Assembly (NCBI GenBank): GCA_013373085.1
Contig: JABXIM010000156.1
Coordinates: 1 to 51,456, forward strand
Length of the DNA: 51,456 nucleotides
From: Oceanospirillaceae bacterium
GTDB taxonomy: Bacteria > Pseudomonadota > Gammaproteobacteria > Pseudomonadales > Balneatricaceae
Direction of reading: 5' to 3'
Under the pieces are notes generated by a model. It saw only the letters and a program-made list of their open reading frames with translations. It was not told the origin of the DNA and made no database searches. The translations under genes and the position numbers were made by a program. Each line of letters starts with the position of its first letter. The stretch's first letter is position 1. Positions 1 through 51,456 of the stretch are shown in pieces.

Positions 1-1289
1 AGGAAGGGCGCCAGCGCCAGCAGCAGCATCGGGATCGAATCGACCCAGGGCAGCAGCCCGAGTTTGCAGATCACCGCGGCAATAGAACCGGCAAAGGTGC
101 CGATCGTTGCTTTCAGCACGACGCGCTTGGGCATTTCCATGGTGGAGAATACCGTGGTGATAATCGCCGCCCCCATCATGGCGTAGAGGAACAGCGGCTC
201 GCCGGTCGCGAGCCAACCGGCGCCAAGCGACAACAACACCAGCAACGTACGCAGGCCCGTGCGCAACGCATCGATCCAGTCACGGTGAAGACTGACTTCG
301 ACGCGCTTCAACGGAACCTCGACCTCGGTCTGTAACCGTCGCTGCTCGTCCTCGAGCCGGCGCAGCGTCTGCTGCAGCCGGTCGACCCGCTCGTACATCC
401 AGGGACGTCCTTCGAACAGCCGCTGCCGATGCCAGTCGTCCAGCCAGACTGTCAACTGCGACGCACCGCTAATGTCTGCAGGCGGCAGGCCTCGTTGCTC
501 GGCGGCCAACGGCGACGCTCCAACCTCCCGGGCCGCTGCCAGCACATCGAACACCGCCAGCAGCAGGTGCCGAATACGGCGTCGCTCACGGCGCAGCGAC
601 ACGGCGCCAGAGCCACCCTGATCGCATTCGGCATCCAGCGCGGCCAGTTCCAGCCCAAGCCGGGACTCGGTATCGATACGGGCCTGGCGGTCCCAGTCGC
701 CGCTCAGCACCGCCGCGATCAGGCGCAGGGTTTCAACGCTGACCGCCGTTGCGCGCTGGCGCAATCCCTCGGTTTCCAGGCGTGGCGACCAGAGCCAGGA
801 AAACAACAGCGAACAGACTACGCCAACCAGTATCGCGGCAACGCGGGACAGTGCCATCGAATTGATATCGTCCGGATGGGACAGCGTCGGCAGGGCCACC
901 AGTGCGGCGGTGTAGCCGGCCAGGAGGGCAGCGTAGACATGAAATCCCGACAGCAGATTGGCGGCCACGGCACTGGCACTGATCCAAAACGCCAGCGCCG
1001 GAATGAACAGCCAGGGATTCAGCTGCGCCAGGTGCATCATCCCAACCGAGGCCAACGCCCCGACCAGGGTACCCGCCACCCGCGCCAACCCCTTGCCCAG
1101 CAGCTGGCCGCGGTTCGGCTGTGCCACCAGCAGCACCGTCATGCCGGCCCAGAAGGGGCTGTCGATACCGAGCAGCATAGCGATCAGCAATGCCGCCAGC
1201 GTCGCCAGGGTATTGCGACCGGCACGTACCAGCGCGCCCTGTTTCGGGCGCAGTAGAAAGTCCAGAGTGGAAAATGTCGCCAAGATCAA
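1..1289 (-). CDS. FUSC-family inner-membrane protein, C-terminus beyond window
   Basis: The frame stays open from 1289 to the window edge, so the 3' end is missing and about 429 residues are visible. The protein begins MILATFSTLDFLLRPKQGAL, a basic segment before the first membrane helices. It shows a first block of hydrophobic helices (about residues 20-170), a long charged cytoplasmic middle with Arg/Gln/Glu-rich helices (about 190-330), and the start of a second helix block. This duplicated plan is typical of the FUSC family (YccS, AaeB, fusaric acid resistance), which includes aromatic-acid efflux proteins. The start is inferred to be TTG at 1289, because a stop lies five codons upstream and AGGA precedes it at suitable distance. 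The substrate cannot be told from sequence. Family call is fairly sure; export function is inference. Confidence 0.8.
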   Translation of the reverse strand, partial: MILATFSTLDFLLRPKQGALVRAGRNTLATLAALLIAMLLGIDSPFWAGMTVLLVAQPNRGQLLGKGLARVAGTLVGALASVGMMHLAQLNPWLFIPALAFWISASAVAANLLSGFHVYAALLAGYTAALVALPTLSHPDDINSMALSRVAAILVGVVCSLLFSWLWSPRLETEGLRQRATAVSVETLRLIAAVLSGDWDRQARIDTESRLGLELAALDAECDQGGSGAVSLRRERRRIRHLLLAVFDVLAAAREVGASPLAAEQRGLPPADISGASQLTVWLDDWHRQRLFEGRPWMYERVDRLQQTLRRLEDEQRRLQTEVEVPLKRVEVSLHRDWIDALRTGLRTLLVLLSLGAGWLATGEPLFLYAMMGAAIITTVFSTMEMPKRVVLKATIGTFAGSIAAVICKLGLLPWVDSIPMLLLALAPF

Positions 1290-1434
1290 ATCCTGTCCTG
1301 GTTAACGATGTAGGCCAGGGCCTGGGTGTCGTGAGTCAGAGCAGCCGCTTGGGTGAAGCGGTGTGTAAAAAGACTTGAGATGTGCATTGGTGGAAAGCCT
1401 CAGATCCATTTCAGCCAACGTATGGCGCCCATGA

Positions 1435-2517
1435 CTAACCCGCTGGTATGGTCACCAGGGGCAGCCCTTCCCTGCCCCCCGACTCGGTCAGCGAGAAAAC
1501 CAGCATGAGGTATGCCAGCGTGCGCTTGGAGCGGAAATCCCGGTCATCGATCCAGAACCACAGATCCCGGTATCTCACCGCCACAAACGCATCCACCGGC
1601 GGCTCGACGCTGTGTCGTACATCGATCAGGCGGACGAATTCCTGCTGCGTCGGATAGCCTTCGTCAAAACCAGAAGGCTGAGTCCTGCCCTCCTCGATAT
1701 GTTCAGCTGGCACGCGGACCTGGCCGGCCAGTTCGAGCATTATGCTCAATGTAGATCGGGTTACAATCGCCAGCTCGGTGTCGTTTTTCGCCACCTCGCC
1801 AAACGCGACCTCGAATTCGGAGGCTTCGGCATTGAGCCCGAGCAGTGCTCTGAGCTCCGTTGCGGCATCCAGAGCCGCTGCCGGCAGATCTTTACGGCGG
1901 ATTGCCAGGATCGTCGTGCCACTGCCTTTCGAATTGTCAATCTCGACGCGCATGCCCAGTGCACCGGCCTGCTGAAGCTGGTCGAACAACTCCACCACCC
2001 GATAGAAACCGCCTTCGCCCCGGCGCTGAATAGCCCCGAGCGATTTCTGCGCCCGAAGACCATTGATCGTCTCAATCGCAATCGGCATAAACACTTTAGC
2101 TGGCCAGCCTGCCTGGATCAGGAACAGCATTGCACTGGGAGGTATAGGCGTCAGAAAATTCTTGTTGAAATCGCTTCCGGTGATGGGCGCGTAGGTTATG
2201 GTCGGCCGATCGGTATAGGTACCCGCACCGCCCACCGAAAAAATATCGGGATTGCCGTTTCCTTCGACCAGGGTCGCGCCCAAATTTACTACACTCTCCA
2301 GCGAATAGCCGGCGACGATTGAGACTACCTCCATGAACAGCGGCATGTCCGAATAGCGCAGCTTGACGATATTCAGCAGCGTCTGTTCCTTCCAGGAATC
2401 GGAGACCGCAGTGTTGTAATCGAAACGATCCTTCGAAACGCTTGGCGGACCGACTGATGCGCAACTGGCGAGCAAGACAGATCCCAGGCAAATCAATATT
2501 CGGGCGCTACGTGACAT
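1435..2517 (-). CDS. Predicted lipoprotein of unknown function
   Basis: A 360-residue protein that opens with a short basic n-region, a hydrophobic core and a lipobox ending at Cys19 (LASC), so it should be a lipid-anchored envelope protein. I do not recognise the mature part. It is mixed alpha/beta in appearance, with a motif TLLNIVKLRYSDMPLF near the N-terminus and a C-terminal part rich in Arg/Asp that ends VTIPAG. There are no repeats and no obvious catalytic motif. It is divergent from the P-loop protein starting at 2903, with 385 bp between them, and lies upstream of the FUSC gene on the same strand with 145 bp between, so co-transcription with FUSC is uncertain. The ribosome-binding site is weak. 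Confidence 0.8.
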   Translation of the reverse strand: MSRSARILICLGSVLLASCASVGPPSVSKDRFDYNTAVSDSWKEQTLLNIVKLRYSDMPLFMEVVSIVAGYSLESVVNLGATLVEGNGNPDIFSVGGAGTYTDRPTITYAPITGSDFNKNFLTPIPPSAMLFLIQAGWPAKVFMPIAIETINGLRAQKSLGAIQRRGEGGFYRVVELFDQLQQAGALGMRVEIDNSKGSGTTILAIRRKDLPAAALDAATELRALLGLNAEASEFEVAFGEVAKNDTELAIVTRSTLSIMLELAGQVRVPAEHIEEGRTQPSGFDEGYPTQQEFVRLIDVRHSVEPPVDAFVAVRYRDLWFWIDDRDFRSKRTLAYLMLVFSLTESGGREGLPLVTIPAG

Positions 2518-2538
2518 GGCGGCGTACCACAGGCGACG

Positions 2539-2567
2539 TTAAATCCAAAAAAAACGATGTACGTCAA
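2539..2567 (-). promoter_or_regulatory. Possible sigma70 promoter for the lipoprotein gene
   Basis: Reading leftward, TTGACG (2567-2562) is followed after 17 nt by ATTTAA (2544-2539). The -35 is good and the -10 is poor. The start codon at 2517 would leave only about a 15-nt leader. The call rests on pattern only. Confidence 0.3.
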
Positions 2568-2845
2568 TACGTTATAGCCAATACTAACCGACACTCCCAG
2601 CATCACTGGGTCATCAGCTTCTGGCACGACTGCACGGCGTCCTGTCCCTTGCACTGCGGGTCACGAGTCATGGTGGTGCAGACTTGGAGACCGGTTGAGC
2701 TGCCGACTGGCCTGGAGGTTTCGACAAGTGTAGCAGCTGCCGGAATTGCTGAGACGAGCATGCGTCGTCGGCCAGCGGACAGGCCGTTGCGTCAATACGA
2801 GCTCCAGCAGCATGAAATTGAGGTGTCTCATGAGTACTGGGTATT

Positions 2846-2874
2846 TTGTAGATGGTGAAGGAATCCGGTAATAA
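2846..2874 (+). promoter_or_regulatory. Possible sigma70 promoter for the P-loop protein
   Basis: TTGTAG (2846-2851), a 17-nt spacer and TAATAA (2869-2874) lie about 30 nt ahead of the ATG at 2903. Spacing is ideal and both hexamers are moderate matches. The leader would be about 20 nt. Confidence 0.35.
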
Positions 2875-2902
2875 TGGGTAGATGTTCATTTAGGCGTAAG
2901 TC

Positions 2903-4606
2903 ATGAAAAGCACTGAGTATTCTGCCTGGAACCCCGGCCTTACTTCGGAGATTCCCGTTGAGTACCGCGCGCTGGAAACCATCCACCGCCCCGAGAATGT
3001 CTTCACGCGGCTAGCGGATGTGGAGGAAATCGCGAAACAGGCGGGACTGCCGCAGGATGAACTGGTCGCCTTCCGGCCCGAGCGCCTGGTACTGCATGAG
3101 CTGCTGGTCAGGGTCACTGCTGATATCGTGGTGCCTGAAGGCGACGACGAAACCGCGCTTGGCGTCAATTTTCGCAACACCGCGGAGAAAATACTCGTCG
3201 AGCTGATTCGTCCTGAGATGGATCACATAACCCGCGAATGCGACGAACTGCAGCAGCAGGCGCAGTTCCAGATAAGGCAGGTGCTGGAGACTTCCTTCTT
3301 TGCCAGGCCCCAAACCGGGAAGCCCAAGCGGCGCTTTAGCCTGCGACAGCTTTTCTCAGGATCCAAACCGGCTCCCGACGCACGCCCCGGCGAATCCACC
3401 TTGGAAAAGCAGTACCGCATCATCAGCGAGTTCAAGGAGCAGGGTATTGCCGCGACCGATCCGCTTACCCGGGCCGTTTACAAGAGCCTTTACCGGGTAC
3501 TCGGCTCCATCGCCGGCACCAGCGGTTTTGTCGGCTCCGATATCGACTTTCTGGTGCAGCTTGTCACCCGGCACCTGTGCAACGAATACGGCAGCAGGGT
3601 CATTGGCAAACGAATTGGCCCGCTGGTACGGCAAGCGATCCGGCAGTTCGAACTAACACCCACCATCACGGTCGAAAAGCCGGTGCTGATAAGCCTGAAA
3701 GGCGCCTCCGCTGCGGGGAAAAGCTCACTGCGTCCCATGCTCAAAAAGATTATCGGCGATCTCGGCATGCGACCGGACGGATATGGCACGATCAGCCCCG
3801 ATATCTGGCGACGTTTCCTGCTCGATTACGACTCGCTCGGAGAGGCTTACAAGTATGCGGGGCGCCTGACCAGCAAGGAAGTGGCGATCATCGATCGCAA
3901 ACTCGATTACTACATCCGCGCCAAGGCCAAGCGAGACAGGTCAATCCCCCACCTGCTGGTCGACCGCTTTCGTTTCGATAGTTTCTCGACCGAGAGAATA
4001 TCGCGCATCCTGCATAACACCTATGCAAAATATGTCGATACGATGCTGATGTTCTTCGTAATCACGCCACCGGAGGAAACCGTCCAACGGGGCTGGGAAA
4101 GGGGTTTGAAAGTCGGTCGCTACAAAGCCGTGGAGGATTTTCTCGGCCATAGCGTCGAAACCTACACCGGGATACCCAAGCTGTTTTTCAAATGGATGTC
4201 GTACCAAAATCCGATTTTCAAATACGAGTTTCTGGATAACAGTGTGCCCAAGGGCACTTACCCGAAGACCATCGCATTCGGGTCTCAAAACGAGATGACC
4301 ATTATCAACCCCCTGGCCTTCATCGATATCGAGCGTTATCAAAAGATCAATATCAAAGCCAAGTCGCCCGAAGAGGTTTATCCCGACAGCAGCACTCTAT
4401 CCGTCAATAAAAACCTGACATTTCTGAGACAGTGTCTTAACAAGATCCCCAGGGTAACCTTCATCGACGAAACAACGCGGGAACCCTATCTCCGGGTAAA
4501 TTCAGGTGAGTTCGAAGTGCTCAGTGCCCGACTTATGGCTGTCAGGCTATCCGATCCCGAGAGCCGTGAGGTCTTTGAGTCACTGGCTCCGGCACTTATC
4601 ACCTGA
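2903..4606 (+). CDS. Large P-loop (zeta-toxin/kinase-like) protein of unknown function
   Basis: A 567-residue cytoplasmic protein. A Walker A motif, GASAAGKSS, sits at residues 267-275, and the following 180 residues (ISPDIWRRFLLDYDSLG, then LLVDRFRFDSFS) resemble the zeta-toxin/nucleotide-kinase type of P-loop fold, in which an Asp soon after the P-loop takes part in phosphotransfer. The first 260 residues are a separate, mostly helical region containing a Gln-rich stretch (about 114-127) and a basic linker (about 136-160); I recognise no domain there. At 567 residues it is far larger than typical zeta toxins (about 270-290), and no antitoxin-sized gene is next to it, so a toxin role is not supported. 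It may phosphorylate a small molecule or protein. The start follows a weak Shine-Dalgarno sequence. Confidence 0.75.
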   Translation: MKSTEYSAWNPGLTSEIPVEYRALETIHRPENVFTRLADVEEIAKQAGLPQDELVAFRPERLVLHELLVRVTADIVVPEGDDETALGVNFRNTAEKILVELIRPEMDHITRECDELQQQAQFQIRQVLETSFFARPQTGKPKRRFSLRQLFSGSKPAPDARPGESTLEKQYRIISEFKEQGIAATDPLTRAVYKSLYRVLGSIAGTSGFVGSDIDFLVQLVTRHLCNEYGSRVIGKRIGPLVRQAIRQFELTPTITVEKPVLISLKGASAAGKSSLRPMLKKIIGDLGMRPDGYGTISPDIWRRFLLDYDSLGEAYKYAGRLTSKEVAIIDRKLDYYIRAKAKRDRSIPHLLVDRFRFDSFSTERISRILHNTYAKYVDTMLMFFVITPPEETVQRGWERGLKVGRYKAVEDFLGHSVETYTGIPKLFFKWMSYQNPIFKYEFLDNSVPKGTYPKTIAFGSQNEMTIINPLAFIDIERYQKINIKAKSPEEVYPDSSTLSVNKNLTFLRQCLNKIPRVTFIDETTREPYLRVNSGEFEVLSARLMAVRLSDPESREVFESLAPALIT

Positions 4607-4744
4607 CCGTTGACCGACGTCTCCACATCCAGCGCGGCGCCGGATTTTGTGTTGCGGACGTTTCGATGGATACCAGGCCCGTGCTCATCCGCTGCTTGCG
4701 CAGCCAGATCTTGCCTTTTTCGCGATCGAAACCAGGGGCCAAAA

Positions 4745-4927
4745 GTAGGATGGGTGGAGCCGCACTGGCACCCTCTTTAACGCTTTCAACGGGGTTGACG
4801 CGGCGCAACCCATCAATGAGTCGGCTGCATGCAGAGTGTCGAACCGACACCCAAGATGGGTTGCACGACGCTCCAGCCGCATCAGTGACGGATGCGCCGT
4901 GCCGAGACGTCGCTCCACCCATCCTAC
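4745..4927. repeat. Palindromic intergenic repeat element (about 183 bp)
   Basis: The ends are a perfect 16-bp inverted repeat, GTAGGATGGGTGGAGC (4745-4760) and its complement (4912-4927). A second inverted pair, GCAACCCATC (4805-4814) and GATGGGTTGC (4855-4864), is nested inside, with a small GTGTCG/CGACAC hairpin near its centre. The motif style (GTAGGATGGGT...) is that of dispersed non-coding repeats common in gammaproteobacterial genomes. It has no coding capacity. The element fills most of the 359-bp gap between two convergent genes, and the rest of the gap shows nothing. Confidence 0.65.
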
Positions 4928-4965
4928 GACTTACGTTTTTCCCGCTAAAGCGCGTTGAGCCTTTT

Positions 4966-6492
4966 TTATTTCACAGGGATCCCGGCCAAAGCGAGTTGCT
5001 TGCACATTTGTGCCCGCTCCGTGGACGAGCGATAGGGCATGTTGCATTCGAACAGCGAGCAAGTGTAATCGGGCCGCCGGGACAACAGGGTCTGCGCAAC
5101 GACGCGTGCGTCGTCCAACATTGCATTTTCCATCAGCACAACGACCCGGATCGCCAGTGCATGAGCGTGAGCCTTGGGTTGTTTGCAGGCCTTGTCTGCA
5201 TACTCCAGCGCAAGGGCATTCTCTTTCAGATGCAGATGGGCCATCGACCGGACCATATTGAAGGCAAACATCAGAGGATCCAGCGGACTCAGTTGTTCAG
5301 CCTTGTCCAGGTTGGACAGCGCAGCGATCGCATCACCGTTGAGCACCTGTGCCCATCCGAGCATGTAGTATCCGTGGGCAAAATTGGGATTCAGGCTCAG
5401 GCTTGTTTCGATCTCTTCGATAGCACCTTCAAGGTTGCCGGTTAACAGTAAAGCCCGCCCAAGCGCCCAGTGCGCGAACGGGCAGTGATTATCGACACCG
5501 ACTCCCTCTTCGGCGGAGAGCCGCGCCATACGGATCTCATCCGGCCGAACTTTTCCATACCCCAGGTAGGCATTGGCAAAATGCGTAAAGGAGATACCCG
5601 CGTGAACCGGCGCAAATCGAGGATCCAACGAGCGAGCGCGCTCGAACAGAGGTAACGACTGCTGGATCCCCTGTTGAGTGAACTGATACAGGTGCCAGAG
5701 GCCCTTTTGGTATGCAGTCCATGCGTCCAGGCTCTCCGGGGGGGCCCCGCCCGCCCGCGACGCCTCAAAATGACTGAATTCCGGCTCTATAGTGGCCACG
5801 ATGGCCGCTGTGATTTCGTCCTGAACCGTGAAAAGATCGCCGAGCTGTCGGTCAAACCGGTCGGCCCAGATCAGCCCGCGGGTGGAGGTATCCATCAGAC
5901 TGACACTAACACGTATTCGGTCAGCGTTCGTGCGAACGCTGCCTGACAGGACATAGCGAACAGAAAGCTCCCTGCCAATTTCCGCGACATCGGTTGCAAG
6001 TTCCCGGTAAGCCATGCCGGATGCCCTGGAGATGACAAACAGGTAGCGAAGCCGGGAAAGGGCGGTGGAAATATCTTCGGCGATTCCCTCGGCAAAAAAC
6101 GCTTGATCCGAATCGCAACTCAGGCAGGCAAACGGCAGCACGACGATAGAAGGCTTGGCACTGCTGGGGGCAACACCACGGGAGGCCTGTTCGGTCACCT
6201 CGGAGATGAATCTGTACCCCTGACGGGGGTAAGTGCGAATACACTCCTTCCCGCATGCGGCCCTCAAGGTCGAGCGGGTAACGCTGACAGCCCGCTGCAG
6301 CGCCCCTTCTTCCACAATAACGTTCGGCCACAACTTCTCGAGCAGCTCTTCCTTGGTAACAACGCGTTCCCGGTTGCGGATCAAATAAAGCAGCAGATCG
6401 AACAGTCGTGGTTGCAGTTTGAGGGCACCGTCGCTGGACCGCAGCTCACGGCGCTCGATATCCAAAGACAGATTGCAGAACTCGAATATCAT
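4966..6492 (-). CDS. Winged-helix (CadC/OmpR-type) regulator with TPR domain
   Basis: A 508-residue protein with an N-terminal OmpR/CadC-type DNA-binding winged helix (about residues 1-100; LQPRLFDLLLYLIRNRERVV and YPRQGYRFI are family hallmarks). The middle domain (about 112-245) begins SIVVLPFACLSCDSDQAFFAEGI, the pattern of the FlgO/TolB-N-like region found in 'adenylate cyclase-like' TPR regulators. Tetratricopeptide repeats follow (about 255-500). No clear membrane helix separates the DNA-binding and middle parts, unlike CadC itself. No receiver or cyclase catalytic domain is present despite the common database name. Targets are unknown. It is transcribed leftward and convergent with the P-loop gene across the repeat element. 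An intracellular signal sensed by the TPR part is inference. Confidence 0.85.
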   Translation of the reverse strand: MIFEFCNLSLDIERRELRSSDGALKLQPRLFDLLLYLIRNRERVVTKEELLEKLWPNVIVEEGALQRAVSVTRSTLRAACGKECIRTYPRQGYRFISEVTEQASRGVAPSSAKPSIVVLPFACLSCDSDQAFFAEGIAEDISTALSRLRYLFVISRASGMAYRELATDVAEIGRELSVRYVLSGSVRTNADRIRVSVSLMDTSTRGLIWADRFDRQLGDLFTVQDEITAAIVATIEPEFSHFEASRAGGAPPESLDAWTAYQKGLWHLYQFTQQGIQQSLPLFERARSLDPRFAPVHAGISFTHFANAYLGYGKVRPDEIRMARLSAEEGVGVDNHCPFAHWALGRALLLTGNLEGAIEEIETSLSLNPNFAHGYYMLGWAQVLNGDAIAALSNLDKAEQLSPLDPLMFAFNMVRSMAHLHLKENALALEYADKACKQPKAHAHALAIRVVVLMENAMLDDARVVAQTLLSRRPDYTCSLFECNMPYRSSTERAQMCKQLALAGIPVK

Positions 6493-6626
6493 TGCAGGGG
6501 CTCGACGGACGGGGCCTGGTAAAAAACCGACCTCTCAAAGCATAGGGTAAATTATGCCTGGGGTAGAATGAGCTGCGCTCATTGCCACCCGACAGTACCC
6601 ACAGCCAGCCTCTCGCCGCTTTCCCG

Positions 6627-8084
6627 TTAAAGCTGCAGCTCGATGTGGAAGGTGGTGCCAACCTTGACGTCCGAGGTCACGGCCATATGCCCCTGATGCT
6701 GCTCGGTGATGACATAGTAGGAGAACGACAACCGCTTGCCGGCGTCGTATTCCTCTTGCGGCGCGTGATCACTGAAATAAGGTTCGAACAGGTACATCTG
6801 CTCTTCGCCGCTGAGGCCAACGCCATTGTGTTGCAGCTTGATCCAGATCGCGTCGTAACACTTGTTGATCTGAATCTTGATGGTCGGCTCGAAACCCTCG
6901 CTGCCGACTTTCAGCGCCAGGGCATCGCAGGCGTGTCGGAACAGGCCGAGGAAGGCCTGCTGCAATTCGGTCACGTAGCAGGGCAGCAGCGGCAGGTTGT
7001 CCTCGTATTGCCGAATGACGCGAATATCGCGGAAGCGTAGTTTCGACGGCGCTGCCAGCACTTCGTTGGCCAGTTCCAGACTATGATCCATGATGTCCGG
7101 GATCAGCGCCGGTTTGCGCTTGTCGGTACGGCCGCGGGCGAAGCGCAGCAGGTTTTCGATCACCGACTCCACTTCCTGTCCCTTCTCGGCCGCATCGTTG
7201 AGCAGGCCGCTCAGACGTGCAACCTCGCCATTCTGACCGACGTCCTGCTGCAGCAGCTTGCTGTTGGCAAGAAAGTTATGGAAGGCTCTCAGGTCCAGCA
7301 GGATACCCTGCAACGGCCGGTTGAGATCGTGCGCCATGGTCGACGCCAGCTCGCCCATCGACGACATCTTGTCATGGTGGATAAGCATGTTTTCCGCCTC
7401 GACCCGTTTGGTGACGTCATCGACCAGCACCACGACACCGGTCTTCTGATTACCCTGCAACGGATAGGCAGTGATATCGAAATGATAGGTGCCCGGCTGG
7501 CTTTGCTTGACGGTGATCGCCTCGTTCTTCTCCAGCACCTGCTCGATCAGGCGTGGCGATACGGTCATGCTCGGATACAGTTCCCAGAGGTTGCGGCCAA
7601 TGGCCTTGTCAGCCTCAATGCCGGAGACATCCTCGGCTTTCTTGTTCCACTGGGTGATATTCCCCTCCTTGTCGAGACCCACCAGCATCAGCGGCATCGA
7701 GCGGAGGATATTGCGGATGTAGGATTCGGAGGCCTCGAGCCGCTCGGTGGTCACGCGGTGTTCGGCAACCTCGGTTTCCAGCAGCTGGTTGGTTTTCTTC
7801 AACAGACGGTTGGACTCGTCCAGCGTCGCCGTACGTTCGCGCACGCGTACTTCGAGATTCTTGCGGATGGCCTTCAGCTCCCGGTTCGACTTCTGCGCCC
7901 GGCGCCAGAACAGGAACAGGTTGATCACGGCGACCGACAGCAGAATGATCAGGATGCCGCTGGACCAGTTCGCGACATATTGCCAGTTGGTCCTGCCCTC
8001 TTCATCCTTGAAAAACTGTACCAGGCCAGCCTGAAGCGTCTGGCTTTGCAGCAGCAGGAACGACAGCAATAGGTATTTTTTCAT
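6627..8084 (-). CDS. PAS-containing histidine-kinase-like protein with degenerate ATPase motifs
   Basis: 485 residues from ATG 8084, chosen because MKKYLLLSFLLL then opens a signal sequence; an upstream in-frame TTG at 8096 is the alternative. A membrane helix lies at about 43-60, a coiled coil at 65-120 and a PAS domain at 125-230. The H-box is MGELASTMAHDLNRPLQG with phosphoacceptor candidate His252. The ATPase domain (about 330-485) departs from consensus at key places: the N-box reads RHACDAL, so His384 replaces the Mg-binding Asn; the G1 box reads QHNGVGL, so His419 replaces the ADP-binding Asp; and the G2 box reads AGKRLSFSY instead of GTGLGL. It may be a pseudokinase or bind nucleotide differently. 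No response-regulator gene is adjacent. Confidence 0.85.
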   Translation of the reverse strand: MKKYLLLSFLLLQSQTLQAGLVQFFKDEEGRTNWQYVANWSSGILIILLSVAVINLFLFWRRAQKSNRELKAIRKNLEVRVRERTATLDESNRLLKKTNQLLETEVAEHRVTTERLEASESYIRNILRSMPLMLVGLDKEGNITQWNKKAEDVSGIEADKAIGRNLWELYPSMTVSPRLIEQVLEKNEAITVKQSQPGTYHFDITAYPLQGNQKTGVVVLVDDVTKRVEAENMLIHHDKMSSMGELASTMAHDLNRPLQGILLDLRAFHNFLANSKLLQQDVGQNGEVARLSGLLNDAAEKGQEVESVIENLLRFARGRTDKRKPALIPDIMDHSLELANEVLAAPSKLRFRDIRVIRQYEDNLPLLPCYVTELQQAFLGLFRHACDALALKVGSEGFEPTIKIQINKCYDAIWIKLQHNGVGLSGEEQMYLFEPYFSDHAPQEEYDAGKRLSFSYYVITEQHQGHMAVTSDVKVGTTFHIELQL

Positions 8085-8182
8085 CTCGATCTTCAATAAT
8101 CAGCGCAACGGGGCCTCATGCCGGCGGACCAGCCGCCGCAGCCGATTGTACTTTACCCATTGGTGCATTGCCATGAGCCCCC

Positions 8183-8917
8183 TCAGGGGACCAGTCCCTC
8201 GAGCACGTCCGCCGGTGCCTTGTCCGGGCGTTCTAACGGCACCCGCTTGCGGCACTCTTTCAGGCCGCAGAGCCAGAATGCCTGTTCGACCTGGAAATCA
8301 CCGCTGGTCTTGCGTAACGCCATCGGCGCGCCGCAGTCGGGGCAGTTCGGCTCGACCGGCCGGGCCGGGCCCAGCAGCGCTCCGGGTTGTGGCGCCCCGG
8401 AATCCGGTGATGTTTCAAGCACAGCGGCGGACAAGGCGACCTCGGGCGCGAACAGCTGGTCGAACTGCAGGCCGATTTCTGCCGCGACATAGTGCTGCGT
8501 GCTGGCGAAGCGCAGCAGCGGCAACGCCGCCTCCTGGCAGACCCGGTCGATCAGCGGGTCGCGCCGCGCATGCGCTTCCAGTTCGACGGCGCAAACCGGT
8601 TCGAAGGTCTCTGCCTCGCACACCAAAAAGTCGAAATGGCGGTCGCGTATCGCCGTGAACGCACGTTGCCACTGCCGATGGTCGAGTCGTTCGGCCAGTC
8701 CGGCGGCTGCGGCCATGCGCACCTTGCACAATACCCGGTGACGCTTGCCCACGGCCTGCTCCAGCGCGGCAAGAAACTGGACCTCGTTTTCGCTGAGCAG
8801 GCGGCCGGCGGATCTGTAGGCGACTGGCTCCGGACGCTGCCGTCGGCGCAGCCGCACCATCAGCCAGGCGAACAACAACAGCGCCAGCGACGCCAGCGGG
8901 AGATTGAACCATTGCAT
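8183..8917 (-). CDS. DUF2726-family membrane-anchored protein with C-terminal zinc ribbon
   Basis: 244 residues. A single N-terminal membrane helix (about residues 5-22) is followed by a basic patch (RLRRRQRP). A globular domain (about 38-165) contains LLSENEVQFLAALEQAV and DFLVCEAETFEPVCAVEL, the layout of DUF2726, which is suspected to have a nuclease-like fold. A C-terminal CPDCG...C...C cluster (about 193-225) looks like a topoisomerase-type zinc ribbon. Start ATG 8917 is preceded by GAGGAA at good spacing. It runs in the same direction as the histidine-kinase-like gene 98 bp downstream. Biochemical function is unknown. Family assignment is from memory of the motif pattern. Confidence 0.75.
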   Translation of the reverse strand: MQWFNLPLASLALLLFAWLMVRLRRRQRPEPVAYRSAGRLLSENEVQFLAALEQAVGKRHRVLCKVRMAAAAGLAERLDHRQWQRAFTAIRDRHFDFLVCEAETFEPVCAVELEAHARRDPLIDRVCQEAALPLLRFASTQHYVAAEIGLQFDQLFAPEVALSAAVLETSPDSGAPQPGALLGPARPVEPNCPDCGAPMALRKTSGDFQVEQAFWLCGLKECRKRVPLERPDKAPADVLEGLVP

Positions 8918-8992
8918 GGGTTTCGATTCCTCGGCGGGACAATCGCGCCAGTACAGCAGGCGATGCCTGAACCGCAGCGGAATCCTGTGAAA

Positions 8993-9400
8993 TCAGTGCG
9001 TGGAAGTGTTTTTCAGTCGTTGCCAGAAGCCGGCCATCAGGTCCTGGACATCGGCTTCGGTGGTGGTCTCGAACCAGCGCCAGTCAAGATAATACTCGCT
9101 GAGTTCGGGATACCAGTCGGGCCCCGCGTCGCCGCCCGCGGTCCGGTCAGCATGCAGCTCGATGTGCAGGGGCGAGATATCGAGCACCCGATGCTCCTCT
9201 TCCCAGAGCACTTCCTGCAGGTCGTACAGTGCATTCATGATCAGAAAGTGTTTGCGGAACAGCGCCAGCAGCCCGTTGCCATCGATATCGTCGAACAGAT
9301 GGCGCCGCTGCAACCCCTGCATCAAATCGTATTCGGTCATGCTCTCGTCAGCGTGCGCTCGCAGATAACGGAGCACTTCTGGCAGCAGCGGATTGATCAT
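8993..9400 (-). CDS. DnaJ-related N-terminal domain protein lacking a J domain
   Basis: 135 residues beginning MINPLLPEVLRYLRAHADES, with EYDLMQGLQRRHLF and NALYDLQEVLW. This is the pattern of the N-terminal domain of gammaproteobacterial 'DnaJ-related' proteins. Those proteins usually carry a short J domain at the C-terminus. Here the protein ends soon after a Trp/Glu-rich segment (WYPELSEYYLDWRWFETTTE), with no HPD motif, so no co-chaperone activity towards DnaK is expected from this chain alone. Direction matches the DUF2726 gene downstream (75 bp apart). The ribosome-binding site is weak. Confidence 0.7.
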   Translation of the reverse strand: MINPLLPEVLRYLRAHADESMTEYDLMQGLQRRHLFDDIDGNGLLALFRKHFLIMNALYDLQEVLWEEEHRVLDISPLHIELHADRTAGGDAGPDWYPELSEYYLDWRWFETTTEADVQDLMAGFWQRLKNTSTH

Positions 9401-9497
9401 GGGACACCCGGCGTCGACGGTCAGAGGCAGGCAACCCTTCCAGCCCGCCCAAAATCGGAAAATTCGGATTCTGACGTCAGTATAGACCGCTCGCCGA

Positions 9498-10793
9498 TCA
9501 GTGCCGGTGCACGCGCAGGTCGAGAAAATGCACCGAACAGGAGATGCAGGGATCGTAATTTCGGATCAGGCGCTCGGCGAAAAATTGCAACTCCTGGTCG
9601 CTGTGTTCCAGCCCGAATGCCGTGAGGCCGCGCATCAGGTCCGCCTCGATCCGGGCCTGGTTCTGGCTGGTCGGTGGGATGATACAGGCTTCGGTGATGA
9701 AGCCTTCCGGGTCGAGGCCGTAGTGATGGTAAATCAGGCCCCGTGGCGCTTCGGTGCAGTGCGCTCCCCATCCTGCCCGCGGTTCGTCCGGCACCGAGAA
9801 GGCTTGCGCCGCATAGCCGCTCAGCAGTTGCCGCGCCTCCCAGACTGCGTAATAGCACTCCAGCGCCCGCGCCAGCAGGCTGTGATAGATGTTGTCGCTG
9901 GGAAAGTGAAGTCCGCAGTCATCCGCCAGTGCACGTACCTCGGCCGGAAACTGTTCGAAGTTGAGATTGATGCGGGCCAGCGGCCCGACCAGGTAGGGCT
10001 CGCCATCGAGCAACGAATAGAGCGCGGTGCTGTGCGGCTCCTGGTGCTCACGAAAGTGCTGCCGGTAATCGCAGGCATCGATATCGAGTCCGTCACTGCT
10101 GCAAACCCGGCCTTCATTCATCGCATACTGCGTCGGATGATGCAGGGCCACGCTGGTAAAGCTGGCATGATCATCGGGCAGATCGAGACCCGCAGCCCAG
10201 CGCACCAGCGCCTCGGCATCCACCAGCGCCTCGTCGATGCGCGGCAGCAGAGCGGCGATGACGTCGGCTGCCGGGGCGTTATGGAAACCGCCGACTTTGA
10301 GTCCGACCGGGTGCACCGAACGACCGCCACTGAGGCTGATCAGGTCATTGCCCAGCGCTTGAAGTCTCAGTCCGCGTTTCACCGCCTGCGGATGGACCTT
10401 TGCCATATCCAGCATATGTGAGAAGCCGAGGAAGTCCGGCAGGGCCAGGAAGTGGATGTGCAATGCATGGCTCTGCAGCCACTCGCCGCACTGCAGTACG
10501 CGCCGCATGCGGCCGATCCAGTCGCCGGACTCCAATCCAAGCGCCCGCTCGATCGCCCTCACGCCGGTCATCTGGTAGGCGATGGGGCAGATACCGCATA
10601 TCCGCGCGGCGATGATAGGCTGCTCGCTGTAGTGCTTGCCCTCGAGAAATTTCTCGAAAAATCGCGGCGGCTCGAAAATACGCAGCACCGCGCGTTCGAG
10701 CTGCTCATCACGGCAATACAGCTCCAGTGCCCCCTCCCCTTCGAGCCGGGTGATAACGGGCACACGCAGACGGATATTACGGGGATCGGTCAT
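9498..10793 (-). CDS. hydA: [NiFe] hydrogenase large (alpha) subunit, group 3b type
   Basis: 431-residue catalytic subunit carrying the NiFe(CN)2CO site. The proximal motif RICGIC gives Cys66 and Cys69, and the distal motif DPCISC gives Cys416 and Cys419, together the four nickel ligands. After His422 a nine-residue tail (FLDLRVHRH) remains; in this family such a tail is removed by a maturation endopeptidase, and a suitable gene lies at 18228. Length and the DPCISCSVH ending match cytoplasmic NAD(P)-linked group 3b enzymes (sulfhydrogenase HydA). Residue 73 after the first motif is Tyr, where membrane-type hydrogenases have His. Start ATG 10793 is chosen because the family N-terminus (...RVPVITRLEGEG) begins here; the frame extends 88 codons upstream without homology. 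It is separated from hydBGD by a protease gene and has its own promoter. Confidence 0.93.
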   Translation of the reverse strand: MTDPRNIRLRVPVITRLEGEGALELYCRDEQLERAVLRIFEPPRFFEKFLEGKHYSEQPIIAARICGICPIAYQMTGVRAIERALGLESGDWIGRMRRVLQCGEWLQSHALHIHFLALPDFLGFSHMLDMAKVHPQAVKRGLRLQALGNDLISLSGGRSVHPVGLKVGGFHNAPAADVIAALLPRIDEALVDAEALVRWAAGLDLPDDHASFTSVALHHPTQYAMNEGRVCSSDGLDIDACDYRQHFREHQEPHSTALYSLLDGEPYLVGPLARINLNFEQFPAEVRALADDCGLHFPSDNIYHSLLARALECYYAVWEARQLLSGYAAQAFSVPDEPRAGWGAHCTEAPRGLIYHHYGLDPEGFITEACIIPPTSQNQARIEADLMRGLTAFGLEHSDQELQFFAERLIRNYDPCISCSVHFLDLRVHRH

Positions 10794-10842
10794 AACACAA
10801 TGACGGCCATTCGGGTTGATGGACAGATTCCTCACTGCACTC

Positions 10843-10884
10843 AATATAGCCGGGAGCGCCAACTGGCGCCTTGACCCAGGTCGC
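10843..10884 (-). promoter_or_regulatory. Predicted activator-dependent promoter of hydA
   Basis: Reading leftward: GCGACCTGGGTCAA (10884-10871), 22 nt, then TATATT (10848-10843). The palindrome-like box would be centred at about -41.5 for a start near 10836, giving a leader of about 43 nt. The box and the 22-nt gap repeat those of the hyp promoter near 15843-15884. The spacing is that of class II FNR/CRP-family activation. The box matches FNR consensus imperfectly (GAC/GTC in place of GAT/ATC), so the regulator is inferred. Confidence 0.5.
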
Positions 10885-10898
10885 TCCCTCCCTATGCT
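10871..10898 (+). promoter_or_regulatory. Possible sigma70 promoter for the serine protease gene
   Basis: TTGACC (10871-10876), 16 nt, TATGCT (10893-10898), 87 nt before the protease ATG. Its -35 overlaps the hydA box, so binding there could affect both genes. Confidence 0.35.
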
Positions 10899-10984
10899 TA
10901 TTGAAGGCAGTATCGAATGGCTCGAAGCCCGGTACCTTTGTTCGGCCTTACCGACCACGGGCGCCGCAACCCGGAGGAACCACC

Positions 10985-12511
10985 ATGAAATTGTCAGGGA
11001 TTGCCCGCACACCGCAGCGACCTGGTTGCACTCAAAGTACCGTTCCCGGCAAGACCACAACGCACCTTTTCCCCGCCGCGAAGGTCATGCTGGTCAGTGT
11101 GCTGGGACTGGCCGCTCTGGGTGCCGGACCGGTTGTGCAGGCGGCGCCGAACCCCGCTGCTGAAGCGGCCAAGGCCAGGGTTGTAAAGCACTGGACGCCC
11201 GAGCGCCGGGCCGCGGCCATTCCCCGTGACCTGGTGATCGACCCGCGCGGACTCGGGTACCTGAAAATGCCCGATGGTTCGTTGCGGCCGTATGGTCATG
11301 ATGTGGCGGCGACACCATTTGCTGGCCCCCCCAACAGCGGCGACTCCACACCTCCGAATATCGTCATGAACAGCCCCGCTGAAGGCGCAGAGATCGGGAC
11401 GTCCGCGACCTTTTCGGCTGACATTACCGATAGCAGCGGTATCAAATCGGTATCATTTGTCATCCTGTACCCGAACGGCAGCACCACCCAGAGTTTCACA
11501 CCCGCTCAGACTGCTGGCACCGATACCTGGAGTACCACCCTGCAAGGTTTCAGCGATGGCGACTGGGCCTGGTCAGTGACCGCCAAGGACAGTGCCGGCA
11601 AGGGTGGCAATACCGCCACAACCGACTTTTCCGGCTTCACTGTGAATTCCGGTGGCGGCAGCAGTGGAAATAACACCGGAGGTAATGGCGACACTGTGGT
11701 AAATGGTCACTGGAGTTATGGGGGGGGTGTCCAGACGGCCGCCGGCCGTATCTACTTCGAAATGCCATCCAACGCCAAGCTCAAGGGCCCTTGGAATGGT
11801 TATGTCTGCTCCGGTACCGTGGTCACGGACGAAACAGCTGGACGCTCGGTAATTCTGACCGCTGCACACTGTGTGTACGATGACGCCAACAAGGCATTCG
11901 CGAAGAACGTACTGTTTATCCCAAACCAGGATGAAACGACGGGATCAGGCACAGACCTCAACTGCAACAATGACCCGTTGGGCTGCTGGATACCTGAGTT
12001 CGGTGTGGTCGACGCGAACTGGACGACCAGTACCTTCCCTGACAACATTCCCTGGGACTATGCCCACTACGTCGTGCTCGACGAATCACTCGAGGTGGAC
12101 GCAGGATCCCTGCCGTTGAGCTTCGACCCGCCCGTCGTCGATGACGGCACGGACGGCGCCGGCAGCCCTGACTTCACCCATGCCCTGGGCTACTCCTACA
12201 GCGATGATCCCAACTTCATGTACTGCGCAGAGGACATGACCACCGAAGGCACAGATAACTGGTGGCTGCCGAGCTGCGGCTTATCCGGCGGCTCCTCCGG
12301 AGGTCCATGGGTCCAGCCGATGGATACAAGCACCGGCAGCGGAGCGGTGATTTCCGTCAATTCCTGGGGTTATACCACCTCACCCGGTATGGCAGGACCC
12401 AAACTGGCAGGCACCTCGGCCTCTTGTGTGTTTGAAGAAGCGAAGATGAACCTGGACGACTGGAGTGGTGTCGCGGACGGCGAAGCCGGTGTAGCCATCA
12501 TCTGCGAGTAA
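10985..12511 (+). CDS. Secreted trypsin-like serine protease with Ig-like domain
   Basis: 508 residues from ATG 10985, which follows GGAGGAAC at ideal distance; the frame is open further upstream but without a site. A long signal peptide ends near AQAA (about residue 53). A bacterial Ig-like domain follows (about 120-220, STPPNIVMNSPAEGAEIG), then a Gly/Asn-rich linker (221-240), then a chymotrypsin-fold peptidase. The catalytic triad is visible: His295 in LTAAHC, Asp358 in WDYAHYVVL, Ser438 in GGSSGGPW. Paired Cys residues suggest disulfides, consistent with an extracellular location. The gene sits between hydD/methyltransferase and hydA on the opposite strand, an unexpected place. It is unlikely to act on the cytoplasmic hydrogenase. 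Substrate is unknown. Confidence 0.88.
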   Translation: MKLSGIARTPQRPGCTQSTVPGKTTTHLFPAAKVMLVSVLGLAALGAGPVVQAAPNPAAEAAKARVVKHWTPERRAAAIPRDLVIDPRGLGYLKMPDGSLRPYGHDVAATPFAGPPNSGDSTPPNIVMNSPAEGAEIGTSATFSADITDSSGIKSVSFVILYPNGSTTQSFTPAQTAGTDTWSTTLQGFSDGDWAWSVTAKDSAGKGGNTATTDFSGFTVNSGGGSSGNNTGGNGDTVVNGHWSYGGGVQTAAGRIYFEMPSNAKLKGPWNGYVCSGTVVTDETAGRSVILTAAHCVYDDANKAFAKNVLFIPNQDETTGSGTDLNCNNDPLGCWIPEFGVVDANWTTSTFPDNIPWDYAHYVVLDESLEVDAGSLPLSFDPPVVDDGTDGAGSPDFTHALGYSYSDDPNFMYCAEDMTTEGTDNWWLPSCGLSGGSSGGPWVQPMDTSTGSGAVISVNSWGYTTSPGMAGPKLAGTSASCVFEEAKMNLDDWSGVADGEAGVAIICE

Positions 12512-12545
12512 CCCTGCCGCCCCTCGGCAGGGCAGTGGTATTGAC

Positions 12546-12566
12546 AAGGGCCTACGGGCCCTTTTG
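12546..12566 (+). terminator. Rho-independent terminator of the serine protease gene
   Basis: A hairpin AAGGGCC / GGCCCTT with a 4-nt loop is followed by TTTTG, 35 nt after the protease stop. The stem also lies at the 3' end of the convergent methyltransferase gene and may serve both directions weakly. Confidence 0.65.
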
Positions 12567-12594
12567 CTTGTTTCGCGTATTGGTATCGAGCAGG

Positions 12595-13056
12595 TTACAA
12601 CCAACGCCGCACCGATTCCCGGTAGCGATGAAAGTCTTCCCCGAACTTCAGCGCCAGAAACCGCTCTTCCGGCTGGATCTGGAAGCGGTTCATGTAGAGC
12701 ACGAAACCGGGCAGCACCGGCAGTGTAGCGAGGTTCGCCAGCCACAGGGCCCAGGCGGTCAGCAACAGCAGCAGTCCGAGATACATGGGGTTGCGGCTGA
12801 AACGGTAGACCCCGTTCGTCACCACCTGGCTGGCCTGACCGGGATCGACGGGGTTGACGGTGGTACCGGCCCGGCGGAACCGGGCAACCGCAGCGAGACC
12901 GGTGGCCAGGGCGACGACGGCCAGTCCGGCGGCAAGATACCCGGACGCGGCAAGATTGAATCCGGTGGCGGGAAATTGCACCGCCAGCCACCACATAGCC
13001 GCTCCGCAGATCAGCACCTGAGCCACCGGCGGTATTCTGAGTTCCAAGAAATTCAC
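12595..13056 (-). CDS. Isoprenylcysteine carboxyl methyltransferase-like membrane protein
   Basis: 153 residues with about four membrane helices (about 10-30, 42-62, 95-115, 118-130). The C-terminal half has the signature of the ICMT/phospholipid methyltransferase superfamily: GVYRFSRNPMYLGLLLLL followed by EERFLALKFGEDFHRYRESVRRWL, which in relatives forms the S-adenosylmethionine site. It is probably a SAM-dependent methyltransferase, with substrate unknown in bacteria. The start is GTG 13056 with AAGG just upstream. It lies 3 nt behind hydD, so it should be the last gene of the hydB-hydG-hydD transcript. Whether it has anything to do with the hydrogenase is unknown. Confidence 0.8.
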   Translation of the reverse strand: MNFLELRIPPVAQVLICGAAMWWLAVQFPATGFNLAASGYLAAGLAVVALATGLAAVARFRRAGTTVNPVDPGQASQVVTNGVYRFSRNPMYLGLLLLLTAWALWLANLATLPVLPGFVLYMNRFQIQPEERFLALKFGEDFHRYRESVRRWL

Positions 13057-13059
13057 ACC

Positions 13060-13851
13060 TTATGAATCCAGTTGTTTCGCCGGTATGCGCCAGCGCGCCC
13101 AGGCTTTCTGGTATGGCTCCAGCCCCGAACTGATCGACACGAAACGCTCCGCTACCTGCCGCTGCGGGATCCCGAGCCCGACCAAACGCTCCCCCAGTGA
13201 ATCGCAGTTGGGCTGTTCCGACGCGCCGAAGCAAGTGTAGCAGGGGGCGCCGAAAGACGGGCACAAGGCACCGCAGCCGGCCCGCGTCACCGGCCCCAGG
13301 CAGGGTGCCGCCTTCGTCACCAGCACGCAGACGTTGCCGGCGCGCTTGCACTCCTGGCACACCTTCTCGGTCGGCAAAACCGGCGGTACGCCCTGCAGCA
13401 ATGCCCGCACCGTGGCGATCAGCTGGCGACCGCTGATCGGGCAGCCCCAGAGTTCCAGGTCGACCTTCACCAGTTGCGCCACCGGGCGGGACTCGGCCAG
13501 CGAGTCCAGGTACTCGGTATCGGCATAGACGGCGCCGGCCCAGCCGACGGAATCCTTGACGTTGCGCAGCGCCTGCACCCCGCCGCTGCAGGCGCAGGCG
13601 CCGATGGCGACGACGAAGCGCGAACGTTCGCGCACTTTCAGGATACGGGCTTCGTCGTCCGGCGTGGTGATGCTGCCCTCGACAAAGGCGATATCGACCT
13701 CGGCGTCGAAGTTGTTGAGCCCGGCTTCGATAAAGTGGCTAATCTCCACCAGTTCGTTGAGCACCAGCAGGTCGTCGCCGAGGTTCAGGAACACCGACTG
13801 GCAGCCGGAACAGGACGTCAGCTTGTGAACCGCAATGCTTGCCTGCGCCAT
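13060..13851 (-). CDS. hydD: [NiFe] hydrogenase small (delta) subunit
   Basis: 263 residues. Carries the iron-sulfur clusters that pass electrons from the large subunit. The proximal cluster ligands are visible as CSGC (Cys14, Cys17), the Cys in GACACSGG and the Cys in LWGCPISG. A C-terminal Cys-rich segment (VCQECKRAGNVC, then CGALCPSFGAPCYTCFG) supplies the further 4Fe-4S clusters. There is no twin-arginine signal, so the enzyme stays in the cytoplasm, as expected for group 3. The ATG directly follows the TAA of hydG (TAAATG), indicating translational coupling. Length is as in group 3b delta subunits. Confidence 0.92.
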   Translation of the reverse strand: MAQASIAVHKLTSCSGCQSVFLNLGDDLLVLNELVEISHFIEAGLNNFDAEVDIAFVEGSITTPDDEARILKVRERSRFVVAIGACACSGGVQALRNVKDSVGWAGAVYADTEYLDSLAESRPVAQLVKVDLELWGCPISGRQLIATVRALLQGVPPVLPTEKVCQECKRAGNVCVLVTKAAPCLGPVTRAGCGALCPSFGAPCYTCFGASEQPNCDSLGERLVGLGIPQRQVAERFVSISSGLEPYQKAWARWRIPAKQLDS

Positions 13852-14682
13852 TTAATAGCCCTCCAGCAGAAACCAGTCCCGCACGTCCGAGACACGGAAT
13901 ATCGGTCCGTTCTTGCAGATAAATGGAGACCCCATCTGACAGTGGCCGCAAAGCCCCAGCGCGCACTGCATGTTGCGTTCGAGGCTGAAGTAGCAGTTGT
14001 CCATGGCAACGCCATTGTTCTCCAGCGCACGTATAGAGGCACGCATCATCGGTTCCGGGCCGCACATCATCACGGTGGAATTGAGCGGATCGAAGCGGGC
14101 CTTGTCGATCAGCGTCGTGACCATGCCCAGTGACCAGGCAAAGGGGACCTTCGCTTCTTCGCTGGCCGCCAGCAGCACTTCGCAGTCAGGCACCTCGCGC
14201 CAGCGGTCGTACTGCGCCTGCCAAAGCAGGTCTTCGGAATGCTTCACCCCTTGCATGATGATCAGGCGGCGATAGGCATCGCGTTCGGCAATCGCCCGCC
14301 GGATGGCCGCGATCACCGGTGCGCAGCCGAGCCCGGCGGTAATGAACACCAGGTCCCGGCCCCGCGCTGCCTCGAGCGGCCAGCTGTTGCCGTAGGGTCC
14401 GCGCAGGCCGATCATGGCGCCCGGTTCCAGCGCCACCAGCTTGCGACTGACCCGCCCCACCGCGCGGATGGTGTGCTGCAGGCAACCGTCCTGATAATCC
14501 ATGATCGATATCGGCACTTCGCCGAGACCGAACAGATAGAGCATGTTGAACTGTCCGCAGGCGAAGCGGTACTGCTGCTGCACCTCGGGATCAGTGAAGC
14601 GCAGCGACAGCGTCACCACGTCCGGCGTTTCCACGACCCGTTCGACCACCCGTGCGGAGTATGGAGTCCAGGGATCGTTCAT
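13852..14682 (-). CDS. hydG: Hydrogenase gamma subunit, FAD/NAD(P)-binding oxidoreductase
   Basis: 276 residues from ATG 14682, which overlaps the hydB stop in an ATGA. It is a ferredoxin-NADP reductase-like flavoprotein. FAD-binding residues lie around FACGQFNMLYLFG and IRAVGRVSRKL. The NAD(P)-binding half starts at LVFITAGLGCAPVIAAIRRA and includes MMCGPEPMMRA. The C-terminal CALGLCGHCQMGSPFIC binds a 2Fe-2S cluster, as in dihydroorotate dehydrogenase PyrK and sulfhydrogenase gamma. It links H2 oxidation to NAD(P) reduction or the reverse; NADP versus NAD preference cannot be read here. This symbol follows the sulfhydrogenase naming and is not the radical-SAM HydG of [FeFe] enzymes. Confidence 0.9.
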   Translation of the reverse strand: MNDPWTPYSARVVERVVETPDVVTLSLRFTDPEVQQQYRFACGQFNMLYLFGLGEVPISIMDYQDGCLQHTIRAVGRVSRKLVALEPGAMIGLRGPYGNSWPLEAARGRDLVFITAGLGCAPVIAAIRRAIAERDAYRRLIIMQGVKHSEDLLWQAQYDRWREVPDCEVLLAASEEAKVPFAWSLGMVTTLIDKARFDPLNSTVMMCGPEPMMRASIRALENNGVAMDNCYFSLERNMQCALGLCGHCQMGSPFICKNGPIFRVSDVRDWFLLEGY

Positions 14683-15785
14683 GACTCGCCAACCTCGCGG
14701 CAGAGACGCTCCGCCTCCTCGACGATATCGATGCCGACCGGGCACCAGGTGATGCAGCGCCCGCAGCCGGTACAGCCGCTGCGATCATACTGGTCGTGCC
14801 AGATTGCCAGCTTGTGCGTCAGCCACTGCCGGTACTTGTGCTCGGCGCTCTTGCGCACCACATGGCCGACCAGGTAACTGTGTTCGTCGTTGAAGCAGGT
14901 ATCCCAGCGTCGTACCGCGCGGCTCAGGCTGCCATCGAGCGGGCTTTCCTCGTCGACCCGGTGACAGAAACAGGTCGGGCAGACCGCGGCGCAGTTGCCG
15001 CACGTCAGGCAACGTTCCGCAACCGGCTGCCAGTGCCGCATGTCATCGCGCGCCGCGTACAGAGGGCCGCGCAGATCCCGGGACGGCAGCGCCCGCTGCT
15101 GGGTCCGCGCCTGCTTGCGCAGCGCCTTGGCTCGCCGCTTGTGCCAGCCGCGTACCGGCCGACCCGGCAGCCTGGCGAGCAACTCGGCTCCGCGCTCGCT
15201 GCCGGCCTTTACCAGGTACCCCTGGTCCAGTTCATCGAGCACCAGGTCGGCACCGAATGTGACCTCGGGGCCGTCGCCGGTGGACACGCAGAAACAGGTG
15301 TCGGCACTGCGGTGGCAGTTGACCGCCACCAGCAGCAGCGACTCGCGACGTGCCCGGTAGTGCGGATCGGGGTAGTCGCCATCGAGAAAGTGTCGATCCT
15401 GCAGTGCCAGCGCGGCCAGGTCGCAGGCCCGGACCCCGATCACCGCCGTCGGCACCGGTGTTTCGCGCACCTCCTCGAAACGCAGCCCCCCCTCGACCTC
15501 CCGCGCCACCCAGAGCGGCTGTTCGGCGACGAACAGCCAGGGCTTGAGCCCCTGGGCGGTGCCGACCCAGTCGAAGCGGCGACGATGGTTCTGCTGCTCC
15601 AGCCGGTAGTGCCCGGGCGCCTGTCGATCCACCAGCCCGACCGGGATATCGTCGGCGCTTTCCAGCACGTCATAGGTCAGGGCGCCCTCCTGCTCGGCGG
15701 GGCCAACGACGCGATAGCCTGCCTCGCGCAGCCGTTCGAAAATCTGTCCGAAATCCCCCTGGGGCAGAAATACGCTCTGATCCAT
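14679..15785 (-). CDS. hydB: Hydrogenase beta subunit, 4Fe-4S electron-transfer protein
   Basis: 368 residues from ATG 15785, preceded by CGGGAAC; an in-frame GTG at 15842 is less likely because it would lie upstream of the predicted transcription start. It resembles the sulfhydrogenase/anaerobic sulfite reductase A (AsrA-like) family. Two 4Fe-4S motifs lie in the C-terminal half: CLTCGNCAAVCPTCFC and CTGCGRCITWCPVGI. Further Cys residues lie in GVRACDLAAL and NCHRSADTCFC. It is the first gene of hydB-hydG-hydD and shares a 150-bp divergent promoter region with hypF. It passes electrons between HydG and HydD. Confidence 0.9.
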   Translation of the reverse strand: MDQSVFLPQGDFGQIFERLREAGYRVVGPAEQEGALTYDVLESADDIPVGLVDRQAPGHYRLEQQNHRRRFDWVGTAQGLKPWLFVAEQPLWVAREVEGGLRFEEVRETPVPTAVIGVRACDLAALALQDRHFLDGDYPDPHYRARRESLLLVAVNCHRSADTCFCVSTGDGPEVTFGADLVLDELDQGYLVKAGSERGAELLARLPGRPVRGWHKRRAKALRKQARTQQRALPSRDLRGPLYAARDDMRHWQPVAERCLTCGNCAAVCPTCFCHRVDEESPLDGSLSRAVRRWDTCFNDEHSYLVGHVVRKSAEHKYRQWLTHKLAIWHDQYDRSGCTGCGRCITWCPVGIDIVEEAERLCREVGES

Positions 15786-15815
15786 GTTCCCGGTCCGCTG
15801 CCAACAATTGCCCTT

Positions 15816-15884
15816 AGGATAGTCCAGCGAAATCGAGACCACCTGACCCGGGTCAAGCCCGGCGCAGTCACGACCACCTATACT
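15816..15884. promoter_or_regulatory. Divergent hydB/hyp promoters sharing one FNR-like palindrome
   Basis: The perfect palindrome TGACCCGGGTCA (15844-15855) lies in the box CTGACCCGGGTCAA (15843-15856). Rightward, 22 nt later, is TATACT (15879-15884), giving a start near 15891 and a box centre near -41.5 for hypF. Leftward, 21 nt away, is TATCCT (15821-15816), giving a start near 15808 and again a centre of about -41 for hydB. Neither promoter has a good -35 hexamer, as expected for class II activation. The half-site TTGAC resembles FNR/ANR TTGAT, but the conserved CCGG centre is not an FNR feature, so another activator remains possible. Confidence 0.55.
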
Positions 15885-15934
15885 GCTTTTAAACCAACAG
15901 TCACCGATTGATGCTGAGGGTGCGCCGCGAATTC

Positions 15935-18235
15935 ATGTCACAGCACATTGCCGAAATCCGCATCAGAGGCAGCGTCCAGGGCGTCGGCTTTCGACCCTGC
16001 GTCTGGCAGCTGGCGAAGGAGATGGCGCTCTGCGGCGAAGTGCGCAACGATGGCGAGGGGCTGATGATCAGGCTCTATCCTGCCCGCGCCGCGGCGGAGT
16101 TCCGCTGCCGTCTGGAGTCCAGGCTGCCGCCCAGGGCCGAGGTCGACAGTGTCAGCATGCGGCTCGGTGCCTGCGACGAAGTGCCCGACGGCTTCCGCAT
16201 TCTGGCCAGTGCCCCCGATCCCGGTCATACCCGCATCATCCCCGATCTCGCCACCTGTCCCGACTGTCTGACGGAGCTCCTCGACCGCGACAATCGCCAC
16301 TATCGCTACCCCTTCACCAGTTGCACCCGCTGCGGTCCACGTTTCTCGATCATCGAGCGGCTGCCCTACGACCGCGAGCGCACGGCCATGGCGCCCTTTC
16401 CACTGTGCCGGCGCTGCGCACAGGACTTTCACAACCCGCGCGACCGACGTTTCCACGCCCAGGCGATCGCCTGCCCGGCGTGCGGTCCCCGTGTCTGGCT
16501 GGCGGCGCCGGACGGGCGCATGCTCGAACAGGACGATGCCATCGATGCTGCGGCGCAGCGGCTGCAGAGTGGCGAACTGCTGGCGATCAAGGCAAGCGGA
16601 GGTTTCCACCTCGCGTGCGATGCGCTCGACGCCAATGCTATCGCCCGTCTGCGACGGTTCAAGGGGCGCGCCGACAAACCGCTTGCGGTCATGCTGCCGG
16701 ATGTGACACGGCTGCGGGAACGCTGCGATCCGACCACACCCGAGACAGAGCTGCTGTCCAGTCCCGCCGCCCCAATCGTGCTGGTTCGCGCCCATACGGA
16801 TCGCTGGCCCCCCAACCTGCTGGACGGCCTCGACCACGTCGGCGCAATGCTGCCCGCCACACCGTTGCAGCATTTGCTGCTGACGGCCGTGGGCCGCCCG
16901 CTGGTGATGACGTCCGGCAACCGCGAAGGCTCGCCGCCCTGCCTCGATAACGACGAAGCGCTGTCCGAGCTGGGGCCCGGAGTGGACGCGCTTTTGCTGC
17001 ACGATCGCGTCATCGTGCGGCGCCTCGACGATTCGCTGGCGCAAGTGACGAGCGGCGGACCCCAGTTACTGCGCCGCGCCCGGGGCTATGCGCCCGGGGC
17101 CCTGGCGCTGGGCGAGGGTTTTGCCAGGGCCGACGGCCTGCTGGCCCTCGGCGGCGACCTCAAGAACGCGCCCTGCCTGCTGCAGGGCGGCCAGGCCATA
17201 CTCGGCACGCACCTCGGCGACGTCGCCAACCCGCGTATCCTGCAGCAACTGGCCGACAGCAGCGCGGAGCTTGGAAACCTGTTCGCCAGCCCGCCGCATC
17301 TGATCGCCTGCGATGCACACCCGGGCTACCACAGCCGGGCCCTGGCGACACAGCTCGCCGAGCAACTGCAGGTGCCGCTGATCGAGGTACAGCACCATCA
17401 CGCCCACCTGGCCGCCTGTCTTGCCGAACACCGGTACCCACTCGAAGGATCACCGGTACTGGGGCTTGTCCTCGACGGCAGCGGCCTGGCCCCGGCAGAC
17501 AGCCCGCATCCCCTGTGGGGCGGCGAATTCCTGCTGGCGGACTACCGCCACTGCAAATGGATCGACGGTCTGCCCGCGGTGGCCATGCCCGGCGGCGAGC
17601 GGGCGGCAAGGGAACCCTGGCGCAACCTGCTGGCCCAGCTTGAACGCTGGGCGCCAGACTGGGAGCAGCGGCGTTCGCCAGCCATCGAGGCTTTACACCG
17701 GCGCCCTGTCGACAGCCTCCGGGCGCTGATACGCGAAAGTTTCAACGCGCCACTGGCCAGTTCCTGCGGTCGACTGTTCGACGCCGTTGCCGCATTGCTC
17801 GGCGTGGCGCCGGCATGCAACAGCTACGAAGGCCAGGCCGCCATGCGGCTCGAAGCCCTGGCCCGACAGGCCTCGCCGCAGCCGGTACCGTCGCTGTTGC
17901 CGTCCCCGGGACCGCTGCAGCTGGACGGGCTCTGGCGCCGACTGCTTGGGGAACTCGAACACAGGTCGGCGTCCACTCTGGCGTTTCGCTTCCACCACTG
18001 GCTGGCCGAGCTACTGGCTGCCCGCGCCCTCGATCTTGCCCGGCAATACCGCTGCAACACCCTGGTGCTGGGCGGCGGATGCCTGCACAACCGCCTGCTG
18101 CGAATGGAAATGGAACGGCATCTGCGCGCCGCGGGCATGCGGGTTTTGATTCCGGCCAGGGTACCCGCGGGCGATGGCGGCCTGGCCCTCGGGCAGGCGG
18201 TCGTCGGCTGGGCCCGGGAGAAGGCTCATGCCTGA
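15935..18235 (+). CDS. hypF: Carbamoyltransferase HypF, hydrogenase maturation
   Basis: 766 residues from ATG 15935, which gives the family N-terminus MSQHIAEIRIRGSVQGVGFRP; ATG 15911 in the same frame is possible. It makes the cyanide ligands of the NiFe site by transferring carbamoyl from carbamoyl phosphate to the C-terminal Cys of HypE. Domains in order are acylphosphatase (about 5-90, GSVQGVGFRP), two zinc fingers (CPDC and CTRC, then CRRC and CPAC, about 105-185), a YrdC-like domain (about 200-385, SGNREGSPPC), and a Kae1-like carbamoyltransferase domain (about 400-760, VQHHHAHLAACLAEH and LGGGCLHNRLL). Length is normal. First gene of the maturation operon. Confidence 0.96.
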   Translation: MSQHIAEIRIRGSVQGVGFRPCVWQLAKEMALCGEVRNDGEGLMIRLYPARAAAEFRCRLESRLPPRAEVDSVSMRLGACDEVPDGFRILASAPDPGHTRIIPDLATCPDCLTELLDRDNRHYRYPFTSCTRCGPRFSIIERLPYDRERTAMAPFPLCRRCAQDFHNPRDRRFHAQAIACPACGPRVWLAAPDGRMLEQDDAIDAAAQRLQSGELLAIKASGGFHLACDALDANAIARLRRFKGRADKPLAVMLPDVTRLRERCDPTTPETELLSSPAAPIVLVRAHTDRWPPNLLDGLDHVGAMLPATPLQHLLLTAVGRPLVMTSGNREGSPPCLDNDEALSELGPGVDALLLHDRVIVRRLDDSLAQVTSGGPQLLRRARGYAPGALALGEGFARADGLLALGGDLKNAPCLLQGGQAILGTHLGDVANPRILQQLADSSAELGNLFASPPHLIACDAHPGYHSRALATQLAEQLQVPLIEVQHHHAHLAACLAEHRYPLEGSPVLGLVLDGSGLAPADSPHPLWGGEFLLADYRHCKWIDGLPAVAMPGGERAAREPWRNLLAQLERWAPDWEQRRSPAIEALHRRPVDSLRALIRESFNAPLASSCGRLFDAVAALLGVAPACNSYEGQAAMRLEALARQASPQPVPSLLPSPGPLQLDGLWRRLLGELEHRSASTLAFRFHHWLAELLAARALDLARQYRCNTLVLGGGCLHNRLLRMEMERHLRAAGMRVLIPARVPAGDGGLALGQAVVGWAREKAHA

Positions 18236-18728
18236 TGCAGTCCTGCTCGCCCTCGGCCACCCCGCACGCGGTGACGATGGTTTCGGCGAGCGACTGCTCC
18301 AGCTGTTCGAACAACGCTATGGGGCGCCGGAAGCAGTGCTGTGCCTGTATGGCGGCACGCGGCCGCTGGCTCACTATGACCGCGTCGCTGGCTGCCGCTG
18401 GCTCATACTGCTGGATGCCGTTCACAGCGACAGGACGGGCAGCGGTATCCTGATCGCCGATCCGCTGCCCCGGATCCCCGAAATTCGCCGCATGGCCGTG
18501 CATGAACTGGGCGCCGGCGAACTGCTGCAACTGCTGGCGGCACTCGACGAGGCCCCGGCCCGTATCAGCCTGGTAGGCGCGGCCCCGGTATCCTTCGATA
18601 TGGGATCGACGCTCAGCACTGCGCTCGAACAACTGCTTCCGCAAGCCTGCGATGCGCTTGCCCGCCTGCTGGGTGACAACGGCATCCGGCTGACCCGGCG
18701 GCAAGCCGAGGATGTCGGGCATGCATGA
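18228..18728 (+). CDS. Hydrogenase maturation endopeptidase (HycI/HybD family)
   Basis: 166 residues from ATG 18228, overlapping the end of hypF by 8 bp. The N-terminus LALGHPARGDDGFGERLLQLF is the GNxxxxDDGxG-type motif of nickel-dependent hydrogenase proteases; the position usually Asn is His here. Asp in WLILLDAVHS and His in MAVHELGAGELL match the other metal ligands known from HybD. It should cut HydA after His422, releasing the nine-residue tail once nickel is inserted. It is the only candidate endopeptidase in the window, and HydA the only substrate. The C-terminus is longer than the minimal domain but unremarkable. Confidence 0.88.
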   Translation: MPDAVLLALGHPARGDDGFGERLLQLFEQRYGAPEAVLCLYGGTRPLAHYDRVAGCRWLILLDAVHSDRTGSGILIADPLPRIPEIRRMAVHELGAGELLQLLAALDEAPARISLVGAAPVSFDMGSTLSTALEQLLPQACDALARLLGDNGIRLTRRQAEDVGHA

Positions 18729-19062
18729 GCTGAGCCTGTGCCGCAGTCTGGTCACCACGCTGGAACAGGAAGCCGTGACCCGAGGCCTGACGCGCATCGT
18801 GCGTATCGACCTCGGCATCGGCTGCCTCAGCTGCGTCGAACCCGAGGCGCTGCGTTTCGCCTTCGATGCGGTGGCCAAACCCCAAAGCCTCGCCCGGTGC
18901 GAGCTGGCCATCCGCCGCGTACCGGGGCAAGCCCGCTGTCACGGCTGCGGCCGGCATTACGAGGTGCACCGCTGGCTCGATGTCTGCCCCGGTTGCGGTG
19001 GCGACAGCCGCGACCTCGAGGGCGGCGACGAAATCATGATCGAACAAATGGAGGCCTGCTGA
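18721..19062 (+). CDS. hypA: Nickel metallochaperone HypA
   Basis: 113 residues starting MHELSLC at ATG 18721; His2 is the known nickel ligand, which fixes the start over the frame's earlier ATG 18712. The zinc site is CHGC...CPGC (about residues 72-93). Works with HypB to insert nickel into HydA. It overlaps the endopeptidase gene by 8 bp, and its stop overlaps the hypB start (TGATG). Confidence 0.95.
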   Translation: MHELSLCRSLVTTLEQEAVTRGLTRIVRIDLGIGCLSCVEPEALRFAFDAVAKPQSLARCELAIRRVPGQARCHGCGRHYEVHRWLDVCPGCGGDSRDLEGGDEIMIEQMEAC

Positions 19063-19760
19063 TGTGCGGACACTGCGGTTGCGATACCCAACCACCGGTA
19101 CAGACCCGGGTGATCGACCTGCACCGGGACCTGATGGACGCCAACCACCGGCAGGCGGCGCATAACCGGGCCTATTTTCACCGTCAACGGCTCACCGCCC
19201 TCAACCTGGTTTCGAGTCCCGGCGCCGGCAAGACCACGCTGCTGGAGATAACCCTGCAGCAATTGCAGGGCCGGAGACCGGCACTGGTGATCGAGGGCGA
19301 CCAGCAAACCGAACTCGATGCTGCCCGCATCCGCGCCACAGGCACGCCGGCGGTTCAGGTGCAAACCGGACAGGCCTGCCATCTCGATGCGAGCATGGTG
19401 CACGGCGCCCTGCACGAGCTGCCCCCGGCTCCCGGCGGCCTGCTATTCATCGAGAACGTCGGTAACCTGATCTGCCCGGCCCAGTTCGACCTCGGAGAGC
19501 GGGCACGGGTGGTGCTGGTCTCGGTCACCGAAGGCGACGACAAACCGCTGAAATACCCGGGCATCTTCCGCGATGCGGACCTTTTGCTGATCACCAAGAC
19601 CGACCTGCTGCCCCATGTCAATTTCGATCCGGCCCGCTGTCTCGCCCATGCCCGGCGTATCCGGCCGCAGCTACCCGCGTTACAGCTCAGTGCCACCAGC
19701 GCAGAAGGGCTGGATGGCTGGCTCGACTGGCTGCGCCAGCTGGATACGGAGGGCGACTGA
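19062..19760 (+). CDS. hypB: Hydrogenase nickel incorporation GTPase HypB
   Basis: 232 residues. The N-terminal MCGHCGC is the high-affinity nickel CxxCxC motif of the E. coli type. Unlike rhizobial HypB there is no long His-rich stretch, so a nickel storage role is not expected. The SIMIBI-class GTPase core shows Walker A SSPGAGKTTLL (about residues 48-58), EGDQQTELDAARI, a metal-binding GQACHLDASMV, ENVGNLICPA and the guanine motif TKTDLL. The GTPase acts with HypA to load nickel. Coupled to hypA through TGATG and followed directly by hypC. Confidence 0.96.
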   Translation: MCGHCGCDTQPPVQTRVIDLHRDLMDANHRQAAHNRAYFHRQRLTALNLVSSPGAGKTTLLEITLQQLQGRRPALVIEGDQQTELDAARIRATGTPAVQVQTGQACHLDASMVHGALHELPPAPGGLLFIENVGNLICPAQFDLGERARVVLVSVTEGDDKPLKYPGIFRDADLLLITKTDLLPHVNFDPARCLAHARRIRPQLPALQLSATSAEGLDGWLDWLRQLDTEGD

Positions 19761-20009
19761 ATGTGCCTCGCGGTCCCGGCTCTCGTGATCTCGGTCACCG
19801 ACCCGTCCCGCGCGCTCGCGCTGAGCGACAGCGGCGGTATTCGGCGTGAAATCGACCTCAGCTGTGTGCTCGGCGAAGGTCCGCCCGAGATGCTTGTCGG
19901 CCGTTGGGTGCTGGTCCACGTCGGCGTCGCCCTGGCGCTGATCAGTGACGAGGAAGCCCGGGCCTCGCTGGCGCTCTGGGCCGAACTCGATGACGGAGAG
20001 CGGCAATGA
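19761..20009 (+). CDS. hypC: Hydrogenase assembly chaperone HypC
   Basis: 82 residues beginning MCLAVPALV; Cys2 is the residue that coordinates the Fe(CN)2CO precursor and contacts HypD and the large subunit. The fold is a small OB-like barrel ending in a helix (DEEARASLALWAEL). The ATG follows the hypB stop without a gap, and the stop overlaps hypD (ATGA). It is the only HypC-type gene seen, so it probably serves HydA. Confidence 0.95.
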   Translation: MCLAVPALVISVTDPSRALALSDSGGIRREIDLSCVLGEGPPEMLVGRWVLVHVGVALALISDEEARASLALWAELDDGERQ

Positions 20010-21133
20010 AGTACGTCGACGAATTTCGCGACCCGCAGGTCGTGCAAAGAATGGTTTGCGAAATCGCGGCAACCGCAGCCCGCCTGCCGCCAAGATCGCA
20101 GCCCTGGCAACTGATGGAGGTCTGCGGCGGCCATACCCATGCGATCTTCCGCTTCGGACTCGATCGTCTGCTGCCGGACTGCGTCGAGTTCGTTCACGGA
20201 CCGGGTTGTCCGGTCTGCGTGCTGCCCGAGTCGGTGATCGATCAGGCAGTGGCACTGTCGCAGCGCCCGGACACGTTGCTTTGCAGCTATGGCGATGCGG
20301 TGCGGGTACCGGGCACCGGCGGCAGCCTGCTCGACGCCCGCGCCGATGGCGCCGGCGTCGAGGTGGTCTACGGACCGCGGGACGCACTGGAACTGGCCCG
20401 GCGCCGCCCGGCGAGCGATGTGGTGTTCCTTGCCATCGGTTTCGAAACCACGGCTCCGGCCACCGCACTGGCGCTGCAGACGGCCCGCCGGGAAGGGTTA
20501 CGCAATTTCCGCGTGCTCTGCCACCTGGTGTTGATCGAGCCGCCGCTACGCGCGCTGCTGTCCGATCCGGAACTGCGCATCGATGGATTTCTCGGACCGG
20601 GCCACGTCAGCCTCGTCACCGGCACCCGGCCGTTCGACTTCATCCCGGCCGAATACCGGCGACCGGTGGTCATCAGCGGCTTCGAACCGGTCGACCTGCT
20701 GCAGTCGGTATGGATGCTGCTGCGGCAACTCGAACAGGACGAGGCGAGAGTCGAGCTGCAGTATCGCCGGGCCGCCTCGACAGCCGGTAACCGGACCGCG
20801 CGCGCCGCGATTGACGAGGTATTCGAACCGGCACCGGCGACCGAGTGGCGCGGACTCGGCGCCCTGCCCCACTCCGGCCTGCGGCTCGCGCCAGAATACC
20901 GTGCCTTCGATGCCGCCGAGTTGCTGACTTGCACAGCTCCGGTGCCGGCCGAAACAGACCCGCGCTGCGGTTGCGCCAAGGTCTTGAGCGGCCACATGAA
21001 GCCGCCAGTCTGCCCGCTGTTCGGACGCGAATGCACCCCGGCCTCGCCCCGCGGCCCCCTGATGGTGTCGTCGGAAGGCGCCTGCGCCGCCTGGTACCAG
21101 TATCGACAGGAGACTGCAGATGCCCGCCGATAA
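20006..21133 (+). CDS. hypD: Iron-cofactor assembly protein HypD
   Basis: 375 residues. Holds the iron on which CN and CO ligands are built. Conserved motifs are visible: MEVCGGHTHAIFRFG near residue 40, GPGCPVCVLP near 70, and FETTAPATALAL near 155. C-terminal cysteines in RCGCAKVLSGHMKPPVCPLFGREC bind the 4Fe-4S cluster. Length matches E. coli HypD (373). Overlaps hypC by 4 bp and hypE by 14 bp. Confidence 0.96.
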   Translation: MKYVDEFRDPQVVQRMVCEIAATAARLPPRSQPWQLMEVCGGHTHAIFRFGLDRLLPDCVEFVHGPGCPVCVLPESVIDQAVALSQRPDTLLCSYGDAVRVPGTGGSLLDARADGAGVEVVYGPRDALELARRRPASDVVFLAIGFETTAPATALALQTARREGLRNFRVLCHLVLIEPPLRALLSDPELRIDGFLGPGHVSLVTGTRPFDFIPAEYRRPVVISGFEPVDLLQSVWMLLRQLEQDEARVELQYRRAASTAGNRTARAAIDEVFEPAPATEWRGLGALPHSGLRLAPEYRAFDAAELLTCTAPVPAETDPRCGCAKVLSGHMKPPVCPLFGRECTPASPRGPLMVSSEGACAAWYQYRQETADARR

Positions 21134-22139
21134 ACGCCTGACGCTCGCCCACGGCAGCGGCGGCGAGCCCATGCAGCGCCTGCTGCAGGAGCAGATACTG
21201 CCGCTGTTCGACAACGCCGCGCTCGCGGGCCTGGAGGACCAGGCCCGGCTGTCCCTCGCCCTGGGACCGGGCGAGCGCCTGGCGTTCACCAGCGACAGTT
21301 TCGTCGTCACGCCACTGCGCTTTCCCGGCGGCAATATCGGCAGCCTGGCCGCTACCGGCACCCTCAACGACCTTGTCGTCGGCGGCGCCCGGCCACGTTA
21401 CCTGAGCTGCGCGCTGATCATCGAGGAGGGGCTGCCACTGGCGCTGTTGCGCGAATTGCTCGCGTCGCTCGCCGAAGAGGCCAGGACCGCCGGCGTCCAG
21501 GTGGTGACCGGCGACACCAAAGTGGTGCCGAAAGGGGCCGCCGACGGGCTCTTCATCAACACCAGTGGTATCGGTGTTATCGGTGCCGGGATCGATCCCG
21601 GCACGCATCGCCTGCACCCGGACGTCAAGCTCATTGTCAGCGGGCCGGTCGGCGATCACGGCGCCACCATTCTCGCCTGCCGCCGCGAACTGGCGCTCAG
21701 CGGCGACCTGACCAGCGACTGCGCCAATCTCTGGCCACTGGTCGACAAAATGCTGTCCGAACCCGGCCTGCTGGCCATGCGCGACGTCACCCGAGGCGGT
21801 CTCAATGCCGTGCTGCATGAATTCGCCGCAGCCGCGAACCTCAGTATCGAGATCGACGAAGCGGCGCTGCCGGTGCGCCCTGCGGTGCGCGGGCTCTGCG
21901 AGTTGCTGGGGCTGGATCCGCTGCAGCTGGCCTGCGAGGGCCGACTGCTGGCGGCGGTCGAGGCCGGGGCGGCCGACAGGTTGCTACAGCAGATGCGCGG
22001 TCATCCGCTCGGCGAGCAGGCGGCGATCGTCGGCACCCTGGTGCCGCGTCGCACGACGCCGGTGATCCTGCGGGGCCTCTACGGCGTCGAGCGCAGCCTG
22101 CCGCCGGTCAGCGGCGAGCTGCTGCCGCGCATCTGTTGA
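21120..22139 (+). CDS. hypE: Thiocyanate/cyanide-forming HypE
   Basis: 339 residues. Dehydrates the carbamoylated C-terminal Cys, made by HypF, to thiocyanate using ATP, then gives cyanide to the HypCD iron. PurM/AIR-synthase fold motifs include LAHGSGGEPMQRLL, FTSDSFVVTPLRFPGGNIG, GDTKVV and RDVTRGGLNAVLHE. The chain ends PRIC, with the essential terminal Cys. Overlaps hypD by 14 bp and is the last recognisable gene of the maturation operon; the next gene starts 198 bp on. Confidence 0.96.
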   Translation: MPADKRLTLAHGSGGEPMQRLLQEQILPLFDNAALAGLEDQARLSLALGPGERLAFTSDSFVVTPLRFPGGNIGSLAATGTLNDLVVGGARPRYLSCALIIEEGLPLALLRELLASLAEEARTAGVQVVTGDTKVVPKGAADGLFINTSGIGVIGAGIDPGTHRLHPDVKLIVSGPVGDHGATILACRRELALSGDLTSDCANLWPLVDKMLSEPGLLAMRDVTRGGLNAVLHEFAAAANLSIEIDEAALPVRPAVRGLCELLGLDPLQLACEGRLLAAVEAGAADRLLQQMRGHPLGEQAAIVGTLVPRRTTPVILRGLYGVERSLPPVSGELLPRIC

Positions 22140-22337
22140 GGATGTGGTGGAAAGCAGTCCGTAAACGATATTTCGAAGGGAAATTGGAGCCTGAATCTCC
22201 TCGATGTCTAGATTTGTTCCGGTTTCCTGTGTCGCAATATCTGGCGAACGGCTACCGGTTTCCGCTGGCGGAACTTCTTGCAAAAAACACACGCCTAACC
22301 CATACCTACTAAGGTTGCTAAACCGAGGGAGCCCAAG

Positions 22338-22532
22338 ATGTACAAGACCAAGCACTGGACCGCCGAACAACTCGCCAAGATGAACGAGGAGTCGTTTCTC
22401 GTCGAGGCGCTGGACATGATCCGGATTTCGCCGGAGCTGAGTGACGGCAGCAACAATATCGAATCGATCAAGAACAAGCTCGAAGCGCTGGAGACCCTGT
22501 TGGGCAACCGTCTCGAAGGTATCAAGCAGTAA
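22338..22532 (+). CDS. Small helical protein of unknown function
   Basis: 64 residues, MYKTKHWTAEQLAKMNEESF at the start and a Leu/Glu/Lys-rich C-terminal helix (ESIKNKLEALETLLGNRLEGI). ATG 22338 is preceded by GAGGGAG at good distance, which supports real translation. No Cys, no membrane segment and no signal peptide. The charged heptad-like end may be a short coiled coil. It lies 198 bp after hypE and 141 bp before dacB, so may stand alone. I do not recognise the family. Confidence 0.6.
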   Translation: MYKTKHWTAEQLAKMNEESFLVEALDMIRISPELSDGSNNIESIKNKLEALETLLGNRLEGIKQ

Positions 22533-22673
22533 CGGGACCTTATCCTTTCGCCGGAAGGAACCGGCTGTCATCACTCGGGCCCACGTACAAGCGCGGGGGC
22601 CCTGTACCTGTATGAAACTTTTGTACCCTTATCGCTGATCAAAACCGCCTGGGCGTCATCAGGGAACGAGACC

Positions 22674-24125
22674 ATGAAATACCTATGTTTAATGCTGCTC
22701 GGCTGCAGTCTGCTGCTGAACGGCCCCAAGGCACGGGCGACCGCGGGGTGGGAACACCTGTTGTCGCTGGCACCGGAGGGCAGCCAGATCGGGCTCGTCG
22801 TGGAACCGGTCGCGACCGGCCCCGTGCGCATCGAATACCAGCCACGCGCCCTGATGCCACCCGCCAGTACCCTGAAGCTGCTAACCGCTTACGCGTCAGA
22901 GCGCGAGCTGGGACCCGATTTCCGTTTTCACACCGATCTCTGGCAGCGCGGCCGGCGCACCGGCAACCGCTGGAGCGGTGACTTCCGTCTGGAATTCAGC
23001 GGCGCGCCGGATTTTAGCCGCGCCCAACTGCGTCGGCTGCTGGAACAAATCCGCGACGCCGGTATCGATACGATCGACGGCAATCTGCTGCTCGACACCA
23101 GCGCCTACGACGGCTACGGCTGGGGCGAGGGATGGCCATGGAACAATCTGAGCGTCTGTTACAGCGCCCCGGTACCGGCTCTGATCCTGGACGAGAACTG
23201 CGTTGCCGCAAGCCTCAGGCCCCGCGCCCCCGGCACCCAGGCGCGTTTCTATATACCACCGCACCAGCCACTGCTGGTCAGTAACGAGGCGACTACCGTG
23301 ACCCCGGCGCAGCAGCGCCAGCACCTTTGCGAGCTGGAGGTCGATACGGGGCCCGGAAACCGTTACCGGCTGCACGGATGCGTGATCAATAACCGCAAGA
23401 TCTGGCCTCTGAACTTCGCCGTCACCGACCCGGTCGCTTTTGCCGCGGATGTGATGCGTATGCAACTCGGCGAGCTCGGCATCCATCTCAATGGCCAAAT
23501 CCGCGAGGAGAACGCAGACAGGGATGGCTGGCAGAGCCTCGCCCGTGTCAGCTCGGCACCGCTTTCGAAGCTGCTTCCCCATATGCTGCAGGCATCCGAT
23601 AACCTGGTGGCGGACAGTCTGCTCAAGACGCTCGGCCGGCATCATTCCGGCACTGCGGGCAATTTCCGCAATGGCGCCCGGGCGCTGAAAGAGCGACTGC
23701 AACGGGAACTCGGCCTTATGCTGGACCCGGCCGTGATCGCCGACGGCTCGGGCCTGTCACGGGACAACCTGCTGCAGCCGGCACAACTGGCACAACTGCT
23801 GCGACACCTGGCGCAGCACCCCGACGCCCTCAGCTACAGCTCGCTGGCCGTCGCCGGCGAGTCCGGCACGCTGAGATACCGGCGCAGCCTGCGCAACTCG
23901 GTGCTGCTCGACAACCTGCGCGGCAAGAGTGGAACCATCAACGGCACCACAAACCTCGCCGGTTACCTGACCGCCAGGTCCGGACGCGAGTATCTGTTCG
24001 TCGTGATGGTATCGGGGATCAGTCTGACCGACGAAGACCGTCGCCAGACACGACAGGACCCGCTGAAGCACCCGGTGCGGGCGTTCGAGCGTTCGCTGCT
24101 GGAATGGATCTACTACAACGGCTGA
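22674..24125 (+). CDS. dacB: D-alanyl-D-alanine carboxypeptidase/endopeptidase PBP4
   Basis: 483 residues with a signal peptide (MKYLCLMLLGCSLLLNGPKARA). A periplasmic peptidase S13 enzyme that trims and cuts peptidoglycan cross-links. The active-site motifs are in order: SxxK in PPASTLKLLTA (about residue 65), SxN in ASDNLVADSLLKTLG (about 305) and KSG in RGKSGTINGTTNLAGYL (about 420, the KTG equivalent). The insert between SxxK and SxN is the usual domain II/III region. Length is as in E. coli DacB (477). Starts after GAACGAGACC, a modest ribosome-binding site. Confidence 0.93.
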   Translation: MKYLCLMLLGCSLLLNGPKARATAGWEHLLSLAPEGSQIGLVVEPVATGPVRIEYQPRALMPPASTLKLLTAYASERELGPDFRFHTDLWQRGRRTGNRWSGDFRLEFSGAPDFSRAQLRRLLEQIRDAGIDTIDGNLLLDTSAYDGYGWGEGWPWNNLSVCYSAPVPALILDENCVAASLRPRAPGTQARFYIPPHQPLLVSNEATTVTPAQQRQHLCELEVDTGPGNRYRLHGCVINNRKIWPLNFAVTDPVAFAADVMRMQLGELGIHLNGQIREENADRDGWQSLARVSSAPLSKLLPHMLQASDNLVADSLLKTLGRHHSGTAGNFRNGARALKERLQRELGLMLDPAVIADGSGLSRDNLLQPAQLAQLLRHLAQHPDALSYSSLAVAGESGTLRYRRSLRNSVLLDNLRGKSGTINGTTNLAGYLTARSGREYLFVVMVSGISLTDEDRRQTRQDPLKHPVRAFERSLLEWIYYNG

Positions 24126-24127
24126 AA

Positions 24128-24155
24128 GGCCCGGCGCTGACAACGCCGCCGGGCC
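24128..24155 (-). terminator. GC-rich terminator hairpin between dacB and the lipoprotein gene
   Basis: Arms GGCCCGGCG (24128-24136) and CGCCGGGCC (24147-24155) are perfect with a 10-nt loop. The run of T (TTTC) follows on the leftward strand, so it best serves the leftward lipoprotein gene, but it begins 3 bp after the dacB stop and may work for both convergent genes. Confidence 0.55.
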
Positions 24156-24165
24156 GATACTGCAT

Positions 24166-24648
24166 TTACTGCTGGGTCGCTTCTGCGCCGGAGGACGCTT
24201 CTTCGGTGATACCCATCGACTGCTTGGCGGCATCGACCGCTTCGCCTGTCGCCTGCTCGGCCTGTTGCGCCGCTTCGCCGGCCGCGTCCATCGCATCGGT
24301 CGCCATCTCGCTGGCAGCTGCGCCTACTTCACTGGCGGTTTCCGTCACCGTATCGGCCGCCTCTTCAGCCATGTCCTCGGCCTTGTCCATGGCACCTTCC
24401 GCCATGTCGCCGGTCTCTTCAGCGGTATCCCCCACAGCTTCACCCGCCTGTTCGGCCATTTCTTTGGTCTTCTCAACGACGTCGGAGGCCATCTCGGAAG
24501 CTTCCGACTTCATTTCCTCGACACTCGGTGCAGCCTGTTCCGTCTTGGACTCTTCCATCTTGGACTCGTCTGCATCGTCGCTGCCACAGCCGGCCAGAAA
24601 GGCGGCCGAGGTGAGCAGGAATGGCAACAGAAATTTGTTCATTTTCAT
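24166..24648 (-). CDS. Ala/Glu-rich lipoprotein with amphipathic helical repeats
   Basis: 160 residues from ATG 24648, preceded by GGAGAG; the frame is open further up but the signal sequence MKMNKFLLPFLLTSAAFLAGC with lipobox LAGC starts here. The mature part is almost wholly Ala, Glu, Met, Asp, Thr and Lys in irregular 7- and 11-residue repeats (EMASDVVEKTKEMAEQAGEA, DMAEGAMDKAEDMAEEAADT). This is an apolipoprotein/LEA-like composition, predicted to be one long amphipathic helix or to be disordered. A role in envelope stress or spacing is a guess. Confidence 0.75.
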   Translation of the reverse strand: MKMNKFLLPFLLTSAAFLAGCGSDDADESKMEESKTEQAAPSVEEMKSEASEMASDVVEKTKEMAEQAGEAVGDTAEETGDMAEGAMDKAEDMAEEAADTVTETASEVGAAASEMATDAMDAAGEAAQQAEQATGEAVDAAKQSMGITEEASSGAEATQQ

Positions 24649-24891
24649 GGATCGGTACTCTCCGTAGTTGATGACTGGCAACGAACAACCATGCCCCCGT
24701 TGCACTTACTGCCGGTGTACAACACGTCTGTTGACTATAGGTGCTTAACGTCCGCAATGCGAAAACGCCGGTAATCGACAGCCTGCGTCGGGGATGCAAA
24801 TTTTGGACTATATTGTGTCAGTCCTTATGAATGGGACATGAAAAGACGCCCCGCCACCAGGATCAGCAATACTGACCAAAAGGACCTATGG

Positions 24892-25317
24892 ATGAACAAC
24901 AGACTTGTAGGAATCGTGATGGCTGCGACACTTGCGGCCACGTCGCTTGCGGCGGATGAGCTGAAGTCCCGCCCCGCTCCGGAAGGCGCGCATGCTTACA
25001 TCATTTCGCCGCAGGATGGCGATACGGTGTCGCAGACGTTTACCGTCCGCTTCGGCCTCAGCGGCATGGGCGTGGCGCCCGCCGGCACAGACAAGGATGG
25101 CACCGGACACCACCACCTTTTGATCGATGTCGACACACCTCCGCCGCAAGATGCGCCGATGGACGCGAGCGTCAAGCACTTCGGCGCGGGCCAGACCGAA
25201 ACCGAACTGACGCTGCCGCCGGGCCAGCACACGCTTCAACTGATGCTGGGCGATATGAACCACGTGCCCTTCGATCCGCCGGTCCTGTCGGACAAGGTCA
25301 CCATTACGGTGGAATAG
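24892..25317 (+). CDS. DUF4399 periplasmic protein
   Basis: 141 residues from ATG 24892, preceded by AAAGGA; an earlier in-frame ATG (24838) lacks a site. A signal peptide ends about SLAADE. The single domain matches DUF4399: AYIISPQDGDTVSQTFTVRFGLSGMGVAPAG, then GHHHLLIDVD, then LPPGQHTLQLMLGDMNHVPFDPPVLSDKVTI. The HHH cluster and the beta-sandwich look suggest a possible metal or ligand site. Function is unknown in the family. The stop is 2 bp from the 3' end of the convergent acyltransferase gene. Confidence 0.85.
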   Translation: MNNRLVGIVMAATLAATSLAADELKSRPAPEGAHAYIISPQDGDTVSQTFTVRFGLSGMGVAPAGTDKDGTGHHHLLIDVDTPPPQDAPMDASVKHFGAGQTETELTLPPGQHTLQLMLGDMNHVPFDPPVLSDKVTITVE

Positions 25318-25319
25318 GC

Positions 25320-26354
25320 TTACCAGCCGATCAGCATCCGGCTGTGGCGTGGCGCCGCATGCCGGATTCCCCTTGCCACCACGTAGGTCAGTGCGGTGGC
25401 GACCACCAGCGAAAACAGCGTCGCCCCCAGGTTCACCCAGCCTGGCGGATGCAGGGTCCGCAGCCAGGGTACCAGGCGATCGTGCACTTCACTCAGCAGG
25501 AACGGATGCAGGAAATACAGCGCAAAGCTGGCAGCCGATATTTCCAGTAACAGCCGGTTAGTGGCTCTCAGACTGAGCCAGAAAGCCACCTCCAGCAGCA
25601 CGATGCACAGGCAGAGTTTCTGCAAGAACATCAGGTCGATGCCGTCGAACTCGAAGGGTGCTTTGTGGTAATTGGCCAGATGCGGGAATACCAGCGTCTG
25701 TAACACCACCATCAGCATCACGCCAAGCATCGCGCTCGCCGCGATCGGACGACGATAGCGGTTGAGGATCTCGTAATGCTGCGAATACAACATGCCCAGC
25801 ATGTAGAAAGGCGTGAAATACACCACCGACTGGGGAATATTGGCATTACCCAGGGGTCGGTGCAGCAGCATCGCCGCGATACAGAATTCCGCCAGCAGCA
25901 GCACCTGCGCCGCTGTGCTGGCGCGGATGTACAGCAGGTACAACGGCGATAGCAGGAACACCGACATGATGAACAGGATGTACCAGTGCGGGTAGAGCAC
26001 GTAGCCGTCATTCAGCTGCCAGTACAGGTTCATCGCGAACTTCTGCGCCGTCATATCCGCTTTACCGAGCCACGCCAGCATCATTGGCAACAGCGCGACC
26101 AGCGACACCACCAGAAACGGACAGAAGACGTTCCGTATCTTCTTGCGCATGAAAGCGCCGTATTCGAAACGCGGATAGAAAACCCGGTGGAAGAAGAAAC
26201 CCGAGACGAACACGAACAGGCCGGAGCCGCCGGCTATCAGGTTGAGCAACGCCACGGGGAAGGTGCGATCGACGTTGACCACCGCGTGACCGAGAATGAT
26301 CACCAGAATGGCCATGCCGCGAAGGTAGTCGAATTCGAGATAACGCTGTTTCAA
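25320..26354 (-). CDS. Acyltransferase-3 family membrane protein
   Basis: 344 residues with about ten membrane helices. N-terminal EFDYLRGMAILVIILGHAV carries the R...H signature of the acyltransferase 3 family (OafA, NodX, WecH), which O-acetylates or otherwise acylates sugars of surface polymers. The start is TTG 26354: a stop codon (TGA) lies immediately upstream and no later ATG would keep the conserved N-terminus. No glycosyltransferase or polysaccharide gene is near, so the acceptor is unknown. Confidence 0.85.
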   Translation of the reverse strand: MKQRYLEFDYLRGMAILVIILGHAVVNVDRTFPVALLNLIAGGSGLFVFVSGFFFHRVFYPRFEYGAFMRKKIRNVFCPFLVVSLVALLPMMLAWLGKADMTAQKFAMNLYWQLNDGYVLYPHWYILFIMSVFLLSPLYLLYIRASTAAQVLLLAEFCIAAMLLHRPLGNANIPQSVVYFTPFYMLGMLYSQHYEILNRYRRPIAASAMLGVMLMVVLQTLVFPHLANYHKAPFEFDGIDLMFLQKLCLCIVLLEVAFWLSLRATNRLLLEISAASFALYFLHPFLLSEVHDRLVPWLRTLHPPGWVNLGATLFSLVVATALTYVVARGIRHAAPRHSRMLIGW

Positions 26355-26526
26355 TCAGGGAACCCGGCGCGCCGGACGGCGCAGACATTGAGTGGACACT
26401 AGAAGCCGATGCCTGAATCGTCACTGAAGGCGGCACGACAACACGCCCCCGCAGGGCGGCGCCGTATCGCGATTGTATAGCAACGCCGCGAATTTGGAAG
26501 TGGGGCTGCCATTAATTTCCCGATTG

Positions 26527-26532
26527 ATTATA
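26527..26532 (-). promoter_or_regulatory. TATAAT -10 hexamer in the region upstream of the acyltransferase
   Basis: A perfect TATAAT on the leftward strand lies 173 bp ahead of the acyltransferase start, with no convincing -35. The surrounding 295-bp intergenic region (26355-26649) shows nothing else. Confidence 0.25.
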
Positions 26533-26649
26533 GGGGAATCCGCATGCAGGCAGCCTGCCGTCGTCGATGCGGTTGCGTGATGCCTGCAGCAGACCGGAAT
26601 CTCTGACCGTTGCGCCCACACATCGCTTCACCCGTCCCGCACCTCATGC

Positions 26650-27063
26650 TCACTCCGGATACTGATCGAAGTGCGGCGCCCGCTCGAGGCTGTCGTCATC
26701 CCAGACCGCACGGTTGGCGCAGAAGATATGGGCCTGGGGCCGCAACCCGGGATCGTCGTCCAGGCTACCCGCTGGCACCAGCAGGTAGCTGCCATCCTTG
26801 CCAACGTGCGGCAGCGGCGAGCCGCAGTTGGTGCAGAAGCTCTTGCCGAAGCGATCGGCGCCCGTCAGGTCGAAACGGCGCACCTGATCCTCGCCCCCAA
26901 GCCACTTGAGCTGATCAGGCTTGCAGAACAGATTGCTGACATGCGCCGAGCCGCTGGCACGCTGACAGCGGCTGCAGTGGCAAAGAATGAAACGCTTGAA
27001 AGGCCCCTGGATCTCGAATGTCACAGCGCCGCACAGACAGTGTCCATGGATAATGTCAGTCAT
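26650..27063 (-). CDS. GFA-family (CENP-V/GFA zinc fold) protein
   Basis: 137 residues, start ATG 27063 after GGAGGAA. Zinc-binding cysteines are in the family order: GHCLCGAVTF (Cys9, Cys11), ILCHCSRCQRASGSA, and SFCTNCGSPLP. Proteins of this fold include glutathione-dependent formaldehyde-activating enzyme, but most members, including those of this short type, have no proven activity. It lies 18 bp behind the AAA+ ATPase gene on the same strand and is probably co-transcribed. Confidence 0.88.
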   Translation of the reverse strand: MTDIIHGHCLCGAVTFEIQGPFKRFILCHCSRCQRASGSAHVSNLFCKPDQLKWLGGEDQVRRFDLTGADRFGKSFCTNCGSPLPHVGKDGSYLLVPAGSLDDDPGLRPQAHIFCANRAVWDDDSLERAPHFDQYPE

Positions 27064-27081
27064 GCAGATTCCTCCTGTGGA

Positions 27082-28557
27082 TCAGTCGGCAGGCTGCGCC
27101 CGGTCCCGCGCCCAGTGTCTCAATTGCGCAACCGGCTCGGCCATCAGCACGGACAGCGGCCGGGTGGCCTCGAGTTCCGCCAGCAGCGCGGCATCGTCCA
27201 GCGCACCACCGGCGGCATGGGCGGCATAGTAGGCCGAAACCACCGCCTGCTCGATCTCGGCCCCGGAAAAGCCGCGGGTTGCCGCCACCAGCTGCGCCAG
27301 ATCGAACTGGTCCGGCTCGGCATCGTGGCGGCCAAGATGGATACGCAGAGCCGCTTCCCGGGCGGCCTCTCCCGGCAGGTCGACGAAAAATACCTCGTCG
27401 AAACGCCCCTTGCGCACCAGCTCCGGCGGCAGCGCCTGGATATCGTTGGCGGTGGCGACGACGAACACCCCGCCCCGTTGCTCCGCCATCCACGTCAGCA
27501 GCGCGCCGAGTATCCGTTTCGAGGTACCCTGGTCGCTGTCGCCGCTGGAAAAGCCCTTTTCGATCTCGTCGATCCAGAGCACGCAGGGCGCCATTACCTC
27601 GGCAGTGGCCAGCGCCTCGCGCAGATGCCGCTCCGACTCGCCGACGTATTTGTCGTACAGCGCGCCGGCATCGAAGCGCAGCAGCGGCACGCCCCAGGCG
27701 CCGGCGACCGACCGTGCCGCCAGGCTCTTGCCGCAGCCCTGCACTCCGAGCATCAGCACCCCCTTGGGCCTGACGCCACTGGGCAGACTGGCCTCACCGA
27801 GAAAGAAGGCACGGCGACTGGCGAGCCATTGCTTCATGCGGGTGAACCCGGCGACCTGCCCGGGATCGACGGTTTCATACTCGAACTGCAATACTCCGCC
27901 CCGGCTCAGCAGCCGGTACTTGGCGTCCATCACCGTCGGCAGATCCGACTCGGTGATGGCGCCATCGTCCTGGATGGCGTTGCGCGCCAGACGCCGGGCG
28001 TCCAGCCGGCCAAGCCCGGTGAGATTCCGCACCAGCATCTCGAGCGCTCGACTGCTGGTCTTGACCTGACTGCCGCTTTGCCGGGTCCAGACGCGCGCTT
28101 CATCGCGCACGATCTCCTTGAGTTCGGTCTCGTCCGGCAGCGCCATCTGCAACCGGGCGCTGTGTTTTTCCAGCTCGGCGGGAATCCTGACCTCGTGGCT
28201 GACCAGTACCAGGGTATGACAATCGTCAAGCACGATATCCTTGAGCAGGCGTATATGCAGCGGATCATCAAGGAAGGGGTGCAGGTCCGCCAGCAAATAC
28301 ACGCCCGGCACGTCCACCGAGCGTATATGCCCCAGCGCGTCGCCGGGCTTGGCGAGCATCCGCTGCGGCGGCATCGGCCGGTCGAGCCGCGCCAGTCCCT
28401 CGGTCAGACTCCACTTGAACAGCGGTCGTCCACAATGTCGCACCTGGTCGCACAGCAGGCTTTCGACCCGCTGTTCGTCGTGGCTGCTGATCGCAATCAG
28501 CGGTATGCGCGCGCGCAGCAGCGCGGCTATGTCCTGCGTCTGGGAATGGATCGACAT
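27082..28557 (-). CDS. Ycf46-like AAA+ ATPase
   Basis: 491 residues. The N-terminal half (1-230) is a degenerate nucleotide-binding-like domain with IPLIAISSHDEQRVESLL, as in cyanobacterial/plastid Ycf46 proteins. The C-terminal AAA+ module has Walker A GVQGCGKS (271-278), pore-loop-like YDKYVGESERHLREAL, Walker B VLWIDEIEKG (Asp330, Glu331), sensor-1 ATAND (about 370) and arginine finger RKGRFDEVF (about 382-385). It resembles the FtsH/proteasomal ATPases but lacks a protease domain or membrane helix, so it would be a soluble remodelling factor of unknown substrate. In cyanobacteria the homologue has been linked to CO2-use regulation; that need not hold here. Confidence 0.88.
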   Translation of the reverse strand: MSIHSQTQDIAALLRARIPLIAISSHDEQRVESLLCDQVRHCGRPLFKWSLTEGLARLDRPMPPQRMLAKPGDALGHIRSVDVPGVYLLADLHPFLDDPLHIRLLKDIVLDDCHTLVLVSHEVRIPAELEKHSARLQMALPDETELKEIVRDEARVWTRQSGSQVKTSSRALEMLVRNLTGLGRLDARRLARNAIQDDGAITESDLPTVMDAKYRLLSRGGVLQFEYETVDPGQVAGFTRMKQWLASRRAFFLGEASLPSGVRPKGVLMLGVQGCGKSLAARSVAGAWGVPLLRFDAGALYDKYVGESERHLREALATAEVMAPCVLWIDEIEKGFSSGDSDQGTSKRILGALLTWMAEQRGGVFVVATANDIQALPPELVRKGRFDEVFFVDLPGEAAREAALRIHLGRHDAEPDQFDLAQLVAATRGFSGAEIEQAVVSAYYAAHAAGGALDDAALLAELEATRPLSVLMAEPVAQLRHWARDRAQPAD

Positions 28558-28622
28558 CCTGATCGGACCCTCGAATCAACTCGTTACCAATCGGCCATGA
28601 GCCCGGCGGGCCTGGCAGCCGA

Positions 28623-29540
28623 CTACTTCAGGCGGCCATTTTGCGGCCACTCCGGCGCTTTCAGCGACTCGCCGGCGTATCCCGGGACTGCAAGGAAGCG
28701 CCGCCCGGCATTCCAGTCATCCAGCGCCGAGCGGATGGTCTGCTCGCGATGGGCGACGAAATTCCACCAGATCTTGACCGGCTCGGCGAACGGCATGCCG
28801 CCAAGCACTATACCGCAACTGTCCGGCGCCAGCGCAATATCCAGGGCGTCTCGTTGGCCGCCGAGGTAGCAGAGCGTCCCCGGGGCCAGTGTTTCCCCCG
28901 CGACCTGCAGGCTGCCGCGCAACACCGTGATCGCATGTTCGAAATCGGGATCGAGTTTAAGTCGCGTGCCGGCTTCGGTCGTACTCGACAGCTCGGCGGC
29001 GAGCAGCGGCGAATGGCAGCGGGCCGGCGAAACCAGGTGGTCATAGGCGCCCATGATGACCTTTATCCGCACGCCGTCGACCTCGGTTTCCGGCAGTTCG
29101 GCATAGTGCTCGAACGCAGGTTCGCAGCATTCCGACGAGGCTGGCAGCGCAACCCAGAACTGCGCGCCCAGCATGCAGTCGCCGCGATCCGGCGGGCTTT
29201 CCTCGGAATGGGCGATGCCGGCACCTGCGGTCATCAGGTTGAGCTGGCCCGGCTCTATACGCTGCCAGGAGCCCAGGCTGTCCTTGTGCAGCAGCTCGCC
29301 TTCCCGCAGCCAGGTCACCGTTTGCAGTCCGATATGGGGATGTGGAGCGACATCGACACCCTTGCCGGCGTCGAAACGGACTGGCCCGATCAGGTCGAGA
29401 AAGCACCAGGGCCCGACCATCCGCCGTGCACGCTGCGGCAATAGCCGGTTGACGATCAGTCCGCCGCCAAGGTCACTGGCACGGCCGTGCAGCAGGTTCA
29501 TTTGTGGCTCCGCAGCCCGGACCGTTCCCGGAATGGTCAT
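28623..29540 (-). CDS. Pirin-family protein
   Basis: 305 residues, start ATG 29540 after GGAGGAT at 9-nt spacing. Bicupin. The N-terminal cupin carries the pirin metal-site motif APHPHIGLQTVTWL and EGELLHKDS, followed by LNLMTAGAGIAHSEESP with His and Glu ligands. The C-terminal cupin (about 190-290) includes ITVLRGSLQVAGETL. Bacterial pirins such as YhhW can show quercetinase activity and bind Fe(II). The physiological role is unknown here. Divergent from the DUF1499 gene with 69 bp between. Confidence 0.9.
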   Translation of the reverse strand: MTIPGTVRAAEPQMNLLHGRASDLGGGLIVNRLLPQRARRMVGPWCFLDLIGPVRFDAGKGVDVAPHPHIGLQTVTWLREGELLHKDSLGSWQRIEPGQLNLMTAGAGIAHSEESPPDRGDCMLGAQFWVALPASSECCEPAFEHYAELPETEVDGVRIKVIMGAYDHLVSPARCHSPLLAAELSSTTEAGTRLKLDPDFEHAITVLRGSLQVAGETLAPGTLCYLGGQRDALDIALAPDSCGIVLGGMPFAEPVKIWWNFVAHREQTIRSALDDWNAGRRFLAVPGYAGESLKAPEWPQNGRLK

Positions 29541-29609
29541 GGTCGAGATCCTCCACCCGTTTGCGTATGCTTTAAGGATAGAAGCCGACCCACGGTGGGG
29601 AAACGTGTG

Positions 29610-30041
29610 ATGGGACGATTGAGCCTGCTGCTACTGATGGCGCTGCTGGCCGGTTGCGGCGGCCGCGTGCCCGAAACCCTGGGCCTGCAGGATGGCCGAC
29701 TGGCGCCCTGCCCCGGAACGCCGAACTGTGTTGGCAGCGAGTATCCGCAGCACGACAGCCATATCGAAGCATTGCGCTTCGACGATGCGCCCGCTGAGGC
29801 CTGGCAGCGCCTGCAGCGAACCGTGCGCGAAGACGGCGGCCATATCGAACAGCTGAACGAGCGCTATCTTTGGGCAACCTGGCGCAGCCGGCTGTTTCGA
29901 TTCGTCGACGACGTCGAGTTCCGCCTCGAACCGGAGCGGCGGCGCATCGAGGTCCGATCCGCCTCCCGCATCGGGCACTGGGACCTCGGCGTCAACCGCG
30001 AACGGATCGAGCGGCTCCGTGCCCGTTTCCGGCACCCCTGA
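29610..30041 (+). CDS. DUF1499 lipoprotein
   Basis: 143 residues from ATG 29610, after GGGGAAA. Signal sequence MGRLSLLLLMALLAGC with lipobox LAGC. The mature part has the DUF1499 marks: CPGTPNCVGSEY near the N-terminus (conserved Cys pair), FVDDVEFRLEPERRRIEVRSASRIG, and DLGVNRERIERLR at the end. Function is unknown. A longer reading of the frame starts inside the divergent pirin gene and is not supported. Confidence 0.88.
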   Translation: MGRLSLLLLMALLAGCGGRVPETLGLQDGRLAPCPGTPNCVGSEYPQHDSHIEALRFDDAPAEAWQRLQRTVREDGGHIEQLNERYLWATWRSRLFRFVDDVEFRLEPERRRIEVRSASRIGHWDLGVNRERIERLRARFRHP

Positions 30042-30048
30042 ACGGACG

Positions 30049-31335
30049 TCAGCCCATCAGCGCCGGCAGCCAGAGCGCTATCTGCGGCACCACCATTAGC
30101 AACAGCGCGAACAGTAGCATGATCAGTGCGTACGGCAGCGCGCCCCACATCACGTCCTCGATGCCGCCGCCGTCCTTGCGCACGCTCTGCACCACGAACA
30201 GATTCATGCCGACCGGCGGCGTGATCATGCCCAGCTCGCACATCACGACGATGAACACACCGTACCAGATCGGATCGATACCCATCGCCATCACGATCGG
30301 ATAGGTAACCGGAATGGTCACCACCTGCATCGACAGCACGTCCATAAACATGCCCAGCACCAGGTAGAAGACCATCAGTATCAGCAGCAGCGAAAGCGGC
30401 GACAGGCCGAAACCGGTGACCCAGGCGGTCAGGTCATCGATGATACCGGTGATGCTGACGCTGAGGTTCAGCAGGAAGGCTGCGGTGATGATCAGCAGAA
30501 TCATGCCGGTAATGCGCGCGGTCTGCAGGAAACAGGCCTCGAGCAGTTCGCGGCTGAAGCGACCGTTGCGCCAGATCAGCAGCAGCGCGGCCATAACGCC
30601 GAGCGCCGCCGACTCGGTCGCCGTTGCCACGCCCGAGTAGATGCTGCCCATGACAATGCCGAAAATAACCAGCGGCGGCAGCAGGTGGCGCGATGCGGCC
30701 AGCTTCTGTTTCAGCGACAGCGACTCTCCTTCCCGCTGACCACGGTTTGACCAAAGAATGAAAACCATGAACAGTCCGCTCAGCAGCAGACCCGGCAGCA
30801 GGCCGGCGACAAACAGCTGGCCGATGGAGTTGTTGGTGATCGAGCCATACACCAGCAGATTGACGCTCGGCGGGATCAGGATACCGAGGGTGCCACCGGC
30901 AGCGAGGCTGCCGAGCGCCTGGCGCATCGGATAGCCACGGGCTTCGAGCGGCGGCAACGCCACCGTGCCGATGGTCGCGGCGGTCGCCACCGATGAGCCT
31001 GAGGTGGCCGAGAACAGCGCACAGCAGCCGATATTGGTATGCAGCAGCCCGCCGGGCAGACGTCCAAGCCAGACGCTCAGGGCCTGATACATGCGATCGG
31101 CGATACCGCTGCGCAGCATCAGCTCGCCGAGCAGCACAAACAACGGAATAGCGGTGAGGATATGCTCGTTCTGCACGCTCCACACCACCGCCCCGGCCGA
31201 CTGGATGAAGGGCCAGCCAAACACCAGCAGGCCGGACAGGACACCAACGGCCACCAGACTGACCGCGATCGGGATGCCGATCAGAATCAGCGCCAGCATC
31301 AGCGCAAAGCCGAGGAAAACCAGGGTAATGGTCAT
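30049..31335 (-). CDS. dctM: TRAP transporter large permease, DctM subunit
   Basis: 428 residues with about twelve membrane helices. N-terminal GFALMLALILIGIPIAVSL, then HTNIGCCALFSATSGSSVATAATIGTVALPPLEARGYP (family signature), and near the end CELGMITPPVGMNLFVVQSV. It forms the sodium-coupled transport channel. The start overlaps the dctQ stop by 4 bp (ATGA). It works with DctQ and the periplasmic DctP encoded just upstream. The substrate is an organic acid or similar anion by family, not identifiable further. Confidence 0.92.
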   Translation of the reverse strand: MTITLVFLGFALMLALILIGIPIAVSLVAVGVLSGLLVFGWPFIQSAGAVVWSVQNEHILTAIPLFVLLGELMLRSGIADRMYQALSVWLGRLPGGLLHTNIGCCALFSATSGSSVATAATIGTVALPPLEARGYPMRQALGSLAAGGTLGILIPPSVNLLVYGSITNNSIGQLFVAGLLPGLLLSGLFMVFILWSNRGQREGESLSLKQKLAASRHLLPPLVIFGIVMGSIYSGVATATESAALGVMAALLLIWRNGRFSRELLEACFLQTARITGMILLIITAAFLLNLSVSITGIIDDLTAWVTGFGLSPLSLLLILMVFYLVLGMFMDVLSMQVVTIPVTYPIVMAMGIDPIWYGVFIVVMCELGMITPPVGMNLFVVQSVRKDGGGIEDVMWGALPYALIMLLFALLLMVVPQIALWLPALMG

Positions 31336-31937
31336 GCCGTAACCTCCTTGCCCGGCGCAGCGTCGGTAACGGGGTCAGCCAGGCCACGCTGGCGCAAGTC
31401 GTCCAGTTCATCACGCAGTTCGTCGTCCAGGCCCCGGGGGCCGTAATCGCGGTCGAAATCGGCGCGCCGACCGACCCACAACAGCCAGATCCCCCGTAGC
31501 ATCAGCACCAGCGTCGTAAGCGCAAACAGCACCAGCCCGGCGAACCAGGCGGACTGCGGATAGATCAGCGGTGTCGCCCAGGGGGTCGCCGCCGTACTGC
31601 CGTAATCGAGGGTTTCCCGGATCACGATCCAGGCCATGCCGCAGAGCAGCAGCGCCAGACCGGTCATCAGCAGTGTCGCCAGCAGATTCAGGCCGGTCCG
31701 CAGGCCCCTGGGCAGCTTGCGATGGATAAGGTCAATGCGAATATGGCTGCGATCCAGCAGGGCCAGCGTAAAGGCGATGGTCGATCCCACCGCCAGAGCG
31801 TAGCCGCCCAGCTCGTCGACGCCCTGCAACGAAGTACCGAACAGCTTGCGCAGCAGGGTTTCCAGGGTCACCGCCAGCGCCAGTAGCAGGAAGATGGCAC
31901 CAAACAGATTCGCGGCGATACGTTCAGTCGCTTTCAT
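31332..31937 (-). CDS. dctQ: TRAP transporter small permease, DctQ subunit
   Basis: 201 residues from ATG 31937; the frame runs back into dctP but the family N-terminus MKATERIAANLFGAIFLLLALAV begins here. Four membrane helices (about 10-35, 45-65, 88-112, 135-160). The motif GVDELGGYALAVGSTIAFTLALLDRSHIRIDL is typical of DctQ. The C-terminal 35 residues are charged and cytoplasmic (DELRDELDDLRQRG), longer than in many DctQ proteins. Lies 49 bp after dctP and overlaps dctM. Confidence 0.9.
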   Translation of the reverse strand: MKATERIAANLFGAIFLLLALAVTLETLLRKLFGTSLQGVDELGGYALAVGSTIAFTLALLDRSHIRIDLIHRKLPRGLRTGLNLLATLLMTGLALLLCGMAWIVIRETLDYGSTAATPWATPLIYPQSAWFAGLVLFALTTLVLMLRGIWLLWVGRRADFDRDYGPRGLDDELRDELDDLRQRGLADPVTDAAPGKEVTA

Positions 31938-31986
31938 GGTTGTCTCCCGTCCGCCCGGCCGCAGCCGGACGGTCGTCTGGCATCGA

Positions 31987-33024
31987 TCAGAGGCCGAGCT
32001 TGTCGCCGAACGCGGCGCGCCAGTCGCTCGAACACTCGGGGTTGGACTTGTCGCAGACCTCGGCCCAGGTTGGGTAGGAGATCGTCTTGACCGCATCACG
32101 CACCAGCGCGATGTCCTGATCGGTCACCGGCACCTCGGTCAGATCGAACGGCTTGTTGTATTCGCATGGCGTCTCGCCGACATTACAACGCTGGGCATCC
32201 TCGAACAGGTCCTCGGAATACTGCCAGATATCATCGGTTAGCTCGGCGAACGCAGTTTCGAGCTTCTCCTGCTGCGCCAGTGTCAGCTTGTTCCAGGTAT
32301 CGAGGTTGATGCCGTAACCGTTGATCGCCATCTGGAACGCCAATGGCAACACGTGGGTGGTGACTTCCGGCCAGCCGGCGCTGTTGGCCGAGCTCGGTCC
32401 GGTGATGGCACAGTCAACGACGCCCAGCGCCAGACTCTGATGCACCTCGCCGAAGCTGAGCGGAACCGGAATACCGCCGGCCGACTCGACCACCTTGGCC
32501 AGGTTCTGGTCGTAAACCCGCACCTTTAGCCCCTTGATGTCGGCGAGTTTCTCGATCGGTGCGTTACAGAACAACACCTGCGGACCGAAGGGCCAGATAC
32601 CCAGCAGCTTGGTGTTGAAGCGCTCCTGCAAGCGCTCGTCGACCGCCGAACCGAATGCCTCGACCGTTTCCCGGCCGGCCGCGTAGGTCGGATTCATGCC
32701 GACGAGATCCAGTCCCAGAATCGTCGGCTCGTCGCGGGAGACCTGGGAGAAGCGCAGCGATACCACGTCGAACAGTCCGGATTTGAGCGTCCGCAGCTCC
32801 TCGACATCCTTGATGCCGGTCGAGTCCAGCGGCTTGAAGTTCACCGCCAGCGGCAGGCCTGTACGCTCGGCAAGCGTCTCGAAGAAAGGCTTTTCCTTTT
32901 CCTGCATGATCAGCCCGGTCGCACTGGGCTGGCCCAGAACCTTGAATTCGATGGCTTCGTCCGCCTGGACACCGGTGGCCGCCAGTCCGGTTGCGAGCAG
33001 CGTGGTCAGGATCGCTTTCTTCAT
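31987..33024 (-). CDS. dctP: TRAP transporter periplasmic solute-binding protein, DctP
   Basis: 345 residues with a cleavable signal peptide (MKKAILTTLLATGLAATGVQA). DctP-family body includes LKVRVYDQNLAKVVESAGGIPVPLSFGEVHQSLALGVVDCAITGP, in which the Arg of KVRVY normally binds the substrate carboxylate. The C-terminal third has Cys pairs (CNVGETPCEY, CDKSNPECSS) that could form disulfides. Start ATG follows GAGGGGAAG. First gene of dctP-dctQ-dctM. The ligand is unknown. It has a long A/T-rich leader region (33090-33190). Confidence 0.92.
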   Translation of the reverse strand: MKKAILTTLLATGLAATGVQADEAIEFKVLGQPSATGLIMQEKEKPFFETLAERTGLPLAVNFKPLDSTGIKDVEELRTLKSGLFDVVSLRFSQVSRDEPTILGLDLVGMNPTYAAGRETVEAFGSAVDERLQERFNTKLLGIWPFGPQVLFCNAPIEKLADIKGLKVRVYDQNLAKVVESAGGIPVPLSFGEVHQSLALGVVDCAITGPSSANSAGWPEVTTHVLPLAFQMAINGYGINLDTWNKLTLAQQEKLETAFAELTDDIWQYSEDLFEDAQRCNVGETPCEYNKPFDLTEVPVTDQDIALVRDAVKTISYPTWAEVCDKSNPECSSDWRAAFGDKLGL

Positions 33025-33146
33025 TATCTTCCCCTCATCTTCAGATCGTTGGACGGCCAGCGGCCGTTGTAGATGGAGGGAGCAATCGCCATGCCAATAA
33101 TAAATTAATGAATTATGAATAACCTAAACCGCACACCTTAAGGCTT

Positions 33147-33166
33147 ATTGAATCACATAATTCAAT
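33147..33166. promoter_or_regulatory. Inverted repeat upstream of the TRAP operon
   Basis: ATTGAAT-N6-ATTCAAT is a perfect 7-bp inverted repeat in an A/T-rich stretch of the 284-bp region between dctP and the divergent SMR gene. It looks like an operator for a dimeric regulator; which one is unknown. Confidence 0.4.
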
Positions 33167-33308
33167 ATTCCATATTCACAATAAGGAAAAAGCTGCACCA
33201 GCATCGTGCACCCGCGCTCCGAATTGCGCCACAGCAGAGCGAGGAGTAGCATGCCTGCCTCGGGTCCCGCTTTCGGGAGCGTTTTCTGGTCCACTGGCAG
33301 GTATCGGT

Positions 33309-33638
33309 ATGCACTGGCTCTATCTGATGATCGCGATCGTGGCCGAGGTGATTGGCACCTCAGCCCTGAAAGCCGCCGACGGCTTCACCCGCCCCGGGCC
33401 GTCAATGCTTGTCGTCGCGGGCTACAGCGTTTCATTTCTGTTCCTGTCGATGACGCTGCGTACCCTGCCCGTGGGCATTGCCTACGCGGTCTGGTCCGGC
33501 GTCGGCGTGGTGCTGGTAACGCTCGTCGCCTGGTATCTTTTCAAGCAGCAGCTGGATCTGCCGGCACTCATCGGCATTGGCCTCATCATGGCCGGCGTAC
33601 TGGTATTGAATCTGTTCTCCAAGGCTTCGGTGCACTGA
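33309..33638 (+). CDS. Small multidrug resistance (SMR/EmrE-type) efflux protein
   Basis: 109 residues, four membrane helices. The essential membrane Glu is in IVAEVIGTSALKAADGFTRPGPS, helix 2 has YSVSFLFLSMTLRTLPVGIAYAVWSGVGVV, and helix 4 ends GIGLIMAGVLVLNLFSKA. This is the EmrE/QacE/SugE family pattern; the helix-2/3 sequence AYAVWSGVG with ALKAADGFT points to the EmrE/QacE side rather than guanidinium exporters. It would act as a dimer exporting cationic compounds by proton exchange. Single gene, divergent from the TRAP operon. Confidence 0.92.
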   Translation: MHWLYLMIAIVAEVIGTSALKAADGFTRPGPSMLVVAGYSVSFLFLSMTLRTLPVGIAYAVWSGVGVVLVTLVAWYLFKQQLDLPALIGIGLIMAGVLVLNLFSKASVH

Positions 33639-33738
33639 GCGCGTGAAGCCTGAAGGTAGTGCCTGGACGGGACAGATGGCTTCAAGTGATTCAGAAATTT
33701 GATAAAGTTTTGTAGCAACGACTGAACAGGATGGTTCG

Positions 33739-34356
33739 ATGCTCGCGAAACTCCCGGCCCGCCGACTGCTCCCCTGCCTGGGGCTCGTCCTGCTTCTGAG
33801 CGGCTGCAGCAACGTCCCGCCGCGACAACCCGACAATATCTGCTCGATCTTCGAGGAGAACAAAGACTGGTACGGCGCCGCACTGGACATGAACGAGCGT
33901 TGGGGTACGCCGGTATATGTGCCGATGGCGATCATCTACCAGGAATCCGGTTTCCGCCATGACGCCCGTCCGCCAATGCGCTGGTTCCTCGGCCTGATTC
34001 CTTATGGGCGCGCCAGTTCCGCCTACGGCTATAGCCAGGCGAAAACCACGACCTGGAGCGACTACGAACGTGAAACCGGCAACGGCTGGTCATCCCGTGA
34101 GGACTTCTCCGACGCCATCGATTTCGTCGGCTGGTATACCCACAAGACCCAACGTATCAATGGCGTATCGAAATGGGATGCGCGTGGCCAGTACCTGGCG
34201 TACCACGAGGGCTGGGGGGGGTACCGCAGCGGCAGCTACCGCAACAAGGCCTGGCTGATGCGCGTCGCCGACAAGGTGGACCGGCGCTCGCGCCGGTACG
34301 CCGCGCAGTACAACCAGTGCAAGGACAATCTCAGCCGCGGAGGCTGGTTTCTTTGA
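33739..34356 (+). CDS. Transglycosylase-like (lysozyme fold) lipoprotein
   Basis: 205 residues. Lipobox LLSGC at residues 21-25 of the signal sequence. The mature part has VPMAIIYQESGFRHDARPP, where the Glu of YQESGF matches the catalytic Glu of SLT-type lytic transglycosylases, and SSAYGYSQAKTTTWSDY, which matches the GxxQ region of that fold. Likely cuts or binds peptidoglycan from the outer membrane. The C-terminus is basic (DKVDRRSRRYAAQYNQCKDNL). ATG 33739 has only a weak site (AACAGGATGG). Confidence 0.82.
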   Translation: MLAKLPARRLLPCLGLVLLLSGCSNVPPRQPDNICSIFEENKDWYGAALDMNERWGTPVYVPMAIIYQESGFRHDARPPMRWFLGLIPYGRASSAYGYSQAKTTTWSDYERETGNGWSSREDFSDAIDFVGWYTHKTQRINGVSKWDARGQYLAYHEGWGGYRSGSYRNKAWLMRVADKVDRRSRRYAAQYNQCKDNLSRGGWFL

Positions 34357-34389
34357 GCCTTCGCGCCCGCTCCTTACTGCGCTCTTATC

Positions 34390-35520
34390 TTAGGGGTCTC
34401 GTTCCAGCAGCGTGATCACCTCGTAGTGATGACTGTGCGGAAACATATCCAGCAGCCGCACCCGCCGCAACCGGAAACCCGGCATCCGCCGCAGGTCCTG
34501 CGCCAGGCTCTGGGCATTGCAGCTCGAGTAGATCAGCCAGCGGGCCGCGGAGTGCTCGAGAAACTCGCACAGCCCGGCGCCTATCCCACGGCGCGGCGGG
34601 TTGAGAATCACCAGAGGCGGCACGGCACTGCCGGCAACGGCGAAATCGGCAGCATCGAGCGCGCGGAATTCGATATCATCGAGCGCCAGTTCGTCGCGAC
34701 TCCTGCAGGCACTCTGGATGGCCTCTGCGCTGATCTCGATACCGGTCAGGCGACGACCCGGCGCCGCACAATGCAGCGCGAAACCGCCGACTCCGCAGAA
34801 CAAATCCCAGACCGCGTCCGGCTGGAATTCATCGCACCAGTCCCGTGCCTGTCGGTATAGCGCTTCGGCCACACCATCGTTGGTTTGAAAAAAACTCTGC
34901 GGACGCAGGTGCAGGGGCAGGCCGTTGAGGTGCATGGTCAGTGCCTCCTGTTCGCTGAGCACTATCTCATGCACCCCTTCCAGTACTGCCTTGTGCTCCG
35001 GCTGCAGGTTGACGGACAGCACGCGCAGCTGTGGCAGTGCCTCGTACAACGCGGGCAACTGCTTGCGCATGCGGCCGACCGCTTCCTGTGACCGCAGTAC
35101 GAAGCGCACCATCAGCTCGCCGGTTTCGGCCGATAGCGTCAGCAACAGGTATTTCAGCTCCCCCTTCCGGCTGGCGACATCGTAGGGCTCGATCCGGGCC
35201 AAACCGATAAAGCGCACCAGAGGACCGAAAGCGGTGGTCAGCGCCTCAGGATAAAGCGGGCAGTCCTGCAGATCGACACCGAGACCATCCGCACCCAGTA
35301 TTCCCAGGCGCGGCGCGTCCGCGCTGCCGGTCACCACCATCTTGGCCTTGTTGCGGAATCCCGCCTCCAGACTGGCGACCGGTGCCAGCCATTCTGCTTC
35401 CGGCCAGTCGGCCAGCGTCTCCCGGCAATGCGCCTCTTTCCAGGCCAGCTGTTCGGTATAGGGGGTATCCAGATGGGTACAGGAACGGCAGCGTCCTGCG
35501 GCGAAATGATGACAGTACAT
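34390..35520 (-). CDS. rlmC: 23S rRNA (uracil(747)-C5)-methyltransferase RlmC
   Basis: 376 residues. N-terminal cysteines in YCHHFAAGRCRSC (3, 11, 14) plus the Cys in LQDCPLYP bind a 4Fe-4S cluster, as in RlmC/RlmD. SAM-binding motif DLFCGVGGFALHCA, then NPPRRGIG, and the catalytic Cys in IYSSCNAQSLAQDL. The missing TRAM domain and the length near 375 separate RlmC from RlmD. Modifies U747 of 23S rRNA. Monocistronic and convergent with the transglycosylase-like gene. Confidence 0.93.
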   Translation of the reverse strand: MYCHHFAAGRCRSCTHLDTPYTEQLAWKEAHCRETLADWPEAEWLAPVASLEAGFRNKAKMVVTGSADAPRLGILGADGLGVDLQDCPLYPEALTTAFGPLVRFIGLARIEPYDVASRKGELKYLLLTLSAETGELMVRFVLRSQEAVGRMRKQLPALYEALPQLRVLSVNLQPEHKAVLEGVHEIVLSEQEALTMHLNGLPLHLRPQSFFQTNDGVAEALYRQARDWCDEFQPDAVWDLFCGVGGFALHCAAPGRRLTGIEISAEAIQSACRSRDELALDDIEFRALDAADFAVAGSAVPPLVILNPPRRGIGAGLCEFLEHSAARWLIYSSCNAQSLAQDLRRMPGFRLRRVRLLDMFPHSHHYEVITLLERDP

Positions 35521-35982
35521 GAAGCGATATCCGAGGGCGGAAACGCCCGGTTGAACGCAATTCCGGAACCGTCAGACCGCGGCCCCGACACCGCCTCGCC
35601 GCGTGTCGCGCAGGAAAGGCGCGCTATTTTAGCCGTAACTCGAAACAGGTCAAACAGGCTTCTTCGCCACCATTGCCCGGCACTGACAACGGCCGATGCC
35701 ACACATCCACAACCTATTTCTTGATTACTCAAAAATAAAAATAGATCCGTCCCAAACGAATAAAAAAAACGTGAATTCCGCTCTCCCAGTCGCCAGAAAC
35801 CCACCCATTTAAGCCTTTACAATCAATAACTTGAGAAAAATTATAAATACTGGCAATAAAATTTCTCATCCAAAAAATTACTATACAAAACAATAGCTTA
35901 GGATGCTGCGCGGTCAATTATCAATTTGCGATAAATCAGTATAAATTTTATACTGATCAATAAATAATAATTGAGTACTTAA
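35521..35982. other. Gene-free region with A/T-rich island
   Basis: The first 200 bp carry the upstream region of rlmC at normal base composition. From about 35720 to 35980 the sequence becomes strikingly A/T-rich, unlike the rest of the window. It ends in the palindrome listed next. No RNA gene or protein was recognised; the short leftward frames here look like noise. Confidence 0.6.
35935..35957. promoter_or_regulatory. Perfect 23-bp palindrome, probable operator
   Basis: Two 11-bp arms (ATCAGTATAAA and its complement) flank a single T. It lies 25 bp before the start of the small plasmid-type gene and overlaps likely promoter sequence, as an autoregulatory operator would. Confidence 0.55.
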
Positions 35983-36255
35983 ATGGGAATAACAACGATG
36001 CAAGAAAGGGAAATAAAGCTTCTTTTCAAGGCGGGCGTGTTCGATTCCTGCCAGGCCATCCCGGTCTCGATGGCCCGGGGTTGGACGCTGAAATTCGTGA
36101 CCAAGGACAACGAGGTAGTGACGCTGAACCTGCAGCGCAGCAAGGACGAGCGCGAATTCAAGAGTCTCGACGGCGCAGCCGCAGTGGCGCGGCGCATCGG
36201 CTTCGAGTGGCTCAACGTGCAGATCGGCGACCTGAAGTGGCGCGAAAAAATGTAG
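35983..36255 (+). CDS. Small ParC/RepB-like partition-associated protein
   Basis: 90 residues. The pattern EIKLLFKAGVFDSCQAIPVSMARGWTLKFV...LNLQRSKDEREFKSLDGAAAVARRIGFEWLNVQI resembles small proteins annotated on plasmids and integrative elements as 'ParC family partition-associated' or 'replication protein RepB'. That resemblance is from memory and the true function of the family is unclear. A second start at ATG 35998 is better placed behind GGGA, so the protein may be 85 residues. The gene itself has normal GC while its upstream region is A/T-rich with a palindrome. No other plasmid or integrative gene is near, so it could be a remnant of an insertion. The 133 bp behind it hold nothing recognisable. 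Confidence 0.65.
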   Translation: MGITTMQEREIKLLFKAGVFDSCQAIPVSMARGWTLKFVTKDNEVVTLNLQRSKDEREFKSLDGAAAVARRIGFEWLNVQIGDLKWREKM

Positions 36256-36388
36256 GCGGGAAAGCGGGATGAATGGGGCTGCGACCGCGTCGATCGCTTC
36301 GTCGACAAGGCATCGCAAAACCGGTCATAACGATCGTATTACAGATCGATTGGCTGATTGGCTGCAGCCAGCCGGGATGTGCGGCCGG

Positions 36389-37000
36389 CTACAAGGCGCC
36401 GGAGTCCTGCAACAGGGTCTGCAGCTCGTCGGCGATACGGGCATAGCCCGCGGCATTGGGGTGAACCTGGTCCGATTTTAGCGCCGGATCCGACAGCGTC
36501 TCGGCGATGGCATCCGGCAGGTAGACAAGGCCGTACTGCTCGGCCAGTTCTTCGTAGAAATCGGCGGTACTGAGCAACAGCGAGGGTTTGGGAACGCCCA
36601 GCAGCACCACCTTCACCTCGTGCCGGTCGGCCAGTTCGATCATGCGGGCCAATTGTTTCCTGATCCGGTTCTCGGGCTGGCCACGCAGCAGGTTGTTGCC
36701 GCCGTGACACAGCAGTACCAGAACCGGCGTCTCCTGCTCCAGCAGCGCACGCAGACGCTCAACGCCATCTTCGGCCAGCTCACCGGGGACACCGGCATTG
36801 ACCAGCACCCAGCCAGTCGCCCGCGCCAGGCGCGCCGGGTAACTTTGTTCCGGCGCCGCGCCGGTGCCATACGTCAGGCTATCGCCAAATGCCAGCACCT
36901 TGCTGCCGGGCGGCAGGTAGTCGAGTTCGGGCTCGCCGCCACAGCCCGCCAGCAACAGGCAGGCCGCGACGGGCGCCAGGTATCTGCGCAGCGCTCTCAT
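36389..37000 (-). CDS. GDSL-family esterase/lysophospholipase lipoprotein (TesA-like)
   Basis: 203 residues with a lipobox (LLLAGC, about residues 15-20). SGNH hydrolase blocks: block I VLAFGDSLTYGTGA with nucleophile Ser, Gly in NAGVPGELAEDG, Asn in CHGGNNLLRG, and SDQVHPNAAGYA with catalytic Asp and His. Overall this is the TesA/arylesterase type, but lipid-anchored rather than soluble periplasmic. Its start overlaps the slyD stop by 4 bp (ATGA), so it is the third gene of the carboxylesterase-slyD-esterase operon. Confidence 0.9.
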   Translation of the reverse strand: MRALRRYLAPVAACLLLAGCGGEPELDYLPPGSKVLAFGDSLTYGTGAAPEQSYPARLARATGWVLVNAGVPGELAEDGVERLRALLEQETPVLVLLCHGGNNLLRGQPENRIRKQLARMIELADRHEVKVVLLGVPKPSLLLSTADFYEELAEQYGLVYLPDAIAETLSDPALKSDQVHPNAAGYARIADELQTLLQDSGAL

Positions 37001-37473
37001 TCGCTGACCGGTTCGATGCGTCCCTGCGCCAGCTCTTCGTCGGTGGCGTCTCGCACCTCCACAATCTCGATTTCGAAATCCAGGGTACGGCCGGCGTAGG
37101 GGTGATTGCCATCGACGGTCACGCCTTCATCGGATACCTCGATGACCTGCGCCAGCTCGAGGTTGCCCTCGTCGTCCTCGAGCTGGCAGCTCATACCGAC
37201 CTCTGCGCCCCCCAGCGGCTCGAAGAAGCTGTGCTCCAGCGTGCGCACCTTGTCCTCGTCATAGAGCCCGTAGCCCAATTGTGGCTGGACCTTCACCCGC
37301 AGCGTTTCGCCGGCTTCGTGCCCCGCCATCGCCTGTTCCAGGCCGGCGATGATATTGGCATGGCCGTGCAGGTAGGGCAGCGGCGCGCCGTCGCGGGTAT
37401 CGTCGATCAGGTCGCCGTCCTCGTCGAACAGGCGGAAATGGAAGCTGACGACTTTATTGGCTTCGACTTTCAT
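36997..37473 (-). CDS. slyD: FKBP-type peptidyl-prolyl isomerase, SlyD-like
   Basis: 158 residues from ATG 37473, behind GAGGAA; TTG 37476 directly upstream is unlikely. FKBP domain parts VVSFHFRLFDEDGDLIDDT and YLHGHANIIAGLEQAMAGHEAGE surround the insert-in-flap domain (about 75-125, VKVQPQLGYGLYDEDKV). E. coli SlyD has a His/Cys-rich metal-binding tail; here the C-terminus is short and acidic (DATDEELAQGRIEPVSE), so a nickel-delivery role for the hydrogenase is not indicated. Coupled to the upstream carboxylesterase through TGATG. Confidence 0.9.
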   Translation of the reverse strand: MKVEANKVVSFHFRLFDEDGDLIDDTRDGAPLPYLHGHANIIAGLEQAMAGHEAGETLRVKVQPQLGYGLYDEDKVRTLEHSFFEPLGGAEVGMSCQLEDDEGNLELAQVIEVSDEGVTVDGNHPYAGRTLDFEIEIVEVRDATDEELAQGRIEPVSE

Positions 37474-38144
37474 CAAGGGTTCCTCTGCAATTGTTCGGCG
37501 AGCCAGCGACCGACCCGATTGAGTTCGGGGACACAGACTTCATGGGCAATGGGGTACTGCTGCCACTGTGGCGCCAGACCGAGCTGCTCAAGCTCCGCCA
37601 CCGCGCGCTGGCCGAGGGACAGCGGCACCACGTCATCAACAGAGCCATGGCAGACCAGCAACGGCAGCCCGGCGTTGGCCGGATGCAGTTCGTCCGCCAT
37701 GCGGGCAGCGGTCGCCAGGTAGGTCGACAACGCCACCACGCCACCGAGCCGGTGGGGGTAGCGCAGCGCCGTATGGTAAGCCACCGCGCCGCCCTGGGAA
37801 AAACCGAACAGGAAAATGCGCTCCGCAGGGATTCCGCGTGCCAGCTCCTGCTCGATCAGGGCACCGATCTGCTCGGCCGATTCGTCCAGCGAGGCCTCGT
37901 CGATGCGCCGGTCGATGTTCATTTCGAGAATGTCGTACCAGGCGGGCATCGGCCAGCCGCCGTTCACCGTAACCGGACGCACCGGCGCATTCGGGAACAG
38001 GAAGCGTACCGGCAGCGATGCGGGCAGTTCCAGCAACGGTACCGCCGGCACGAAATCGCTGCCGTCGGCGCCGAGACCATGCAGCCAGATCACACTGGCG
38101 ACGGCATCCTGCGCCGGCTCGATGGTTTGCAGTTCAAGACTCAT
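37473..38144 (-). CDS. Carboxylesterase/phospholipase (alpha/beta hydrolase)
   Basis: 223 residues. Family features: SVIWLHGLGADGSDFVP, the nucleophile elbow GFSQGGAVAYH, Asp in VCHGSVDDVVPLSLG and the catalytic His in YPIAHEVCVPELNR. Matches the small cytosolic carboxylesterases of Pseudomonas (EstB type) and acyl-protein thioesterase relatives. Physiological substrate is unknown. The stop shares one base with the slyD start. Confidence 0.92.
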   Translation of the reverse strand: MSLELQTIEPAQDAVASVIWLHGLGADGSDFVPAVPLLELPASLPVRFLFPNAPVRPVTVNGGWPMPAWYDILEMNIDRRIDEASLDESAEQIGALIEQELARGIPAERIFLFGFSQGGAVAYHTALRYPHRLGGVVALSTYLATAARMADELHPANAGLPLLVCHGSVDDVVPLSLGQRAVAELEQLGLAPQWQQYPIAHEVCVPELNRVGRWLAEQLQRNP

Positions 38145-38165
38145 GTTACAGCTCTTCTGTAGATC

Positions 38166-38816
38166 TCAGGGTTGCAGACGCTCGATGACCCAGGCGCCAT
38201 TCTCGAGGCGGTAGCCGAAGCGGTCGTGGAGGCGATTTTCCCGCCCCTGCCAGAATTCGAAGCGCAGCGGTTGCAGTCGATAGCCGCCCCACTGATCCGG
38301 TTTCGGCACCGCGCCATCGGCGTGACGCTGACGCAACGCTTCGACCCGCGCTTCCAGCGTTTCGCGGCTGTCGACCGTCGCGCTCTGGCAGGAAGCCGCG
38401 GCGCTGAGACGGCTGCCGAGGGGACGTTCGTTGAAATAGGTTACGCCGAACGCCGCCGGCAGCTGCTCCACGGTACCGCGGACGCGCACCTGACGTTCCA
38501 GCGCCGGCCAGTAGAACAGCAGTTCCGCCCGTGGGTTGGCGGCAAGCTCCTGCCCCTTGCGGCTGCGGTAATCGGTATACCAGCAGAAACCGTCGGCGTC
38601 GAAGTGTTTCAGCAGTACGATCCGCGCCGACGGCATGCCGTCGCTGTCGGCGGTTGCCAGCGTCATCGACGTGGCATCGTCCGGCAGGGCGCTGCGCGCG
38701 TCCTCCAGCCAGCGGCCGAACTGTGCCACCGGATCTGACTCGAGATCCGCTCGCGCCAAAGTCTTCGCCTGGTACTCACGCCGCAGCGCCTTGTAATCAC
38801 CTGTGTTGTCTGTCAT
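38166..38816 (-). CDS. pdxH: Pyridoxamine 5'-phosphate oxidase
   Basis: 216 residues from ATG 38816, behind GGGAGC; the frame extends seven codons further without a site. FMN enzyme that makes pyridoxal phosphate. Family motifs: DATSMTLATADSDGMPSARIVLLKHFD, TDYRSRKGQELAANP, ERPLGSRLSAAASCQS and the C-terminal RLQPLRFEFWQGRENRLHDRF, which includes substrate and FMN contacts. Length equals E. coli PdxH (218). Starts a leftward run with the carboxylesterase 21 bp downstream. Confidence 0.96.
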   Translation of the reverse strand: MTDNTGDYKALRREYQAKTLARADLESDPVAQFGRWLEDARSALPDDATSMTLATADSDGMPSARIVLLKHFDADGFCWYTDYRSRKGQELAANPRAELLFYWPALERQVRVRGTVEQLPAAFGVTYFNERPLGSRLSAAASCQSATVDSRETLEARVEALRQRHADGAVPKPDQWGGYRLQPLRFEFWQGRENRLHDRFGYRLENGAWVIERLQP

Positions 38817-38899
38817 CTGTGCTCCCTCTGCGGCCATTCGGCCGCGGCTACTATACTAACGTTTTAGGAAGTAACAAACCGGCCGCAGGGTATACCAGC

Positions 38900-39763
38900 T
38901 CAGCCAGCGAAACGCCGACACAGATCAGTGATTGCTGGCTTGTAACTGGCGCCGAAGAGGTACAGATGGTTGAGCAGGTGCCAAAGGTTGTAGAGCTCTG
39001 CCCGTCTCTCCCAGCCCGGCTCCAGCGGGCGACAGCCGAGGTAGGTGTCGTAAAAGGCGTCGCCGAAACCGCCAAACAACTTGGTCATCGCCAGGTCGGC
39101 TTCGGGCCAGCCCCAGTATACCGCCGGGTCGATCAGTACCGGCTCGCCGGCGGGTCCGGACAGCACGTTGCCGGACCAGAGGTCGCCATGCAGCAACGCC
39201 GGCTTCTGCGGTGGCAGCCAGCGGTCGAGGCGTTGCGCAATCGACTCGATGGCTTGCAGCTCAGCGCGACTCAGCAGCCGGCGATCGAAACAGAGTGCGG
39301 CGCCGTGCAGCAAACGTCGTTCGGCGAAGAACCCGTAACCGTCCGGCATCTGGGTATTGGGTTGCCGGGTGCCGCCGCAGAAGGTATCGATGCCGTAACC
39401 GAACGCCGGCTTCGACTGTCCATGCAGCTCCGCCAGCCCTTCGCCCAGCCGCTGCCAGAAGTCGCCGGCAGGCTCTGCACTGTCTATATATTCCAGTAAC
39501 AGGCAGTCGCCATACTGGTACAACACCTCTGGCAGGTGCAGTCTGGAGTTACGCGCGAGGTCCGCCAGCCCGCGCGCTTCCGCCAGCACCTTTTCCGGCT
39601 CGGCGGAGCGGTAGCGTTTCAGCAGCAGCCGGCGGCCATCGTGCAGGTCGAGCCGGCTGACCTCGGCCGCTGCGCCTCCACCCAGCCGCAGGGCGCGCGC
39701 CACTGCCGGCCGGCGCGCCTGGCGCAGCCATACGTTTATGGGCTCGGGAACGGAATCTGGCAT
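38900..39763 (-). CDS. Fructosamine kinase family protein
   Basis: 287 residues with an aminoglycoside-phosphotransferase-like fold. ATP-binding Lys in RLLLKRYRSAEPEKVLAEARGL, catalytic loop HGDLWSGNVL and metal-binding LIDPAVYWGWPEADLAM, both diagnostic of the fructosamine/ketosamine-3-kinase family (E. coli YniA). Proposed role is repair of glycated proteins or metabolism of glycated amines. Lies 84 bp upstream of pdxH on the same strand; co-transcription possible. Confidence 0.9.
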   Translation of the reverse strand: MPDSVPEPINVWLRQARRPAVARALRLGGGAAAEVSRLDLHDGRRLLLKRYRSAEPEKVLAEARGLADLARNSRLHLPEVLYQYGDCLLLEYIDSAEPAGDFWQRLGEGLAELHGQSKPAFGYGIDTFCGGTRQPNTQMPDGYGFFAERRLLHGAALCFDRRLLSRAELQAIESIAQRLDRWLPPQKPALLHGDLWSGNVLSGPAGEPVLIDPAVYWGWPEADLAMTKLFGGFGDAFYDTYLGCRPLEPGWERRAELYNLWHLLNHLYLFGASYKPAITDLCRRFAG

Positions 39764-39806
39764 ACTAGGGCCTGCTGACGCTATTCGAATGTTTGCTGCT
39801 GGAAGT

Positions 39807-39889
39807 CATTTTTTTGCCCGGCAAGGCGAAAATCGCGTGGTTTAGTCAGTCTAGACGAACGACTGACAACGCGGCAGGGCAATAAAATG
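39807..39889. repeat. Imperfect inverted repeat, possible MITE remnant
   Basis: The arms begin CATTTTTTTGCCCGGCAAGG (39807) and end GGCAGGGCAATAAAATG (39889). They pair imperfectly across a centre near TCTAGACGA, with TAGTCAGT/ACTGAC inner arms. No coding capacity. It sits in the 332-bp gap between the fructosamine-kinase gene and letA; the rest of that gap (39890-40095) has only short T/C runs and no recognised signal. Confidence 0.45.
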
Positions 39890-40095
39890 GCCCCAGCCCT
39901 GTGGGTTGAGGCTGAAAAAGTCCCGCTCTGCGTGACTCGTCGTTTATTTGGCACGAGCAAACCGTACTCCTCGTGCCTTGACTGGGGGCTTTTTTAGCCA
40001 CAACAGCTGCGGTTCGAACAGCAACAGAAGGCCCTTAAATCCTGTGCTCAATGGATGGACGACGTCGTCGGCTTTATGGGAATACGGTTATTAGT

Positions 40096-41331
40096 ATGGA
40101 CAAGATGATCGCCTGCCACGACTGCGATCTGCTGATGCCCCGCCCCAATGTGCCGGAAGGACACTTCGCGCACTGTCCGCGCTGCGGCTCGACACTGATC
40201 TCGGCCCGCCCCAACAGCATCGAACGCACGCTGGCGCTGTCGCTCGCCGGCCTTATCCTGTTCCTGCCGGCCAACCTCTACCCGCTGCTGAGCCTCGAGG
40301 CCCTGGGCCTGCGCCAGACCGAAACCGTCTTCAGCAGCGCCATGTCACTTTACACCGACGGCCTCTGGCTCGTGTCACTGCTGATTCTGCTGTTCGCGAT
40401 CATCGTGCCGTTGGTGAAGCTGCTGCTGCTGTTCTATGTCAGCGCCTCGCTGCTCGGCGGCGAGCTCTGGCGCGGCACCGCGATGGCGTTTCGCAGTTAC
40501 CAGCACCTCGACGAATGGGGGATGCTCGAAGTTTACCTGCTCGGTATCGTCGTGTCGGTGGTCAAGCTGATCGACGTCGCCAGCGTGGAGCCCGGGCTAG
40601 GGGTCTACAGTCTGACCGCGCTGATCCTGATCACGCTGCTCAGCTCCACCATGCTCGACCGCGACCTGTTCTGGCGCCTGATCGGCGAGCGCTACCCCAA
40701 CCCGCTGCCGGACGCCGACGCGGAGCCACACCCGATCTGTTGTCACGACTGCAGGTTGCTGTGCCCGCCGCATATGGAAGGCCAGCACTGTCCACGCTGC
40801 CACAGCAGGTTGCACGCCCGCACGCCCCACTCGCTGGCCTGGACCTGGTCGCTGGCGCTGACCGGCGCCTTGTTGATGATTCCGGCAAACATGCTGCCGA
40901 TCATGACGGTACGCACGCTGGGCCGAGGCGAGCCCGCCACCATCATCGGCGGTATCATCGAACTGACCCACCACGGCCTGTTCTGGATCGCACTGGTGGT
41001 GCTGGTGGCGAGCGTGATCATCCCGATCGGCAAGCTGGTCGGCATGCTGATCCTGCTGCTGACGGTACAGATGGGATGGACCACCAACCTGCGGCAGAAA
41101 ATGCTGATGTACCGTTTCGTCGAGTGGGTGGGCCGCTGGTCGATGCTGGACATTTTCGTCGTCGGCATCCTGGTGGCGCTGGTGCAGCTCGGTAACCTGA
41201 CGCATATCGTCGGCAACCATGGCGCCACGGCCTTCGCTGCCGTCGTGGTCTGCACCATGCTGGCGGCACAGAAATTCGATACCCGGCTGATCTGGGACCG
41301 GCACAGGCAGCGCACGGAGGCCAACGCATGA
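40096..41331 (+). CDS. letA: LetA/PqiA-type intermembrane-transport membrane protein
   Basis: 411 residues from ATG 40096 (MDKMIACHDCDLLM). Two PqiA modules, each with a zinc ribbon and four membrane helices. Ribbon 1 is CHDC...CPRC (about residues 7-34) and ribbon 2 CCHDC...CPRC (about 215-245). Helix pairs contain LSLAGLILFLPANLYPLLSLEALG and the parallel LALTGALLMIPANMLPIMTVRTLG. It is the inner-membrane partner of an MCE tunnel protein for lipid transport between membranes. Because the next gene has seven MCE domains, the LetA (YebS) name fits better than PqiA. Confidence 0.92.
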   Translation: MDKMIACHDCDLLMPRPNVPEGHFAHCPRCGSTLISARPNSIERTLALSLAGLILFLPANLYPLLSLEALGLRQTETVFSSAMSLYTDGLWLVSLLILLFAIIVPLVKLLLLFYVSASLLGGELWRGTAMAFRSYQHLDEWGMLEVYLLGIVVSVVKLIDVASVEPGLGVYSLTALILITLLSSTMLDRDLFWRLIGERYPNPLPDADAEPHPICCHDCRLLCPPHMEGQHCPRCHSRLHARTPHSLAWTWSLALTGALLMIPANMLPIMTVRTLGRGEPATIIGGIIELTHHGLFWIALVVLVASVIIPIGKLVGMLILLLTVQMGWTTNLRQKMLMYRFVEWVGRWSMLDIFVVGILVALVQLGNLTHIVGNHGATAFAAVVVCTMLAAQKFDTRLIWDRHRQRTEANA

Positions 41332-41392
41332 AGCAGGCCACTACCGCTCGCGCCAGTCGATGCAGCCCCCTGACTACACACGAGGCTCTGAC

Positions 41393-44068
41393 ATGAGTGA
41401 TACATCCGGCTCCCCACCCGCCCAGGTCCGCAGGCACCGGGGCCCGTCGGCGGTCTGGATTCTGCCACTGCTGGCGGCCCTGATCGCCGGCTGGCTGGTA
41501 TACAAGAACTATCGCGAGGCCGGCATCACCGTCGAGGTGGTGTTCGACTCCGCCGAGGGGCTGGAGGTCAACAATACCAAGCTCTTGTACAAGGGCCTAC
41601 CCGGGGGCACCCTGACCTCGCTGCGCCTGAACGAGGACCTGCGCACCGTCACCGCCGTGATCCAGGTTGCGCCCGAGGCGGAGCGCCTGCTGAGCGCCAA
41701 CACCGAGTTCTGGCTGGTAAAACCGCAGGTCTCGCTGTCCGGCGTGCGCGGTCTCGAGACCCTGTTGTCCGGCTACTACATCGGTATCAGCCCCGGCGAA
41801 GGTCCGCCGGCGCGACACTTCCGCGCGCTCAAGGAGCCGCCGCCGCCGGACAAGGACGACGAAGGCCTCTACATCACGCTGTTCGCCGACAGTGCCGAGT
41901 CGATCAACCGCGGCTCGCGTATCTATTTTCGCCATATCGATGTCGGCGAAGTCGTCGACTACCGCCTTTCGGACGATGGCGGGGACATTCTCATCGACCT
42001 CTACATCGAGCCGCGCTATGCCCACCTGGTAAAGAAGAACTCCCGTTTCTGGAACGCCAGCGGCATTCAGATCAAGGCCAACCTGCCCAAGGTTGAGGTG
42101 CGTTTCGGCTCGCTGGCGGCCATCATCGCCGGCGGCATCCACTTCTACAACGCGCCCTTCGAGTCCCCCCCGGCGGTCAGCGGCGACCAGTTCCAGCTCT
42201 ATGCCGACTTCGAGGCCGCGGAGGATGGCATCGAGGTGGAGCTGACATTCCCCGGCACAGCACCGCTGTCCGAAGGCACCGATGTCGTCAGCAGAGGCAT
42301 ACGCATCGGCCGCGTTCGCGAATTGCAGCTGAGCGACGATTACAGCGAGCTTCGCACCAAACTGCTGATCGACCCGCGCGCCCGCGACCTGCTGCGCTCG
42401 GGCAGCCGCTTCTGGCTGGAGAAGCCGGAGCTGACGCTCGACACCATTGGCGACTGGCGCAGCCTGGTCAAGGGCAGCTATATCGAACTCGAGCCCGGCA
42501 CCGGCCAGGAGCAGTTCCGCTTCAAGGCGCTGGATATGGCGCCGGCACGCCCGCCGGTGTACAGCGGCCTTCCGATCGACCTCGTGACCGATCGCCTGGG
42601 CTCGATCTCGCGCGGCTCGCCGATCCTCTACCGCCAGTTACCGGTGGGTCGCGTCAACGGCTACGAACTGATCGACAAGGGCGAACGGGTGCTGATCCAT
42701 GCGGTGATCGAGGAGCAGTACCGCGAGCTGGTCGCAACCCACAGTCGCTTCTGGAACAGCAGCGGCATACGCTTCGCCGCCAGCCTCGAAGGTGTCGAGG
42801 TGGATACCGAATCCTTGCGTGCGCTGGTCGCCGGCGGCATCAGCTTCTTCACGCCGGACATTCGCGATCCCAAGGCCGCCGAACGCAACCAGCGCTTTAC
42901 GCTCTACGAGGACTTCGATGCCGCCTCCCGGCACGGACGGCTGCTGTACGCGGAGCGGGCCGAGAAAAAGGTGGTGCGCCTGCACGCCGAATCGCTCGGT
43001 TCCATCGGCGTCGGCTCCCCGGTGCTCTACAAACAGCTGCCGGTGGGTAAGGTCAGTCACTATCGGTTGGGCGACGGCGGCGACGGCGTCGAGATAGAGC
43101 TGCTGATCGACAAACCTTACCGTGACCTCATCACCAGCCAGTCCCGCTTCTGGAACGCCAGCGGCGTATCCCTGAAACTGAACCCCCAGCAGGGTCTGAA
43201 CCTGAATACCGGATCGCTGTCCTCGCTGGTCGCCGGCGGTATTGCATTCGAAACACCTGCAGGGGGCGAAGCGGTACCCTCGTCCCACCGTTTTGATCTC
43301 TACCCCGACCATGACCGCAGCATCGAACAGGGTCTGGAAATTCGTATCCTGTTCCCGCCCGACCAGGAGCTCCAGGCGGGCGCAGCGATTCGCTATCGCG
43401 GCGTCACGGTCGGACGCATCGAGGAGGTGCGCCTGTACGATGCCAAGGGCACTCTGGACGCGCGCGCGGTGCTGTTCCGGGAGGGCCATTTCCTCGCCCG
43501 CAAGGGCAGCTGGTTCTGGATTACGCAACCGGAAGTGCGCCTTTCCGAAGTCCGTAATCCGGCCAATATCATTTTCGGCAACTCTGTCGAGGTCAGCCCG
43601 GGTCCCGAGGATGCCCCGCCCAGCCGCTACTTCGTCGCCGCCAGTGACGCCCCCCAGGATTACTACGGCAACGGTCTGAACCTGGTGCTCGACAGCAGAC
43701 AGCTCGGCTCACTCGAGATAGGCAGCCGGGTATTCTATCGTCAGGTGCCGGTTGGAGAGGTCACGGGCTTCCGGCTGTCGGCCGACGGTCAGTCAGTTGA
43801 AGTGTTCGCCCATATCGCCGCCGAGCACGCGCACCTGGTACGCCGGGGAAGTGAGTTCTGGAACATCAGCGGCTTCCAGGCCGACTTCAGTCTGCTCAAG
43901 GGCATCAAGATCGGCAGCACTACGCTGGAAACCCTGGTGGGCGGCGGAATCGCCTTCCGCTCGCCACCCGAAGGCGAGCGCGCGGCCAACGGCAGCCGCT
44001 TCCGGCTGCTGGAACGCGAGCCGCAGTCGGAGGCGCCACCGGAACAGGAGCCCGAACCGGCAACCTGA
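41393..44068 (+). CDS. letB: Seven-MCE-domain lipid transport tunnel protein LetB
   Basis: 891 residues from ATG 41393, behind CGAGG. One N-terminal membrane anchor (AVWILPLLAALIAGWLVYKNY). Seven tandem MCE domains can be counted from their starts: ITVEVVFDSAEGLEVNNTKL, ITLFADSAESINRGSRIYFR, VELTFPGTAPLSEGTDVVSR, IDLVTDRLGSISRGSPILYR, VRLHAESLGSIGVGSPVLYK, IRILFPPDQELQAGAAIRYR and LNLVLDSRQLGSLEIGSRVF. The number and the length match E. coli LetB (YebT, 877), which stacks hexameric rings across the periplasm. Domain 5 has a slightly longer insert before it. Lies 61 bp after letA. Confidence 0.94.
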   Translation: MSDTSGSPPAQVRRHRGPSAVWILPLLAALIAGWLVYKNYREAGITVEVVFDSAEGLEVNNTKLLYKGLPGGTLTSLRLNEDLRTVTAVIQVAPEAERLLSANTEFWLVKPQVSLSGVRGLETLLSGYYIGISPGEGPPARHFRALKEPPPPDKDDEGLYITLFADSAESINRGSRIYFRHIDVGEVVDYRLSDDGGDILIDLYIEPRYAHLVKKNSRFWNASGIQIKANLPKVEVRFGSLAAIIAGGIHFYNAPFESPPAVSGDQFQLYADFEAAEDGIEVELTFPGTAPLSEGTDVVSRGIRIGRVRELQLSDDYSELRTKLLIDPRARDLLRSGSRFWLEKPELTLDTIGDWRSLVKGSYIELEPGTGQEQFRFKALDMAPARPPVYSGLPIDLVTDRLGSISRGSPILYRQLPVGRVNGYELIDKGERVLIHAVIEEQYRELVATHSRFWNSSGIRFAASLEGVEVDTESLRALVAGGISFFTPDIRDPKAAERNQRFTLYEDFDAASRHGRLLYAERAEKKVVRLHAESLGSIGVGSPVLYKQLPVGKVSHYRLGDGGDGVEIELLIDKPYRDLITSQSRFWNASGVSLKLNPQQGLNLNTGSLSSLVAGGIAFETPAGGEAVPSSHRFDLYPDHDRSIEQGLEIRILFPPDQELQAGAAIRYRGVTVGRIEEVRLYDAKGTLDARAVLFREGHFLARKGSWFWITQPEVRLSEVRNPANIIFGNSVEVSPGPEDAPPSRYFVAASDAPQDYYGNGLNLVLDSRQLGSLEIGSRVFYRQVPVGEVTGFRLSADGQSVEVFAHIAAEHAHLVRRGSEFWNISGFQADFSLLKGIKIGSTTLETLVGGGIAFRSPPEGERAANGSRFRLLEREPQSEAPPEQEPEPAT

Positions 44069-44114
44069 GGTTAACGACCCGGCCTGCCGCCGGGCCCAAG
44101 CGGGAGAGCACGCC

Positions 44115-44801
44115 ATGAAGTACCTGATTCTGCTGCTGACGCTCTGGCTGGCAGGCTGCGCGCAGCAGCAGGAAACCAGACCCTTCACGCTGCGCAATCT
44201 GGCGAAGTCCGACATCGACATGGTGACCGACGCCCATATCGCCGAAGTCAACCGCCTGTGCCGGGAACTGACACTCAAACTCTACCGCCGCAACCCCAGG
44301 GAGCTGCGCAAGGCGCCCGCGGGTACATCGCTCGGACAGCGGCTGTACCAGCTGTTCGAGTTTCCGCGCCAGACCCGCTTTGCCGAGCTCAACAACCGCT
44401 ATGGCGTGCACGCCGTTCCACTGGCATTCGATCCCGCATTCGAGGGGGACCGGGTCTTCGCGCTGATGGTGGGTATCACCGGCATGCTCCACACAGCCTA
44501 CAACGGCCAGGACGAGTTCTACCTGCTCGACGAGATCGACCAGCAAAAGCTCTACAACAGTGCGCGAAACCTGGAACGCATCGCCTGGAAACTCAACCAC
44601 AGTTTCGACAACAGCGGCGAGCCTTTCATCTACAGCAACGGTGTCGGTGATGCCGGCGTACAGAACCTCAGCTTCGCGCGCGACTTCGGCAAGCTGATTT
44701 CGTTGCAGGACATGATGGCCCGCATCATTGCCGATACCCAGAACCGCACCATCAACCGCGTGGTACAGGGCGCCGCATCGACCGTATTGCTGCCGATATA
44801 G
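44115..44801 (+). CDS. Lipoprotein of unknown function, third gene of the let operon
   Basis: 228 residues from ATG 44115, behind GGGAGAG; the longer upstream frame lies inside letB and is spurious. Signal sequence MKYLILLLTLWLAGC with lipobox LAGC. Mature part is helical, with RFAELNNRYGVHAVPLAFDPAFEGDRVFALMVGITGMLHTAYNGQDEFYLLDEIDQQKLYNSARNLERI split over its middle. I do not recognise a domain. It starts 46 bp after letB, where pqiABC operons carry the lipoprotein PqiC, but the sequence does not look like PqiC. Confidence 0.8.
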   Translation: MKYLILLLTLWLAGCAQQQETRPFTLRNLAKSDIDMVTDAHIAEVNRLCRELTLKLYRRNPRELRKAPAGTSLGQRLYQLFEFPRQTRFAELNNRYGVHAVPLAFDPAFEGDRVFALMVGITGMLHTAYNGQDEFYLLDEIDQQKLYNSARNLERIAWKLNHSFDNSGEPFIYSNGVGDAGVQNLSFARDFGKLISLQDMMARIIADTQNRTINRVVQGAASTVLLPI

Positions 44802-44826
44802 GAGCGGTTAGTGGTCAGGAACAATC

Positions 44827-45819
44827 TTATCGGCAGGGCTTGTTGACGCGGATATCGGCGATCTTGTGATTGTCGTTGAGGCTGAGAACCACATCGGCAC
44901 GGGATGGCATTTCCAGCAGCAGGGCCCGGGTCAGTCGCTCGTAGTGCTGTATGAAACGATGGATCTCGCCCTGCCCCATGATACGCAGGTGATCGGTCGG
45001 CTCGCCGGCATCGAACAGATGCTGCATTCGCTCGGCGAGCTTTTGTTCCTGCAACGAACGCCACGCGTAAACCGCCTCCATGCTCGGTACCCGCAGCATG
45101 ATCTGGACGTCGATCAGGTCGAACAGAGCCCGATAGGGGCCCGCCAGCTGCTCATTGACGTAACGTCGCCAGGCGCCGTCCGGGTCCTCGTTCCGCTCCA
45201 GGGCGTTGACTGGCGCCTGCAACGCCGCTTCGTCCTGGGGCCGGGCGCCCACGCACCAGCCCTCCAGCACCACGATATCGGCGACACCGCTCCATTCCTG
45301 CCACACAGCGGCCGGGCAGCGGTCGTCGACGGACTTGTCGAATACCGGAATGCGCAGGCTCTGGCCGCCGCCGCTCCTCAGCGCTTGCAGCAGCGCCACT
45401 CCCAGCTCGACGTCATGGGTACCGGGCACGCCGCGGGTCATCAAAAGCGGATGCACCTCCCGCGCCAGCCGCCGGCGCTCGGCACGGGTCTTGTAGAGGT
45501 CATCGATCGAAATCCCGGCGACGCGCAGGCCGAACCCCTCGCCGAGGGTTACCTCGAGCAGGTTGAACAGCGTCGATTTGCCGGCTCCCTGGGCGCCGTT
45601 GACGCCGACCACCAGCGGAGCGCCGTGCTGGCGCTGCTGAGAGACCAGCCAGGCCGCCAGCGGCACGTAGATGGCTTCGAACATCTCCACCAGACCGATA
45701 TCGACGCGCAGCGTCTCGAGGGTGGAAGCGAAGGCGCGCTCGAGCGCACCGGTTGCCTCGCGACGCTCGGTGGAGCTCAGGCACAGTTGCGCCTGTGGCC
45801 AGCGCGTCAGCAGGCTCAC
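44827..45819 (-). CDS. P-loop kinase, D-glycerate 3-kinase-like
   Basis: 330 residues from GTG 45819, preceded by GAGG at 8-nt spacing. Walker A GVNGAQGAGKSTLFNLLE (about residues 73-90), then GISIDDLYKTRAERRRLAREVHPLL and RGVPGTHDVELGVALLQAL, and VVLEGWCVGARPQ. This is the plant-type glycerate kinase (GLYK) / YggC arrangement of the phosphoribulokinase-uridine kinase superfamily. A role in glycerate metabolism is plausible but unproven. Runs 7 bp downstream of the alpha/beta hydrolase gene on the same strand. Confidence 0.85.
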   Translation of the reverse strand: MSLLTRWPQAQLCLSSTERREATGALERAFASTLETLRVDIGLVEMFEAIYVPLAAWLVSQQRQHGAPLVVGVNGAQGAGKSTLFNLLEVTLGEGFGLRVAGISIDDLYKTRAERRRLAREVHPLLMTRGVPGTHDVELGVALLQALRSGGGQSLRIPVFDKSVDDRCPAAVWQEWSGVADIVVLEGWCVGARPQDEAALQAPVNALERNEDPDGAWRRYVNEQLAGPYRALFDLIDVQIMLRVPSMEAVYAWRSLQEQKLAERMQHLFDAGEPTDHLRIMGQGEIHRFIQHYERLTRALLLEMPSRADVVLSLNDNHKIADIRVNKPCR

Positions 45820-45829
45820 CCGCAGGCCT

Positions 45830-46681
45830 CTACAGGTGACTGTGGCTGCGCAGCCACTGCTGGATGGCGTCGATCTGTTCGCTTTCCATCAGCGAAGGGG
45901 CGTGTTCGATACCCGGAAGGCTCAGCAGCTCGAGGTCCGGCGTTTCCCGCCGCATGCGTTCGACCGTTTCCGCCTGCAGTACATCGGAGGCCTCGCCCCA
46001 TATCAGCATGCGCGGACACTGGATCCGCTGCCACAAGCTCCACAGGTCGACATCGGCGTCGCTGTTCTGACTTAAAGCCTCGGCAATGGCCGGATCGTAG
46101 TGCAGCGTAAAGCTACCGTCAGGCTGTTCGCGACAGCCCGCCTGGGCCAGGCGGCGCCACTGCTGGTCGCCAAGGTGACGCAGGGCCGGGTAGGTTTGCC
46201 GCAGCCACTGCTCGGCCTCGCCGAGGTTCGCGAAGCGGCGCTCGCCCAGATAGCCCTGGATTCTCTTCAGTGCCGCACGGTCGACGAAAGGCCCGATATC
46301 GTTCAGCACCAGGCTGCGGATCGGACTGTTAGGCAGTGCCGCAAGGCAGATACCGATCAACCCTCCCATGGAGGTCCCGATCCAGTCCACCCGGTCGACA
46401 TTCAGCCGCGCCAGCAACACCGTCATATCGTTAAGGTACTGGCTGATCTGGTAGCCGGACGGGTCCGGCAGCCAGTCGCTGTCGCCACGACCGGCGACGT
46501 CGGGGCAGACCACCCGATAGTCTCGGCTCAGTGCCCGGGCCAGGTCGTCGAAGTCGCGGCTGTTGCGGGCCAGCCCGTGAACACAGACCAGCACCCGGCT
46601 GTTATCGGCACTGCCCCACTCGTTATAGTGCAGCCGATGAAAGCCCCGGGCATTCAGGGCGCTGACGTTTCCGCTCCGCAT
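45830..46681 (-). CDS. Alpha/beta hydrolase
   Basis: 283 residues. The fold is clear from VLVCVHGLARNSRDFDDLARAL (oxyanion region), VVCPDVAGRGDSDWL, nucleophile elbow WIGTSMGGLIG, Asp near CPRMLIWGEASDVLQ, and the C-terminal His in LPGIEHAPSL. A cap domain lies between about 145 and 200. It could act on esters, C-C bonds or halides; no neighbour narrows the choice. Forms a likely two-gene unit with the glycerate-kinase-like gene 10 bp downstream. Confidence 0.87.
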   Translation of the reverse strand: MRSGNVSALNARGFHRLHYNEWGSADNSRVLVCVHGLARNSRDFDDLARALSRDYRVVCPDVAGRGDSDWLPDPSGYQISQYLNDMTVLLARLNVDRVDWIGTSMGGLIGICLAALPNSPIRSLVLNDIGPFVDRAALKRIQGYLGERRFANLGEAEQWLRQTYPALRHLGDQQWRRLAQAGCREQPDGSFTLHYDPAIAEALSQNSDADVDLWSLWQRIQCPRMLIWGEASDVLQAETVERMRRETPDLELLSLPGIEHAPSLMESEQIDAIQQWLRSHSHL

Positions 46682-46712
46682 AGGACCTGTCCCCTGCTTT
46701 TATTCACCTAGT

Positions 46713-46932
46713 GTGCAAATAGGCTCCCTACCTATTTGCACGTTATGTACAGGAAGTACGGTATGCCGCGTACGCATGGATGCGAGTGAGCTGCCACACC
46801 ACGGAAACTTGGCGCAGGTACGCGGACATGCTGGTTTCCGTGGCGTTCGCATTGGCCTGCGGCCAATGATGAAGCATCCCTGCTTTTTGTATTAACCCGC
46901 CGGGTTAATACAATAGACCGCCACCGGCCGGT
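46713..46932. repeat. Cluster of hairpins in intergenic region
   Basis: At least seven perfect inverted pairs in 220 bp: GTGCAAATAGG (46713/46731), GTAC-AGGAA-GTAC, CGCAT-GG-ATGCG (46773-46784), CCGCGTAC/GTACGCGG (46766/46818), CCACGGAAAC/GTTTCCGTGG (46799/46834), ATTGGCC-TGC-GGCCAAT (46851-46867), and TTGTATTAACCC-GCC-GGGTTAATACAA (46887-46913). The palindrome ACCGGCCGGT ends the block. No open frame with a ribosome-binding site. The GTAC-AGGAA-GTAC and CATGGATG hairpins look like units of dispersed hairpin repeats. Confidence 0.55.
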
Positions 46933-46935
46933 ATT

Positions 46936-47298
46936 TCAGGCGTGCAGGCGCGACTCGACGAACCGGCCGAGCATCTCCTGGCAATCATTTGCCAGACTCA
47001 GAATCTTCATGCCCAGCTGGTAGCGGCTCTGCGCCAGTCGCCGCATGTGTATCAGTCGACAATGACAATGCACCGGCCCCTCGTCCAGGCCAAAGTGCAG
47101 ATTCACCTCCACCGGCGTGCCCGATTCCAGCTTCCGCGAAGCGTCGAGCAGCTGCTCGAGTTGCTCGCTGCCCTCGATCAGGGCACCGCCGACACTGAGG
47201 TTGATCAGCCTGACATCGAGGCTGTCGCCGCTGAAAGGTTCAAGCTCCGCCGGCAGATCGACTCCAACCCGCGGATGCAAGCGCATCTCCCGCTTCAT
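46936..47298 (-). CDS. PilZ-domain (cyclic di-GMP binding) protein
   Basis: 120 residues, a single PilZ domain. The two c-di-GMP motifs are present: RLHPRVGVD (RxxxR, residues 6-10) near the N-terminus and LINLSVGGALIE (N/DxSxxG). The end RLAQSRYQLGMKIL is the usual last strand. It is likely a c-di-GMP receptor that adjusts motility or surface functions through a partner. No cyclase or phosphodiesterase is nearby. Confidence 0.9.
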   Translation of the reverse strand: MKREMRLHPRVGVDLPAELEPFSGDSLDVRLINLSVGGALIEGSEQLEQLLDASRKLESGTPVEVNLHFGLDEGPVHCHCRLIHMRRLAQSRYQLGMKILSLANDCQEMLGRFVESRLHA

Positions 47299-47475
47299 CC
47301 CGTTTCTCCTTTTTTTGATTCAAAGATTTAGCCGAAGTTGCCGCAGTGCACAACCCTCCAGGCCCGGCGGACGACTATATTTAGGAAACTGTGGCACGAA
47401 CAAGACCCCGATCAAGGATCGGCGCTGTAGCGATGCCGGATGAACAGTTGCCGCCCGGCGGCGAGGAGCCAGCAG

Positions 47476-48858
47476 ATGAGCCAGTATCGAATCGAACAGG
47501 ACAGCATGGGCGAGCTGAGCGTACCCGCCGACGCCCTTTATGGCGCCCAGACCCAGCGCGCGGTGGAAAACTTCCCGATCAGCGGGTTGCGGCTGCCGCC
47601 GGCCTTCATCCGCGCACTGGCGCTGATCAAGGCCGCCGCGGCCGAATGCAATGCCGAGCTCGGCCTGCTGCCGCAGGAGATCGCGGGCGCCATCAGCCAG
47701 GCCGCCCGCAGCATTGCCGGCGGCGAACACCTGGACCAGTTCCCGGTCGACGTGTTCCAGACCGGTTCCGGCACCAGCTCCAACATGAACGCCAACGAAG
47801 TGATCGCCAACCTGGCGTCCGCACTCTGTGGTCAGGCGGTCAATCCCAATGACCACGTCAATATGGGTCAGAGTTCCAACGACGTCATTCCCACCGCCAT
47901 TCACCTCAGCGCCGCGCTGGTGCTCGACGATGCCTTGCTACCGGCGCTGCACCACCTGCAGGTCACCATCGACAGCCGCGCAGAAGCCCTCGACGGGCTG
48001 GTGAAAACCGGCCGCACCCACCTGATGGACGCGATGCCGGTGCGGCTGTCGCAGACGCTGTCGGGCTGGTCCGGCCAGATCCAGCTGTCGATGCGTCGCC
48101 TCGAGGACAGCCGCGACCGCCTGCACCGCCTGGCCCAGGGCGGCACCGCGGTCGGGACCGGCATCAACGCCCATCCGGAATTCTCGGCGCGCATGGCTCA
48201 GAAGCTGAGCGAGCTGACCGGTCTGACGCTGCTGCCGGCCGCCAACCTGTTCAGCGCCCTCGCCAGCCAGGACACCGCAGTGGAACTGTCGGGGCAGCTC
48301 AAGGCCTGCGCCTGCGCGCTGATGAAGATCGCCAATGACCTGCGCTGGATGAACTCGGGCCCGCTGGCGGGACTCGGCGAAATCGAGCTGCAGGCCCTGC
48401 AGCCCGGGTCCTCGATCATGCCCGGCAAGGTCAACCCGGTGATTCCCGAAGCCGTGATGATGGTCGGCGCCCAGGTGATAGGCAACGACGCCGCCATCAC
48501 CACCGGCGGTCAGCACGGCAACTTCGAGCTCAACGTGATGCTGCCGATGATCGCCCACAATCTGCTTCAGAGCGAAACACTGCTGGCCTCCGCAGCACGC
48601 CAGCTCGCCGACAAGGCGATCCAGACATTCCGGGTCAACGAGGCGGCGCTCGACGCCGCCCTGTCCCGCAACCCGATCCTGGTCACGGCACTGAACCCGA
48701 TCATCGGCTACCAGAAAGCCGCGGCGATCGCCAAGCGCGCCTATGCCGAGGGACGCCCCGTCCTCGACGTCGCCGCCGAGGAGACCGACCTGACACGCGA
48801 AGAGCTTTCCCGACTGCTGGATCCGGTGAAACTGACCGAAGGCGGCATCCAGGGATAG
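47476..48858 (+). CDS. fumC: Class II fumarate hydratase
   Basis: 460 residues from ATG 47476, behind GAGGAG. Interconverts fumarate and malate in the citric acid cycle without an iron-sulfur cluster. Motifs: VFQTGSGTSSNMNANEV, NPNDHVNMGQSSNDVIPTA, KTGRTHLMDAMPV and the superfamily signature GSSIMPGKVNPV with catalytic Ser in the mobile loop. Length is near E. coli FumC (467). Single gene. Confidence 0.95.
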   Translation: MSQYRIEQDSMGELSVPADALYGAQTQRAVENFPISGLRLPPAFIRALALIKAAAAECNAELGLLPQEIAGAISQAARSIAGGEHLDQFPVDVFQTGSGTSSNMNANEVIANLASALCGQAVNPNDHVNMGQSSNDVIPTAIHLSAALVLDDALLPALHHLQVTIDSRAEALDGLVKTGRTHLMDAMPVRLSQTLSGWSGQIQLSMRRLEDSRDRLHRLAQGGTAVGTGINAHPEFSARMAQKLSELTGLTLLPAANLFSALASQDTAVELSGQLKACACALMKIANDLRWMNSGPLAGLGEIELQALQPGSSIMPGKVNPVIPEAVMMVGAQVIGNDAAITTGGQHGNFELNVMLPMIAHNLLQSETLLASAARQLADKAIQTFRVNEAALDAALSRNPILVTALNPIIGYQKAAAIAKRAYAEGRPVLDVAAEETDLTREELSRLLDPVKLTEGGIQG

Positions 48859-48975
48859 ATTGGGTTAAGTCGCGGTAGCGCGCACCCCAACACCGGCGTC
48901 GGGAGCGGACCCAACACCAAACCCAAGCACGCGCCGGGGCCAAGCGATCTGTAATGCGACCGCTGTGATGGGTTC

Positions 48976-49132
48976 CCTGACAACCGCTCCTGCGTTGTCA
49001 GGATTTCCGACTTCCCTGTCGGTCACGCGATGCCCTCGTTCTGCGGTAATCGTCCAACACCGAACCGTTGCACCGCTCCCCCCTCCTGCAAACCGCTCCC
49101 TGCGTTTGCAGGATTTCCGCCATCCCTGGCGG
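48976..49132. repeat. Two tandem copies of a double-hairpin repeat
   Basis: Copy 1 (48976-49022): CCTGACAAC-CGCTCCTGC-GTTGTCAGG, then ATTT, then CCGACTTCCCTGTCGG. Copy 2 (49085-49132): CCTGCAAAC-CGCTCCCTGC-GTTTGCAGG, then ATTT, then CCGCCATCCCTGGCGG. Loops and linker are conserved while the stems differ by paired, compensating changes. The rest of the 377-bp region from 48859 holds degenerate (A)CCCAACACC repeats just after fumC and the dapC promoter. Confidence 0.7.
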
Positions 49133-49162
49133 TCATCCTACAATCTGTCTTTTGCCGAGGGG

Positions 49163-49191
49163 TTAATCGCGAGGGCCGGATTCGCTATAAT
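49163..49191 (+). promoter_or_regulatory. Probable sigma70 promoter of the dapC operon
   Basis: A perfect TATAAT (49186-49191) with TTAATC at 17-nt spacing upstream. The -10 is embedded in the inverted repeat CCGGATT-N6-AATCCGG (49176-49195). The start would fall near 49198, leaving a leader of about 38 nt before the ATG at 49236. Confidence 0.5.
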
Positions 49192-49235
49192 CCGGTACCT
49201 TTTTTATCAGGCCTGACCTTGGGACACTTCTGACG

Positions 49236-50432
49236 ATGAACCGGGATCTCGAAAAGCTCCAGCCCTACCCGTTCGAAAAACTCGCGGCTCTGAAGGCCGA
49301 GGTGACGGCGCCCGCCGACAAGGCCCATATCGCGCTGTCGATCGGCGAACCGAAACACCCGTCGCCGGCGTTTGTCGCCAAGGTTCTGGCCGACAACCTG
49401 AACTGCCTGGCCAACTACCCGACCACCGCCGGCATGCCGGAACTGCGCCAGGCCATCGCCGACTGGTGCCAGCGCCGCTTCACGCTCAAGCCCGGCAGCC
49501 TCGACATCGGCCGCAACGTGCTGCCGGTCAACGGCACCCGCGAGGCGATCTTCGCCTTCGCCCAGGCCGCGGTCGACCGCCGCGACGACGCCCTGGTGAT
49601 TTCGCCGAACCCGTTCTACCAGATCTACGAAGGCGCAGCCTATCTCGCCGGCGCCGAGCCGTACTTCCTCAGCTGCGACGCCGAGCGAGGTTTTATCCCG
49701 GACTTCGACGCCGTGCCGGCCGATGTCTGGCGCCGCTGCCAGCTGCTGTTCCTCTGCTCGCCGGGCAACCCGACCGGTGCGGTGGCCGGCCGCGACGTGC
49801 TGAAAAAGCTGATCGCGCTGTCCGACGAATACGACTTCATCATCGCCTCGGACGAATGCTATTCGGAGCTGTACTTCGACGAGGCCGAGCCGCCCGTCGG
49901 CCTGCTGCAGGTCTGCGCCGAACTGGGCCGCGACGACTACCGCAACTGCGTGGTGTTCCACAGCCTGTCCAAGCGCTCCAACCTGCCGGGCCTGCGCTCG
50001 GGATTTATCGCCGGCGACGCCGAGCTGCTGGTGCCGTTCCTCAGCTACCGCACCTACCATGGCAGCTCGATGCCGATCCAGCATCAGCTGGCGTCGATCG
50101 CCGCCTGGAACGACGAAGCCCACGTGCTGGAAAACCGCGACAAGTACCGCGAGAAGTTCGCCCGCGTCATCGAAATCCTGTCGCCGGTGATGGACGTCAA
50201 GGTGCCCGACGCCAGCTTCTACCTCTGGGCGCCGACGCCGATCGACGACGACAAGTTCGCCCAGGGCCTGTTCGCGCAGCAGAACGTCACCGTGCTGCCG
50301 GGGCGCTATATCTCCCGCGAGGTCGACGGCAAGCTGCCGGGCGCCGGCTTCGTGCGCATGGCGCTGGTGGCCACGGTGGACGAGTGCGTCGAGGCGGCGC
50401 AGCGTATCCGTGCCTACGTCGAATCGCTGTAA
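49236..50432 (+). CDS. dapC: Succinyldiaminopimelate transaminase
   Basis: 398 residues, fold type I PLP aminotransferase. Motifs: [14 protein letters not shown] near the N-terminus, [42 protein letters not shown] with the PLP-binding Asp and Tyr, and [16 protein letters not shown] carrying the Schiff-base Lys. Together with dapD two genes on, it makes the lysine/diaminopimelate precursor by the succinylase route. A long alternative frame on the same strand (from 49466) is a shadow. It is first in dapC, ArsC-family, dapD. Confidence 0.93.
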
Positions 50433-50449
50433 CACTCTCTGGAAAACCG

Positions 50450-50797
50450 ATGATCTGCGTTTACGGAATCAAGAACTGCGACACCATCAAGAAAGCCAGG
50501 AAATGGCTTGACGAAAACGGTATCGAATACCGCTTTCACGACTACCGGGTCGATGGCCTCGAGCGCGCACAGCTCGAAGCCTGGGCCCAGGAGCTCGGCT
50601 GGGAAGCGCTGCTGAACAAGCGCGGCACCACCTGGCGCACCCAGCCCGACGAGGTCAGGAACAACATTGACGAAGCCGGCGCCATCGCCCTGATGCTCGA
50701 GCATCCGGCGATGATCAAGCGCCCGCTGCTGGATACCGGCGACGCGCGCCATCTCGGCTTCAAGGCCGATACCTGGGCAGCCCTGCTCGGCAACTGA
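50450..50797 (+). CDS. ArsC-family (Spx/YffB-like) protein
   Basis: 115 residues from ATG 50450, behind CTGGAAAAC. Thioredoxin-like fold with [24 protein letters not shown] and, later, [24 protein letters not shown]. The single N-terminal Cys (Cys9) corresponds to the arsenate reductase active-site Cys, but the family member YffB/PA3664-type is not known to reduce arsenate. Its place between dapC and dapD is conserved in pseudomonads, suggesting a functional or regulatory link that is not established. Confidence 0.88.
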
Positions 50798-50824
50798 ATC
50801 ACGCAAACTACGGAGTTTTACACC

Positions 50825-51456
50825 ATGAGCAACTTTGCATTCGGCCTCGGCGTAGGCACCCAGTCCGCCGCCGGCGACTGGCTCGAAGTCTACTTCAACG
50901 CCCCGCTGCTGAACGCCGCGGACGACCTGATCAAGGCGGTCGGCGACGCCCTGGGCTACGAAGGCGGCAACCAGACCATCGAGATCGAAGAGTCCCAGCT
51001 CAAGGCGCTGGAAGCGGCCTTCCTGTCGGTCGGCGCGGAAGACCAGGCCGAGATCGTCGAAGTGCTCGAAGGCACCCGCCAGCCACTGGTGGTCTGCATC
51101 CTCGCGTCTGACGAAGAGCCGCAGACCACCGCCGAGGTGTACCTGAAGCTTTCCCTGCTGTCGCACCGTCTGGTCAAGCCCCACGGTATCAACCTGACCG
51201 GCATGTTCGGCAAGCTGCCGAACGTCGCCTGGACCAACGAAGGCGCCGTGGCACTGGACGAACTACCCAAGCGCCAGCTGGCTGCCCGCGCCCAGGGCCG
51301 GGTGCTGGATGTTCACTCCGTCGACAAGTTCCCGAAAATGACCAACTACGTGGTGCCGGCCGGTATCCGTGTCGGTGACGCCGCCCGTATCCGTCTGGGC
51401 GCCCATGTCGGCGAAGGCACCACCGTGATGCACGAAGGCTTCATCAACTTCAACGC
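50825..51456 (+). CDS. dapD: Tetrahydrodipicolinate N-succinyltransferase, 3' end beyond window
   Basis: About 210 residues visible, frame open to the window edge; family length is near 340 for this type, so roughly one third is missing. Start ATG 50825, 27 bp after the ArsC-family stop, behind CGGAG. The N-terminus MSNFAFGLGVGTQSAAGDWLE is that of the DapD form in Pseudomonas. Left-handed beta-helix hexapeptides begin near the visible end (AARIRLGAHVGEGTTVMHEGF). Catalyses succinylation upstream of DapC in lysine synthesis. Confidence 0.92.
   Translation, partial: MSNFAFGLGVGTQSAAGDWLEVYFNAPLLNAADDLIKAVGDALGYEGGNQTIEIEESQLKALEAAFLSVGAEDQAEIVEVLEGTRQPLVVCILASDEEPQTTAEVYLKLSLLSHRLVKPHGINLTGMFGKLPNVAWTNEGAVALDELPKRQLAARAQGRVLDVHSVDKFPKMTNYVVPAGIRVGDAARIRLGAHVGEGTTVMHEGFINFN

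Follow-up and report, generated by a model that had tools for sequence, protein, structure and literature searches.

A predicted Anr site at class II distance from two divergent hydrogenase promoters in a Marinobacterium-type genome

Between a hydB-like gene and hypF, which diverge within a hydrogenase locus, lies a single box that is, on balance, probably a dimer site for the oxygen sensor Anr, predicted to serve in class II activation of both the hydBGD promoter and the promoter of hypF and the maturation genes when oxygen is low. The 51,456 nucleotides analysed here (the window) make up contig C95 of a genome of 5.78 Mb; the three named loci that match the hydB protein of the window are all from Marinobacterium (amino-acid identity of 87% in M. 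nitratireducens, 78% in M. rhizophilum and 76% in M. sedimentorum), and the genome is of Marinobacterium type. The hydB, hydG, hydD and hydA genes (Table 1) resemble sulfhydrogenase subunits with scores well under the curated NCBIfam cut-offs, and hypF, hypB and hypD each lie above at least one NCBIfam cut-off of their own. We take the enzyme to be a group 3b hydrogenase, and the maturation gene with two AIRS domains is presumably hypE. A second possible in-frame ATG of hypF is found at 15911, and a scan of the window at Rfam gathering scores returned no RNA element.

Table 1. Features of the hydrogenase locus in window coordinates. Spacings are counted from the 14-bp box (for hydB and hypF, 15843-15856), with the -10 taken as -12 to -7; starts are predicted from the -10s.
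Feature	Position	Strand	Remarks
hydA-like [NiFe] large subunit	9498..10793	-	apart from hydBGD in this lineage
hydA -10 TATATT	10843..10848	-	22 nt from candidate box; predicted start 10836
Candidate weaker FNR/Anr box of hydA, GCGACCTGGGTCAA on - strand	10871..10884		8/10
hydD-like small subunit	13060..13851	-	NCBIfam, below cut-offs
hydG-like FAD/NAD-binding subunit	13852..14745	-	NCBIfam, below cut-offs
hydB-like (sulfhydrogenase beta subunit homologue)	14679..15785	-	ATG 15785; best NCBIfam matches ShyB/HydB
hydB -10 TATCCT	15816..15821	-	21 nt from box; predicted start 15809
Predicted FNR/Anr-type box CTGACCCGGGTCAA (hydB strand: TTGACCCGGGTCAG)	15843..15856		9/10 informative letters
hypF -10 TATACT	15879..15884	+	22 nt from box; predicted start 15891
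hypF (carbamoyltransferase)	15935..18235	+	ATG 15935
Maturation genes 3' of hypF: HycI-type protease, hypA, hypB, hypD, two-AIRS-domain gene	18174..22139	+	

A sequence-only reading of this DNA had pointed to a palindrome, TGACCCGGGTCA, at 15844-15855 between the hydB-like gene and hypF, and both letters and positions proved correct. As a 14-mer on the hydB strand, the predicted box is TTGAC-N4-GTCAG and carries nine of the ten informative letters of TTGAYN4RTCAA, the one outer letter that is off consensus being on the hydB side. With the starts placed from the -10s, the centre of the box (15849.5) falls at -41.5 for hypF, near which it had been placed in both directions, and at -40.5 for hydB, the start of which moves from 15808 to 15809. 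The absence of a -35 from either promoter, also part of that reading, was confirmed: the best match to TTGACA is two of six letters for both, at spacers of 15-19, and a consensus scan of 15700-16000 found no sigma-70 promoter. The possibility that the box lies within an ordinary -35/-10 promoter of hydB or hypF was ruled out on the same two-of-six match. Sequence features of an FNR/Anr class II promoter are present, namely a box close to TTGAT-N4-ATCAA, a predicted centre near -41.5 and a -10 without a good -35.

We infer that the box is the binding site of the FNR/Anr oxygen sensor of the genome, the Fe-S dimer of which would occupy it when oxygen is low and would there act as a class II activator in both directions, rightward from -41.5 on hypF and the maturation genes and leftward from -40.5 on hydBGD. 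Because two polymerases would overlap near the -35 regions, a single bound dimer would probably serve the two promoters in turn. Both distances are in use in E. coli, where the site lies no more than 4 nt from -41.5 in 19 of the 23 FNR-activated promoters with known starts that are counted in PMC3688515, and at -40.5 in yfiD and focA-pflB (PMC3688515).

The core of the sequence-only reading, a CRP/FNR-family site serving two promoters without -35s and with FNR/Anr as the candidate regulator, is supported by these results; its description of a single dimer site for two back-to-back promoters as uncommon has to be qualified, since an experimentally studied layout of this kind is already on record for another bacterium. 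According to PMC5398030, one central FNR/Dnr site in Dinoroseobacter shibae stands at -39.5 for nirS and at -41.5 for nosR2, loss of FnrL lowers the activity of the reporters of both genes and loss of DnrD almost abolishes it, and a change of the outer letters of the site left no nirS expression, a mutation result that concerns the nirS direction; the site between hemA3 and dnrE is likewise described as a bidirectional FnrL/Dnr site. The present locus has the same geometry, one predicted site between divergent genes at class II distance from both predicted starts, with TTGAC-N4-GTCAG in place of the TTAAC-N4-GTCAA of D. shibae (PMC5398030). It differs in that D. shibae is an alphaproteobacterium in which, as PMC5398030 describes it, denitrification and heme genes are concerned and several FNR/Dnr regulators are present, whereas here hydrogenase and maturation genes are combined with one clear FNR/Anr. 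Eleven single-site CRP cases between divergent E. coli promoters are listed in PMC3105977, where El-Robh and Busby 2002 is cited for such control; these share with the present locus the use of one CRP/FNR-family dimer for two divergent promoters, but they depend on CRP and cAMP and not, as predicted here, on an oxygen-sensing regulator. In Rhizobium leguminosarum, hypBFCDEX has an FnrN-type promoter (PMC3534401), a parallel to the FNR-type control of hydrogenase maturation genes at low oxygen that is predicted here, whereas the structural genes have a separate NifA promoter, with no shared site described in the available text of PMC3534401. A search of a library of open-access papers brought up nothing recognised as this hydB-hypF promoter. 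In view of the D. shibae and E. coli CRP precedents, the novelty of the layout is modest.

The box on its own is not rare, since ten 14-mers in the window match TTGAYN4RTCAA in at least nine of the ten letters (shuffles: mean 2.5, maximum 7), and such a box turns up in 255 of 20,000 shuffled versions of the 149-nt gap. The exact form TTGAYN4RTCAG is found at 87 sites in the genome versus 18 in the reversed control. Three copies of the exact 12-mer occur in the genome, and the other two were rejected as additional sites, both lying within long open reading frames. When a -10 (four of six letters matching, A2 and T6 required) is also demanded 21 or 22 nt away on each side of the box, a single instance is left in the window and none in 300 whole-window shuffles. 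Across 120 sequences (498,928 bases), many of which overlap or were chosen for containing boxes, 133 boxes of at least 9/10 were counted. A -10 flanks 22 of these on one side or both, and the double layout was found at this locus alone, in two species.

Within the genus, hydB is present in five of seven genomes, and all five, the own genome included, have TATACT toward hypF and TGGACTAT[CG]CT toward hydB. The box is found in two of the five, or in two of the four in which hypF adjoins hydB, the own genome being included in both counts. The other carrier is the closest relative, M. nitratireducens (L016), where the box is TTGATTTCGGTCAG, with half-sites TTGAT-N4-GTCAG, both spacings are retained and the -10s are 57 nt apart as they are in the window. 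Nine of the ten half-site letters are identical to those of the window, the lone change turning the C at the Y position into T, versus 22 of 43 letters outside the box, and three of the four central letters differ; what has been kept is the half-sites, not a perfect palindrome. By our own arithmetic, and for this one relative, the binomial chance of keeping at least nine of ten letters at the flank rate is about 0.01.

The box is missing in the remaining three congeners with hydB, M. rhizophilum (L014), M. sedimentorum (L015) and G032 (L020), all of them more distant than M. nitratireducens. The best 14-mer in these loci reaches 7/10 and overlaps or lies downstream of the hydB -10, the -10s are 44, 56 and 44 nt apart, respectively, and the genomes encode an FNR/Anr with the same ETVSR helix. 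The sequence-only reading had named the loss of the palindrome in close relatives that keep the gene order as telling against it, and such loss is seen in part: the order is retained without the box in M. sedimentorum and in G032 (L112), while M. nitratireducens keeps the half-sites. Control through the box looks lineage-specific. In M. rhizophilum, no hypF match was found in the 6 kb upstream of hydB, where a short start-like remnant and TATACT remain, and a hypF of 44% identity is found on a different contig. From the hydB relatives in 39 genomes of the family, 30 loci were examined, 25 of them from other genera, and none of four box patterns matched in the 300 nt upstream of hydB at these 25 loci, 24 of which are sound, the hydB start of L028 being misplaced. 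At L019, the sequence of which is the same as that of L014, there is one match, at -250 and unconserved.

Judged by its protein sequences, the genome encodes one clear FNR/Anr. A single protein (L005) passes both Crp-family HTH models; it has a C-x2-C-x5-C start (HCSNCTLSSLC, three cysteines) and an ETVSR helix, which together we take to mark the FNR type, and a fourth cysteine, in VCEIP, was read by eye. Each of the seven genomes of the genus encodes a close relative of this protein that also has ETVSR. Perfect TTGAYN4RTCAA sites number 18 in the genome versus 6 in the reversed control. Among the 15 for which sequence context was available are sites that precede ccoN, hemN, a hemerythrin-like gene and cydA, all expected to be under FNR/Anr control, and several that lie inside long frames (e.g., L052, L053, L060 and L061) or before genes not expected under FNR; the names ccoN, hemN, cydA, hemerythrin and histidine kinase, all outside the window, were assigned by eye from protein starts. 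The hemN and ccoN boxes of the own genome have the same TTGACC....TCAA form. The ccoN box matches 10/10 in all seven genomes of the genus; it lies about 320 nt upstream, and the rule applied here finds no -10 at a distance of 20-23 nt. The hemN box stands 22 nt before a -10 in all four genomes having hemN (counted at E<=1e-100, a cut-off at which three of the seven are without it), three of these boxes being 10/10 and one, that of G033, 9/10. The survey of these two genes shows that Marinobacterium boxes do use TTGAC half-sites and that one conserved hemN box is also one letter off. At the hemerythrin-like gene, the box lies 21 nt before TATAGT, so that, with the 22 nt at hemN, both distances occur in this genome. 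A further box, TTGATTTCGGTCAA (L048, site at 1501), lies between divergent cydA and histidine kinase genes; it is one letter different from the M. nitratireducens hydrogenase box and possibly represents another shared site.

It is unlikely, though worth serious consideration, that the box is a real FNR/Anr site that activates one promoter only, most probably that of hypF at -41.5, the other promoter being weak or constitutive, or even inhibited by the dimer on the box. The canonical spacing exists on the hypF side only, the mismatch falls in the half-site nearer hydB, and relatives that lack the box still have both -10s; against this, -40.5 is a functional position in E. coli (PMC3688515), and the 21-nt spacing is kept in M. 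nitratireducens and is present at the hemerythrin-like gene. The retention of the -10s in five of five congeners, with the box in two of five, also fits promoters that depend chiefly on sigma S or on weak, activator-free sigma-70 recognition, beside which the box would be a chance or relic match. The genome has rpoS, and a C directly precedes the -10 in all three hydrogenase promoters of the window (CTATCCT, CTATACT and CTATATT), C just before the -10 being a sigma-S preference; the ten 9/10 boxes of the window likewise speak for chance. We nevertheless regard this explanation as quite improbable, given that the double class II placement was never reached in the shuffles and that in the nearest relative the half-sites have changed less than their flanks.

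FNR is not the only regulator whose sites have the core TGAC-N4-GTCA, and a different dimeric regulator, either another CRP/FNR-family member or an unrelated protein, might use the box, possibly to repress both promoters. Three further proteins of the genome pass HTH_Crp_2 only, and two proteins of M. nitratireducens are more distantly related to Anr (24-26% identity). No E-x-x-S-R helix was seen by eye in those three proteins, however, the hemN and ccoN boxes of the same genome share the form of this one, and a position just upstream of two promoters without -35s suits activation; such a regulator would come as a considerable surprise. Two-way activation by Anr is the explanation that we prefer.

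The reach of Anr may extend beyond these two promoters; hydA also has a candidate box. On the branch of the window and M. nitratireducens, the hydA gene split off by a protease-like gene might have an Anr-box promoter of its own, by which Anr would reunite the hydBGD, hydA and hyp units, a tentative proposal that we consider rather doubtful. The M. nitratireducens hydA has the -10 TATTAT with an 8/10 box also at 22 nt (counted by hand on the alignment), and the candidate box of the window is equalled in 28 of 20,000 shuffles of 10794-10900, upstream of hydA. The candidate box includes TTGACC, 16 nt before TATGCT, likely the -35/-10 pair of the gene on the opposite strand, which could explain the conservation of the box letters. 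In the window, five 8/10 boxes have a -10 at this spacing to one side or both, versus a mean of 0.76 and a maximum of 5 in shuffles, and three of the five are there for no evident reason.

The protease-like gene (10985-12511, + strand), which separates hydD from hydA and runs opposite to both, encodes a trypsin-like and probably secreted protein with the motifs TAAHC and GGSSGGP, identified by eye, and a weak Ig-like domain below the Pfam cut-off. It is matched in the M. nitratireducens locus; no match was found in the three sister loci L014, L015 and L112, where the hydA match starts 3 bases past the end of the hydD match. Directly after hydD lies a PEMT-family methyltransferase gene (12598-13059, - strand), for which no match was found in the four Marinobacterium loci compared.

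Were the hydA proposal true, the locus would be an operon that has come apart and whose pieces a common regulator site keeps together, with the three sister species having an uninterrupted hydBGDA and a promoter without an Anr box. If the box between hydB and hypF works as predicted, one oxygen-sensing dimer would set the output of the hydrogenase and of the builders of its nickel-iron centre, in step. The genus is a natural experiment in this respect: sister species share the two -10s with or without the box, so that a gain or loss of oxygen control can be tested directly in them.
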